A stretch of DNA of 64,000 bases from Glutinoglossum americanum (lineage: Eukaryota; Ascomycota; Geoglossomycetes; Geoglossales; Geoglossaceae), in NCBI GenBank assembly GCA_020080175.1, contig JAGHQL010000006.1, positions 1 to 64,000 on the forward strand. The letters are read 5' to 3'. Below the pieces are notes generated by a model, which searched no databases, was not told the origin of the DNA, and saw only the letters and a list, made by a program, of their open reading frames with translations. Positions 1 through 64,000 of this stretch are shown in pieces; positions within the stretch are counted from its first letter, which is position 1; every line of letters begins with the position of its first letter. A program made the translations under genes and the position numbers.

Positions 1-562
1 CAGCGGCCCCGCGGCCTGGGCCTGGATCCGGATGGGTTCGGGGAGAGCGACGGCGAGGACGACGTGCCTACTTCCGCGAAGCAGGCGGCGTGGTTGGGGA
101 GGAAGTTGTCGCGGGGGGGGAGGCAGGGGGGTGGGGGAAGGTGACGTTTTTGGTCTTCCTCTTTCTTCTTCCTCCTCCTCGGTTTTACGGACGGGTTTTT
201 GTTTTCTCTTTTTCTTTTCTCTTTTTTCGAGTGGCGAGGAAGAGAAAGAACCTAAAAAGGAAAAGAAAAAGTGAAGCCCCACCGGTTCGCTTTACCTAGC
301 TTCTTTTTTTTTTTTTTTTTTTCTGTTCCAAAAAACTCGGCATATTTATATATCCAAGCATGGGAACAAAGTTTGTGGGTTACGTACATACATGCATACT
401 ACATGATGGCGGGGGGGGGGGGGGGGGTTTATCAAAGTGTGGCAAATCAACAAAGACCATACATGTCTTTTCCTACTACGTGGTAGAGATTACGAAAAGA
501 AAAAAAAAAAAAAACCAACCAACCAAACCCCAAAATTGAAACCCAAGAAAAAACATCATCGC
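1..562. other. gene-poor left end with homopolymer runs
   Basis: No supported gene. The stretch holds low-complexity DNA: a poly-T run (about 303-322), a 17-base poly-G run (411-427) and a poly-A run (about 491-505). It lies just beyond the stop codon of the minus-strand gene ending at 563, so part of it is probably that gene's 3' untranslated region. Confidence 0.5.
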
Positions 563-1806
563 TCAAACCCTCTCGACGTCCGCCCGCCTAACCACCTCCC
601 CGGTGGTCCCCCTGACCAAAGCCGGAAACACGACAACCTCCCCGCTCAGCTCCCCCCTCGTCCAGTAAAACTCCCATCTCTCCCTCTGCTCGAACAGCAG
701 CAAGCCCAGCTTCGCCGCGCGCCTCAGAATATCCCTCAGGTTCTTGACGCGGTCGGCGTCCCTGTCCGGGATGGCAAAGGGGACGAGCGGGCTATTCAGG
801 AGGGCTAGGACGCGGGAGACGGCGGTCTCGGTGGGCTCGGTGGCCGGGTCGGGGCGCAGGAGGTAGGCCGTTAGGGTGCGCCAGATGTTGTAGGCTTCGG
901 AGAAGGCTGTTTGAGGGAGGGGAAGGAAGGATTGGTTAGTTATGGGGGGTTCATTTTTTTTTTTTTTTTTTTTGGGAGGGGGAGAGGAATTGGCTCACCA
1001 GGGTCTCCCTCCCTGGGCGGTTGCACCTGTCCTAGGAGTGCCACGGCTTCTTTTGGCAGAAACGTGGTCTCCGGGTCGCCATCCGGGGCGATGCAGCTCA
1101 GAGCTACAGCGCTGATATACTGCCTCAACGCCACGCCTCTCGACTCCTGACCCGCAGCAACCGCTCCGCCGGCCCTCTGGACATCCAGATCCGCTGGGAA
1201 CGCGTCGTCAAGATTCTTGACGTCTGCGGGGTCGATTTGGTCGGTGTGGTAGTAGTTGTCGACGTGCTGCTCGATCATCGAGCTGAGGGTTGCGACTTCG
1301 AGGTCGAGTTTGCGGTCTTCGACTGGTTGGGGGAGGTGTTCTTCGAAGGGGAAGGGAGCGGGGGCTGGGTTGGGCTGTTGCATGTATTTGGGATCGCCGG
1401 GAGGCATTTTGGAGGATCGGTGCCTGTGGGAGGAGCGGGTGCGACGTTTTTTGAAATAACGACGAGCAAGGAAGAAGGCAATTACAGCTCCGATGAGAGC
1501 GCCAATGGCAGCAACTCCGATGGCGATTCCAGCAACGGCGTCAGCAGGAACGCGGTGGGTGTCGCAGCCCGTGGAGTTGGATAATGTTGAGCTCGTGAGG
1601 GTCGTCAAAGTTGGTCCATTCATGCCTGGCGGGGGAGTTGTGTTTCCGCCCATGTCTGTTACAGATGTGGAAGGCTCGTTGCTTGATGATGTTGAGGAAG
1701 ATTCAGTTGGCGTTGGTGGGGGAGATACGACTGTCGTTGGTGGGGATCCAACCGACCCTGGTGAGAATTCAACCGGCGTTGATGCATTTAGCGTTGATGA
1801 GGCCAT
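563..1806 (-). CDS. single-pass membrane protein with Ser/Thr-rich ectodomain
   Basis: Two exons are inferred, 999-1806 and 563-906, joined by a GT-AG intron (907-998, donor GTGAGC). The product is about 383 residues. Residues 1-80 are rich in Ser, Thr and Pro, as expected of an O-glycosylated ectodomain, but no cleavable signal peptide is visible. Residues 89-113 (VAGIAIGVAAIGALIGAVIA and following) form one hydrophobic helix, followed by a basic stop-transfer cluster (RRYFKKRRTRSSHRHR). A cytosolic region of about 270 residues ends in a helical part beginning FSEAYNIWRTLTAYLL. The layout is that of fungal wall-stress-sensor-like or Mid2-like proteins, but no sensor domain is recognised. If the intron were retained the frame would stay open into a Lys-rich tail, so the splice call rests on the good helical C-terminus it restores. 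Confidence 0.75.
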
Positions 1807-2593
1807 GGCTGAAGTCCCCTATCCAGTAGTTGAGCTGAGCATAATCGTTTCTAAGGTTTCAAGCTAAAAGACGAGTTCACTGTCGCCGCTCTGGGGTAAA
1901 GGGCATATATGTACAAGGGTCCTGGGGTTAGTGGTCGGAGAGTCCAGCTTTAAACCCGGCTGTGGCTGTCCGAACGCTAACTCCAAGACCCTTGTATATG
2001 GTAAAGAGTTTTCCGCAGCCGCCCCTCCAGAGGAGTGCAGGCTCTAGGAGTGCAGGCTCAGGCAGAGCCCTCATTACCATGAACAAGGCTGCTTCCATAT
2101 ATCTTTAGACCGGGGCCGTCAACATTGTCGAGAGGGAAATGACAGGCATGAGGGCAAATGTAGGAGCCCAGACATGGACCCTACGCATAAGTTCCCGCTC
2201 CCCACCGAATAGAAAGCAATAACGAGAGTTGGGATGAATGCGGGACAAGGATGCCAAGAGAACCTCGTCAGGCGAGCCAAACAGAACCCAAGGAAAGCTT
2301 TCCCCGCCGGACTGGAACGAAAAAGCAACTTTGAAAACGACTCGAGTTAGGCATTCTGGAGCGGGCTGGACGAATGGGGGCAAATGGTTATTTAGCCAAG
2401 CCTCCGGATCGGGCCCACAAGGTGGCGAAGTTGACACAAGCCAGGCTGAGGTTCCCATGGAAGGCAAAGGCATAGGCGGGGGTCCTCTGCTTAAGAATCC
2501 AAAGTTCATCGAGGCTGAACCTTTCAGTCTGTAACCACTACTACGGAGTTAGTATCTACGGGCATCTGCGACGAGACGCAGGTCCTCATCAAG
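1807..2593. other. divergent intergenic region
   Basis: This is the shared upstream region of the membrane-protein gene (minus) and the Hsp70-like gene (plus). It holds the inverted repeat at 1905-2000 and a short direct repeat of AGGAGTGCAGGCTC (2031-2060, two units about 15 bases apart). Small open frames on both strands have no recognisable product. Confidence 0.5.
1905..2000. repeat. imperfect inverted repeat, about 32 bp arms
   Basis: The left arm (about 1907-1939) contains TACAAGGGTC and GGTTAG. The right arm (about 1969-2000) is its imperfect reverse complement, separated by about 29 bases. The arms differ at several positions. It lies 100-200 bases upstream of the start of the minus-strand membrane-protein gene. 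It could be a relic of a small inverted-repeat element or a hairpin in that gene's promoter or leader. Confidence 0.55.
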
Positions 2594-5194
2594 ATGGCGG
2601 GGAAATTGGTAATTGGTGTTGACCTCGGAATGACGTTTACAGGTGAAGCTTCCTCTACATGGTGCACTTCCTCTGCGCTCCTGCGCAATTGGTCCGCAAG
2701 GAGGGGAGGGAGAGGGAGGGGAACGCATTCTAATGTCCCTAAGACCAACATCGTTGACGTTCATCACATCATATAGGCGTCGCCTACTCCACCCAAAACA
2801 TGGTCCGACCCAACGTGATCCAGTCCTGGCCTGGAAAGTCCGGTCAAGTCGAAAACAAAGTCCCTACCATCGTAACTTACACCGACAACAGCGTCTCATC
2901 CTGGGGTTTCCTCTGTCAATCCGACGACGACTACCTCCCCAACAAACAAACACGGCAATGGTTCAAGCTCTTCCTGGACCCTCGGGTTCTCAGGGACTTC
3001 AGCAACCAGCCCGACGTACCCCGTATCGCCGCCGAAGACGTCAAAAGATGGTACCTCGACTTCCTGCAGAAACTGTACCAGCATATCGAGACCACGATGC
3101 TGAGTAAGGTGCGCAGGGCGGTGTGGATGGGCGAGGTGGAGTTCATCTTTAGCGTGCCGACGACATGGACGAGGCAGGGGATGATTGAGGATTATAAGGA
3201 TATCATCAGGCGAGCGGGGTTTGGCGAGGGAGGAAATAGCCACACCGTTGATATCGGGTTGACAGAGGCGGAGGCGGCGGCAGTTTCCACAGCGAAGGGA
3301 AGCGTGAATGCATTTGCAGTGAGTTGCTATCCTCTCTGCTTGGGCGCTGGAGGAGGTTATCGGAGATGTCTTCTAACTCGAGCCCGTTTGCTATAGAGAG
3401 GAGATACGCTACTGATATGCGATGCCGGCGGAGGTACTACGGTATGTTTAATCAAACAGACCCAATCCTTTTCAGTACACTCTCTTAGAGCCGAGTACTT
3501 ATAGCCATAACTCTATAGGATATTGCGGTCCTCGAAGTCACCTCTAACGAACCCCACGAACTTAAACAACTCGACATCGTTAATGGCAAGGCCCCCTCCC
3601 TTTCCTTCCCTGAGTCAACCCGGACCTCTCCTTCCTAACGATCCTTAACAGGCGTCGATGTCGGCTCCACTAAGATTGACGAAGAGTTCGAAGGATCCGT
3701 CGCACAACGGCTCGGGGCGCTTAGCGGCCATGTCTCCTTTGACAGTGACGCTGCAAGCAAGATGACGCGCGGGCAGTTTCAAGCGTTCAAGTGCGCGTTT
3801 GGACCGGAAGGAGATTTTCCGACATACTCGATTAGGGTACCCGGCATCACGCCTTATGATTATACGAACGAATCGTTGAGGGTTGTGAGGGGTAAGATGT
3901 ATTTTGCAAGGTTTGTACATCTAAGATTCCCTATGTTTTGCTCCTCGGGAGAGGAATTGACGGGAGAAAACAGGACGGAGTTGCAGAATATTTTCGACAC
4001 CCAGGTCAGGAGGATCTTCAGACTTATCGATAAGCAGCTTCAGCAAATGGCGACCAAGATGCCTGAGAAGCAAATTGTAAGTTGGGTTGTCGGTTTGATA
4101 TCCGTGCCCCGGAAGATGGAGACCGAAAAAGTAGGAAGGCTGACATCATTGGAATAATAGTCTTTCCTCGTCCTCTCCGGCGGCCTAGGCAGCTCGTCCT
4201 ACGTCCAACAATGCCTCCGGACACGCTACATAACCAGCCACTCACCCCCCTCTAACGCGCAGAGGATGGAAATACTCCTCTCTGATGAACCGTCCGTTCT
4301 TCCCTCACCATCCCTCAATATTGAGAAAAGATTCCTCAGCAGTCTCCCGCGCTAACAATCATCTTACAGCCAACTCGCCGTCGCCAGAGGCCTTGTAATG
4401 GATCGTATCCAAAAGCTCACTCTCGGTCAATCAATTATGGAAACGCGTTGCTGCCGCGCAAGCTACGGTATGGTCTGCATGGAGCTCTACAACAGCACGA
4501 AGCACATCGGAATGGAGACGTGGACGGATCCACTGGACCAAAAGATGTATGTCAAGGAACAGATTGATTGGTTTGTGAAGAAGGTACGCGTCCCCTGTTC
4601 TTTTATCTACTTTAGGAAAAGAGGATGGGTATAGGCAAGATGGACGGGAAGATAACAACACCGTCGCTAATTATACGATTCACAGGGCCAACCGGTTCAC
4701 ACCGACCACCTCATCGAACACCAATTTACCCGCAAAATAGAAAGCGGCCGCCCACGTGAAACCTGGAAAACCCGCCTCGTATCCTGCAACGCCGACTCAG
4801 CTTTCCTCCCCACCACCTTCCACCCAAGTTCGTTTCCCCTCCCCCCTACCCCCCCCAAAAAAAAAAAATCATCCGCCCTAACCCCCTAACTTTTCCAACC
4901 ATAGATCGCTCAACCGGCGCCACTCTCCTCTGCGTCCTCGAATCCGATCTAACCCACCTTCCCCTAACCTGCTTCAAGAAGAAGAACCGGCACTGGTACA
5001 ACCGCGGCAAGGTCTACCACCGCGCAAATTATTCCGTTAGGGTCGTGATCGGGTCGGCTGACATACGGTTTGAGTTGTGGATGGACAGGGTTAAGTACTC
5101 GAAGGATAGGCCGATTAAGGTGGAGTGGGGACCAGCGGAGAAGGGGGAGGTGGAAGTGGGAGGGAATGAGGGGGTGAGGTGGGAAAGCTACTAG
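2594..5194 (+). CDS. Hsp70-family ATPase, HSPA12-like
   Basis: Ten exons are inferred: 2594-2642, 2777-3318, 3397-3441, 3529-3585, 3652-3910, 3974-4076, 4161-4291, 4370-4583, 4686-4827 and 4905-5194. The actin-like ATPase fold shows its three nucleotide motifs in order: phosphate-1 GVDLGMTFTGVAYS at the N-terminus, phosphate-2 DAGGGTTDIAVLEV across exons 3-4, and the adenosine motif LSGGLGSSSYV in exon 7, followed by DEPQLAVARGL. Spacing and motif variants match the HSPA12-like branch found in filamentous fungi, not the classical DnaK/Ssa chaperones. No C-terminal EEVD or organelle signal is seen, so a cytosolic protein is inferred. The usual first Thr of the phosphate-1 motif is Met. The intron at 3586-3651 appears to be GC-AG. 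The intron at 3911-3973 is 63 nt and in frame, so retention would not break the product. The substrate is unknown. Confidence 0.88.
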
Positions 5195-6436
5195 GGTTTG
5201 GTTTACCGTTTCTTATTTTTTTTTTTTCCTAAGGGGGATCTTTTGCAGGCCTACCAATCAGGCTCTTAGCGTATTTTCCCACACTTTGGTTCTCACATCA
5301 TTACGGCGCGCGGGTTACTTTTATATCATCACATATACAACATATCCAATTCCAGATCGAAAGCAGAAACAACCTCTCTTGAAGTGGAGCGTGAATGAAA
5401 CAACCCCCCACCCCCCCCTTCCCTCCCAACCCAAACGGTCCCACCAGATGACGTCGGTGATGGTAATCCGGCCATATAGCAATAATCGAGAACTGGCCGT
5501 AATCCCCCCCCCCTCCCCACGGTACTGGCACATGATAAAGTCAAAAAAAATAAAAAAAAAAGCACACATTAGCCCCTATAGCCGCTCGCTCATGATGCTC
5601 CAACGATGACATGTGGTTCGCAACCCGGGGGCGGGAGGGGGGTTTTCCCGCGTGGTTGTAACCATGTATACCTCCGTGGTGCGGTACCACCGCCGGCGAC
5701 GGCGATACGTTTACGCTTCGACCCGATCCCGTCGGGTGCTGCCCCCCCCGTTGTACGTGCAAACGCGCGTGTGCGGTACGAACGAGATGCCCTCCGGGAT
5801 GCAGCGCCGGCGTCCCACGGGGATAAAAGAGCCGGGGAGCCAGACCAAGCTCACCCACAAGCCCCAAGCCGGATTTCCCCCCCCCTCCTTCCTCCCCCCG
5901 GTGATGGATCGTGAAAAGTAGGCAAAAGAGGTTTCGTTTTTGTTATTTTAGAGAGAATTAAAGGATATGTTTTTAATATGCACAGCTCCAATCCCTCCAC
6001 ATCCACACACCACCGCTAAACTAAGCATCATCTCCCCACCTCCCCCCTTCCCCCCCATTCGCGCACAATAACGAGTGGATATCAAATTAATAAATAAACA
6101 AAAGACCAAGATTCAAATTCAAATTCGAATTCTCCCTCCACCAGACCCCGCCACTCTAAGACAGCAAAAAAAAAAAAAAACACATCAACGTTGATAATGG
6201 CAAGGACATTAATGAATGTGGGGTAGGGAGAGCTGACTGACCGCTGATGGTAAGGTTAAGACAGATTTGACATGTTTAGCATAAAAGACGCCGGCTTTGC
6301 AACCCACATGATAGAGATATGATAAAACACGCAGGAAAAAAAATCACTGAAAAGTAACTCATTCGCTCAAAAGATTACCACATTAACTCCGCCTTCCGGT
6401 AAACACAAATGAAAAGGAAAAGCCGAATGCACCACA
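5195..6436. other. intergenic region between convergent genes
   Basis: No gene is supported. It contains C-rich and A-rich runs (about 5400-5430, 4855-like tracts near 5545-5562, 6167-6181) and a short ATTCAAATTC repeat at 6110-6131. It carries the 3' ends of the Hsp70-like gene and of the minus-strand gene ending at 6437. Confidence 0.5.
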
Positions 6437-8128
6437 TCAACGCGGTGGTGGTATGCCGTAAAACTTCTTCATTGCACCTGTCTCCGCCCCAGACCCGCTC
6501 CCACTCCTGCCGCTCCTCGCGCTAGGTGCAGGTGACGGTGCAGGCGGAGGGCTCTGCTGCGGACTCGGCCTCCTCACCACGAACCCCTGTCCCGGTGGAG
6601 GCACCGGTGGCGGGTTCTGGAATGGACTCACTCCTCTGCTGGCTGCTCCGGGGGCAAACTGGGGCATAGGCGGTGTAGTTTGTATGCTATCCGCATCCCC
6701 TCCCTCTGGCTCTTCCTCCGCAGGGGACATTCTACCGCCCGCAGGGGTAGGCGTGGAATAACGTCTTACGCGACTCGGGCCCTTGATTGGACTACCTCCA
6801 ACAACAGCGGCGGCCGCTACAGAAGTAGATATAGGGTTAGAGTGACGCAAGTTTGATTTCTGGGGGATGGCTGGGCTACCAGGTTGATGGTGTAGATGTG
6901 TCTGGTGTATAGCGTCTGGGTGGTTGGTTGGCACGGCGTAGTAACCCGAAGGCGGAGTGCGAGTGGATTGGATGCTGTACGGGCGTCCGGATTGCCGAGA
7001 TGGGGTTTGCGTGAGAGGTGGGGTACAGGTGCTGCCGGTGCCGAAGGTTTTGTCGTTTTCATTTTCTTCGGCTGCGGCTGCAGCGGTCTCCTTCGTAACG
7101 CGCTTGTGAGAGATGACGAAGAAAAGGATGCCGCCTGCTAGCGCGGTAAAGACTGCGAGCGCGGCGATGACTATTCCAGCGACAGCGCCGCGGGATAGTT
7201 TTGAATCTGGAGAGCTAGTGGATATAGGGGAGTCGGTTGCAGCACCAGCAGCATTAGTGCCGGTGGAGGTTTGGGAAGAGGTTGAGGAGCTGGATTTGGT
7301 AGTTGTGGACGTGTCAGATGTTGTGCTAGATGTCGATGTGCTGTCGGGGATACAGCCACTCGAAAAGACGTTCCTGCAGGGTATGGCCATGTTAATAATC
7401 CCCCATAGAACATTGAATGAGCGAAGAGGTGGGAGATATTCTGGGTAACTCACGTAACTGCAGCAATGTTTGCAGATCCTCCTGTAGCAGCGCAGTTATA
7501 ACCAGTCATCGCACCATTCATTAAGAAAGTCTGGCATTCCGACGCCGTAATCGGACTATAAAAGTTACATTAGCACAATCCCATCGCACCCCCGACGCCG
7601 TCTTTGCTCCCTTCGCTATTAGGAGTAGGATGCATCACTCACCACTTCAAGATCTTGGGATCCGCGATACAAGCCGAGCCGCAGCCTCCAGCGAAATACG
7701 GTACGCAGGTCGTGAAGAGATCTGTGCAGAGATTGACGTTCGCCTGGGAGCAGCAGCCGAAATTGTTGGCACTGCTTAAACATTGTTGGCCAATACCGCA
7801 GGTGAGCGAGAGTGCTATATTGTAGTTCTCGTCAGTCGTCTATGCCCCGTTTGGATGATAGGTGAGGCGGTTGCGATTAAAACTCACCAACAGAGCTCGA
7901 TAAGTATCCACAGACTGAATTGGGGATGGAAGAGCAGCCTCTCCTGCGGAGCCAACTATCGGCAGGTCGTCCACCGGGAACACTTGTGGGTATGGGCGAG
8001 ATGCCATCGATGGACATGAATCCCATAGGGGTAGCATGAGGTTCTAGCCATGACACTGCGACAGCGCTCCCTTGCAAGACGGCGATGACTGCCAACGAGG
8101 CGGCTATTGTCGATGATCTCCGAGCCAT
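6437..8128 (-). CDS. secreted Cys-rich / Ser-Thr-rich single-pass membrane protein
   Basis: Four exons are inferred: 7888-8128, 7643-7814, 7454-7555 and 6437-7373, giving about 483 residues. The N-terminus MARRSSTIAASLAVIAVLQG is a signal peptide; an in-frame ATG nine bases upstream (8137) is an alternative start. The ectodomain is rich in Cys (for example CGIGQQCLSS, FGCCSQANVNLCTDL, CGSACIADP). It is followed by a Ser/Thr stretch, one transmembrane helix (GAVAGIVIAALAVFTALAGG and on) and a Pro/Ser-rich cytosolic tail of about 200 residues ending IPPPR. This is the general plan of fungal wall-integrity sensors or adhesin-like surface proteins, but the Cys-rich region is not a recognisable WSC or CFEM domain. 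Function is therefore only inferred as surface-exposed. All introns keep phase and have good donors (GTGAGT, GTGAGC). Confidence 0.8.
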
Positions 8129-8803
8129 CGTGGGCATCAAAAGGTGATGAAGATGGATGACGAAAACGCTGGCAGTCGACAGTAGATGTTCGGTCCTCTT
8201 CTTTCCCGAGATCCCCAAAGACAGAATTAAAAATAGGAAGGAAGATGGATGGACGAGGGTAAGGGTTTCTACCCCTAGGTCAAATCAAGTCAAGTCAATA
8301 GATATGGCGGCAATTGTGGTGGGAAATTTGGCTTGAGCGATAGATAGCATCCCAAACCGAACGCGGGAGCAAAGGAAAGAAGAGAAGCAAGAACAGTCGG
8401 TCGAGCCCGCCACAGGTCAAATGGGAGGCAGCCAGCAGCCCCTTCACACAGCCCCACCAGTATTAACCGCATAGTAATAATAATATCCAGCTTAGTGGCA
8501 GGCCGGCTGCAAAAAACACGGGATGCTCAGCCCAACGCTGTTATTTTCCTTTCTTGCGAGAAATAAGCCCAGGAGAGTGGGCCCTTTTAATTGGGGGGGG
8601 ACCGGGATTTCCGCGCTCGGCTCGGAGAACTAAGACATGGGCGAATGGGAGAATGGGCGCAGACGGGGAAAAGGCCGGGTTGGAAGCTTGCGGATTCTGC
8701 GAGCGATCGCTGATCGCCAGGCTGGCGATGCCATGTCAATGGATACGTTCGTGCGAGTGCAGCAGGAAACAAGAGGATCACCCTCGCATTCGTCCCATCA
8801 ACC

Positions 8804-8836
8804 GCACAACCGCACAACTGCACAACTGCACAATCC
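8804..8836. repeat. octamer tandem repeat
   Basis: There are four units of ACYGCACA in tandem (two with CCG, then two with CTG), suggesting one substitution followed by duplication. Confidence 0.7.
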
Positions 8837-9790
8837 TGAGCTCCTCCGTAGCCCTTCATCGATCTCCTCGATCCCCTGTCAGATTTATACGAAGCTTCCC
8901 GCCCAATACCGTCACTCAGCCGCGCCAAGCCCTCTAACCACGGCACTGCCCGGGTTCAAACCTTCTAATTTCAGCAATTTCCATACTGCAGAGCATCGGA
9001 TCCCCACAACCAACCCCGAAAAGAGGAACAAAAGCTTGGTGTTCGCGACGCACGCAGTGGGCCATACGTACAACTTACGTAGTTTTAAGTAGAAGTCGCC
9101 GCGTGCATTCGAGAGTTCGATTTTGCAGCTTCGAGAGGGAGAGACGCTCGCACGGACCACATGAGTTTTTAAGCTTAAAAGTAGAAATTCCACTTGGTTC
9201 ACGCCCGAGCAGAAATGGGCGAATAAAATAGGCGAATAAAAATGGCGCGCTTTAGGGAGCGAACCAAACAAAAACAGCCAAATCTCCAAATCTCCACACA
9301 ATAAGCCCATCTCTCTACCCGCCCATCGACAAAACCATCACTGACTTTCCGCTTCGGGGATTATTTCCCGCCGTTTCTCCCTGGGATAGTGCTCAGTCCT
9401 GCGCTTCTTGCCTTGGTATTTCGCGACAACAAGTTTTTTTCTTCCCAGGAAGAAGGAGAAATCATACTGCATATAACTTTACCTTAGAACAAACTCAAAA
9501 TCCAATCGGCTTCAATCGTTCCCCCAACTTTCTCGGGTATATTTCTTGCACGGTAATTACCGGCGGATTTTTCTCCTCAAAATCAAAAGAAGCGAAAGAT
9601 TATTCATTGTTTGTTGCAGGTAAATTATGTGGCTTTACTCTGGGCCGGAACCACCTCCGTATTAGGATAGCCTGCCCTGCAACTGCGTTCCAATTGCATG
9701 TCCTCTTTTGTCGTTTCCCGCCTCCACCTCGTATGCAAGTGGAAAGGGACGGGAAAAGCACGTTTCGCGACGCCCATTAAGGAGATAGAG

Positions 9791-9905
9791 TTGTAGATCG
9801 ATGCCACACGACCAAACATGGCACCCCTTCCTCAATAAGCCGGGGAGAAAACAACAAAACCGGTTGCAGATCGATCCCGCACGGCCGAATACGGCACCCC
9901 TTTAT
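9791..9905. repeat. diverged direct repeat, spacing 73 bp
   Basis: TTGTAGATCGATGCCACACG (9791) recurs as TTGCAGATCGATCCCGCACG (9864). Similarity continues through GGCACCCCTT in both units. Most differences are transitions. No coding capacity is recognised. Confidence 0.6.
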
Positions 9906-11093
9906 CTTTACGCGGACGGAGATAAAAAATTTCCTATCGTGGAGCCGTTAAGAAATAGAGTTGTATGGGTAAACAAGCCTCAGTATCAGTGCCTTATCTT
10001 AGGTATTGTCTTCCAGGCTGATCCGAAGGAGGAAAGGAACGGGGAGTTAACTGTAAAAACATAGAGGAACATAGGGTGCTGGATCCGAGTTAGCCTTTAT
10101 TTTAAATTCTAGGGCTGTCCCTAATGCTCTCACGAATAGAAAATCAAGTAGAATTTGTACTACGTAGTGCTACACTGGCCATTGTCTCTTCTCCCCCATC
10201 CACATACATCACTCTCAAGCGCCCGACAACATTGAATCGCCATTGGGCGACGCTTCTGTTAGCTACACAAATCAGTGCCTGCAGGATCTCATGCATCTTT
10301 AATAGTTAATACCAGTCGCGAGGCCTACAGACAACCAGACCGAGATATTCCGAGATGTCGGATCATTTGTTGCATTGCGGAATAATGGCACAGGGGCGGG
10401 GAGACCCAGAAGCTTTGCGCTAACGGCAGCGACAGCATATTTAGATATTTCACTCTAAGAAGCACTCTGGCTCTAAGAGCCTATATACAACCAAAGGGCC
10501 GCGTATCCTATCTCGATTACTAGCTCTTAGCATCCGAACGGACGAACCGCAGAGCATCGTCATTACATTAGTGAATCTAGAGTGGCCATATCACCGGTAA
10601 CAGATCAACGCGAGGTGCAAGGGCGTCAGGGCGAGTTATGGTACTGTACCGTTGAAAAGAGGGGCCGTTCGCTGCGAGCTCGAGAACAGCGGAGGCCAAG
10701 CGCAGCTAAGTGACAGTAAAGCAATCATCGACAATTCATCTAGGATTTGTTGACCACCGCACCAGATCCGGCACGAAGTAGAATAGGTAAAATCTTCATC
10801 GACTCGCTGGTTGCTCAAGCGCGCTGAGAATCCCGCAAAGTCGATTGGCTGTGCGAGCACTTGGAAACGAGCGCAGACAGGACCTGCCAATGAAGTCGAA
10901 GCTGGCAAGTTCCAGTGCTGCCTATGCATGAGCAGTCCTCAACCACTCAAGAGCCGTTATCTCTTGGCGAGATCTCGACCACCCTTGTTCAGGCAGCAGT
11001 ACCACAGAGCTCAGCCCACTACCACACTAGACGACGCATCACCATGATGCTGTCCGAACCCCTTCGCAATTGCTATGCTAACGCAGGTTCCCA

Positions 11094-13864
11094 ATGAATG
11101 GAATAGCAATGAAGACACTCGAACGATCACCATCTGCTTCCAATTCAGCCGTGCGAGTGCTCAATCTCCTCACTCCGAGTAATCACTCCCGTGCTAACTC
11201 ACAACCTGACGAGCCTTCAAGCAGCACCACCAGCGCCTCTCCAGGTAGCCTTGGAACCCGGAGAGCGCGATGGAGCCTTAGGCGGAAAAGATCCAAAGGC
11301 GATAAGGTATGCATATCCCAAGCGGTAGCTCTACTTCGGAGGTACTCTTTGACTAAATATCTTATACAGAAGCCCGAGGACACGGATATCAGCGCCGCCC
11401 CTTCTCCTACAGCGCCTATCGAACTAGTAGCTGACACCGAGCCGATCGAACTCCCAGGTTCAGAGCCAGGTCTCGAGCCAGACTCATCGACCGATTTCCC
11501 AATCTGGGCGGAGTGCAATGAAGTTGCTAAAGTTGTGCCGGGTATAGAAAGAAACCTCGCCCGTCTGCAATTCCTCCAGCAGAAATCCGTGGACGACCCT
11601 GATACGAGGCCTAATACCAGTATTAATAGTGAGCGTTATGCGCTCAGCTGCAAGACCATACTGCTCTGTCGCCAGTCTATCATACGGCTCAAGGAAGTAG
11701 CACGTAGTCCTGCGAGCGCGGGGTTCAAGTCGACGATGATCGAGAACAGCCGCAACCTGCTGCGTTCGGTTGAGCATTTCAAGAATGCTGAAGACTTTTA
11801 CGCAAAAAAGCTACGCGGCCAGATGATCGCCCATTACAAAACTATCATTCCCACAGCTAGCGAGGCTGAAGCGCAAGGCGTGTTTGATATATCGGCAGGC
11901 CAACTAGGATTCACCGCTGTAAGATATGACCTCTCGGCTGCTCTCTGGGTTTTTACAAACTGATCTCTCCGCAGTTTCGCCAAAGCGCGGATGCCCGTGT
12001 GAGAGCTGCGGCTCAAACTATCGGTGATCGTTACACAACTATTAAGGAGGTCCAAGAAAGGATCACTGAGCTCACGGAATTTCTGCAAGATATTGGGCAA
12101 TTGCTTGCATCCGTGCTCCAGCGTCCGCAACCCAATCAACTGGGCGATGAAAGCAAAATAAATATCTATGAGTCTAAGATAGACCCGGAGGGCGATATAA
12201 TCTTGGATTTTGCATCTGGCGATATGAACTACTCTCGGCTGCAATACCAAGTCTCTTCGCATATGTTATCCAAGACGTCGCCTCTCTTCGCGATGGCATT
12301 GAAGATCTCGCCGTCACGGACGAATCCATATATTCCGAAAGGGATGGAGGGTCAGCTGCCTGTGATACCGCCGGTACGGGTGCCCGCCAAATCCGCTACT
12401 ATGATATTTATGCCTCAGAAGGAGCACAGTATTAGCGCGTTGGGCATTGTGCTTTGCGCAGCCCATATGCGCAATGACAAGGTGCCACGCTCCATATCAT
12501 TCCGGGAGCTGGTTGAAGTCTCTCGGGTTTGCCAGCAATACCAATGCATAGACCCGGTCTCACTTTTCGTGGAATTACTCTGGCTGCCGCAATGGCAGGA
12601 ATGGATCGGCCATCCAGGATATGGAGACTTCCTCCTGATCAGCTATGTGTTTGGACACGCTCGAATATTTGAGACGGCCTCTAAAAGGATTATACTACAG
12701 TTGCGTGGCGATCCGGACGTTATGGAGGATAAAATGTTGCCTCCGCATGTGAGGGAACGCCTGCGACAGATCAGAGCTGCCATTCTAGCACGCATACTAG
12801 ACTGTTGTAGGAAAACCATGCGCCAATACTTACCCTCGCCACCTCTAACATCCGAGTCGAACCGACAGGATGGAGCTGACTGGAGCGCAAACAATAAAAG
12901 ATGGAGTGTGGGCACCTCTCTAGAGAGCAAGCTTCATTGTCCCAAGACGAATCGACAGTGTGACGCAAATAACCTAGGGTGGTTGATGTTGATATTCAAC
13001 GAACTCGGAATACTCGAGAGCGTTACGGATCCCTGTCTGAATCTTGCACAAGGTTCGTGGTTCTCGGGTAGCCTGGGTGGCCTCGTTGCCAAACTGTGCG
13101 CTGTGCCAGGCGCTGCCAAGGTTCACGACGGCGACTGCGACTATGCTCCAGCGTTTCGGAGTAAGATATGTGAGGTCTTCAATTCAATCAAGGGGCTGGA
13201 CCTCTCAGAAGTTAACGAGAACTATCCGGAGCGCAAGCGCTCCAGTGGAGTTTTCGGCGAAATGCCGAGGACCACAGATACTCTCAGCAGGAGAAGTAGC
13301 TATGCTACCCCGGACGAAGAAGAGGGCCCGGAACCAGCGATGGCCGGAGATTGTGATGGACACGAAGGGGCAGCTGAGCGATACGAACCTGTTTATTCAG
13401 CTAGTGAAGACCGCCTGCCAGCCCTCTCACAAAATAGCCCAGGTCGGAGCAATGAGGACCTATCTAGTGAAGTCACTTTTCAAGCTTCCGAGGCCGACAC
13501 ACACTCAATTGCCTCTACCGAGATTACTCTCCCAACCGAACGGCCTAACAGCCCAAGTCCGAGCATCTCCACTCTTGAGACCATACAGAGTGGTATTGTA
13601 TCTCCAATCAGACCCAGACAAGCGAGTATACCCTTAGCGGATCACGAGACTCTCAGCCACCCTGCTCAAGTGGATCCCAGGGGCGTGAATTCGGAAAGAG
13701 ACAGGAGCCAAGGCACGCAAGAAGATGAGAAAATCTTCTGGGCGCATAGGGCCGCTAAGGAGATCGTCAAAGTCGAGGACAAAGAATTAATTATATCCCA
13801 TAAGCATACTATAAGGATCGGGGAGGAGAGAGGCTTGCCGCCTATCCGAGATCCCCCTACGTGA
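11094..13864 (+). CDS. Qa-SNARE (syntaxin)-like N-terminal region fused to a BTB/POZ domain
   Basis: Three exons are inferred (11094-11306, 11370-11918, 11975-13864), about 883 residues. The 63-nt first intron is in frame (GTATGC...TACAG); the second restores continuity from QLGFTA to FRQSADARV. Residues ~114-303 follow the layout of Sso1/syntaxin: a helical Habc-like region, then ENSR, then YKTIIPTASEAEAQGVF (Sso: YMIIQPEATEDEV), then YTTIKEVQERITELTEFLQD matching the first half of a Qa-SNARE motif. The motif stops near the central layer: Val301 stands where syntaxins have the layer-0 Gln, and no transmembrane anchor follows. Residues ~327-480 (GDIILDFASGDMN, VSSHMLSKTSPLFAMALK, then a helical part) read as a fungal BTB/POZ domain. 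The C-terminal ~240 residues are Ser/Pro/Glu-rich and look disordered. SNARE kinship and BTB are recognised by eye; the role is unknown. A chance helical similarity is the main alternative. Confidence 0.78.
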
Positions 13865-15971
13865 ATTCTTGTGAGACAGGAGCAAATCACTCCTCGCTCC
13901 ACTCCGACTGGAGTGCACCTGGTTGGACCTAAAACCAACTCTCCATACCCACCATGGTGGCCACCTAGGGAAACAAACATAGATTCGTTGGCTACTACTG
14001 CTGCTGGCCATTATTGAGTTAGCCGGCGGAGTGGACTGCCGAAGACTTTGCCTCAAGCGGGAGAGAAAGCGTGCAGATCAGCAGAAAACTTCTTGGTCTC
14101 CAGACGATCACCGGTTTGGGGCCGGTGCCCCTGTTCCGGTGCGCCGATACTGCAGCCGCCTCTAGGCCTTGCCGTACGGCGCCTCTAATCGCTCGACTAA
14201 TCATAACCTTTTTTTAGACAGCAATAGGAATAGTTTGGAAAATGACGCCTTCAAATCTGGGCTCAGGCGACTGCGTTATACAATGAAGTATCTATTTTAT
14301 CTGAATGTGGTGACGGCTGTGTAAAGAGATATGATAAATGTATATGGAGGCTACGTTAGTTTTACCTTACGGTGTCTATCTTCAAGATGAATAAAGATTT
14401 GAGAGCAAAAATATCAAGTGCGATTAGCTCCGCCATCCCAGCCACATGCGACCAGTCCGCTACCTGGTGACTGAGAGTAGGCTTGACACTGTAGTGCTTT
14501 TACTATTGAGTTTCTATTATTCTTTTACATCCCAAACTTCGCAGACAATGGGTAGTGCGTTGCGGGCGCGAGGCGCCTCAGAATGGTAGAATATTTCATG
14601 TTAGGGTGACCTGCGACGCATAAGAACGCCAGGACATTCCCGCCGTCGGTAGGACCGAGTCTCCAAAGACCCCCCGCGTTCCCCGGGAATACCCCATGCC
14701 AAGAAATAACTACATGGACCAGAAACACCTCGAAGCCCGGGAGCTCTCCAAAGCCGCGGGAGTGCGCCCCCTGCCCGGGGTTGCTTCAAACATGCTACCG
14801 ATCGAAGACCCATGTAGCCGGCACAAAGACCCGGCTTCCAGAGCACTCCCCCGTTTCCGGGGCATTCCTGATGGGGGGCAAAGGGAGGGAGGGAGTTTGA
14901 GGCGGGGGGTGGGGGGGGTGAGATGCCAGAGCCCGCCTCCCCCACCGACTAGACTCCCTCCTGAGGACCACCGCCAAAAGCACCACAGAGCCTCGGCGAT
15001 CGACAGAGCCCCCGCCTCTCGACGCGCATGCGGGAAGAGCAAGCAGGCAGGTCCAAGAGCGCAGGAGCCGGAAACAGGGACTTTTCATTCCTGTTCTTTC
15101 GCGGATGCGGGTCGCTCCCGGGTTTTTTTGGGCGGGTCTTTGGATTACTGCTGCTACTGCTGCTGCTGCTGCTGCTGCTCATCTAGATGATACGGCGCAA
15201 CCCTAGGCTCCGGAGGTACTTCCAATCTTGGGGCACTCCCGAAGTTCTAGAGCGCTCACTGGCCTAGTGCTCGGATTTTTTTCGAAACCGCTTTCAATCT
15301 AGAGCGGCTCTTAAATTTTTTTTCTTTTTTTTTTTTTTGGGGCACCCCACGGTGCTTAGAGCACTCCCGTATCTTCTTGAGGCCTTCTTGAAGTTTTAGA
15401 GGTGCTTCTAGGATAGCCTGCGGCGATCGAGACGAAATACTCTACTGAGTCGTGGTCGTATCATTCTCCTAAGTATGGCAAAGGGGTAGTAGAAATGTGA
15501 TTGATTGTTCTAGAAAAAAAAAAACGATCAGAGGGTAATTTTGCATAGCCGTTTAGGATGTGAAGTGGTGTTTTGAACGGAAAATAGCCCTTTCAGAAAT
15601 GGCCGAGTGGATTGGTATCGTCCGAGCTTATATATAATCTACCATCTCGGCAGGTCGCCCACTCACTGCGACCCAAAAACATAATGACAGAAAACCCTTA
15701 AAACTCAGTCTCAACCCCACAGATAATAAAACCCCATATCCGTCCCTTTTAAGGAGGGGTCTTCGGTGAAGGTAGAGGGATTCATTTTAGTTTCCGCGCA
15801 AACAAGGCATCGGCGGCTGGCCGAAATGAAAAGGAGAACGTGGGGAAACGAGTGAATACGCCTGTGGGCAAAAGTGAGAGTGCCTAGCCGCCCGTACATG
15901 AGGAAATAACTGACGGGAAAGAAATTCATATCCTGATTCCTACATGACCTCAATTAATTACCGTCTAAACC
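13865..15971. other. intergenic region with simple repeats
   Basis: No supported gene. It contains a CTG trinucleotide run at 15148-15180, poly-T near 15318-15339, and several GCACTCC-containing short repeats between 14,760 and 15,370. A perfect tRNA-type A box (TGGCCGAGTGG, 15600-15610) is present without a matching B box or cloverleaf. Confidence 0.5.
15148..15180. repeat. CTG trinucleotide microsatellite
   Basis: About eleven CTG-type triplets with one CTA interruption. Not inside a supported reading frame. Confidence 0.85.
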
Positions 15972-18900
15972 CTAGAGGCCAGGATCAAGTTCGTTCGGGC
16001 TCCCTTCGAGGAACAAGTCGAAAGTCGGTCCATTCCACCACTCTCCATCGATGCCCTCTTGTTCATCGAGTACCATGCTCGCAGGGGTGTCCTCAATCTC
16101 GCTGGGCGGCGGTTGTTCTTGTTTTCCGAGGCAGTCTTCCGAGTTGAGAATGCTGGCTACGTCGGTAGGATCTTTGGGCCGGTGGTGAGAAGAGTCATTG
16201 GTGGAGCTGCTGTTGTCGCGCTGGTGGCGCTGGTGGCCAAGGGCAGTGCCATTAGTGGTGGGAGAGAGGGGCTTTGATAAGCTGGCTATTCGAGCTGCGT
16301 TGAGACGTGAGTGATGGGGGCGCTTGCGTAAATCAATTAGCGTATGTAGGAGGAGACTCATACCCGTGTCCCTGGAGTACACCCGTGAATGCAGTGACCG
16401 CAAGCCTTTTAGGCAACGCTTGGCGGTCGCACTGTATGAAGCCATCTGAGCCAAACTATCCTGACAATCCCTCCATGATTCTTCAAGGCTGGCCATATTT
16501 AAAAACTCCTGGATCGGAATACAGACATTGGCCATGATTAGCACCATCCCAGCCGTGTGAGTATCTAGGATTCGTTAGTAGAGGCTATACAGAATACTTC
16601 TAACCCTTCTTAACGCTTACAGAACATGTTATACCACCACGCCCCGGTCGTGTTCATGTTCTTGTTGATGATGTTGATGAGCTCCATTGCTGCAGTGACA
16701 CAAGAGACGGCGCAGCGGGTCGCAAAAAATGAAGTCATTGTGTCCTCGGATTTGTTGGCTAGTCCGTCCGCCGACGGTTTACCTGTTGGCTCCGCAGCCA
16801 GCGATGCCGAGCTGGAGCTGCGGCAGAGTTGAGTGAAAATTGGGCGATATAGGAGTATGCGGAGGTGAAGGTATCTGGACGGGTTAGAATAAGCCAATGA
16901 AGAGTAGAGGGGAGCGCCTATTACCTCGCGTACAGAACGTTTGCCTGCCGCCTAAGAGTATCGGGGTTCTCTCTATTCAGCTTTGCTGTGCACGTTTCCG
17001 ATTTCGGGCTTTTTAACAATGCCGGTGTTTCTGAGTAAAACTTCATCAACGCCGAGTCTAGACTCATGATCATGTCGAAGCCTTTGGTGTTCTGGAGGTG
17101 CTCGAAACCAACCGGGTCAGAGTTCCCTCTCCCGGTGCCATTGATCCATGGCTCATAGACGCTAGAAAGGATGTTTCCTAATATTTTGTAGAGTTTGATG
17201 GCTTCCACAAAGAAGTTCGATCGTGAGAATTCATCAGCAGGCTGAACGCAATTAAATGCTCCAGGCTCCAGGTACTCGTCGTCGATTGCTGTTGGTAAAG
17301 GGACAGAAGATTTATGATATGTCATCGTAGGCCGTCCGAGCGTCATACTTACCACCCTGACAGAAGAGTTTATCAACATCACTTCCTAAGTTAAGAGGTC
17401 TTATGGGGAGGAGGGGGTTATACATATCTAATGTCACACATCCATACCAGGTTCGTCTTCGCACTTCCAGTTCCAATGACGGCAGTTGTTTCTTGTTATC
17501 TTCCAGATGCAGTCCTAGACCTTGTGCTACTCTGCATGCAATGCCAATGGAATTCCAGCATCTCGTTGGATATGATGTGCATTGGAGATACTGGGCTACT
17601 AGTAGCAATGTTTGCACCAGTGAGATACTACCGTTGTCCAACACATCTAGCCGCAAGAGGTGTTTTGACCTTTGGAAAAACATATTTGATGTTGCCGACC
17701 GTTTATCGATCGGTATGTCAGAAAATTCGCACCCGATCGCAAAGATGGCGTTCAAGGCGCAGAAGAAGATGGACATGTCCGGGTCCCCGTCAATGGAATT
17801 GCCAAGACCTGCTCCCGGAGAGGGTACTAGCTTGATGTTCTCGCGATCAGAGGCCCAGAGCTTTCTGTATGCTAGGGAAAATGTCGGCTCATGCAAAAAT
17901 GGGTATAGAGTGGCACATGTCGTCCAGTATCGCGAGATAAGGTGATCCGCGACATGTCGAGGGGGAAGAACAAAGTCCTCCAGCTTTAGACTTGGGCTTT
18001 CTTCGCACAACAAAGCAAGTGGGTTAGGCTTCCTTGACTTATCTCCCATGTCGTCGAAAGCGACCGTAGGTGGTCGTTGAGCTGATTGGGAAGAAATGGG
18101 ATCATCCGAATTTTCGGTCTTCCAGGAAATAGCTTCGACCAGCTGCTTCGTGAAAGGTGCAGTGGGCTGGCCATCGAACAAATGCCCGCCTCCACCTGGA
18201 TCATTCCCGTTTACTAGGGACAGGGCTCCCAAAGGGCCGGTAGGGCTTTGGTTGTCGACGCGATCTTGGTCATCCAAAGCCTGCAGTGATGCGGGCCGAA
18301 CCTCACCCATGTCTAGATTCTCGGGGGCCGTGTTCACGCCATTCTGAAGCATGGGAAGAGGGATAGGCTGCGAGGTCGTTGTGAGGCTGCGGGTTGGTCC
18401 ATGTCCATTAGAAGTTGCCCCGCCAGGGCGAGCTTGTGGCCCATAATCTCCAGGTCCATTTTGCGTGGGCTGCCACGGAGGGGCAAGGATATGGTCAACG
18501 GAGAGTGGGCGATTGAGAAGGGTATGTGAGTGGTCTTGACCCGGTGAGAAGCGAGGTGGTGATTCCGTCATATCAACAACGTGGCTCGTAGGCGGCACAT
18601 GATTATTGGAACCCGGAGAAGATCCATCAATTCTGTATCGGGTTTCAAGTTCGCGGATTCGATTGTGCAGAGCCTCGATAGACCTGTTGTTCGGGGCACG
18701 ATAAGTGAAAGTCCAAGGCACAAACGGATAGCTTGGAGAGAGGAGGAATATGGGGCAGCAAACCCATCCGCCACAGACACTCTCATCGTCTCCGTCTTAT
18801 ATATACACTGCCCCGGCTGACGCGAGCGGCGCTTGCATGACCCACAGATAGGTCTCTCGCCATCACATCTCGTCTTGCGCTCCCGACATCCATCGCACGC

Positions 18901-19300
18901 GAGGGCTACCTTGCGTCGTTTATGTGGTCGTTCGGTATCGACGGTTCCATTTACCTACGGATACCAAGGCGTTAGCTATGGTTACGGAAGCTGCGGACAA
19001 GCGAAAGGGAGCCGTTCAAAGCCGCACGACGCGACCATGAAGGCTTGACAGGCTCACCACCGTGACATGAGTTCCATTTACCTGCTCACTTCGAGATCGA
19101 ACATCGGATGGATGAAAACTCTCATGAGCCGGTCCCCCGACAGCGATGGCAACACCAGAAGGTCCACGGCCGATATTCGAATGATCGGCGATGGCGGTCA
19201 TCGGCGATGAGTTGATGTTATCCGCCGAGACAGCCTCCGCCGCAGAGAGAAGCTGACTGAAGGCTGCCGAGTCGTCCGAGCGGCCGTTTACGACGGCCAT
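15972..19300 (-). CDS. Zn2Cys6 transcription factor with fungal-specific regulatory domain
   Basis: Seven exons are inferred: 19082-19300, 18779-18954, 17424-18683, 16925-17356, 16621-16874, 16364-16564 and 15972-16294, about 954 residues. The binuclear zinc cluster lies at residues 93-123 with spacing C-X2-C-X6-C-X6-C-X2-C-X9-C (CDGCRERKTRC then ICGSC), preceded by basic KRRK. It is followed by a coiled-coil linker (SIEALHNRIRELETRYR) as in Gal4-class dimers. The fungal-specific regulatory domain is clear: LISRYWTTCATLYPFLHEPTF, CRVAQGLGLHLE, RRRTWYGCVTLDMVVSMTLG and WWYNMFYTHTAGMVLIMA. The last residues are acidic, as in an activation region. The target is unknown. The start MAVVNGRSDD was preferred to an in-frame ATG 72 bases upstream. 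Intron 6 (16295-16363, 69 nt) is in frame and less certain. Intron 1 is bounded by a 13-nt direct repeat. Confidence 0.87.
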
Positions 19301-20387
19301 GAGCCAAATCCGGAATGGAGTATCGTGCAATATATAATATCCACGACACAATGTGCGATGCCCATCACACAACTTGGGGTGCGGAGTGTGGTTGCTCGGC
19401 TGCGGAGGCGTGCTTTCGACTTCCGGGAAGTCGGGCTAGGATACGGGGTTGCCCGAGAGAACTTGCGTATGCAGATATGTGGGGCCGTCGCCAAATTACG
19501 ATGTCAATCGGACTAAAATATAAAACGGACACACAAGGCTTAAATATGTAGGGCGCAAACGGCGCCTTTTGACTGAGATATGCACTTCCCTAATAGAAGA
19601 GAAATTAGTCTATACTCAGAAAGCGGGAAGTCACTACAGGGGTGGATTCTGATGCGTATCTAACTGAATCGATACAATATATCCGGGCTGCCTTTCCTGT
19701 CACATGATTTCAACACTTACGCCTTGGTTTCGCGACGCCTTCCCGAACTCCGAAAATTGAGGCATTTATCCGGCAGAAAATATTCTTTGCACCTATAACC
19801 CCCGCCCCACCCATCTTCGCTCATAGAAATCCGGTCTTCTCCACAACTAAGCATTCTATATCACAGTGCCTTCAAATATCTGCACCTCTATCCTTTCTCC
19901 AGCCGTTGCGAGCTTCAGCAACGGTGTTTCGTGCATCTTTTATTCAATGGGCTTTTCTTCCATGCACTTCGCCCTTGGAATACTCTTAGTGCTTATAACA
20001 TGGCCCAATAGACCTTTCGCGCCCTTCTACCTATTCTAACACGAAAGAAACCTAACTAGTTACTGATACAGCAAAGTCACCACATGAATGATATTCCGTG
20101 AATCGATCTATCCCATCGTAGGAAATCGTGATGTCGCCGAAAGTCCCTAACTCAAATGGAGTTGCCGGAGTGCCTTAGAAATCCAGGTATATCCTAGATT
20201 CCTAGATTGGAGAGACCCTCTAAAATCAACAGTCCTTCGGCTTTGGGGATAACCCAAAGGGTAAATGGTGGGTCAGGCGCAAGGAGTGCTTCCAACCGGT
20301 TTATAAGGGTGGGGGGTATTCAGCCGTGGGGGCTATCTATCGTTTCGGGCAAGGAGAAGAGGGAAAGCACGGTGCAAAAAGACAAAA
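19301..20387. other. upstream region of the Zn2Cys6 gene
   Basis: AT-rich DNA without a supported gene. It is the promoter side of the minus-strand regulator and ends at the 3' terminator of a 5S rRNA gene. Confidence 0.5.
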
Positions 20388-20506
20388 ACATACGACAGAG
20401 GGTATTCCCAGCTCGTCACCGACGCCAGTACTAATCCTCCGATCTGTAGCTTATGTAAGGCAGAGCGGACGGGATGCCCAGTATTCTACAGTCTGTGGTC
20501 GTATGT
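20388..20506 (-). rRNA. 5S ribosomal RNA
   Basis: A 119-nt sequence on the minus strand begins ACATACGACCA and ends TCGTATGT, so its termini pair as in 5S helix I. Internal segments such as CATCCCGTCCGCTCTGCC, GATTAGTACTGGCGTCGGTGAC and CTGGGAATACCC match fungal 5S rRNA. A T-rich run (TTTTTG, then TTTTTG again) follows directly as an RNA polymerase III terminator. It differs by one base from the copy at 30144-30262 (ACCACAGAC here, ACCATAGAC there). Isolated 5S genes outside the rDNA repeat are the rule in many filamentous ascomycetes. Confidence 0.95.
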
Positions 20507-23354
20507 ACTATTTCCTGTTGTGCTTCGTCGATTTATTCTTCAAGTTCGGAGGAATAAATAATACTGGCACCCTAAGATGTTTCGCCGATGGGTGCAAAAT
20601 ATTGAGAGATATGATGAAAAATAGCCCTGAAATTTCGCTTCCTTTTTAGGCATAGCGCCCTATCCGCCGGACTTCATTCTCAGTCAATATCGTACATGCT
20701 GCACCATAACAAACGGTATCTACTGTCTTTACGCAGAGTGGTTTCCCCGCTCCGAGCGTTACGCAGTATATGTCCGATATCGGAGTATCGCCTTGGGATA
20801 CTGCATCCGTCGACTCTCGTACCGTCAGGGCAAACGTTATATATCCCACCAATATGTTTAAGCCACATCTGCCAATACCCCACCTCCACAAGAAGTGGAA
20901 GTAATTGGATACTTGAGGCACAGATTACTGTCGACGGCTAGCCGGGCCTTCAACTGTATTCAGGCTGATTTCGTAGAGTCGCGCGAGATTGGGAACTCTC
21001 CCGCGGCTCTATTTTATAAACGCGTCGGACCGACATTGATCTCTTGGCTTGTATGACCCGGCGAGGTCTTCCCAGATGCGGCCGAGGCCCGGCCGAGGCC
21101 CGGCCGCCCGCTGATGAATTTTGCGCAAGTCTTCAGTCCATTGTCCATCTCTTCTATTTTTGTTCAACCAGCTAATCGCCAAGCCCGGGTTCTTTCCCGT
21201 GGGCTCCGACAAAATGCCAAGAATTGCCGGTGAACTACTGGTCAAGTGCTGCTTTAACGGTCGGCCTACGGCGGAAAGTCTTAACGAATAAGCGTTTAAG
21301 AAATCGTACGACAAAGGGTACCTATTCCCAGCCAAACCTAAGGAAAATGCGTTGAGTACTTATCCCGAAGCTAACACAGCATCTACTAAACAACAAGGTA
21401 ATTTTGTAAGATCTCATTTGAAGAGAATGGATGCACGTCATAGCATGACGAAGGCGCATAAGTACAAACCATAATTTCTCAACTACTACACTCTGTAAGA
21501 CTTTCTATTCTACTTACCTAGGCACCACAAAATTTAACTAGGGTGCTTCACAAGTCAAACACCATGGGCAGCACACTCTAAGGGGTGTCTATCGTGACAG
21601 GCGCTCTAGGGACTACCATTGCACTATTGTATATATATATGGAGGAGGCTCCCATATCCACGGGCACTTCCTAAAGCTACCGCTATATCACGGCTATATG
21701 TCCGGAAGGGTCACCTCTGATCGTGGATATGCCCTTGGAAACTGCGTTGTATCACCACACACTCGTCCGAGAGACCCCCATGGCCATTGGGCACGACCCC
21801 TGGGGAGAGGAGAGGAAAGATATATACTTGAAAGTCGGCAGAGGGGTCAAAATCAGAAGCGTGCTATTCCGGTACAATCTTTGCGGTATCCGAGTGACCA
21901 AAACGGAACATTGCAGAATTCGAGAAATTATCCCACCATACCGGCGAGTCGACTCCCCAATGAACCCTGTTAGTTTGTTAGTTATGCTCCTTTATTTCCC
22001 ACTCCATCGTACAGGTCTCCCTAGGAGTATAGTGGCGGTTCGTCTTAGCTCTACGCTGAGTCCCCATGGCCACGAGTCGGCCCTATGAGTTGTGTGCCCG
22101 AGAGGGACGTTATTCAATGGAAGGTATCCTATCTCTACTAGTGGATTCGATATTAGAGTGCAAGTACGAGTATGGAGTGTGGTTTCTTTATTCTCCACCT
22201 ACCTTACCTTATTCGGCGCGTTGATGTTCAGACTCGGCATAGTTACAAAGGCTCTTGTTAACCAAGTCACTTATCTGCCCTCCTCGAGCCTCATGGCAGA
22301 AAATCCTCGCGCTGTACGAACGCGTAGAGATACCTGTGGAAAATCTTGCACGTTTGAAAATGAACAGCCGCGACACTGCGATACCTAGGTACGTGTCGCC
22401 TTGAGTCACGGTATGGGTCAAAAGGTCTAGTTCGGGCAAAGGGCCCGCTTGGGGTTCTCGAGTTAGAGCCCAATTGAGCACAACCCATGCAAATGTATGT
22501 ATTAGGGTAGCTATCAGTCATCAGTTTCGCAACCCAACGGCTACTACTTGGTCAAAAGTCCGAATGCAACTTTCGCTAAGGTTTGGCGTGACCGTTCGCG
22601 AGCGTACTGAGGCTGTGGCCAAAGTTTTCGTGCCCCTTCCAGAACATAACGCAAAAGTTCAGAATCGCATAATATCACCATGAACAAGAGACAGTAGTCT
22701 TTGCTGCATACAATTTTTTTTTAATTTCTTTTTAAGTTTGTAGGGTATCTCTACATATATTTGCGACGTGATGAAGAAACGATCAGTCGGAATATCAGTT
22801 GGGGATTAATCAGACCCTAATAGGGTAAGGCCTAAGCGAAGCCCGGAGCGAAGCCTAGAGCGCAGGCCCTAAAACCCCAAAATTGATTGGACCCAGGCTC
22901 GCTTAGCATTGGTGTGCGAGGCTTTGGGCCGAAGCCTCTCTGTATTCGTACTCATGAAACCCTGAAAGTCTACCCCAGGCAAAAGCCCTATCAACAGCGT
23001 TTCAGCAGCGCCCGATCGCGTTTTCTATTGATTAGCCGTTACCAGTCTAGGGAAAGCAAAGCCTATGGGTGAGGCTTCGTTTTACCGGGTACCTATGCAT
23101 GCACACAGCCCCGATTTAGTATCGGCTGACGCGTAGCCCCTCGTATTCCTCCGCTATGTCGCAGAGTGTTCTAGGCGCGCCGGGTACACAACTTTGGGAT
23201 ACATGAATGGCGGTCAGGGTAAGGCTTCTTTGGTGCGTTTGTGGCGACTTACTAAGTCCGAAAAGCTCATTGATAGTTATTGTTCGGAGTCTGCGGCTTC
23301 AATCTACACAGTTTTCAATCCAGAACTAGGCATTTTCGAATTCCGAAACAAAAT
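20507..23354. other. 2.8-kb gene-poor region
   Basis: No supported gene. Small open frames lack recognisable domains or splice signals. It has a short TA repeat (21628-21640), a T-rich run (22711-22736) and repeated GCGAAGCC words (22,830-22,860). It may contain decayed repeats, but no element family could be recognised. Confidence 0.5.
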
Positions 23355-24151
23355 ATGGGTTGCTGCTACGATCATCGCTGCTCTCTCGTCATTCGTACGA
23401 TCCAACTCCTCTCCCTGATCGTGGTAACCGCCATCTTCTCCTTCATCACATGCCTGATCAACTTCAACAGCCTTGGCCTATCTATGCGCCTAATTACGCT
23501 CACTACACTCTCGGGAATTGCAACGGCTTGCTTCCTAGCATCCCTCTACCCTGTCGCCCGGCCGTCACGATTGCTATTCCAGCTGAGTATTGTAGCGGAT
23601 GTGCTCATGATAGGCGCCATGGCGGCCATACAAGCACTTTTGCGGGTCTCTAAGGTTCCAGAATCATGTTGGAGTTTGACGAGGCAGAATTACAATCCCG
23701 GTGATAGGGATACAACTCCGGCTCCGGGCTTTGATACTATCAGGTTCGGGAAACCGGATTATCCTGGAGAGTTGGATAAATACTGTCCTTCGGTGAAGGG
23801 CGCTTATTACCTCGTCGTTCTTAACACGTGAGTTGCGCAGTATTGCCTCCTCACTCTGACGTCTGTTGACACACGTATAGGTCACTCTTATTCGTTACTA
23901 TAATATTTTCGGCGCTTTACTTGCGTGGTGCAAAGTGTCATCCAACCGGCACCTGTTCGCGCACCAACAAGAGTGCGACGACTGGGACTCAGATAGGAGT
24001 TTCAGATATCGTCACTGAGCCTAACGGCCCGGCGGCCGTACCTGCCGGGAGCGACCCACCGCCTTACTCCGAGGTAGCTCCTGGATCGGCTGAGGAGAGG
24101 GGTAGGGGGCCATTCAATGGACAACCTCAGGGCAAGAGTGAGGCAGTTTGA
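23355..24151 (+). CDS. four-helix membrane protein, unknown (MARVEL-like topology)
   Basis: Two exons (23355-23827 and 23881-24151) are joined by a 53-nt GT-AG intron (donor GTGAGT, acceptor TATAG), giving about 247 residues. Four hydrophobic helices are visible: LLSLIVVTAIFSFITCLINF, RLITLTTLSGIATACFLASL, LLFQLSIVADVLMIGAMAAI, and, split by the intron, SLLFVTIIFSALYLRGAK. Between helices 3 and 4 is a loop of about 65 residues with an FGKPDYPGELDKYC segment. The tail is Pro/Gly-rich and contains PPPYSEV, a PY-like motif that could recruit a WW-domain ubiquitin ligase (inference). Topology and size resemble fungal MARVEL-like proteins, but no signature residue proves it. The start was placed at the ATG directly before the first helix; in-frame Mets upstream exist. 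Confidence 0.72.
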
Positions 24152-25688
24152 GCGTTTTCCGGGGGGGTACGGCTTGGTTATGGTTAACGGCGCATAGCAT
24201 ATAAAATGCGAAGTTACTAAGCGTTTAAGTACCCAATGTCCCCCACTAGCCGGCTAAGCTGCCATTCCTGCTAGTGCTATTTTTTGAGATCCCGAATTGC
24301 CGTTATCTATTTCTAGCAAGCAAGTCAGCAAGCCCGAGTCGCCATGGAGGAGAGGACATCCACTGGGGATAGCATGCCTTACCCATGACTGCAAGAGATC
24401 GGGTGATTATCCCAACCGTCTTCTCTGGCTCTTTTTCCTGTGCCACATCTCCGAAGTTTCCCGGAGCCTCCACCAGTGAAAAATACCTTCAATGGCGCAT
24501 GGGTGCCGCATTGGAACACTAACCCCATTACCCTATTCAAGGTGTGAGCTTTAGAAAACATAACGGGTATCCCATCCCATGGCTCATAGAGTAGGCCAGC
24601 CAGCTAGATCAGCAGTCTAATAACTAAGTATCATAATTGCTAAATCACCACCGCATTGCCCAGGAGGCTACTAGTGCGCGGCACAAGGCCCTATCATTTA
24701 CGTGTAACTCGACAGCCCCCAGAGCAGCTGGCTACTCCCGAAACCCATAGCAAACTTATTTTGCGAAGCTGGGCGCGCCAACGCCAACGCCAACGCCAAC
24801 GCCAACGCCCCACGGATACAAGAACCAAAACGAATTGTCGATTTCGCCCAAGGCCCACCCCATAGCTTAACGCCATTTACGAAAAGACAGAGTAAAGCAA
24901 GGGGGTTCTACAACAATAGACGTGAAAGATCTTAAAAGCGGCCTCTACCGAGTGTAGGTTCTGGACGGTTTCCCACGGCCTTCGACTCGGGTACCACCAA
25001 CGAGTTTCCCAGACACCCCACCGGCCGGTGCGTAGAGCACCATCTCCGCATCACGGGGGGGGAGGCCAGGCAGCCCTGAGGCCCATCGCACCGCGCACGC
25101 ACGTCCCGCCGCGGTTCCCGCAACCACAGGCATCCTCCTAGGGACTAGCACCGCCGCATCACCGTCTAGCAGTCGGGCAGACCCCCGAGAACCGGTGTTG
25201 TATATCCGCTCGCGATAGCCGCAGGAGCGGAAAGGGGGAGGGTGGAATACGCTTGGGAGGCGGGCGGGCTTGGAATTACGGTGGTCTGATAATCTGTTTG
25301 TGGTGCCCGAGGAAAATGGAAATGGAGGCGCGTGGTGTATAGGGGATCGTCCCCTCGCGCTTCTCTTTGTTCCCCTATTACGGGCTTCCGTTGTTGTTAT
25401 TACCGGATCGCAACAGCCTCGCGATCGCTACTGCTCATGGCCGCGCGTCATAGTGGGCATAAAACCACCGCTGTCGATATGAACCACTCCGCCTGCCAGA
25501 GGGTTTGAGCAATTTTGTTCATCTATACGGGGGCAATATTTTTTACTTGGTTTAGTTCAATTTAACTTTTTTGAGGAGTGTAGGTAGTTTACTCTTGCGA
25601 GGCGGGGGAGAAAATGTTTCCAAAATAAACGGAAAAAGGACAGTCCCTCAGCAGATTAACTAAGCATGGAGCCTCTACACGCGTCGGC
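24152..25688. other. intergenic region with hexamer repeat
   Basis: No supported gene. It contains the CCAACG repeat at 24778-24807 and one copy of a dispersed 18-19-nt motif at 24933-24951. Confidence 0.5.
24778..24807. repeat. CCAACG hexamer microsatellite, five units
   Basis: Five exact tandem copies of CCAACG. No reading frame is supported across it. Confidence 0.9.
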
Positions 25689-27318
25689 TCATCCACCGTG
25701 TGGTGTCTCACTTAACCAGCCCCTAGCCTTTACCATACCTGGCTCGAATATTTCCGCGTGGAATGCCCTTTCTCTCGCTCGTTTAATCCGCCCCTCTGAA
25801 ATTGCATAACTCTCAGGGATTGCGGCCTGTTGATTCTGTGCCTCTGTATCCCCGGAGTGTTCGTGCGCCGCGAGCACCAGCTGGGCGATGTATCGTGCGC
25901 ATAAACCCGCATTGGGCATGCCTGAGCGCAACACGGGAATTTTTAGTTAGACCACCGCGCTAAGGGGAGGCTTGCGGATATTAAAGACGAGGGACGAACC
26001 GTGGCCTGTATAGCCTCCCGAGAGATAAACGCCATTTTTTCCAGGCACCTTACCAACCCAGGGACACCCGTCTCGGCTGAACCCCATAATGCCAGACCAT
26101 TCGTTTTCGGCCTCGAGAAGCGGAGGTGCAGCGTCACCTGCATCGCTAGCAGGCACAAGATGTTTCATCAAGGTGTGCAGGCGCTTCGCGGATGGCTTGT
26201 CAATCTCAGAATCATCATCAACACCCACACCCATATTCCTCGCATCACACCTCGCTCCCCCAAACATCATCTGTCCACCGGAATCCCCAGAGGGGTCGAC
26301 GGGCCGCTGGGTCAGGTAACCATCCTGTATGTAACCCTGATCGCCGCCGCCAAGGAACACATACGTCCGTGTTAGTGGATTAGCTCGCAAGGACGCCGGA
26401 GGTGTGAGCGCAGACATCTCCCCACGGACGGGGACAATGAGGTCTGCGAACTCTGGGAGGAGGTGTGATGTATATGCGTTGGTGGCTAGGACGACGGACG
26501 TAGCCTCGATAGTACCACGAGACGTGCAAACAGCCCATTTCTTGTTTCCTTCGCCTTGTTGCTCGAGGGAGAGCACGGGGGTCTTAGTTTGGAGATTTAG
26601 GTGGGAGTTCTTGATCAAGTCCTCCAATACCCAAGCAACGAGTTTATACGGCCAGAGTTTCGCGGCGATGGTCTGCGTTATTGCTCCGGCAGCATTGGGG
26701 ATAAGGAGGCTTTTGAGGGAGGCTTTGTCTTCGGCGAGAGAGATGTATTGCGCCATCTCAGAACCTGAAGACTGTAGAGCCTGGACTAGCTTCTTGGCCT
26801 TGGCAAATTCGCGTGTGGAGTTGAAGGCGTAGCACGTCCCATCGCTCGTCTGCTGGAATTCACAGTCGATGTGGTGTTGCGCGACAAGATCAGCGATGGT
26901 TCGAAGGTTGCGGAGTTCGAACTGCGCAATGTCGAGAGGCATCGGATAGATGTGAGGTTTGCAGTGGCCGCCATTCTATACAGGTCATATGGTTACCGAA
27001 CCCCGAGCGAAAATGTCCATCTTTAAGAAATTGAACTCTCAGAATTGATCTCCAACCTACCCTCCCCGTAGCACCCCAACACGCCTCTCTTGCCTCCACC
27101 ATCACCACATTCAAATTAGCCGACTGCGCGAGATATTTCGCGCAAAAGGCGCCAGTGATCCCACTCCCAACGATGACGACATCGGCAGACGAGGGAAGCT
27201 CGGGGGTGCTGCGGTGATGGAGGAGGAAGGAGGATGGCGAACGATGCCAAAAGGAGTTTGTGGAATTGGGGGAGGGCAGATTGGCGGGCTTGTTGGGGAT
27301 AGAGGGGAGAGTGTCCAT
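25689..27318 (-). CDS. FAD-dependent oxidoreductase, DAO family
   Basis: Three exons are inferred (27061-27318, 26000-26975, 25689-25921), about 488 residues. The N-terminal dinucleotide-binding motif VVIVGSGITGAFCAKYLAQS is followed by the family motif CWGATGRNGGHCKPHIYP, formed exactly by splicing exon 1 to exon 2. The C-terminal FAD motif GFSRDGCPWVGKVPG...GVYLSGGYTGHG continues after the second intron (25922-25999) as MPNAGLCARYIAQLVLA and IPESYAISEGRIKRAR, again as expected for the family. These proteins oxidise amines or amino acids with FAD; the substrate cannot be told from sequence. No signal peptide or peroxisomal SKL-type C-terminus is seen. Unspliced reading would end soon after GHG and lose the conserved tail, so the third exon is well supported. 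It diverges from the SDR gene at 28032. Confidence 0.9.
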
Positions 27319-28031
27319 GGCTTCTGTGATGTTTGGTTGTTCATCATGATTACTGATCTCAGTACATTTAATTAACTATCTTGGACCGAGGCGCCTTACT
27401 CAGCAAGAAAGTGGTTGGGTAAACGCCACATTTCAACCTCCACCATCCAAAGGGATTTGCCGGATGTGTCAGCATGATTAGTTGGATTCCTCTTCCGAAC
27501 CATCCATCAAACGCGTACATCGTATTAGGCCGACGTTTGCATCCATTTCCGAGGTAAGCCGGCTTCACGATTGGGTGCCAACTTACGAGCCTTGAACGTA
27601 TAGATTAGCTGGCTTGGTTGGGCGCTGCAGTTCGAATGCAGCTTGTCTTCATTTGCACCACCGTGGGCTCCATGACGCAATGGGAACAACACCCAAGGGG
27701 CCGAGGATCTCAGCCGCAGACAAGATCAGCTAACGCCCAGAGGCTCGCAGGGGGTATGGAAGGGTGTATGTTGATGCTTCGTAAAATGTAGAGCCATGCA
27801 GTAGATGTCGATAGAATATCCATATTAATCATCCGTTTTGTCTCGCATTGCATTCGCTTTACACTAGGTTAACCTGAGCAACTTAAATTAAAGACCAGCG
27901 GAGAAGAGCATATATAGGATCGCTCTTCGACTATCCACATTGCTCATCAATCTGTTGACTCTCACTCCCAAACCACCACCAACATCTCCTATACATATTA
28001 TTGTTTCGCTTATCTCTGCTCCAGCTTCAAG
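27319..28031. promoter_or_regulatory. bidirectional promoter region (DAO / SDR)
   Basis: This 713-bp interval separates two divergently transcribed oxidoreductase genes. A TATATA box lies at 27911-27916, about 120 bases before the SDR start, followed by a pyrimidine-rich leader. Shared regulation is possible but only inferred. Confidence 0.45.
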
Positions 28032-29240
28032 ATGACAGGAGAACTCGTCCTTGTGGGTTGTGTCACCCTCTCTGCGATACCAGAACACCACTGACATCAC
28101 CAAGGTCACCGGAATCACCGGTCACGTCGGTTTCCGTACCCTAGTAGCGACCCTCCAGGCCGGTTACGCTGTGCGTGGTGCTCTCCGCAGCGAAGGGAAG
28201 ATTGACCAAATTAAGAATGCTCCATCCATTCAACCTTACCTCGATAGACTCGAATTTGTTATCGTGAGTGATATTTTGAAGGAAGGCGCATTCGATAAGG
28301 CCCTGGAGGGTGTTGATTATGTTTTACATATAGCATCTCCCCTCCCAATTCAGGTATGAGTGCCATTAGGCCAACCCCAATCTCTTTATTCCGGAGACTC
28401 TCTGCTAAGTACTATATCTCCCGCAGACCACCGAGTACGATCGCGATATCATCCAACCAGCTATCAAGGGAACACTAGGTATTTTAGCGTCTGCAAGTAA
28501 AGTTCCTACAGTAAGGCGCGTTGTCATCACCTCTTCCGCAGCGATCATCCTTCCGAAGGAAATTGATCCTACCAAGTTGTACTCAGGTCCGTCATCCCTA
28601 ACTTTCTTGGTCCCTTAAACCCGCGCTATTAAAACACTTGGCACTGAGATACCCAGCAACAGAGGCGGATATTACCCCTGCACCAAATGGGCCCTTCCAC
28701 AGCAGCTGGGAGGCATATTCTGCTAGCAAGCGTCTCTCTTACTATGCGACCAGCGACTGGTATGAAGCCACCAAGCCGCAGTTTGATATCATCCGCCTCA
28801 TGCCTTCATTCGTCATCGGCAAGAACGAGCTTATCACCGACAAGAAGAATTTCATCACCGGCTCGAACGCCTTGGTTTCTGGGGTGCTCTTCGGCGATAA
28901 GGCCACGGCACCAAATGTTGGCGTTACAGTGCACCTCGATGACGTTGCAAAAGCGCACGTTCAGGCCCTAAGCCCGAAGATCGAAGGGAATCAGGATTTT
29001 ATACTCTCTTCCGATTGCCCAGAGGGAATCGTGTACGACGATGCGATTGAGATTACCAAGAAGAGTTTTCCTGATGCTGTCGCCAGTGGCCTCTTTCCAC
29101 TTGGAGGAACTCATCCGACGGCGAAAATAAAAATGGATGTTAGCAAAGCAGAGAAGGCCTTTGGCTGGACCTTCCAGCCATATGAGGAGCAAGTGAAGAA
29201 CCTTGTAAGGCATTGGATCGAGCTCAACACTGTCTCTTAG
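28032..29240 (+). CDS. NAD(P)-dependent reductase, extended SDR (Gre2/DFR-like)
   Basis: Four exons are inferred (28032-28052, 28105-28353, 28427-28586, 28657-29240), about 337 residues. The 7-codon first exon joins to the second to create the Rossmann motif LVLVTGITGHVGFRTL (TGxxGxxG). An ALRS segment after the second strand fits NADPH selectivity. The catalytic YxxxK is YSASK in exon 4, with VVITSSAA upstream supplying the Ser. VHLDDVAKAHVQAL and a C-terminal helix (WTFQPYEEQVKNLVRHWIE) match ketoreductases of the yeast Gre2 / dihydroflavonol reductase group. The true carbonyl substrate is unknown. Length is normal for the group. It is divergent from the FAD oxidoreductase. Confidence 0.9.
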
Positions 29241-30143
29241 TTTGCGAGGCGGTTTCAGGCTATCATCGTTCGAGACCCTTCATCTTGCTCGCTCTGGAAC
29301 TTTTCTCCTTTCCTCTTTATCAAACTAGATAGGAATCTCAGTAGTTATCTATTATTCGAATATTGGGACGCTTACCTAAATACCACGACTGCTTGGGTTT
29401 ATTTGCTCGGATGCCACAAAACGCTTACTGGAATACCACGACTCTCTAGCTTTGACCCGCCCATCAAATATGTCCCCCACCCTTCTGTCATTCTCCAGGG
29501 GCATGCGTAATGGTTATGGGGGCCTCCCCCGCATCCTGACACAGTGGTGGTCCCTCCCAACATATGCCGTGATACAGCGGTGGAACTTAGGGGCCCGCCC
29601 ATGACTATGAGGTCCTCCGCATCCTGACGCAGTGGCGGTCCCTCCCAGCATGTCCCATGATGCAGCGATGGCACTTAGAAGTCCATCCATGGTTATGGGG
29701 GTCCATCCTGGATATATACCCTGACGCAGCAATTAGTCTTCGCTTAGGAAGATCCGTGCGGTTTTAGGGGCCCCTCAACTCCAGCGACGTTTTGCATGCT
29801 CGATCTGTGTGGTAAGCTTTTGTTGGATCTGAGTCCCTGGCATTTGGGGTTTCCCCCAAGGGTCTGGTTCCTGCTCTAGCTGGTCAAACTGACGTATCGC
29901 ACTCCCGATAAAGCGGGGTAAGGCTGGCAAATGATAAGTCGTTCCAAATTCTAGGTCCCCGATGGTGCCCCTGACATCTTATAAGCTCTTAGACCACTTT
30001 TCTATTTCACTTGCGAAAGAAAAAGGAAGCGCGCCCTGCAATAGCAAAAAGAAACTACTTAGGAGGCGTTAGCGTGGGGTCGTTTAGCTCCCCAATCGGC
30101 GGGTTGAATTTATTCCTCCGCACGGAGACCTAAAAATTCAAAA
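29241..30143. other. intergenic region with tandem repeat
   Basis: No supported gene. The left half carries the repeat at 29513-29735. The right end abuts the terminator of the second 5S gene. Confidence 0.5.
29513..29735. repeat. diverged tandem repeat, about 88-bp unit
   Basis: Two near-complete units and one partial unit share GGTTATGGGGG/GACTATGAGG, GCATCCTGACRCAGTGG, GGTCCCTCCCARCAT and GAYRCAGCGRTGG. CTGAC anchors lie at about 29536, 29624 and 29721 (spacings 88 and 97). Many differences are transitions, consistent with old repeat decay. Confidence 0.65.
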
Positions 30144-30262
30144 ACATACGACAGAGGGTATTCCCAGCTCGTCACCGACGCCAGTACTAATCCTCCGATC
30201 TGTAGCTTATGTAAGGCAGAGCGGACGGGATGCCCAGTATTCTACAGTCTATGGTCGTATGT
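30144..30262 (-). rRNA. 5S ribosomal RNA
   Basis: A 119-nt minus-strand gene, identical to the copy at 20388-20506 except for one base near the 5' end. It begins ACATACGACCATAG, the usual start of fungal 5S rRNA, and ends TCGTATGT. It is followed by TTTTTG and later TTTTTAGG as terminator. Flanks of the two copies are unrelated, so the copies are dispersed, not part of a larger duplication. Confidence 0.96.
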
Positions 30263-30639
30263 GACAGGCACATCTGTCAGAATGGTAGAAATAGTTACCC
30301 TACTTTGCAATATTCACTATCTTTTCGAAATTTGGATCGAGGTTCTCCACGAAGCAGGCTACCTAAAGGGAATAAGGTGACGTTATCACATTACGTTACT
30401 AAATAATAATTCCCCGCTTTGTGAACCTGCCTCGCTCTTCTAATCGAGAAGGAGGAAGAGGGAGACCTGCCCTCTTCACTAAGCAAAAGAAAAAAAAAAT
30501 GGCCCTAAAGAATCCTACCACACATGTGCCCCATTCGCGACGCAATCCTCTGGAATGTAGGCTCACGCACGCGCCATATAACTAGCGACGTTCTTGCCAT
30601 CTCTTGATTATTAGGAGAACCCTCTCTCTTCCATGCTTG
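30263..30639. other. short intergenic region
   Basis: This region lies between the 5S gene and the 3' end of the receptor gene. It contains only A-rich tracts (about 30484-30499). Confidence 0.5.
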
Positions 30640-32044
30640 CTATACGGCCACGGACACCGGTTTTTGTACAACGAAAAGGCACTCCTTGCTGTCCTGCGAG
30701 AACATCGTCATACCTCCTTCATTCGGGCGTTTAACGTGATGGAGCTCCACGCTTTTCTGAGCCTGAACGTCCCCGGAATTATCGCTCTCGGGATCCGAGA
30801 TAGGGGCTTTTCTGCTGAATCCGCTAAATGTGGTGTCGAGGTAGTGTTTGAAGAGAGGTTTGAGTGCGGGTGCAGAGGCGCAGATAATAGAGAGATCAAT
30901 CTCAATGGCGATATAGATCCACATGGTGAAACCCTCCCCTGTAAAGAGTGAGTGTCTGTACCCCTAGAGGCCCAACATTTATTCCAATAGAAAGGAGGGA
31001 CCTACATGTGAGGTCGTAGGTAACGCTTGTAAGAACATGGACGTAGTAAGTCCTTACGAGGCCGGCGATACAAACTCTTGATTTTAAAGGTAAGCAAAGG
31101 TGGGCGAATTGGCTTAGGAGCGGGGCTACATACAATAAACCCGCGAGGAAGATGCAGGTCAGTGCTATCTTTTGCTTTATTCGCAGCTGCAAGCCCCACA
31201 CTGTAGGTAGAGGAATCAGGATGATTACGAAGTCAGTGATGGTATTTATAACGCCGACGGCCATCTTGAAGGCACTCTGGTCGATGCAGTGGGCACCAGG
31301 GGTCGATATGTCCCAAGTAGCTCTCACGGGGCTACGGGACCCAGTATCGTCAGAGAAAAGGACCCTAGTTGGGGACCGTAGACGATAGGGTAAAACTCAC
31401 GTGCAGCCCATAATAAGGCCTATCAATGCGGAGAAGTGGAAACAGACAACAATGGCAATGGTAATCCATACGGCGTAGCGCAAGCCTCTCTTGGTGGCTG
31501 CCGTAGACATGCGTCTATAAAATAGGAGAATGGAGATCTTGGCGAGGTTTGCAGCCCATAGGAAGAGGAATTGTGTCGCAAAGCTGACCTAAGATTGATG
31601 TCAGTACAAGCAGCAGCGCTGGGAGTGGTACAGTTTGAGAGATATATGCCTTTCGATTGGGGGCCGCCTGCGAGGGTGGGATGTCCCAGACATGGAGATC
31701 CCAAGAATACTTCGTGGCAGCTGTAGGGACAAGATGGTTAGCACTTCTAGGACGAGGTACTCCACAATAGTAACAATAGTGCTACCTAGGCAGACGCATA
31801 TGGTAAGCCCAACAGTAGGTATATAAGCCAAAGCGATAAAGAGATCATCCAGCCCGGCTGACCGGACTATCTTTAGCCGCGCATACAGCCTCCCTATAAT
31901 CACAGCGGTCGTGATTGGCAGTAGGATGGCATTGACAATCAACAACGCAGGACCTCGTCTCACTGGGTTAACATAATTCGGCTTGGGCCAGCTCTTCAGG
32001 ACTTCTAAAGGTATCGGTCGAAGGTAGTGGTGGGCATCCGCCAT
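30640..32044 (-). CDS. Pth11/rhodopsin-like seven-helix membrane protein
   Basis: Six exons are inferred: 31786-32044, 31632-31720, 31401-31588, 31141-31331, 31006-31074 and 30640-30938, about 364 residues. The spliced product follows the fungal integral-membrane (rhodopsin-like) domain throughout: LYARLKIVRSAGLDDLFIAL, TKYSWDLHVWDIPP, LFLWAANLAKISILLFYRR, MGCTPVRATWDI, INTITDFVIILIPLPTVWGL, VCIAGLVRTYYVHVL and TMWIYIAIEIDLSIICASAP. Seven hydrophobic helices fit a plasma-membrane receptor of the Pth11-related class, without the N-terminal CFEM domain some members carry. The cytosolic tail of about 70 residues is short. The second intron (31589-31631) is only 43 nt; skipping it would break the conserved ISQTVSFATQFLFL join. 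Ligand and coupling are unknown. Confidence 0.88.
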
Positions 32045-33748
32045 GTCTGCGATATATCTGATTTAGGCTCTACTAGCCAAAATAGCCCTCAGAGTCTCCC
32101 AGTCGACCCGGGGATAACTCCGGTTATTATAGTAATGCCCTGGAGGTGGTAGAGGCATCCCTTTGGCGACACTATTAACTAATCTGCACAATGGAGAACC
32201 TTCGATGGAGGCAGGAGGACATTGGTTTTTAACCTCGGGCGGTTCTGAAACGAATTGGCTAAAGCCCTAGTGGTGCACGGACGCCAATACATGGAATCCT
32301 GAAGATAACTGTTCAGTGTCCGTGGCCCTCGTCTGTGTCTGATCCGGGCCTCGACCTGGAAAACGCCAATTTCCTGGATGCTCGGCCAGCATACAAGGGA
32401 GTGTTGCCAGGCGTTGGCATCCACAACCTGAGTATTTTGCAGGAGGGGATTGGGCCGTTAGTGGGGTCAGGTTAGCGTCCGCAAGTTTTTGCGACTGACG
32501 ATAGCCTCCAGGGTTGCATCTTGAACGTGCCAAGCGAGATCTCTAACTGTTGAGCTTCGTTAGACATGGGCAATTATCCTAATGTGTGCCAAGATGCAAT
32601 ACGGGCACTTGTTTGACGTCTCGGCGTACCACTTCGGATGACAGATGCATAGGAACAAACGTCTTCCATGCGAGGAGCCCAATTAAGCATGGGCGGGGGG
32701 TGAGGTTATCGAGGGACCTTGGTGCGCAGTGTATACTACCTGATTGTGGATTCGTTTTTCCTCTGGAAATCTGGCCTACGCTTCAAGTGTCTCTGAGTGG
32801 GGCATGTTAGCAAAAGGCTGCGAGTTGAGACGGATTGGCGTCAGAGGGCACAGGGCGTGTCCCTCCAGCGACAAGATCAAATATACCTACCATTTTACGT
32901 ACATGTTCCCTGGGTAGTTCAAGTGATCCCCTCGTCCAAGGATTAGCGCTCTTGGGTCCGAGCGTGAACACGAGAGAACCTGTATACACATACACTAGAT
33001 GATAATATAGTTAGGATTCGAACCCAGAATTGATGTACCGAGACTTTTGACGCGGGGCGAACACTAACCCCGCAACCACCATCACGAAATCCAGCCAAAC
33101 GTCCCGCCACATCGGGAATATCTTTTGCTTTTGAGATGCAAGTAACCATTCGGATTACGAAAAACCTTAAGCTTGACACTTCCCCGCCGCCTCTCGGCCC
33201 CGCGTTTTTAGACCAATCGACCAGCGGGAAGTTACGGGAAGAGGGGAGGAAAAAGCAAGTCGAGACAAAAGCTAAAAGGGTTCAAGCACCGAACCCGCTT
33301 GCTTTGATCGCGCATCTGCGCTGCAACGCGCCTCAAACGAAGAGAGGGGCAGGGCCCGGTTGACACTTGGTTTCGGGAAATACCTGACGCAATATCCCTC
33401 CCTTCTGATTTGGCAATTCGCCATTGCGAAATTAAATGGTCCAGCCACAGCGCATGCATTCCCGGCCACCATCGCGAAAACCGACTCCTGACTGCAGCCC
33501 TCTTTGCTGGGATCACGCCGTCTTAAAATTTCACATCCATGTATTCTTTGCGAAATTGAGTAGATTCCATTACTACCAAGCTTGGTTTCGGTACGGGATC
33601 TATGCTTGAAGCTTCCGTTTTCCTTCACCAAATAGCCTCCCTCTTTTAAATAAAACCTCATACGCCCGTTAACAAATCGGTAGAAAGAAACCCGCATCTC
33701 TCAATAGCTGGTAGAAGGGTAACGGGGAGTTTTCAACCTAGGACAAGA
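32045..33748. other. gene-poor region with a tRNA-like sequence
   Basis: No protein gene is supported. A tRNA-like stretch is noted separately (33010-33080, minus). Confidence 0.5.
33010..33080 (-). other. tRNA-like relic (B box)
   Basis: On the minus strand GGTTCGAATCC is a perfect B box with four of five T-stem pairs. Upstream lies a D-arm-like GGTTGCGGGGTTAGTG about 45-50 bases away. No matching acceptor stem is found, so this looks like a tRNA-derived repeat or tRNA pseudogene, not an active tRNA gene. Confidence 0.3.
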
Positions 33749-35203
33749 TTACGTCACATATGGCTTAAAAGCCGGCTCAGAATCCACCCTCGGGGAATAC
33801 GCCAGTGCGTTTAGGGCCCCAGTCACCGTCATGGCTTCTGTGAGGAGCACGTCGCCCGCCGTGAGCCCATTAGCCGCAGGCGTCCTACACACATTCGGCA
33901 CATTAAGCCGGCTGACCTGTCCCGGCCCTGGGTGCTGCAAAGCGTCGACAGTCAGCTCCCAGGCCAGTGGGTGTATCAGCACACCGGCATGTCCATAGAA
34001 CCCGCCGGCGAGAGAACCCGGACCGCATACGACTTGGACTTGGTTGTTCGACACACCGACAGTACGGGCATCGTTTAGGAAGCTGGATGCGCCCGAGCCA
34101 CTTTGCGGCTGTACGATCTCATCGGTACCGGAGTAGATGGTCGTCGTAGGGATGTAGGCGCTGTCCCCGCCGCTGGACCGGAGCTTCCGGATGAGGTTCG
34201 AGTCGTAGGTCTGCTGCAAGATTGACGGAGTGCAGCCTAACAACATATTCAGGGGAAATCCGGGGCAGAGGGTGTACGCCAACTTCGTGCCGTGGTAATC
34301 CCCACTGACTGCAATGTGATCACTTACCAGCCCTCTAGTAGACGGCCAGTATTTCAAGCCCCACTGTGTGTCTAAAGACCCCTGAGACCAGGTGATGACA
34401 CTGACATTCCTACCCCCCGTGATAGCGGAGATGTAATGTATGGCATATGCGACGTACTCGGCATTGGCTTGGATGTCGCCAAGTGAGAAGCCGGGAATGT
34501 TTAGCCAAAGGGGATCTGCCCAGGTGGTGCTGCTCAAGAGTTTCGCAAAGTTGCCCTTATAGGTTGTACCTCCAGGGACGGCCGTGCCGGGGACAAGGAT
34601 GACGGTCTGCTTCGAACCCCGGCCGAACTCGAAGGCGGAGGGGATGTAGATAGCGCTACGGAGAGCCTTCTCCAGGATTGAATATGAGGGGTCAGCAGAG
34701 GATGACTGGGGGTAGATTGTCGTTGGGGGTTCGGGGTTGGAGTTGTCTGTAGAATCAATATCGATGCCACCACGCTTCGCGAGGCTGACCTTCACGTTGC
34801 CTGGATCCAATCCATGAAGATACAATGACGCAGCACTATCGATCAGAGATGATGTAGATCCAGTGTACTCATCTTCCATTATGGCTAGTATGTCCTGGAT
34901 TGTTGTTGGCGTAGAGGCTGGTTTGACCGCCTCGAAGATAGACTTGTAGGCTGAGACTACCTCAGGCCGGCCGGCCTGATGACTAGCAATTGCGTCCGAG
35001 ATTACGGTGAGGTTGGAAGAGAGCATTCCGGGCTGGCTGATGCTGTCTGGCGGGAGAGCAGCAATCCCCCCCAGAGGGTCGTCACGGGCTGCAAGCGGCG
35101 GGTCACGCTTCAAATGCCATGACGGTGAAACTGGCGTGGAACCTACTAGAGCCACCAGTAAAGATCCACAAAAGAAAAGTCTTGAGAGGGGGCAAGAAGT
35201 CAT
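33749..35203 (-). CDS. secreted lipase, Candida antarctica lipase B (CalB) type
   Basis: A single exon of about 484 residues. The start at 35203 is chosen because MTSCPLSRLFFCGSLLVALVG forms a signal peptide; the frame is open further upstream. After a pro-region of about 180 residues comes the alpha/beta-hydrolase core: ILVPGTAVPGGTTYKGNF (oxyanion region), VSVITWSQGSLDTQWGLKYW with the CalB-type nucleophile motif TWSQG, VSGDYHGT, the acid TDEIVQPQ, and the His in YGHAGVLIHPLAWEL. These are the CalB landmarks (Ser-Asp-His) in the right order, so an extracellular triacylglycerol or ester hydrolase is likely. The pro-region (with LAKRGG, a possible Kex2 site) is longer than that of CalB itself but is seen in CalB-like ascomycete lipases. 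The C-terminus carries two further Cys-containing segments. Confidence 0.9.
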   Translation of the reverse strand: MTSCPLSRLFFCGSLLVALVGSTPVSPSWHLKRDPPLAARDDPLGGIAALPPDSISQPGMLSSNLTVISDAIASHQAGRPEVVSAYKSIFEAVKPASTPTTIQDILAIMEDEYTGSTSSLIDSAASLYLHGLDPGNVKVSLAKRGGIDIDSTDNSNPEPPTTIYPQSSSADPSYSILEKALRSAIYIPSAFEFGRGSKQTVILVPGTAVPGGTTYKGNFAKLLSSTTWADPLWLNIPGFSLGDIQANAEYVAYAIHYISAITGGRNVSVITWSQGSLDTQWGLKYWPSTRGLVSDHIAVSGDYHGTKLAYTLCPGFPLNMLLGCTPSILQQTYDSNLIRKLRSSGGDSAYIPTTTIYSGTDEIVQPQSGSGASSFLNDARTVGVSNNQVQVVCGPGSLAGGFYGHAGVLIHPLAWELTVDALQHPGPGQVSRLNVPNVCRTPAANGLTAGDVLLTEAMTVTGALNALAYSPRVDSEPAFKPYVT

Positions 35204-37594
35204 GTCGGAGTGGACTCTGTAATGAACTGACGAAGGGTGATTAGTATCTAAATAAAGGGGGCTACTTATGGACATTAGAAATCGGATCAACAGTCGTCTA
35301 TTTAAACCCTCCGAATTCCTATACATGTCCTAGCAGTCCTACGACAATATGTCCCAGTTACCTCCTGCCTAACTTTCTCCTTGTAAATCCCAACATTGCC
35401 ACCTTGTCATCCCCGAAATGCTCGTTAGTATAAAAATCCTCGATTCAGTCGGCCTTTAATTCCCATATTTCCTAGTGTGGATAACTATCCGTGCGACACG
35501 CGATAGGCACCCAGGCCGCCCGGCTAGGCGCCGGCCATTTGATGGGGCAATTGGAATGAGGCGTGAATTGCCGGCACGCGATGTCGCAAGGAGAATTTGG
35601 TGTCTGATGCGCACCGTATCGGTACATGTTCTGACAGCCTCTCTGACTCCTAGTCCCATACATACCTTCTAGCTCGGTAGATGGCCCTATTTAATTTGGT
35701 GTATCTTGTTTGTGTGATCAGCGCGGGGATGTTGGGCGGGGCGACGTCTGCAACAGGAAACTCCGCCGTTCCACAAATTAATTTTCCCTCGCGCAATCTG
35801 TTTCGGGATGAGCCGCTCCTAGGCGAACGCCTTTCACATGCGGTTGTGGACAGGAACACCTCGGATTAAGTCCTCTAATAGGTTCAGACGCGATTCTGCG
35901 GAAACGTTGGGAAAACTCTTGGTGGGGGAGGTTCCTACATTAGGTGGAGGAATGTGACGCGCCGGTGATCCTTAACGCGTAGACGGTCCGTGCGAGAAAG
36001 GAACTTCCGAAGTCATCACGTAAATCGAGTTTCTTTCAAGGGATATCATACAACCATGCTGTCAACCTGCGCAACGACAACCATAAGCACCGAGGTCCAA
36101 CTCGAAGATTCTGCTTGGGGATCTTTCTCCGTTGTATGTTACCCCGCGAGTGAACATAATTCTTAACGTAACAAATCGCTCATCTCTCACAAGTAAGCTT
36201 GTATCCACCGAGGATAGTACACGAGGTTCATGAGGTTTCCAAGGGGGTTTTGATATCTGATATCTGGGGGGGTCTATTCAAGGTAAGAAAGTTTTACGGG
36301 TGATCACCGAGACGTCCGGATCGGCGGGAGCCATTCCTCTATAGACTACTCCGTAATCACGACAGATCCGTAAATAGTATTTGCGTTTCGTGCAGGCCCC
36401 GTGCTCCTATGGGTAAGCATCAAACCCGGGAACCACAACAGTTGTAAACATGACTGGAATGTCCTTAGCACAGTGGGTTCTTCGGGGAGGAGACAAAACA
36501 CGCAACACACACCGTCGAACATGGGGACTTTGCCTTGAAGAAACAACCCGTACGGCCAGACAAATTAGGTGGTTTTCATCGACGCTAGGGTGCATTTTCT
36601 AGTCAAACTTAATGGATTTGGTACCATTTCAGAAGTCTACTAAAGCAGCCTCTACCGAACAGCAAAAAAGCCAACGCTGCTTTTGAGGCCAATCTCAATC
36701 CTTTAGCACACCCTTCCCTTTACCCGTTGTACTGTGTTGGATTTGGTTTATCTAGCTCTGTATATGCCGATTTGGCAGGTCCTGTTGTAAGGGGGATGTA
36801 GAGGTACAGAAACAGCAAGTACCACACTGAATATCGAAGCCTCGTTTCGTGGGGGCTAAAAAAACCCACTTGAAAATGCGAAGAGTCAGCTAGGTAATCC
36901 TTGAGCTTCGCCTCCGCACTCTGCATCTTTTTTTTCCTGCCGCGCCTCAGCTTCGCTGTATTCGTAGCAGCGGACTAGATTTCAGTTCACTAGCATATCG
37001 CCCCCATAATGGCCTCATACTCACCCATCTGCTCTGTTAGGGCTGTACCGCCTTGGGCTTGTCCCTTGGCCTATTGGTATAGAGGTAAGAAGGAAGAAGG
37101 GTGTGGGTGGCCATGTGGTCATATCGAGCTATTCCGCTGCTCAGTCCGTTTATCCGTTGTATTTGCGGCTTTCTAGCAAAAAAGAAATACAGTAGGAATC
37201 TAAAGGATCAAATAATTGCTAAAGTTGGGATTTCGCCACCCACTTTAGTGAAGCCCGTAGGAATCTTTGCCATCAGAGGGATGTTCTCAACCGGGGGTGC
37301 GGGTTCTTAACCTGCCCCGCACCCCGCTCTACCCCCTACCTTCTAATGCTATGCGGGTGCTTGCCAAGGAGTATCACTATTATTGGTCTAAACTTCATGC
37401 AGCGCAAGAAAAAAGAAATATGAAGCGAGGATCACATGAAAACATCCCCCATACATTAGGGACCCTCAATCTAACGATAAGTCACAATATCTCTCACTGC
37501 CTTACCACAACAAATAGTTATTGCACTATTGCCAACTAGCCCCCCGTTCTTCCAACTAAAAGAAATTTACGTTGGCTGCCCCTGTTAACTCAAG
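35204..37594. other. 2.4-kb gene-poor region
   Basis: No supported gene. A TATA-like TTTAAATA (35299-35306, minus strand) lies about 100 bases before the lipase start. One copy of the dispersed 18-19-nt motif lies at 36641-36658, beside a small AAAGCAGC / GCTGCTTT inverted repeat. Confidence 0.5.
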
Positions 37595-37991
37595 ATGTCG
37601 CACTTGTCGATAGCACAAATGACAGCGACCTATAAAAAAGCCGAACAGGACGCTAAAGACGTCTTTGCACACGCAGAGTCCATCTCCAATGGCCCAGACG
37701 CCAAAGCACGCGTTAAGGAGATTGAAGCTCTCCTAGCTCAAGTCTTCGAGGATGCCCACACGTATGCCTTCCCCTTGATCCCCACAGTCCGTTTTCTAGA
37801 GGCTAAACCGCTGGACAATCAGTGCTGAACGCCTACGCACCGATATCTGGGCACATTTCTCCACCTCGCCGGATGTGGGTCATATGAATGCTGTGACGCA
37901 TCTTGATGACCATATATTCAAGAAGGCACATCAAATGTTACAGAGGAATAAGATTGCGTATAATCCGGAGTGGATTCATGGGAAGAGATAG
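37595..37991 (+). CDS. small soluble protein, unknown
   Basis: Two exons (37595-37761 and 37823-37991) are joined by a 61-nt intron (donor GTATGC, branch GCTAAAC, acceptor ATCAG), giving 111 residues. The product is hydrophilic and mostly helical by eye (YKKAEQDAKDVFAHAESISN, RVKEIEALLAQVFEDAHT, then LDDHIFKKAHQMLQRNKIAY). It has no signal peptide, membrane segment or Cys pairs. No family is recognised. The well-formed intron and continuous frame argue that it is a real gene. Confidence 0.6.
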
Positions 37992-40357
37992 GTGAGATGG
38001 CGAAAGGTGCTGTTATAAGCTTAGGCAGAAGGATGGGTTGAGGAAGTGGATGGGTATAAGATGGTGGTAGTTTTTAAGGGGCCCCTTGATTTGAATCCTA
38101 TTCGAGGATAATATGTAGTCATTTCATCGCACTAGCTATCGCGTATTGCCACAACGAAACGTTTAAACTAGTCTCTTCTTTCGATATTACCCTGAATACC
38201 AGGTCTCGAAATGCTCCATAAACAGGAGTCGCTTTACGGCTGCGGAGCGCTCCAGACGAAAATCTTCAAATAATAGTCGGGGGTGACTCGAGGATCTGGG
38301 AGTATCCTGGGATTGGTGGAGACGTCGTACATACATATATAGAGGATCGAGGAGCTCTATAAAATCCCACGAGCATTTCAATCTCGCGACACCATGATCT
38401 CAAAAGCCAGTGTCGAGAATGTTGGTGAAATCTAATGCCGCGAAGAAAAGGGGGGAGTGGATGAACGGAAGTTGATGAGCGGATTTGGGAACACGTCCCT
38501 TGGGGAAAGGAGAGTTAGGCGGTGCAGTGGTAGAATAAGACTCTTGCGGAAGGTGGGGGACCTTCGCCTCATATATTTGGGGATACCGGTTCGAATCTCG
38601 CTTTGCCCAGAACACGATGGGGTTTCCCTCGAATGGGTGTCTGACGTCATCGAAAAAAAGTCCCGCCCAGGAGCAGCCACCGCTGCCGGAATTCCCTGGC
38701 GCCTCAAGATAGCTATAGGAAATACGCGTCCATACTCTCATATCTAAATTCATCGAGTTTACCGTCGTTAAAGTCAATTTTATCTTCCGCAGGCGGTTCT
38801 CCAGACTGCGAAGAAACGAGGATCTCTGGTGCCGGGTGGGAATAGCGGGTGTTTGTTGTCACGAGCACGCAGCGGGTGTGTAGAACAGGCTTAATTGGTA
38901 GAACGGAATACATGGAGACGCCTTCCATATAAGGCCAGAGCAAAAAACAGCTATCCTGAGGTCGGAAGGAGCCTCCATGTAACACGAGAGCCACTTTCGC
39001 GGAACCATGCATGCTGCCGAGCAGCATACCCGCACCTCCATTACAAGCATTTCAACAGATATGAACAAGGCTGTGAAAGAAGCAGAGCGTGCTTCGCTCC
39101 TACATCACGTATACATGTGGACCTAGTGAGCGAATCAGAGCGCAAACTATCCTTACTCGCCAGCTTAACGACCCGAATGGCCAACACCCGTTTACTGCCC
39201 TGTGGTGTGCCAAGCAGTCTAAAAGGGTGATCATGCGATTGCTGGCAGGTTAACTTTCCTGCAGCGCCTAGATCTCGATGGGCCCAGCCCTTTTGCAGCA
39301 TGCCAAAAGATGCGTTCTAGCAACGGATATTGGGGCACGGTACGGGAGAAACCGTTGCGCGAGCGGATCGCAGGTCCTAACGTTTGTGACGCAAGCCGTG
39401 AGCAGTCGCGAGCGAGGTAGAGTGAGTTAGAACGTCTCTTCTCATTTCCAATCTCAAGGAATAGGGCAGAAGGGGTTATCCAATGTGGCAGAAATCGGCT
39501 CCGCAGCTGAAAGTTTTGATATCGTTCGTGTGAGCGGGGAAGTCGAGTGATGGACAAATCAGAATCAAGTTGTGTGTGTGCTTTTTTCGCCTTGTAAATT
39601 TCTTACGGGAATTTCCCCCAGGGTATTTCAGGAATTTCTATGCAGGCCCACTGCAGATCTGCCGATCAATCATCAGATGGGTGGTGAGCCTCACCAAAGG
39701 CTGTCTCAGCTTCTGCTCCATCTAACCAGTTCATTATTGATTCCACTGAATTGTTCAATCTTGCACGTGAGGCGACTGGTAGATCACTTCCTGTCTGGGG
39801 TAATTAGGCGCATCCGCATAATCATCCGGAACCGAGCGCTGGAGTTTCGTCTGAAGGATCAGTCGAGAGGGGGAGAGCTGAGTGATTGGGTCTTATCTTG
39901 AAGTCACGAAATTTTTGAATCGAGCGCAAGGGCATCGTCAGCTTGCCGAGTTGATAAAGAGCCAGGTCTTCGGAAACAATACTATTGCTGGGTTGAGGCG
40001 CTGGAGATTCGTCCGATTGCTCAATTGCGAAAAAAGCTGTGATTGGGATCGTGCCTCGAGTTATTTACAACCCTGTAAGTCCTACGTACATGGATCTTAT
40101 AGAACATGATCTACAGGGCATAGGAAGTGATAGATATCCCACTTCTGAAGTTTGCTGACCAGCAAAGACCCTAGCTGAGTCCTCAAATCCACATCGCCAA
40201 ACGGGCTTGATAGAGTTGGAGGCTGTCGTACAATAAGGACCAAACGAGTAAGTCTCCGGTCATCCAACCACCAATCAACTGCGAATGCGCTCAACGGTCT
40301 TCGCCAACACGACAGGAGATCCGCTCATTTTAGCTTCACAGTCCCCCAGCAGAAGCC
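37992..40357. other. 2.4-kb gene-poor region
   Basis: No supported protein gene. It contains a tRNA-like/SINE-like stretch (38510-38605) and many short open frames without recognisable products. Confidence 0.5.
38510..38605 (+). other. tRNA-like / SINE-like relic
   Basis: GGTGCAGTGGTAGAAT resembles a D-arm/A-box. About 65 bases downstream CCGGTTCGAATCTCGC is a near-consensus B box. The interval is too long for a plain tRNA and the acceptor ends do not pair, so a tRNA-derived short repeat is more likely than a functional tRNA. Confidence 0.35.
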
Positions 40358-41772
40358 ATGGCGTTAACCATGCGTTGGTCTCCCATTATGGACGCAGCAG
40401 CCACAAGTCCCGATCGAGGCTGGATTCCCTCCCACAATGAGAGTTCATATTATGAGCAGCTATCCAGCATCGGTGAACGGGAGCTCCCTCCAGGCTTTCC
40501 TCCGCAAATAACCTCGGAGATGGCTTGGAGCGGTCGCACATTCGAGTTTGACAGCTCTAACCTCCTCGTCTTAATTCCTGCTCACGTCCGTGAGCTCGAG
40601 GAAGCGAGCGAATACTTCAAAGGTATGTCTGGAGCATGAAACGCATACTCTATCCCATCGGTTCTCATGAGTGTATCAGGCCTTAGTGCTCCAATGGAAG
40701 TGCTGTCGAGCGCCACTTTCCCGTTGCCAACCCTTGGGCCCATTTTGAGTAATTTCGCGAAGCAAGTTTATGATGGAAAGGGACTCTTTGCTGTGAGAGG
40801 CTTGAATCCCGACAATTACTCTCGGGAGACGAACGTAGTCATGTACGTCGGAATATCGTCTTATATCGGAGGGACCCGTGGTCGCCAAGACGAGTTCGGA
40901 AATATGCTACGTAAGTTGAGTTGATCTGACCAAGCGATTGTCGGTCTCACAAACACAATGAACCATAGTTCACCTAACCGATCTTGGCTCCGCGGTCGCC
41001 CCCGAGACCGAGCGTCAGGCTCCGTATTCGAGCGTCAGCCAGGTAGGGAGATTGGTTATTGCATATGGGCCGAGGACTAACCAGAGTTTAGCCATTCCAC
41101 ACAGATATAGGGAGCATCCTTGGGTTGTACACTCTTGGGGAAGCGGTTAAAGGTGGCGAGAGTAAGCTTGCGTCTTCTTCCACGGTGTATAACCAGATTG
41201 CGATTATGCGCCCGGATGTCATTCGGCTTCTCGCCAAGTCTAATTGGGTATTTGATCGGTATCCCTCCCTCGAGCATTCCATACAACAGTCACTGATAGC
41301 ACCCAGCTTTGGACAGACTCCGAGGTACTCGACTCGGCCTTTGCTATACCACGAAGACGGAAGGGTAATCCTATCATTCTCGAGACGCCCATTGGTTGGC
41401 TCGTTCACCTCTCCCCGAAGCAAAGGCATTCCAGGTCTTACCAATGAACAAGTCGAGGCCTTAAATCTCGTCCATTTCGTTGCCGAGGAGCATGCATTGA
41501 CCATCAAGCTCAAAAAGGGAGATATTATGTTCTGGAACAATCTCGGGCTTTTGCACTGTCGTAATGGTTTCACCGATTCGGCGGAACACAAGAGGCACCT
41601 CGTCCGCCTTTGGCTGCATGACGAGAACAATGCCTGGCCTATTCCACGAGAACTCCGGAATGCCTGGCAGGATTCGTATATTCATAGTGGTCGCCAACAG
41701 CATTGGCCGATCGAGCCGATCATCGACAGGGAATATGTATCGACCCAACAGCGTGCCTCCGGACACGCCTAA
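40358..41772 (+). CDS. TauD/TfdA-like Fe(II)/2-oxoglutarate dioxygenase
   Basis: Four exons are inferred (40358-40622, 40680-40910, 40969-41042, 41092-41772), about 416 residues. The iron-binding HxD motif lies at the start of exon 4 (PFHTDIGSILGLYTLGEA). The distal His and the 2-oxoglutarate-binding Arg fit the C-terminal segment LLHCRNGFTDSAEHKRHLVRLWLHD. LFAVRGLNPDNYS and YVGISSYIGGTRGRQD are typical of the fungal TauD/TfdA group. It is therefore predicted to hydroxylate or desaturate a small molecule with Fe(II), O2 and 2-oxoglutarate; the substrate is unknown. It has no targeting peptide. It lies 1.3 kb upstream of a Zn2Cys6 regulator on the same strand, which may or may not control it. 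Confidence 0.88.
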
Positions 41773-43077
41773 ACAGACTGGCCTGGTGATCTGAATTTGG
41801 TTAATTATTTCTGAGGTTCGTTGGAATATCTCAATGACATGCGTATGGCCTTGTGCTGGCTGTGATGACGACTCAAGTTGCAAGTTACCGGTATCGACAG
41901 ATATTTGGGAGAGGCGTTCAGCGGACGTTCCTCATTTTGAGATGATTGGTCAACTGTGTCCCATAATCTATTTTCAACTTTACCTCTGGGTGGCCAGCTC
42001 TATAGTCTTCCTTTCAACATGTGTTACTTCTATGATGGTAGTTGGAAACCGACGACGATCTCTATTGAGCTTATCGCCGGCGCGGTGGGTTTTGTTTTCT
42101 GGATAGGTGTCTGCCTGGAAATTGATTGACCGTCAGTGTTGCCGCCATAAAATAAGGGGCGAGAAGGCTGGAAACCTATAGTAGTCCTCCGCGCTTCCCT
42201 TTTATGTACGCGTAAATGAGAACTAGCTTGAGCAACCGATCATGTTTGTCGCTCTTTGCCTCTGAACTGGTGGTCCTCGCTGGCGGCTTTACTAGCTCTC
42301 GTCTTCTCGATCTGAGAGTTCAGCATTGATGGGGCTTCGCAACGTGCTCTAGAGCTCTCTCTTAACCTGGTAGGGTTGGTCGTCTCATTGTTTTCAAGAT
42401 TGATGGTGGGGATATCCTGAGCGATTTTCTCCGGCTCTGCGCGCGGCCGTTGGCCTTGGCGCGGTGAACAACTCCCCGCAAACATCTGATTCGACCCCTT
42501 CCCGCTGATCGGCAAAATTGATCAGATGAGTTTCCTCGCAATGCGCGTATGTTCTATGATGCACGAAACCAAGGCTAATGTGAGGTAATGTGCATATGTA
42601 TGTATATGTATGTACTATGCACGGGTCGATGCTAACGTTGGCTACTGTGGAGGTATCCGTTTCGGCGTTCACGAGACTAGAACTTCCCCAACAGCAAAAC
42701 CTTTCACCCTCTAAAAATCGGAGAGGACGAGATTCAAGCCTTATTGGCTCGTAAGCCTTCTCAACATTTTCCAACCACTGAAATTGTATCGGCGGCCCCG
42801 GATGTCGTCGTGAGGCGGAAGCATTTATTGTGGCGGAGCTTACAGGGAAGAGAGTCCAAAGCAGGATTGGACATCAGCGATCATTGGATATCAAGTTATT
42901 GCGTCAGCGAGGAACCAGGCGCCAAGCGACCGATGACCTCATAGGAGAAGGCTTCGGATAATGGTTAAATATGCAAAAGCACCTCTACCGCGTCAAATTT
43001 TCAACCACACTATACGCACCCTTCGCGCTCATTCTTTCTTTTTCAATCTGCCTCTCGTTTCTCTACATGATCGCATA
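41773..43077. other. intergenic region
   Basis: No supported gene. A short TATG-rich repeat lies at about 42593-42618. The right end is the leader of the Zn2Cys6 gene. Confidence 0.5.
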
Positions 43078-44990
43078 ATGGACCGCCTATTCGGTAGCAA
43101 CAACCTCGACGGTTTCTGGAGCTTTCGCTCAGACGCGCCCGGTGTCGATGAATCCGATCTTCTCCCTCCAGGGGATTTTCCACAAAGCTTTGGGCATATC
43201 TCCCGGCCCTCATCAATTGATATGACGAACGTGACTACCCCAACGTCATTCAATGATACTTCAAACGTTTTAGTGGGGATGCCTCTGGGCTTCCCGGATT
43301 ATCCACACGATCTCGGAGTTTTCTGTATTTCTCATGGCCTGGTTGGGGGCCCTACTGAGACTGCCGGATTCTCCAAGCAGCTCCCCAGCCCTTCATCAAA
43401 CGACGTCATTCAAGCGAACGCCCTGATACCCTCGGCGGAGACATCTCCAAAAGTTCGTCGTGCCCTCTACTAGTTAAGGTGTGCACTTGCTAATGGTTGC
43501 TCTTCCATAGAACTACAAGAAGCGGTCACACTCACCAGAGAACTTTCCTGTCGAACGCGTAAAAGGAAGTCGTTGTTCAAGGTTCAAAACTGAAGAGGCG
43601 CGGCAAGAGACAAGGAATACTCGCGAGAAGGGCGCCTGTATTCCGTGCCAGAATAGCAAGCGACGTGTGAGCAACTTGCCATACACTGGCATTTTAATGT
43701 GTATCTTAAGCTGACTACCCGGTAGTGCATAGAAGGTCCAGATCCAAAAGGCCCATGCACGAGATGTCTAGAGCGGAATATGAAGCCGGGAATGCCCCTA
43801 TGTTTTCGCCTAAAGACCCAGGATATTGAAGTTTTCCGGCGAGGTAGGATAAGCAAATCTTGTCTAAGCAACCCTTATCTTACTAACGTTTGCATATGAC
43901 GAAGGACCTACTATTGAATTCGCCTGGTCTTGTCGTTGGAAGAGTAAGGATATCAAACTCGAGGCCAAATCTATCTGGAAGCCCATCACCGAGCTGCCGA
44001 CTAGCCGCACCGATGAATTCAAAGTGGTAGAGTTATCGCAAGGCCACAATTCGGAGAAGCTGCGTCTCCGCGTTCGCGAGTACAACCCCGAACCTGGTGA
44101 TAAGCAGTATTACACGTGGTACGACGGAGATTCAAAATACTTTTATAACACCACACCTTATGCCATCACGGATCTTCGCTACGCGCGAAGCGCAATCAAA
44201 AATTTCCTCGATAAGAACCTCGAGGGGTACCTGGATGTGCTACTTCTGAATGCTTCGCCAATCACGAAGCGCACGTTCAGGACGGCCTTGCAAAACCGAG
44301 ATCTCACTCTTCTAGGGCCTGCATTGAAGCTGTGGGTGGCAAGCCGCTTTATCGAGACCCCCTGGCATATCACCGGCTCCGAAACTCTTGGGATGTCCAG
44401 AGATACCCATATCAAGAGCCCATACCGCGATTGGGTTCCACAAACTCCCATAATGGATTTCCAGCTTGACAATCTCGTAATTCATGGTGTGCTCCAACCG
44501 CTCCTCAAGGAAATTCTCACCACACTTAGAACCAAGAGCTCAGCTAGCAAGCCAGAGGATTGGTTTGAGCGTCAATTAACCTATTTCATCTTGCTAAATA
44601 CAATTGAATTGACCATGGCGCATGATGTTGAATTTGCGAGAAGGTATAGAGTTGGGGGGGTATGTGTTCACTTTCTCCTATTAGCAATACATACCTAACG
44701 GTTCATAGTCTCGATGGTCAAACCGCCAGCTCATCGGAACGGTCACGCAGGGTGCGAACACACTGCTCACATGCTTCCACAACGCAAATAATGATCATTA
44801 CCCCTTCTCCGCCCCGTGGCCGGAAGTGGAGCGCTCTCACAAGTGGAGCCAGGAGCAGAAAACTTACATTACCGAAATCAGAGCCCTGCTTGAACAGCAG
44901 CAAGAGATCCAGACAGAGCCTGCCCAGGAGATGTTTTGGACTGGGCAGTTACATCGGGCGGGATGGATCCCTGTGTCGGTTGTTGTATAA
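43078..44990 (+). CDS. Zn2Cys6-type transcriptional regulator
   Basis: Five exons are inferred (43078-43452, 43511-43666, 43726-43843, 43905-44659, 44709-44990), about 561 residues. Splicing exon 2 to exon 3 forms a binuclear cluster at residues 168-203: CIPCQNSKRRC, then PCTRC, then C, with spacing C-X2-C-X6-C-X9-C-X2-C-X11-C. The intron sits directly before the third Cys. The cluster is internal, after about 165 Ser/Pro-rich residues. The rest (VVELSQGHNSEKLRLRVREY, RYARSAIKNFLDKNLEGYLD, SRWSNRQLIGTVTQGANTLL, FWTGQLHRAGWIPV) matches a widespread fungal regulator group whose members carry this C-terminal region. No classical fungal-specific transcription-factor domain is seen. An in-frame Met at 42961 could extend the N-terminus. 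Target genes are unknown. Confidence 0.85.
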
Positions 44991-45985
44991 CGTTATTCGT
45001 TTGTATTCGGGAGGGGTCCCCTGAGTGTTGCAGTGTGTAATGGATGGATCATTTCTATGGCGTTTTATACCGTTAGGTTTAATGTTTCCTTAGCCTGTTC
45101 TTGCTAAATCTCCCTGAAAAGCTTATTGTAATACTAGAGCGAATTAGAGCGAAAAAGACAGTACGTAGATTGAAAGGGCATTTGGATAGAACGATGGATC
45201 TATTATCGCGTTTCGATCTTTGGGCGTTGAAAACCGAGAAGTTTCTTGCACATCTGTAAATAGAACTTAGGACCGAGTTCAAATTTAATAGATACGATAC
45301 TCTTCTAGCTTGGATTGGCATCTCTTGCGAATGCTGGTCCGCTTGGAGCGATCGCAAAGAACTATTACGATTGACTATTTATACATGGCTATTGATACAC
45401 GGTTGTTCGTCCCTAAACTGAAGAGCCCTTAAACAGATGCATTGAAAGATACCGAAAGGCTCTCGTAAAGCGAAATTCTTAAGCTGGAACGCTCGAGAAC
45501 AAAAGACCCAATGCGCCATTCAAATCTTCGATTCCTTTCTGCTTCGCACAAAAGCTTAGCGAGAGATCGGATGGCTATTGCGCATTGTGCTATCTTACCG
45601 GGGATCTCCAAGCGACAGCGACAGCGACTCATCATCCCCGAAGCCGAGGAGTATCCGCTCAGTCCTGTAGTTCTCGTTCCTCCAGCGCTCCATCGGAGTA
45701 TAACCCAGTGATAATGACGATGATTTGGTCAGATATTCTGTCAAATCTACGCCTGAGACTAGGATGGGTTTCGGATTTGAGGGGTTTTCGGAGGTTGCGG
45801 GGTTTGTAAGGGTCCTGGTATATATGGTAAGCAGGTTTCTGCAAAGTAAGGCGAGGGGAAGACGAACTCGGAAGTCGCCATCCGTGTGGAGGTTGTTTTG
45901 GACCGACGAAAAGATCCAAAGGGTGCTGTGATATCCCCTTCTTTTCGAGTTGGTTAATTATTGTTAAAATTTTCTATTTTCTTGT
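44991..45985. other. intergenic region
   Basis: Nothing is supported here; only short open frames on both strands. Confidence 0.45.
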
Positions 45986-46589
45986 CTAGTGAAAAAGGGC
46001 GTCTCTTGCGTCGCGGGGACACAGAGATATAGGAGACTTTTTGCCATCAGCGCTGAAGCCGTCTCCGCAAACTGAGTGTTCCGGAAGGCAGAGCGATGGG
46101 CTATTTCCCTTTCTCCAGACGTCAACACCCAGGGTCATCGGTGATCGTTTCCTGAGCTGGCTGGCTTCTGACCTTCGCCAACCCCCAGAAAGGGTTATGC
46201 GATAAGCTAAATCTTCTGCTATCCAATACCAACTGCAATTGTGCGCTTGAAGGCGCCGTGGGGCGGTGTAATTCAGTCCGTCGAGAGCAATGATCTCATC
46301 GTGCATGCAGTCGAGCGAATCTAGGCCTCTCAGCCTTACTGTAGCGTTTGATATTTGCCGCTGCCTGAAAGTGACGATCGGTTGAGATATACCGTATTCG
46401 CGGGAGATTTCGGTTGCAAGGCCACAATAGGAGAAGTATCTGCGGCAAATGACGTTGGGGGATGTGGTTTAGTAGTGTGGAGGGCATGTTGTCTTACTGT
46501 GGGATGGTTAACGGTCGTCTTCTGATTTGAGGTGAAGATAAAGCGGCCCTCCGGCCCGACCCATAGAATATACACGGTCCCAGGGGCAT
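45986..46589 (-). CDS. small protein, unknown (tentative)
   Basis: Two exons (46498-46589 and 45986-46439) are joined by a 58-nt intron with donor GTAAGA, branch TACTAAAC and acceptor GCCGCAG, giving about 181 residues. The intron signals are the main support. Splicing moves MPLGPCIFYGSGRRAALSSP... into YFSYCGLATEISREYGI and on through WYWIAEDLAYRITLSGGWRR. No domain is recognised and the start is uncertain, because further upstream exons may exist. A decayed gene or a chance frame remains possible. Confidence 0.4.
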
Positions 46590-47661
46590 TGGTCTAGAAT
46601 CGAGGGCCGATATCTTCAAGCAGTAGCATCGATCCTTTGGGCTGAGGCTGATGGCATGGGATGGATAATAGCGCGATGATTCTTAGTTGAGGAGTTTGGC
46701 GAGGCTGATAAGATCGGGCGAGATCTGATAAAGATCTGGTCACGAGTTAACAATCTAAAATAAAGACATGATATAGATTTCTGATACAGTGCTGATAGGC
46801 TTATAGTAAGCTGAAGTGTATCTAATTACACAATTCATTCATTTATTATTTGAATCTACGAGAGGGTCAGGCGATAGACGTCATCTGAACTTGGGCAATG
46901 ATTAGTCATAAAGAGGGGTTCAACGCTCTCAGAAAATCATTATATCTCAACAGCAACATCACCAAACTGAATAAGATGTGTACTCTAAGGCCCGCACTGG
47001 CTTGCTCTACCCTGTACTTGGATAATTTAATTTCGTTTCGTGGTTGTTGAATCATTAGCCGCGGGGTCACTTTTGCGGGTGAATCTGTATTATACGCTGA
47101 GTAGTATTTCTCATACTGGGAAACTCTATTAAGTTCACCTGGTTATGCTCCAAAATTCGGTCAAAAACAGAGAAACGATTGCGACTACTCATAAGATGGA
47201 TCGACTAAGTTACTGCGATGCCATAGACCAGGATCACAGAAAGAATTAACAAAGTCCACAGTTCGGACAGTTGATTGGTAGATTCCCTTGAGACCTCATC
47301 CAATCAACTCGAGACCTAATGCACGCACAAAGCCAGGCAGTTAGTCGGGCGACTAGGTTATGTGCATGGCCTATCAATGCGTGTCTCAAAAACAAGAAAA
47401 GTAAGCCGTGAGGTCACTCACGGAGGATTCCTGGATGGGTGAGTCTCCCATATCAATGTTACTCACACGACGTCACCACGACCGAACAAAGTGCAATGTG
47501 CGTAATCATGGCAATACCTAATACAACACCATGTTTGAGCCACAACAGCCACATATTCCAGAATTCCCCGCAGTGGTTGATTCTCGAGATATTGTCCGAC
47601 TTCTCGAAATACCCCCCCTCTTAATCGGGAATACAATCGGCGGCAACAACGGGTCTCGCGA
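46590..47661. other. AT-rich intergenic region
   Basis: No supported gene; AT-rich with short open frames only. Confidence 0.45.
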
Positions 47662-48089
47662 ATGCCTTTTTTCATGGAGAATCCGAGGGCCACGAATCCC
47701 ACACGGGTAAGCCCAAGTTTTTAGGCCTCTCTCGCTTTCTACTAATGAACTTTAAGGCCGTGGCCCTCCAGAAATACCTCCTACTCCACTCCCAACGCGG
47801 CGAACTCATTCGAAGAATAAATTCCTCTTCCTTCGCTTCGTTGTCAGCGCCCTCATCGCCAACACGGATACCAGAGGATCCGGAGGATGACGAAGAACAG
47901 CTCATTTCCATCAACAACCAAACGAAAGCCATCCTCATAGAGCTCCTCAACTGCGTGAGCCCCCAAGGCGATCCCAGCTTTCGAGCTTGGGTGCAGTCGC
48001 GTCTCAGCGAGACCGAACGGGAGCTTTCACTTTACCGGAACGAGGCACCCAACCAGAGCAGCGCCGGGAGGAGATATTCGACAGTATGA
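47662..48089 (+). CDS. small helical protein, unknown
   Basis: Two exons (47662-47706 and 47757-48089) are joined by a 50-nt intron (donor GTAAGC, branch CTACTAATG, acceptor TTTAAG), giving about 125 residues. The product starts MPFFMENPRATNPTRAVALQ and has two helical parts (QKYLLLHSQRGELIRRIN and ILIELLNCVSPQGDPSFRAW) around an acidic, Ser/Pro-rich linker (PEDPEDDEEQ). No signal peptide or membrane segment. No family is recognised. The short first exon is supported by the good splice signals, but the frame would also stay open from an ATG inside the intron. Confidence 0.55.
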
Positions 48090-48552
48090 AGGGAGGATTA
48101 TGCTATTGTGTATGTTGAATACAAGCGGAAAGGTTGCTGGATGCGGCCGACATCTGTAGACGGATTAGGCTGCTCAACCATCTGCACTGCGTGGCTGGCG
48201 TGAGATACCCGCACATGGTGGTACATTTTACACGGAGTTATACGAATTTCATTGTAGCAATCGATGGTATTAGAGCATCTACAACGGCAACCTGATCACC
48301 ATACTAATGCTGAAACTATCCCCTTTCATTCAGGGATTATGGGAAACATAGGACATGCATGTTAAACATTTGGATTTGATAACAATAAGGAAGACCTAGA
48401 GTCAGAACCTCCACTAAGGAGCATTAAGATTATTGCGAAAAGAAGCCATCCAGCATCATACGCTATGAGGATCCCGTTGCGATGATGGATGCCGAGCCGC
48501 TAAGAATACGAGTGTGACTTTCCGCCGACGTCCGCCACCAAAACTATTAAAA
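48090..48552. other. short convergent intergenic region
   Basis: No feature is seen. It lies between the 3' ends of the small unknown gene and the AMID-like gene. Confidence 0.5.
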
Positions 48553-49680
48553 TTAGACGGTACCACTCGCGACGAATTTCTTCAACTTCGGTGTCAAGAA
48601 ATTACGACCCTTCAATGCCCAGACCAAGAGGCTAGGCAGCTTGTAGCTGCCCATCTGCCCCGTTCCCTTACTCCTCCCCAAGGGCACCGCCTGAACTATC
48701 TTGTCATCCTTCTGATACTCGCTCACATCACCTGGATTTCCGCTCAATACCGCGTCAAGGTTTTTGGTGAGGTGCGGGATCTGCTTGTCGGCGTAGACAA
48801 ACTGCTTCACCTGCGCATTTGTTACGTCGCCGCTCGCCCACATATCGGTCGCGGATTCGACCTTGAGGTATTTATCGACACGTAGGTTACCGCGTTCGTC
48901 GAGGAGGTCTTTGGGGAGGAATGATGTGTTGGGCGTCACACCAACGGTGGGGATGTAGAGGTCCACGAGGAGCTTGTCGCCGGAGGAGAGCGTCAATTCC
49001 GTTTGAGAATCCTTAGGCGTTGCATTGGTTACTCGCGTATTGTGCACGATTTGCACATGCAACTTCTCTAGCTCCTTCTCCGCTGCCTTTCCGGCGCTCT
49101 CCATAAGGCCAGGGAGTACGATCTCGCTGTCCGTGATCAATGTGATCTTCTTCCCCTTCTCGCCGTATTCATACCCGAGCTCTCCTGCCGTCTCGACCCC
49201 AGTAGGGCCGGCACCCGCGAGAGCAATGGACTGAGCGTCAGTAATCTTCTTCCTCAGGTCGTGGAGGCTCTCCAGTGTATCCTTGTACGAGCCCATTTGT
49301 TTATATGGCAAACCGTGTGCAAACGAGGAACCTGTTGCGACCACCAATTGGTCGTACGAATAAGTTTGCTGTCCGGAGCTCGTGCTCACGACTACCTTGT
49401 GTTCTTCGGGATCAACCGACTCGGCTTTGCCCTCAACTAGGGTGAAGCTACCTTTTGGATAATTTGCGAAGGCCGGCGCGATAGGTTGGAAGACTTCGTC
49501 GTCACTAAAGCCGGTTGGTAGGACAGCGCGGGGAGCGGCCATGTTCCAGTAGAGGTGCGTGGTGGGAGAGACGAGAACGACTTTGAGATCATTGACCTTC
49601 GGGAGAGTGGTCTTCAGGAGCCTATGAGCGGTGGAGATGGCAACATAAGAGCCGCCGAGGATCACAACGGTCTTGGCCAT
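48553..49680 (-). CDS. AIF/AMID-like FAD-dependent NAD(P)H oxidoreductase
   Basis: A single exon of about 375 residues. The start MAKTVVILGGSYVAISTAHR is chosen because it places the FAD-binding Rossmann strand at the N-terminus, as in relatives; the open frame extends 57 codons further up without conserved sequence. A second dinucleotide motif, ALAGAGPTGVETAGELGYEY, binds NAD(P)H. LVVATGSSF, DLYIPTVGVTPNTSFLP and ASGDVTN complete the two-domain pyridine nucleotide-disulphide oxidoreductase fold of the AIF-M2/AMID/FSP1 group. No mitochondrial presequence or transmembrane anchor is present. The first motif reads GGSYVAI, not the canonical GxGxxG, which is common in this group. Likely a quinone or general NAD(P)H oxidoreductase, possibly linked to regulated death; the acceptor is not knowable from sequence. 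Confidence 0.9.
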   Translation of the reverse strand: MAKTVVILGGSYVAISTAHRLLKTTLPKVNDLKVVLVSPTTHLYWNMAAPRAVLPTGFSDDEVFQPIAPAFANYPKGSFTLVEGKAESVDPEEHKVVVSTSSGQQTYSYDQLVVATGSSFAHGLPYKQMGSYKDTLESLHDLRKKITDAQSIALAGAGPTGVETAGELGYEYGEKGKKITLITDSEIVLPGLMESAGKAAEKELEKLHVQIVHNTRVTNATPKDSQTELTLSSGDKLLVDLYIPTVGVTPNTSFLPKDLLDERGNLRVDKYLKVESATDMWASGDVTNAQVKQFVYADKQIPHLTKNLDAVLSGNPGDVSEYQKDDKIVQAVPLGRSKGTGQMGSYKLPSLLVWALKGRNFLTPKLKKFVASGTV

Positions 49681-50144
49681 TGTTGAAGATGGCAGAATTT
49701 GCGATTGATGGGATGGCGAAGACAGTCCTGCCTGGTAGGGGTCTGTTTTTCGGCTTATAGTAAGGGTTGTTGAAGCAGTCTGAAATCGACAGCGTTGCTG
49801 TTCTAGGTTGATATATGTGGAACTAGTAGGAGACGGCTTCCTAATTACCAATTCATTCTTGCCCCACGGAAAGAGATGGAGTCATATTCTGAATAATTAT
49901 TTGCGTATATCGCCCGAGAATGTACAATAACACGTGAGTGATTCTATCTCGCCCGAGAAGCCACCAGATTACGTAGTGTATCCTGATTGGTGACGTAGCG
50001 AAAATCTCATTCCGCTTACTTCGCCCTGTATTGTTGGCTTTCTAATGAATACATTTCGCACACCAAAGAATGACTAGAACTAAGCCGTTAAGTAGCGCCC
50101 GCTTCTCGGGCCCCTAAACTCCTCTATTTGGTATATAATCTAAG
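49681..50144. other. short intergenic region
   Basis: Nothing is supported here; it contains the upstream region of the AMID-like gene. Confidence 0.5.
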
Positions 50145-51812
50145 TTATCCCTGCTCGCAGTACGTTCTTACAACCTCAACCAATTGTCTTCGCGTAATCT
50201 CCCTGTCAAAAACCTGGGCGTGATCTAAATTTCGGAACCATAACAGATCTAAGCCCTCTCCCTCCCAAGCCCTCTCCTTCCAACTCCCCGTCTCCTGGCT
50301 CTCCTTGTCCGCTTCAGTGAGATATGCACCAACCGCTTCCGTATCCACGATCAAGTCTTTTCCGCCAAGCGACACCGTGAGACGACGCTTTCTGAAGTCC
50401 TCTTTCCACAAGATGTTCTCACTCCAGAAGAAACGACGTGCCAGCGTATGAGAGACACCCATATCTTTAGAAGCAAAGTAGTACAGCTGGTGCTCGTTGG
50501 CGCGGCTAGGTTTACGACGAGTCTAGGAGATATTAGCTCCTATGCTTCCAGCAAGGGGAAGAGCGAGACGTACAAAGTTGTAGGCTACATCTGGGTGGTG
50601 TAGCAAGAATGACACCGGGTCGATGAGTAGAATTGGGCCAATCTTTTCCGCAATCTGTGGTGTGTGAAGGAGATGAGCTGAGATGACGCTTCCATAACTT
50701 TAAAGGCCGGAAAGTCAGTATTTATCACTAGGCGTATAAATGTGGACCGCAACGTGAACCACATACGAGTGTGAAACTAGCACAAACTTATCCCAACCGT
50801 GTGCTTTCAATATGTTTTGGATTTCTCCACACATTTTATTCTTATCTAGTGCCTGACTAGTAATCCGGAAACTGACGGGCATAATTTCCACCGCAAGGAT
50901 ACCTAGCTCCCCATCCGCGCTAGCAGAGGCGCCCCCGGTGTTTAGTTCAGCAAGGAGGTTAATATAAGGGTAGAGTCCGATGCCAATACCATGGATAAAA
51001 AGTATAGGTAATCTAGTCTTAGAAGTATGTGGCCGATACCAGTAGGAGAGGTTTTCCGTAGGAGAGCGGTGAGGGCTGAACAGATGTAGTGGACGGAAAG
51101 GAAAGACACTGGGTAGCCTCTGGGCAGGCGTACCATAGTATCGGAAGGAGTACCAAAGCATGCGTCCAGACGTTATCATGTCAACCACAAAAACACACTG
51201 CCCGAGGCCGTGTTAGTCATCTCTAAAACATCCCTAAAACGTTGCCATACTAACCAGATACCACGTTAGACTTCTATGCAACATGTCCACGTCGTCGAGC
51301 GTTAGCCTCAAGCACTTTGCCTCTCCTCTCCCTTCTTCTAGATTCCTCTGTAGAAGCTTCTCCATGTATGTCGCATACTCCTCCAGCTCGTCTTCCTCTA
51401 CCGGATCATATTCGCCTTTATTCAGAAAAGCCCAACAAAAGAATTCCTTGACATTCTCACGCTTGATCTCCGACGCCGGAGCACCCAGGAACCATTTCGA
51501 CAAATACTGTTCTGGATCTGGAACTGTCTCATGGCAGCGTAAAAACAGTGCGCGACGCTCTTCACGGCTGAGGGGTTTAGGATGTATCGCGGCTCCCTGG
51601 AGATAATATTTGAGTGGGAGATAAACGAAGAAGTAAAAGGCTGTCTCGGCGACAACCCATGCTTTAAGAATCAGAGGCACGCGGAGTGTTATGGGTTCGA
51701 ACACTTGGAGATAGGAGGTAATGCAGTAAAGGATGCTGAGAGGAGCAATCCAATGCAAGAAAAATATGCAAGAGCGGATGAAGATATACTCCCAGACAGA
51801 CGTACCGATCAT
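50145..51812 (-). CDS. membrane-anchored alpha/beta hydrolase
   Basis: Four exons are inferred (51255-51812, 50767-51197, 50574-50697, 50145-50522), about 496 residues. The N-terminus has two or three hydrophobic helices (IFIRSCIFFLHWIAPLSILY and AWVVAETAFYFFVYLPLKYY), so the enzyme is probably membrane-bound. The hydrolase core starts with the oxyanion loop LPILFIHGIGIGLYPYINLL. The nucleophile elbow VSHSYGSVISAHLL is formed across the second splice junction. ILLIDPVSFLLHHPDVAYNF follows, and the catalytic His is likely in LDHAQVFD near the C-terminus. This matches a conserved but poorly characterised fungal hydrolase family. An in-frame Met 18 codons upstream (51866) is an alternative start. 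Substrate unknown. Confidence 0.86.
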
Positions 51813-53265
51813 GTTAGAAGGCAATAGCGGTGGCCTCGTCGAACAATAAGATTTCGAAGGCCCCACTGCAGCTTCATATACATTTTTTGTGTTTTACCAC
51901 GAATGCTGCAAGGAGGAGTTGAGTGATATCCGAATTCCGCTTCTTAACGGCCGGTCGCTCCTGACACATTAGGGAGGCGAGGTGTTGGCCACGTACACCC
52001 TCCCACATTCGCGCCCGGGAGTGTCAATCTACCGTCCGCGTGCCATCGCTAGGGATGAAAGCACACGGCCCGCCTACGCTTAAAGATTGGTTCTTCGCGA
52101 TAGGAAAGTCATCAGGTTGCGGGGCGCCGATCGTTACAGTAGTGGATATTCCCGATTCAAGTCGCTCTTCAGACTAAGAACATGCACTAGCCAGCTCATT
52201 AGTCCCATTCATCTGGTATTAGTCAGCACATTTCTCGAACGCTTGGCAAACGCGTTTGGTAAGCCAACCATAACTCGACCCGCAGTAAAATAGACCTCCA
52301 AACTCTCTAACTCTGCCGCTGGCTATACGCCTATTTGCACCGTATCTATGATCGGCCGAGAATACACGCGAATGCTAGCAATGCTTTGCACACCCTGGCT
52401 AAACATTATCTACTAATTCGGATGATGCCTACGCGTACGCAGACATCTACCCTGTACGCCAGCTCAAAGTGGATATCAAGTGGCTCCATGGTGGGATAGA
52501 CGCGTCACCCAAACACCCCCTGCGGCGGGAGTGTACGGGGAAGCTACTCGGAATATCACTAATATCAACCGAAGCCCCGCGGCTCATCACTGGGAGTGAT
52601 ATAGCTAGGCCTCTCACGCGTAAGCTGCCCCTCACCGGATATCCACTGTCCTAACAGCTGCCTTGCAGGATCCACAATAGTGCCTGAGGGACATGTGTTC
52701 CCATCTCAGCTATTGTTCGCAACTATGCCGGAGTCGTCCGCATCAGGCTATCTCCCTTGAATTCTTCCAACACCCACAACACCCACAACACCACCTCTAG
52801 AAACGCCTGATATCACGTACGGCCTAGGTCTCCAGCTACAGGAGACTCCAGGCCCGGGTACCGAAACTCATGGCTAGCAACGAGGCATCATACTCAGGTC
52901 CACTACACCCAACTCCCAACCACCCCTGGTGGATACGCCGGTGAGGTTCCGGGAGAAGCCCTCAAAGCCTAGGTCCCAGGGCAGCGCTCAACTACATGGC
53001 ACGGTGGTGACCCCGGATTTAGGTGCAACTCCTGGCATCAGGGGCAAGCTACCACAAGAAATACTGGAGGAAAACGAGAGACATGCGGGTATGGGATGTC
53101 AGGTAACATAGACATAAAGGATCCAATTTACTAAATAAATGTTTGGTTATTATATATATATACGGAACTGCAATGCTCAAGTTTTCATAAAGGAGTGTTG
53201 TATGTACCCAGATGTAGATCGAACCGCCAGAATGCCCGAGATTAAGCCTTCGATACAGCCATAGA
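51813..53265. other. gene-poor region
   Basis: No supported gene. It has a short TA repeat (about 53149-53162) and ACACCCACA repeats (about 52771-52791). Confidence 0.45.
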
Positions 53266-56200
53266 TTAATTGTGTTGGTAAAGCGTCAACCTATTAGGAA
53301 TTGGGGATCATTAGCTCAAAGCCCGGATTTACGGTAAATATAATAGGCCTTTAGTTGACGACCGCTCACCGAGAAGACCCTCCACAATACTCCAGCTTAT
53401 TACCCTTGCACAACATATTACAGCTCGACTGCGCGCTGGCAAGCACAGCCCCGGCATTCAGTGTATTTCCATACCAGCATTCCCTTGAATATTCGATCCC
53501 AGCGTATTTGTAGCTTGAGGCAAAGGAGAGGCAGAGCTCGACGGTCATGCTGTCGTTGGCGTAGAGGCTCGGGAGTGCGCGGGCACCGGAGGGCTCTTGG
53601 ACGCAGCCGGAGGAAGTTGTGTTTTGGTAGAGGGTGAAGTTTGCATTACCAGGGACGACGCTAGGGGTTGGCGTCCCTGTGGATGTGGTGATGCTTGTAG
53701 AAACTGTTGTAACACTTGTTGAGGTGGCTGCCGAGGCAGTCGTTGAGCTGTCGCTGGCGGCTGTTGTAGGGATCGTCGTGCCTGTGCTGGAGACAGTTAC
53801 GGAAGGTATTGAGCTAGCGCTAGGATTTGAAGTCGTCGATGTTGGAGACAACACACTGAAGGGGTCATCTGTCAGCGATGCCAACCGCAGAGGTACAGCG
53901 GTATCCTTTTTACCTAGAACTTGAGGAGACAAGAGACTTCTTTTGGTACAATGTGAGCCTATTTTCTGTTAGATAGCCACCCCTTTTCCTGAAAACCAAC
54001 TTTCTACTTACAAGCTCCCTGCACCACAAAATTCTGAAGTGTTCCCCTTGCAGGCCATATTACAACTAGACTGAGACGGAGCTACGGATGCGCCTGCATT
54101 GAGAGTGTTTCCGTACCAGCACTCTCGACCGTATTCAACACCGGCGAATTTGTAGTTCCAGGCAAAGGAGAGGCATAGTTCGATTGTCATGCTGTCACTT
54201 GCAAATAAGTTCGGTAGTGCTCGTACTCCGGTGGGCTCCTGCACACATCCTGCAGAACCACCACTGTAGAGTGTGAAGTTGATATTGCCAGGAACAACTA
54301 CAGGCGGCCCGGTATATGCTGCAGCGGAGCTTGATGTCGCTGATGAAGATGTAGCTGAGGGACTTGATGACGTTGTGATACTAATGGCACTATCCGTGGG
54401 AGTAGTTATCGTAGTACCGTTCCCGGCGGAAGTGGTCGTCATGCTGTTATTCGCAGCTGGAGTTGCTGTAGTAGTGCCACTCGTAGTGGTCGGTGCTGTG
54501 GTAGTATTGTTTGTGGCAGAAATTGTTGTCACGCTGGCTGTATCAGATGTTATTGTCATTGTGTTATCTAGAGTAGAAGTTGCTGTAGTGGTGTTTGCCG
54601 TCGGAGCCGTTGACACAGTGGTATTTAGCGCTGACATCGTTGTGAGTAAGGATGTCGTGGAGGAGGTTACAGTTGTACTGGCTGTAGTACTTGGGGGATT
54701 CTTCAAATATAAGTCAAGGTAGCCGCCGCTACCGCAGTATTCAAAGCCATCGCCTTTACAGACCATCGTGCAATGAGATTGGCTTTGATTAGTCGACCCG
54801 GCATTAAGCGTTTGACCACACCAGCACTCCCTATAAACATTGTTAAGACCTCTCCTCTAGACGAGAGCGGGGGGCCATACCTAGAGTACTCTACACCAAC
54901 ATATTTGTAGTTCCAACAAGTCGAAAGACAGAGCTCAATAGTCATCGAATCGGAAGCTAGAGCGAGGGTTGATAGAGCACGGGCACCTGTAGGTTCATTG
55001 TAGCACCCAAGGAGAGTAAAGTTAACGTTGCCTGGAACGGCGATAGGACCCGTAGGAGTGGCTGACGATGACGTAGCTGTGGCGGTGGTGGTTGAACTGG
55101 TGACAGTACTCGTGGAGTTCGGAGGCGTGTACCTAGGTCACGTCAATGCAAAGTGCTAGATATATGGGGCACATGGGCAAGTCTCCAGGCAGTTCATCTC
55201 AGCGAGTAGGTTCAGGGGCCAGGCCTGTAATATATGAATCCCGTTAAGCGAGCCATATTCTGGAGGCACAAAATTGCTAGGTCAGTGTTAAGGGCATACT
55301 TATTCAAAGATTGTGATAGGGATTCAATTCCTAGGAAGACTCTCGGGGGGCATGCCATCCAGGGTGATTGTCATGGGAACTACTCCAGGTCCTCACTCGT
55401 TGGGGGTATGCCCCTAAATGGTTACCATAGGGATCCCTTCCGCGCAGTACTCGGGGCTATCACACTTGCCAAGCGGTGGATATAAGGTTCCTTCTCGAGC
55501 ACGGGCACCAATCTTCGCTACCAGGTTGGAAAACTCTTGGCCTCGTTATTCTATTCTTCAGGTGCGGATAACTTCTCTAGAGGTTCTTATATTGCGGTTC
55601 GACTGCGGAGCGTCCTGGGCCTTACGGGCGAGATGAACCGCGTGGAGACTTACCGAGGGAATGGGGGTTATACCGAGTAGCGTCGTAATAGATAGATATG
55701 AACCCGCCATTTCCACCACAAGATTGCGAGCCATCTCCTGCGCAAGCAAAGGTACACTTCTGGGCACTCTCTGGGAAAAAGAAGGCTGACGGTGGGGGCG
55801 TGTTGCCACACCAACACTCGATTTTGTACTCTACAGAAATGGTCAGCGGCAATTTAGAAGGTGAGAAGGATGAGATCAACCTGTTCCTGCGAATATATAG
55901 TTTCCACCTAGGCACTCAGTCTGACACTGGCCATTCTCATTGGTATTAGGATTATTAAATTCCTTAGGTAAGAGTCGGCCATTCGTTCCATCTTGGTAAC
56001 AACCAAGGAACCGGTATCGCGTGGTGCCATCTGGTAGGAGAGGTCCGACCTTACGGTCGACAACAGTCCCAGTGATCGAAACTACATGAATCCCAAATGT
56101 TAAATCGTCGGTATTTAGGGTCCAGGAGTCGGCAATCGTTTGGTCAAGTATGTTAGGAGCTTCGATAGCGGGCTGGAAGATCACCCCACCAGTAGCACAA

Positions 56201-59200
56201 GTTCCAACAGGTATCAACTGGCCCTCGTGCAGGTCGACGCCCGGCGCGGTTGCGGTAAGCTGTGATTGCCCCGGAGGCTAGACAGAATATTAGCTGGATC
56301 CATTGGTACTCGGCTCTAGAGCCGGGCAAATACCTTTGATTTTGTGATCGTCAAGACTGATCCTCCAGTATTGCAGATCCGGATCTGCAATGTTGATGAA
56401 TTCCCGACGGCGACATTTCCAAAATCCATATTCTGTGTGGACGGAGGCAACCAACCGCCCTCGCCATTACTGATTGTGAGTTCGGCTATAGGTGCGGTCG
56501 AAGCAGAGGCTGAGAGAACAATATATCCGCTACCGCCATCCGTCCATACAAAGAAGAATCCACCGTAAGTCCCAGTACCATTGATCGCGTTGAAAGTCAT
56601 CGGCACGCTCAGAGATTGGCCTGGAGATACCGCTGAACCAACAGCCGGAAGGTTAGTCGACGAAAAGCCATAGCTCAGGGTATATGTGCCCGTGCCATCC
56701 GGGGTGGAGTTAGTGAACACGATATCACTGTCATCATCAATAGTAGTTGCCCAAGCGTATCCTAGGATAGTCATGTTTGCCAGTCCCGCATTTGAAATAA
56801 CGAAGCTAGACGTGATCGTAGGTGATGTAGTATTTGAAATAACAACACCTCCGAAATCGACTTCGAGAGGGCTTAGGGTAAGGAAGGCACTACTGCTAAC
56901 TTCTGTTCCTGTAAGGCTAATAGGAAACTGGGTACTAAATCCAGCCACACCATTCATCGTAAACACCGTGAGGGCAGTGCTCTTGACTCCCGGCTGGGTA
57001 TTACCAAAACTAGCGTTTTGGGCATTGGTCACGACAACCTGAGATATATTAGACCTTTCCTTTTTCATAGCAAGAGGGAGCACTCACATTTGTCAGATTC
57101 CAGGTGACCGGGAATGAGAATGACTGCCCCTTAGCCAACGAGCCAGACGGGAGGGACGAGTTGCTGACTTGGAAGTGAGTATCTCCAACATTTGCCCCCA
57201 CAATCTTAGTAATAGGAATGTTCGCTGTGCAGTTGACTGTCTGAGTTCCAACTGACCCCAAAGCCACATTTCCAAACTGTACGGGAGAGGTGCAGTTCAA
57301 AGGCAAAGACACCGGTGAGCCCATACAGTAAAGAACCCCGTTCGAGTCTGTTACATATACTCTCCCATCACCAAAGGCCGGGCGTTGGAACTTGTTAAGC
57401 CCGTTTGTTTGTGGCAAGTTAATAGTCTTTAGAACCCCATTCTGGGGCACGGCGTGCCAGGCACGTAGGCCCGCGTCCACATCCGTAAGCCAGAGTATCG
57501 CGGTTCCAGCCTGCCCTTGAAATGTTGTAATTGTAGGAACACCGCAACCGACACGCCCAGCACTGGCTTCATTGCTCTGGCCAACCCAGGTGAATACTGG
57601 CGCACCGGAATCGTCATGGCCGATCTTGTAGACAGATGTTGTGTTCCCAACTGGTGTCAGGTAGATATAACCGCCCTCAAGTGGATATGACCCTATACCG
57701 CCGAACACGGCCTGATTCGTCACGATGGTCTGAACGATACCATCAGTCTGGCCAACCCCCAGTCTGTACCCACCTAGGTTATCGGCGTTAACTACATATA
57801 TCTTTCCGTTCTTGCCCGCTGTTACCCCCATTCGCGCAACACCTGCGCCGGAAAAGAAGCTCGGGTCGAGGAGGGCGATTCCGCCGGAGCCTATCCCAGG
57901 TTAGCCATTTACAGGGATGAGCGATTTCGTGTAAAGGTCGCTCACCAAGATCCCGATCACCAGCATCCATATTCTGGTAATCATATGGCTCAAAGTAATC
58001 AGTCAGCGATAGTAAGCCAGTGCTCGGGTCGACTCCTAAGTTGACCTAGAGCCAGCAGTTCAGTCAGCAGATATAAGTCACACCAAGCACAAGAGTATAA
58101 ACCATACTATAGCTTCGTCCAAAGTTTGTAAGCCACTACGACCAGTAGCAGGAACACCATTATTTTGGTGGCCTTGACCGTTGCCCTACAACATCAATTA
58201 ACTCGAGCCCGTGGTCTAACCGCACATCTAAGTAATATGACTTCATACCGTGACAGCGAATATCCTATTGCCATCACTAGCGAGCCCCATACCGCTCATC
58301 CATATTCCAGCTTCCCCCCCGCCACCATTGACGTTGTAAGGGTCATGCCTCGCGAAAGGCCCTGATTCCATAGCGAATGCTGAAACCACCGTTGCAGTCT
58401 GGGTATTGACGCCGATGACCATCCCAGTGTAATTAAATAAGTCACAGTGTCCCCCGAACGCGCCATACACAACATTGTTCAATTTGGTCAGGGCCTGGGT
58501 TAATATCGGGCTAGTCAGTCATCGCGACAGTGGAGCTTTTCATGAATTAAACACACCGGTCTCTGTAATATGACTCCGCCAACGAAGTACTTGAGAGGGT
58601 CATTCTGCGCAACGGTCCCGTCAACAAGGATCGGAAAGCCTGGGACGTCTTGCAAGGTGTTGACGTTTACGGCGTAGAAGTAATAAACGCCATTGATATA
58701 TCCTGTAGCCCCAGATTGGCGATAATTAGGTATGTAAGTCTTTACAAAGAAGTATGCAATATCGGAATCTATGACGGGAGTGCCCGTGATGCCTATCGTA
58801 TTTGGAATGTCGTTGCAACCGATATCCGCCTGAAGGAAAGGAGTCTGAACCTGGCGCGAGTTGATGATTGCTCCCGTAACCGCATCCAGAGTACGGATGT
58901 AGTTTTGAGATGAGGCAAGAAAGACTAACTGCTTGCCACCAGAGGGAGTGTAGACCAACGGTTTTGCATAGAACTAATTGAAGTCAGTGGAAATAGACTG
59001 CAATACCCAGTAAATCTCAAGACAAACCTGCTCCTTAGAGTTGAAAGGGAGCTTCCACAGCAATCCAAAGATAGGACTATCGACGGTTGCCGGGTCCATA
59101 TTGTGATTAGGCAAATAGCCCGATTGCGGAGGATCAGCATCCCTGGCAGAATCTGTCGAAGCTAAGGAGTGGGCGAGACGAAGAAGTCCCAGGAAAAGTA

Positions 59201-59222
59201 GAAAGAAGTTGAGCGAGCCCAT
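53266..59222 (-). CDS. secreted beta-propeller protein with ASH-like modules and four WSC domains
   Basis: Fourteen exons are inferred, about 1574 residues: 59028-59222, 58557-58973, 58249-58494, 58108-58185, 57946-58045, 57088-57890, 56334-57038, 55881-56277, 55674-55830, 54881-55132, 54012-54830, 53914-53958, 53370-53855 and 53266-53290. A signal peptide (MGSLNFFLLFLGLLRLAHS) precedes a PQQ-like propeller (FVTGNGQGHQNNGVPA-type and VYVTDSNGVLYCMGSP repeats). Then come three ASH/hydin-like beta modules (VQFGNVALGS, VDFGGVVISN, MDFGNVAVGN) at ~520-860, and WSC domains at ~945-1030, 1075-1165, 1305-1395 and 1485-1570 separated by Ser/Thr-rich linkers. No anchor is seen, so the protein is probably secreted and wall- or glucan-binding. 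WSC3 and WSC4 lack one cysteine pair. The intron at 55133-55673 is 541 nt; all others are 43-100 nt. The final exon has only 25 bases. Confidence 0.85.
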
Positions 59223-62200
59223 ATTAGCTATACCAAATGTCCCTGAAAAAGAGTGTGTGTAACAAAGGAATCGAGAATGGACGGATCAGAAAGTGAATGG
59301 GCAGTAATCCGACCTAAAAACGAGCAGATTCTTGATGCAAACGAATGTATAGGGCTAAACCGTGCCCTTAGCGAAGAGAAAAGCACCAAGCAAGTGAATG
59401 AGAACGGTAGAGTGAATACTACTATAGAGTAAAATATTAACATAATAGCAAGAGACGAACACCCAAACATTTTGAGCGCCTCCCCGCGCACGGAAGACCT
59501 CCAACCTAGATCGAGCGCGCGATCAATAAGCCACTCAGTAAGGAACGCCACCACAGAGCACCGGCAGCAGCTCATCTCGAGCAAAAAGCTTGAATGATGC
59601 CCCGGAAAGCTTGGATGTTCCCAGAAACATCGCTGTAGGTCGTCGGGGAAGACGAAAGCGCCAGGAAAAAGAAAATAAAATAGGAGAATTACGAATTTCG
59701 CTTCTCTGTGGTGAAAATCAACGACACTTTTTCTATTGATAGCCACATCAATTTTCCCGATTCGCTCGCACTCGCGTTTAGGTTATGCCCCTGCACGGAA
59801 TACGGAAGTACGGAGTCAGCCTCGACCAAAGCACAACACACGCCGCGGCTGCCCTGATCCCCGACGAAAAATAAGGAGAGAAAAAAATTGCTTCGTACCA
59901 CCACACTCCCTAAGACATCCTCTCCCTACCTCCACATATAATTTACCCTATCGCGTTTTCGGACTGGCCATCTCTAGGAATTCCCTGAAAAGGTCGTAAT
60001 GCGGTCGGCGGTGTCGCCAACAACCCCAAGGAGGTCTCGAGCGATGGTCAATCCAGCGTGCTGGGATGACTGCCAGACAGCATGAACGTCTTGTCCCGGC
60101 CGAGAGATACGCCACCCGCTATTCGGGGAGGGCCCGAGAGCTTCTTCGAGTTCTGGAAGGTCCCCACGCTCCCCCCTAGCGACCTTCCCAGAGATCAGTT
60201 ACCAGCTCTTGGAGCGCAGGTGGCATTTCAAAGGAGGACGACTGTTTAGAAATTTCCTAGTCCCTCTAGCCCATCTTTTTCCCGCCTTGCCGTCGGACTA
60301 TTTTACCCTAAAACGGAGTGGCTCAGATTAGAATGCCCTCCAGGCCATCCTTGTCCGCTTTGGCCCACCCACGTACTTCCAGGGTGTAAAATGCCAGGTA
60401 ACTGCTACCGACACCTTCGATTTATCCCACGCACAGAGGTAACTCACCTTTCCAAACACAGGACACACAACTAGCTTTCTCTAATTGAGGCACGCGTAAG
60501 CTCTACGTAGCTATAGGGGTTCTGAAACCTTGTCTGTGCGCCGGGGTCGTTGGGTTCCAGTATGATGCGGGCGTAACCCTCAGGCTTGCGGCGATGGGTC
60601 CTAGGTGTCCCCGGAATTGCCGACGCCATTCTAGTGGTAGCGAATAGTATCGGACATGTTGGTCCTAGTCGGCGGATTACTCGGAGGGCTTCTAACAAGT
60701 AGGGTCCGTTCGCACGGTCATTTCTTTCGACCGGAAGTTTTCCGAGAGTGTGGAAAGGAACTATCTACCAATAGTAAGGCGAGAGCCACCGCAATTAGCC
60801 AGGAATACCGAGAGTGCTTGTACTCCAGGCATGGCCCAGAACGAAGCCAGCGAGGTGGTCATGACGAGGCGTCGTTCCCGACCGGGAGCCGATGAGAAGA
60901 ACGCGAGGGAAAATGTGAGGATTCAATTTCCGAGGCGAAGGAAGCCAGGTAGCTTTCGAAAAGAACCCCTCTTTCCTCTATGCTCATTTGATAACCCCGC
61001 CTGAAGTTTGTACTCGACAAGAACCCATAAACTTCACATTTAAAAGCGGCCACTACCGAGATTCATCACCAAAAAAGTTCACGAGCTGGAGTTTCCTATC
61101 TTGCATGCACTGTGATAGCTAGACGATCGTACGGAGTATAAAGACAGTAATTATCTTTCATGCCCTTTCCCCACAATTTCCTCAAGCTTGTCCGGGCCAA
61201 AAATATCACCGTTGACCACCTCTTCGCCTAGAATCTCTTCTGAACTCTTCCTTCAAAAAAGCATATGCAAACAACATTACCCCACCGACAATACACAACA
61301 CGAGGGGAACAACATCAACCAACGATTAGAAATAAAGGCTTAATTACTTCTACTAGAAGCGTAGGGATACGGATGCGGCAGATGAAACCAGCTAGTCCAG
61401 AATTGCCAAAGTATTTAACTTCGAGGACCTCCAATTCGGAAAATATAAAAAACCGAATAAACGATCTGGAGTCTCACGAGGTCGTCCAACCCGCTGCTCG
61501 AGACTAACTTGGTTTCAAGTCTCCAAGCGGGCTGTACGAAGGACTCTTGAGATACGCAGACGTCAATATATCCTGCGGGAGGCAGCTAAACACGGTCCCA
61601 GAACGTGTGAGATTCCCTTCAGTCACCCACCAGAGGAGCGGCGCTTTTCTTTACTCGAAATCTCGCATGTCTCGCCAAATGTGTTGTTTCAGGGGAGGGC
61701 GTGGATGAGAAAGTCCTGATACATGATCTGCCTGGAAGCTTGCTGCCAGCTTGTAGCTGATCTGGAATACAAGCTAAACACGCTCTCAGGGTATAATGAG
61801 TTAATCTAGATATCCCCCGACCTAAGAAAAAAAAAAGAGTGGGAATAGTACCTCCCCAAAGGAAGTAAAAAAGGTTCGGAGTGTACTTGGGTAGATCCCC
61901 TTTCTTCATCCTACATCCTTTGTCGTAGTTGCTGCCTGGTTGTTTGGGTTGTTCGTTTTGTTCACATGCATTTATAGGATTTCAGATCCCAAGACCCTTC
62001 GGTGGAGTTACGGTGTTTATGGCCCTTGTTAGTCATCCTTTTTACAAAGGTCATTTTCGGGCGTGGCGGGATTCGAACTGTTGACGTGCCGGCAATCTTG
62101 GTGGATTTCCTGCGTCAGGCCAACTCGCACCAAGTTGCCGGGTTGAATTGAGGTGTGTTAGTTTGGTTTATGTGCCTTTCGAGGGCGGAAATGTCGTCAT

Positions 62201-64000
62201 ACTACGAGCATCCTGTGTGTTAATATTCGCTTCCTCTCTTACCCCCTCCTCTATATCTTGTACTCTACCTAATATAACTAATTCATTCATCTAATCCTCA
62301 TTCCCGCCCTCGCCTCACCCTAGCCGTGGCATCAATCACTGCCTATATCTAACAAAGCTAACGGAAAGCTTGGGTCCTATGATATTCTGCTCCTCGTGCG
62401 CTCCAGCCCCAGCCCTCGGCCGGGCTCCGCTGGAGTCTTTTTGACTATCAGGGCATGGCTTTGGTCCTGCACATATGTTCTAGCGTTTGTGTGTGGCACA
62501 GAATTAAGTGCAAAACCTCCTAGAATGCATGGGTATGTTTCAATTCGTCTATTGGGAGAAGCAACGCTCCCTTTCAGCACCTGGATATGGGCTCATAACA
62601 GAAGCGAATACTCAGACTGCCTGGCGTCTAGTGTGGCTAAAAGTAGCCGGCAATTGCGGCGAATACAGTCTGAACTGCCCACTAGGTAATCACCTGATTA
62701 CACAGAGAGGACACATCATTTGTGGAGTAGACCCTTCCACTTGAATCTCTAGATACCTCTCCCCCACGGGGTAGCCCAAACACATAGGCTGGCCTCCGCC
62801 TTCGAAAGGCTAGCTATCGGCATCGTACTGAATCTCGCGATATCTTCTGGAGCCTCCTTGGGCCGCTCAGCCACTCCCTTGGTGTCTGAGCTGAGCTGAT
62901 CCCCACCAAAGGTATTCCCTGCGCGACTGTGTATTGATAGCCAGAGCTCCGGTCATGGCAGTGAAGAGCGCATCTAATGGTTCGTATCATATTTCTAGTA
63001 TTGATTAGATGGCCCTTCGCTGCGATGCTGGGACCCTTATCGAACGTGGCACATATGTAGGAGCTAGTATCATAAGCTGCGTCTAGCAAGCCCATAGACT
63101 TGTCGGGAACCGCTAGCGAGCGGAAGAGCACAGTTGGCTTCCAGTTTTTTCGCCTTCGGACTAGCGACAATACCTTAGGTGGCGTACTGCATTAGAGGCC
63201 ATTGTACCGTGGGAAGAGGATTGCAATGGCGATGGAGGTGTGCGTGGAGACGACCACTCGTAGTTCCTATAAAGGGACTAGCTATTTCGCCATGGTTGTG
63301 GTCTGCTCTTGAGAGCGTTGGTTGCGGAAAGGACGCACACCTTGATTTCGTCATAATCGGGCAATGAGTTGAGGGATGTTCTGGCTCCGGGCGGTTTTTG
63401 GGGCCGGGTGTTTTTAGGCCTAGGATGTTCTGTTCCGCCAATATTATGGAATGCGTTGCAACGTTGACATTACTCCTGGGCTCCACCGCCATGACGTGGG
63501 TATGCGTCCCGACGGTAATCCAATTTAGCGATTTCGGTCCCGTTAGTACTGCAGCGACTTAAGGGTGCTGGAGCGCTTGGATACTACCGAAGGGAGATGG
63601 GAGTGCTATTATTCGCAAGATCATCCTAGGGTGTCTTCCACTAGTCACGACAGCCTCCTTGGAAGGAATGCCCGGATAATCTCAGCTTCTTGCTGCCGAA
63701 AGGCCATTTAAAATCCCGCAGGATTTTGTTCTATTGTCCTTCTGCACTCGTTTCATCCCCAAATTGTGTGTACATACACATCGGCAGCAGTGACAAGGGA
63801 CGAACTTTTTTTCAGAGGCAAGCTCGCAACTGAGTCGCTCGATACGTTCTTGACAACAATATATAACATTCATCTGGGTATCGCATCTCGCTTCTCCAAC
63901 CCCGCATAGACTTTTGCCTCAATGGTCCGGTATAAGGCGAAAAACTTGCTGTCTGCAGACTAGGTTAACAGAAAGAAGCTGCAAGCTATTCTCAAGTAAG
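59223..64000. other. 4.8-kb gene-poor right end
   Basis: No supported gene. The left part is the leader and promoter of the WSC gene; a 172-codon open frame there (59228-59746, minus) is not accepted as a gene. A copy of the dispersed motif (61041-61059) and a hairpin with a tRNA-like B box (62060-62141) are the only structures seen. Confidence 0.45.
62060..62141 (-). other. hairpin with tRNA-like B box
   Basis: On the minus strand GTTCGAATCCCGCC is B-box-like and GGTGCGAGTTGGCCTGACGC resembles an A box/D-arm. CCGGCAATCTTGGTG (62089-62103) and CACCAAGTTGCCGG (62128-62141) can pair into a 14-bp stem. The T-stem does not pair, so this is not a normal tRNA. Confidence 0.35.

What the first reader, a model, noticed from the sequence alone, without database searches (positions are those of the whole stretch)
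11094..13864. Syntaxin-like region fused to a BTB/POZ domain
Residues ~114-303 can be laid on Sso1/syntaxin from Habc through the IIPTASEAE linker to RITELTEFLQD, and a BTB domain follows at ~327. I know of no described family joining a Qa-SNARE scaffold to BTB. It could be a soluble decoy that binds SNARE partners while BTB brings dimerisation or a Cullin-3 ligase, linking membrane fusion to ubiquitylation or signalling (inference).
Basis: partly seen in the sequence, partly recalled or inferred. Interest (0 to 1): 0.82.

Follow-up and report, generated by a model that had tools for sequence, protein, structure and literature searches.

The report
Syntaxin-like bundle fused to BTB-like domain
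A fungal gene appears to join a cut-down copy of the membrane-fusion protein syntaxin, keeping its regulatory bundle but not the part that drives fusion, to a probable BTB protein-interaction domain, which could link secretion to protein tagging or scaffolding.

Summary
The gene is real: three exons (11094-11306, 11370-11918, 11975-13864, +), 883 aa, two GT-AG phase-0 introns. Residues ~109-301 match the Habc-linker-H3 unit of yeast Sso1/Sso2: the five best of 8 PDB hits are Sso1/Sso2 (E 6e-4 to 7e-3); 0 of 15,000 shuffles reach its score against an Sso1/Sso2/syntaxin-1A profile; 44 of 184 identities to Sso1, 0 of 1000 local shuffles as good. SNARE layers -7 to -1 are all hydrophobic, in the only such register of the protein. 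The motif then stops: V301 replaces the zero-layer Gln, P305 follows, and there is no membrane anchor. So it is not a fusogenic SNARE but the HabcH3 unit that in Sso2 binds exocyst Sec3. The BTB-like part follows ~20 residues on, in the same exon. BTB identity is the weaker half: Pfam, PDB and single-sequence AlphaFold fail; support rests on a recalled, unverified fungal sequence. Best reading: a soluble pseudo-syntaxin BTB adaptor engaging partners of Sso; partner and CUL3 link are inferred.

The parts
11094..13864 (+). Whole gene: exons 11094-11306, 11370-11918, 11975-13864 (stop included); 883 aa
   Evidence: open spliced frame, GT-AG introns, all phase 0; ORF list
11253..11306 (+). Polybasic stretch near the N terminus (residues 54-73, net +9 in 20 residues, runs into exon 2); possible membrane-lipid or nuclear signal, inferred
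   Evidence: charge scan
11307..11369 (+). Intron 1 (63 nt, GTATGC...ACAG, phase 0)
11481..11861 (+). Habc-like three-helix region, residues 109-235; the Hc side (from about 185) is the part best matched to Sso1/2
   Evidence: single-sequence AlphaFold shows helices at about 115-124, 130-144, 154-183, 192-204, 214-230, 236-249
11862..11998 (+). Habc-H3 linker (residues 236-262), interrupted by intron 2; its GQ..F aligned to GQ..F of Sso1
   Evidence: alignments
11919..11974 (+). Intron 2 (56 nt, GTAAGA...CGCAG, phase 0), inside the syntaxin-like region
   Evidence: best profile match spans the junction
11999..12124 (+). Truncated H3/SNARE motif (residues 263-304): layers -7 to -1 = I277 V280 I284 L287 L291 I294 L298; zero layer V301; +1 is P305, just after
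   Evidence: layer mapping (layer spacing recalled); only 7/7 hydrophobic register in the protein, 15 of 5000 local shuffles have any
12179..12586 (+). BTB-like region, residues 323-458 (DPEGDIIL...YQVSSHMLSKTSPLF...RNDKVPRSISFRELVEVSRVCQQYQCID)
   Evidence: similarity to a recalled fungal BTB protein; no match in Pfam, one PDB hit at E 1.8
12323..12331 (+). NPY tripeptide (residues 371-373) in a proline-rich loop inside the BTB-like region; Sso2 uses two NPY motifs to bind Sec3
   Evidence: 885 of 20000 shuffles have at least one by chance; PMC9427108 passages
12587..12847 (+). Region after the BTB core (residues 459-545), aligned (to 542) with the same region of the recalled fungal BTB protein
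12938..13207 (+). C-terminal Cys-containing region (residues 576-665), no family assigned
   Evidence: no Pfam match; no similarity to the recalled BTB protein (417 and 360 of 3000 shuffles score as high)
13250..13861 (+). Low-complexity, probably disordered tail (residues 680-883)
   Evidence: composition

Best explanation
A soluble pseudo-syntaxin adaptor of a filamentous fungus. Shown here: the first third of the folded part resembles, beyond shuffled controls, the Habc-linker-H3 bundle of the exocytic Qa-SNARE Sso1/Sso2, from which it most likely descends. It lacks the zero-layer Gln, the C-terminal half of the SNARE motif and a membrane anchor, and it continues in the same exon into a fungal-type BTB-like region. 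Inferred: it cannot drive fusion. The bundle folds on itself in the closed-syntaxin manner and serves as a docking face for a protein that normally binds Sso. Of these I think Sec3 of the exocyst the likeliest, because Sec3 binds this very unit, mainly through Hc. The BTB-like region makes the protein oligomeric and/or joins it to CUL3, so that the bound exocytic regulator is scaffolded, sequestered from Sso, or ubiquitylated.
For: Sso1/Sso2 are the five best of 8 PDB hits, E 6e-4 to 7e-3. Profile of verified Sso1, Sso2 and Stx1A: 15.0 bits, reached by 0 of 15,000 shuffles (13,303 of them were scored at all). hhalign E 3.5e-4, reached by 0 of 450 shuffles. Semi-global alignment to Sso1: 44 of 184 identities, z 8.5, reached by 0 of 1000. 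Seven of seven layers hydrophobic in the register given by the alignment, the only such register in 883 aa (the residue set V,I,L,M,F was chosen after the seven residues had been seen). Motif end at V301/P305. Highest 19-residue Kyte-Doolittle mean 1.24, so no transmembrane helix. H3 and BTB-like part in one exon. BTB-like part 43.1 bits to a recalled fungal BTB, reached by 0 of 6000 shuffles. HabcH3 (Sso2 36-227) binds Sec3 mainly through Hc (PMC5267525 abstract and passages). TNFAIP1, a BTB (KCTD-family) protein, targets the SNARE SNAP25 for ubiquitylation (PMC10722859 passages), a distant precedent.
Against: No Pfam Syntaxin, SNARE or BTB hit at E<=10. For the syntaxin half that miss says little: Sso1 itself scores only 29.6 against a Syntaxin cut-off of 26.7, and the SNARE model starts matching at Sso1 residue 226, beyond the retained part. 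The best Pfam scores for H3 are to crescentin (E 9e-4, below its cut-off), i.e. generic coiled coil. hhalign probability is 37%. Foldseek of the Habc model is not significant (best CorA, E 0.11; first syntaxin at rank 9, E 1.1). The reversed query also drew PDB hits near 1e-3. Exon 3's H3 alone is weak against Sso1 (6 and 13 of 3000 shuffles reach it), and one local shuffle equalled exon 2's score. No homologue was found, in collections of viruses, bacteria and archaea, so conservation of the join is unknown. Nothing here tests any partner, CUL3 binding or expression. The Sso2 residues that touch Sec3 were not named in the passages seen, so they could not be compared.
Confidence: 0.4

Rival explanations
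1. The helical part is a generic antiparallel bundle or coiled coil that resembles Sso1 by composition and heptad pattern only; the protein is an ordinary fungal BTB-like protein with a helical N-terminal extension.
For: Pfam gives only weak helical hits below cut-off (CreS_N E 0.0017 and 9e-4; DUF6099, FlgK_D1, MitMem_reg weaker). Foldseek top hit is CorA. The reversed sequence also drew PDB hits at E 1.6e-3. Stx1A alone does not clearly beat shuffles.
Against: Full, local and heptad-preserving shuffles do not reach the Sso profile score (0 of 15,000). The alignment to Sso1 is collinear over 184 residue pairs including the non-repetitive linker. The five best PDB hits are one family. The layer register given by the alignment is the only 7/7 register in the protein.
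Confidence: 0.2
2. Right anatomy, other use: the bundle binds the SM protein Sec1, or Sec9/Snc N-terminal halves, as a dominant-negative inhibitor of SNARE assembly, and the BTB region only oligomerises it.
For: Layers -7 to -1, where SNARE zippering starts (recalled), are kept. A SNARE, SEC-9, is under surveillance in fungi (title of Heller 2018 seen in reference lists).
Against: No zero-layer Gln and no C-terminal half. In closed Sso the H3 helix is packed against Habc (PMC5267525 passages).
Confidence: 0.25
3. A vestigial or decaying fusion: a truncated sso duplicate captured upstream of a BTB gene, translated but with no selected role for the bundle.
For: Low identity to Sso1 (44 of 184) and loss of half the SNARE motif.
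Against: Frame open over 883 codons with two clean introns; all seven layers kept although identity is low, which suggests constraint on the core.
Confidence: 0.1
4. Two genes wrongly joined by the gene model.
For: Intron 2 falls inside the syntaxin-like region; no RNA data.
Against: H3 and the BTB-like region share one uninterrupted frame with about 20 residues between them; the Sso alignment runs across the intron.
Confidence: 0.04

Closest known systems
Sso1/Sso2, exocytic Qa-SNAREs (PDB 1fio, 5m4y, 7q83)
   Same: Habc-linker-H3 order and length, 44 of 184 identities to Sso1, all seven layers -7 to -1 hydrophobic
   Different: No zero-layer Gln, no layers +1 to +8, no transmembrane anchor; a BTB-like protein is attached instead
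Fungal BTB/POZ proteins (PF00651)
   Same: Order of motifs (GDxIL, VSSxxLSxxSPxF, RNDxVP, Y.C) and following region as in a recalled member
   Different: No Pfam hit; proline-rich loop at about 370-395; syntaxin-like bundle in front; C-terminal third unassigned
Soluble SNARE-like regulators (tomosyn, amisyn, complexin; recalled, no call)
   Same: Soluble, SNARE-derived or SNARE-like segment without fusion ability
   Different: Those carry R-SNARE-like or short helices; this carries a Qa-type regulatory bundle with the motif cut at the zero layer
TNFAIP1 (BTB/KCTD) acting on SNAP25 (PMC10722859 passages)
   Same: A BTB protein coupled to a SNARE and to ubiquitylation
   Different: There the BTB-containing part binds the SNARE; here the protein itself would be SNARE-derived. 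The passages name CUL3 as the general partner of BTB adaptors; I saw no test of CUL3 in them, and none exists here
HeLo / HeLo-like / Goodbye four-helix domains of fungal cell-death proteins (PMC9815663 passages)
   Same: Helical bundle at the N-terminal side
   Different: No such family among Pfam matches at E<=10; similarity is to syntaxin

Membership tests
Qa-SNARE (syntaxin) | Sequence homology to syntaxins over Habc-linker-H3 | tested here: met
   weaker for Ha-Hb; not reached in Pfam
Qa-SNARE (syntaxin) | Three-helix Habc fold | tested here: inconclusive
   single-sequence model pLDDT 66.6 with helices in the right order; Foldseek not significant, though the highest TM-score by model length among the 50 rows listed of 213 is Sso2 5m4y, 0.43
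Qa-SNARE (syntaxin) | Complete SNARE motif, layers -7 to +8 | tested here: not met
   -7 to -1 present, +1 is P305 and no pattern follows
Qa-SNARE (syntaxin) | Zero-layer glutamine | tested here: not met
   V301
Qa-SNARE (syntaxin) | C-terminal membrane anchor | tested here: not met
   maximum 19-residue hydropathy 1.24; C terminus IRDPPT, no CaaX
BTB/POZ | PF00651 match above cut-off | tested here: not met
   no hit at E<=10 whole, in pieces or with the loop left out; a recalled fungal member itself only just passes, 23.0 vs 20.5
BTB/POZ | BTB fold | tested here: inconclusive
   model pLDDT 39.9, no usable match
BTB/POZ (fungal type) | Collinear similarity to a fungal BTB protein | tested here: inconclusive
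BTB-CUL3 adaptor | CUL3 binding | not testable with these tools
   none
HeLo-type cell-death domain | Pfam match to HeLo, HeLo-like, SesA or Goodbye (model names recalled) | tested here: not met
   no such family at E<=10 for the whole protein or residues 109-307

The most novel reading that the evidence does not exclude
A ubiquitin-ligase adaptor whose substrate-binding domain is a stolen syntaxin: the Sso HabcH3 bundle, cut exactly at the zero layer so that it can be recognised by Sso's regulators but never fuse, is joined to a BTB domain. By imitating Sso, with its Hc face and an NPY motif, it captures the exocyst subunit Sec3 (or Sec1) and hands it to CUL3, giving the fungus a switch on polarised secretion or cell fusion.
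Probability: 0.12. Interest if true: 0.85.

Novelty: new variant of a known kind. Interest (0 to 1): 0.55.

Why it matters
If right, it shows a SNARE regulatory bundle used apart from fusion, as a recognition module in an adaptor protein. It would be a molecular mimic of syntaxin inside the cell's own secretion control. It would give a direct handle on how filamentous fungi limit exocytosis at hyphal tips or during cell fusion, and on what the little-characterised fungal BTB families (recalled) bind. If the bundle proves generic, it is an ordinary fungal BTB-like protein with a helical extension.

Tried and rejected
Own genome: none held, so paralogues elsewhere, the fungus's own Sso and its CUL3 could not be sought; tblastn of the protein against the window itself found no second copy. 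Relatives in viral contigs and genome contigs: none, with the exon-3 protein or with a syntaxin alignment (these are pattern-seeded searches of viral, bacterial and archaeal sequence, so they say nothing about fungal orthologues). Pfam on the whole, on parts and on the BTB-like part with its loop left out: no syntaxin, SNARE or BTB. PDB search of the BTB-like part: one hit at E 1.8; a recalled fungal BTB protein finds nothing there either, so that miss is uninformative. AlphaFold of the BTB-like part: unusable. NLR/cell-death domain: no Pfam hit, and 0 occurrences of 'syntaxin' or 'BTB' in two papers on fungal NLR domains ('SNARE' once in each, in the references; find only). NPY motif as proof of Sec3 binding: rejected, chance about 4%, and it lies within the BTB-like region, not at the N terminus as in Sso2. 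Literature for a syntaxin/SNARE-BTB join: searches returned no paper; one review (listing only); (at least 3 of 4 terms) returned 44 and 31 papers, 20 of each listed, with no title or abstract start describing such a join. Two searches on fungal BTB proteins in general returned none. This is one open-access library and not proof that none is in print.

Full report
What was checked. The region encodes one spliced gene on the + strand: exons 11094-11306, 11370-11918 and 11975-13864, 883 aa, introns of 63 and 56 nt with GT-AG ends, all in phase 0. Six splice combinations near the two introns keep the frame open (880-889 aa); they differ only at intron 1, outside the domains. The short introns, a fungal transcription-factor domain, WSC domains and two scattered 5S rRNA genes fit a filamentous ascomycete (inference).

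Syntaxin-like part. PDB phmmer of residues 109-307 gave 8 hits at E<=10; the best five are yeast Sso1 and Sso2 (E 6.3e-4 to 7e-3), the sixth a dynactin subunit at 0.11. The reversed query gave four designed PPR-repeat chains at E 1.6e-3 to 5.6e-3 with no single stretch passing, so that E-value by itself is not enough. I therefore built tests on sequences verified against PDB chains. An HMM of Sso1, Sso2 and syntaxin-1A gives the region 15.0 bits (10.9 when the whole protein is scored); none of 5000 full, 5000 local and 5000 heptad-preserving shuffles reaches it (scores were reported for 4428, 4392 and 4483 of these; best 12.4). Single-sequence phmmer: Sso1 20.7 bits and Sso2 18.3, again reached by 0 of 15,000 (one local shuffle came to 20.2 with Sso1); Stx1A alone 6.1, reached by 8, 6 and 9 of 5000 each. 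hhalign: score 32.4, E 3.5e-4, probability 37%; reached by 0 of 450 shuffles, best 23.1; reversed 12.7. Semi-global alignment with local-shuffle control, against the HabcH3 stretches cut out by me: Sso1 44 of 184 identities, z 8.5, 0 of 1000; Sso2 38 of 186, z 6.9, 0 of 1000; Stx1A 35 of 192, z 4.5, 3 of 1000. Taken apart, exon 2 against Sso1 is reached by 0 and 1 of 3000 shuffles and exon-3 H3 by 6 and 13 of 3000; exon 2 against Stx1A is at chance (430 and 678 of 3000). So the halves are weak alone and the case rests on their collinearity across the intron.

Layers. The phmmer alignment puts Sso1 V221 on L298. Carried along the standard SNARE layer spacing (layer positions recalled), layers -7 to -1 fall on I277, V280, I284, L287, L291, I294, L298; the zero layer falls on V301 instead of Gln, and +1 on P305. 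A scan for seven residues of the set V, I, L, M, F at this spacing finds one register in the whole protein, starting at 277, which is the one given by the alignment; 15 of 5000 local shuffles of the region hold any. The set was chosen after the seven residues had been seen, so this is supporting, not blind, evidence. The protein has no transmembrane-like segment (best 19-residue mean 1.24). So the SNARE motif is cut at its middle.

What the retained unit does in Sso. From the abstract and found passages of PMC5267525: Sso2, crystallised as aa 36-227, forms an antiparallel four-helix bundle, Habc 36-155 and part of H3 189-223, and binds the Sec3 PH domain with extensive contacts through Hc and some through the SNARE motif; Sec9 displaces Sec3 from Sso2. 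From found passages of PMC9427108: two NPY motifs at the Sso2 N terminus also bind Sec3, and the stretch beside one packs near the C-terminal tip of H3. The present protein keeps that unit and ends it at about the same place. Its Hc-linker-H3 is the stretch best matched to Sso. It has one NPY (371-373), 67 residues beyond the end of H3 in a loop of the BTB-like part; composition predicts 0.046 NPY per protein, and 885 of 20,000 shuffles have one, so this is a hint only.

BTB-like part. Pfam finds nothing at E<=10 in the whole, in pieces or with the loop left out. PDB phmmer gives one hit at E 1.8, to a chain named SAKe6FR. AlphaFold without relatives gives pLDDT 39.9, and Foldseek of that model is meaningless. 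A fungal BTB protein recalled from memory, which Pfam accepts as PF00651 (23.0 bits, cut-off 20.5), aligns over residues 323-542 with 52 of 224 columns identical, E 4e-16; phmmer gives 43.1 bits against at most 8.8 in 6000 shuffles. That sequence is unverified and was typed after reading the query. I think the BTB label right (about 0.85), but it is a recalled lead, not a test. The C-terminal third did not align with it. The recalled filamentous-fungal Sso gives 72.1 bits and an alignment over residues 108-298, Ha and Hb included; it is accepted by Pfam as Syntaxin and SNARE and finds Sso1 in PDB at E 7e-36, but carries the same caveat.

Structure of the Habc exon. AlphaFold of residues 109-254 alone: pLDDT 66.6, pTM 0.61, helices at about 115-124, 130-144, 154-183, 192-204, 214-230 and 236-249. 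Foldseek: 213 matches at E<=10, none at 0.001; CorA first (0.11). Of the 50 rows shown, syntaxin or syntaxin-scaffold chains are at ranks 9, 13, 17, 31, 43 and 47, all at E above 1, and Sso2 5m4y has the highest TM-score by model length (0.43). This is consistent, not decisive.

Interpretation. Shown: one open gene model; a Sso-like HabcH3 unit with the SNARE motif ending at the zero layer; no anchor; a BTB-like protein continuing in the same exon. Inferred: it is a non-fusogenic mimic of Sso that binds one of Sso's regulators, Sec3 first among them, with the BTB part for oligomerisation or CUL3. Confidence: bundle homologous to Sso about 0.8; BTB about 0.85; adaptor for an exocytic Sso partner about 0.4; Sec3 in particular about 0.2.

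Novelty. Both halves are known kinds; their join, and a Qa-SNARE motif cut at the zero layer and joined to BTB, did not turn up in the literature searches that bear on it (one open-access library, listings only, the last two capped at 20 rows of 44 and 31). Orthologues may well sit unannotated in sequence databases that could not be searched here.

Noticed in passing
20387-20506 (-) and 30143-30262 (-): Two complete 5S rRNA genes about 9.6 kb apart, with no other Rfam rRNA hit in the window: dispersed 5S genes as in many filamentous ascomycetes (recalled).
   Followed up: no
29525-29691: Nearly two copies of an 88-base unit, 81% matched; no coding context examined.
   Followed up: no
2758-4154 (+): Two ORFs that look like fragments of a fungal Hsp70-like ATPase (recalled pattern); no Pfam hit at 0.001 for either piece.
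   Followed up: partly
17315-18796 (-): Fungal-specific transcription factor domain (PF04082, E 8.9e-24).
   Followed up: partly
53369-54856 (-): Two WSC-domain ORFs (PF01822) with Ser/Thr-rich stretches, perhaps one multi-WSC surface protein.
   Followed up: partly
12938-13207 (+): C-terminal region of the same protein with spaced Cys and His (C576, C583, H638, C642, C653), possibly metal-binding; no family found.
   Followed up: no
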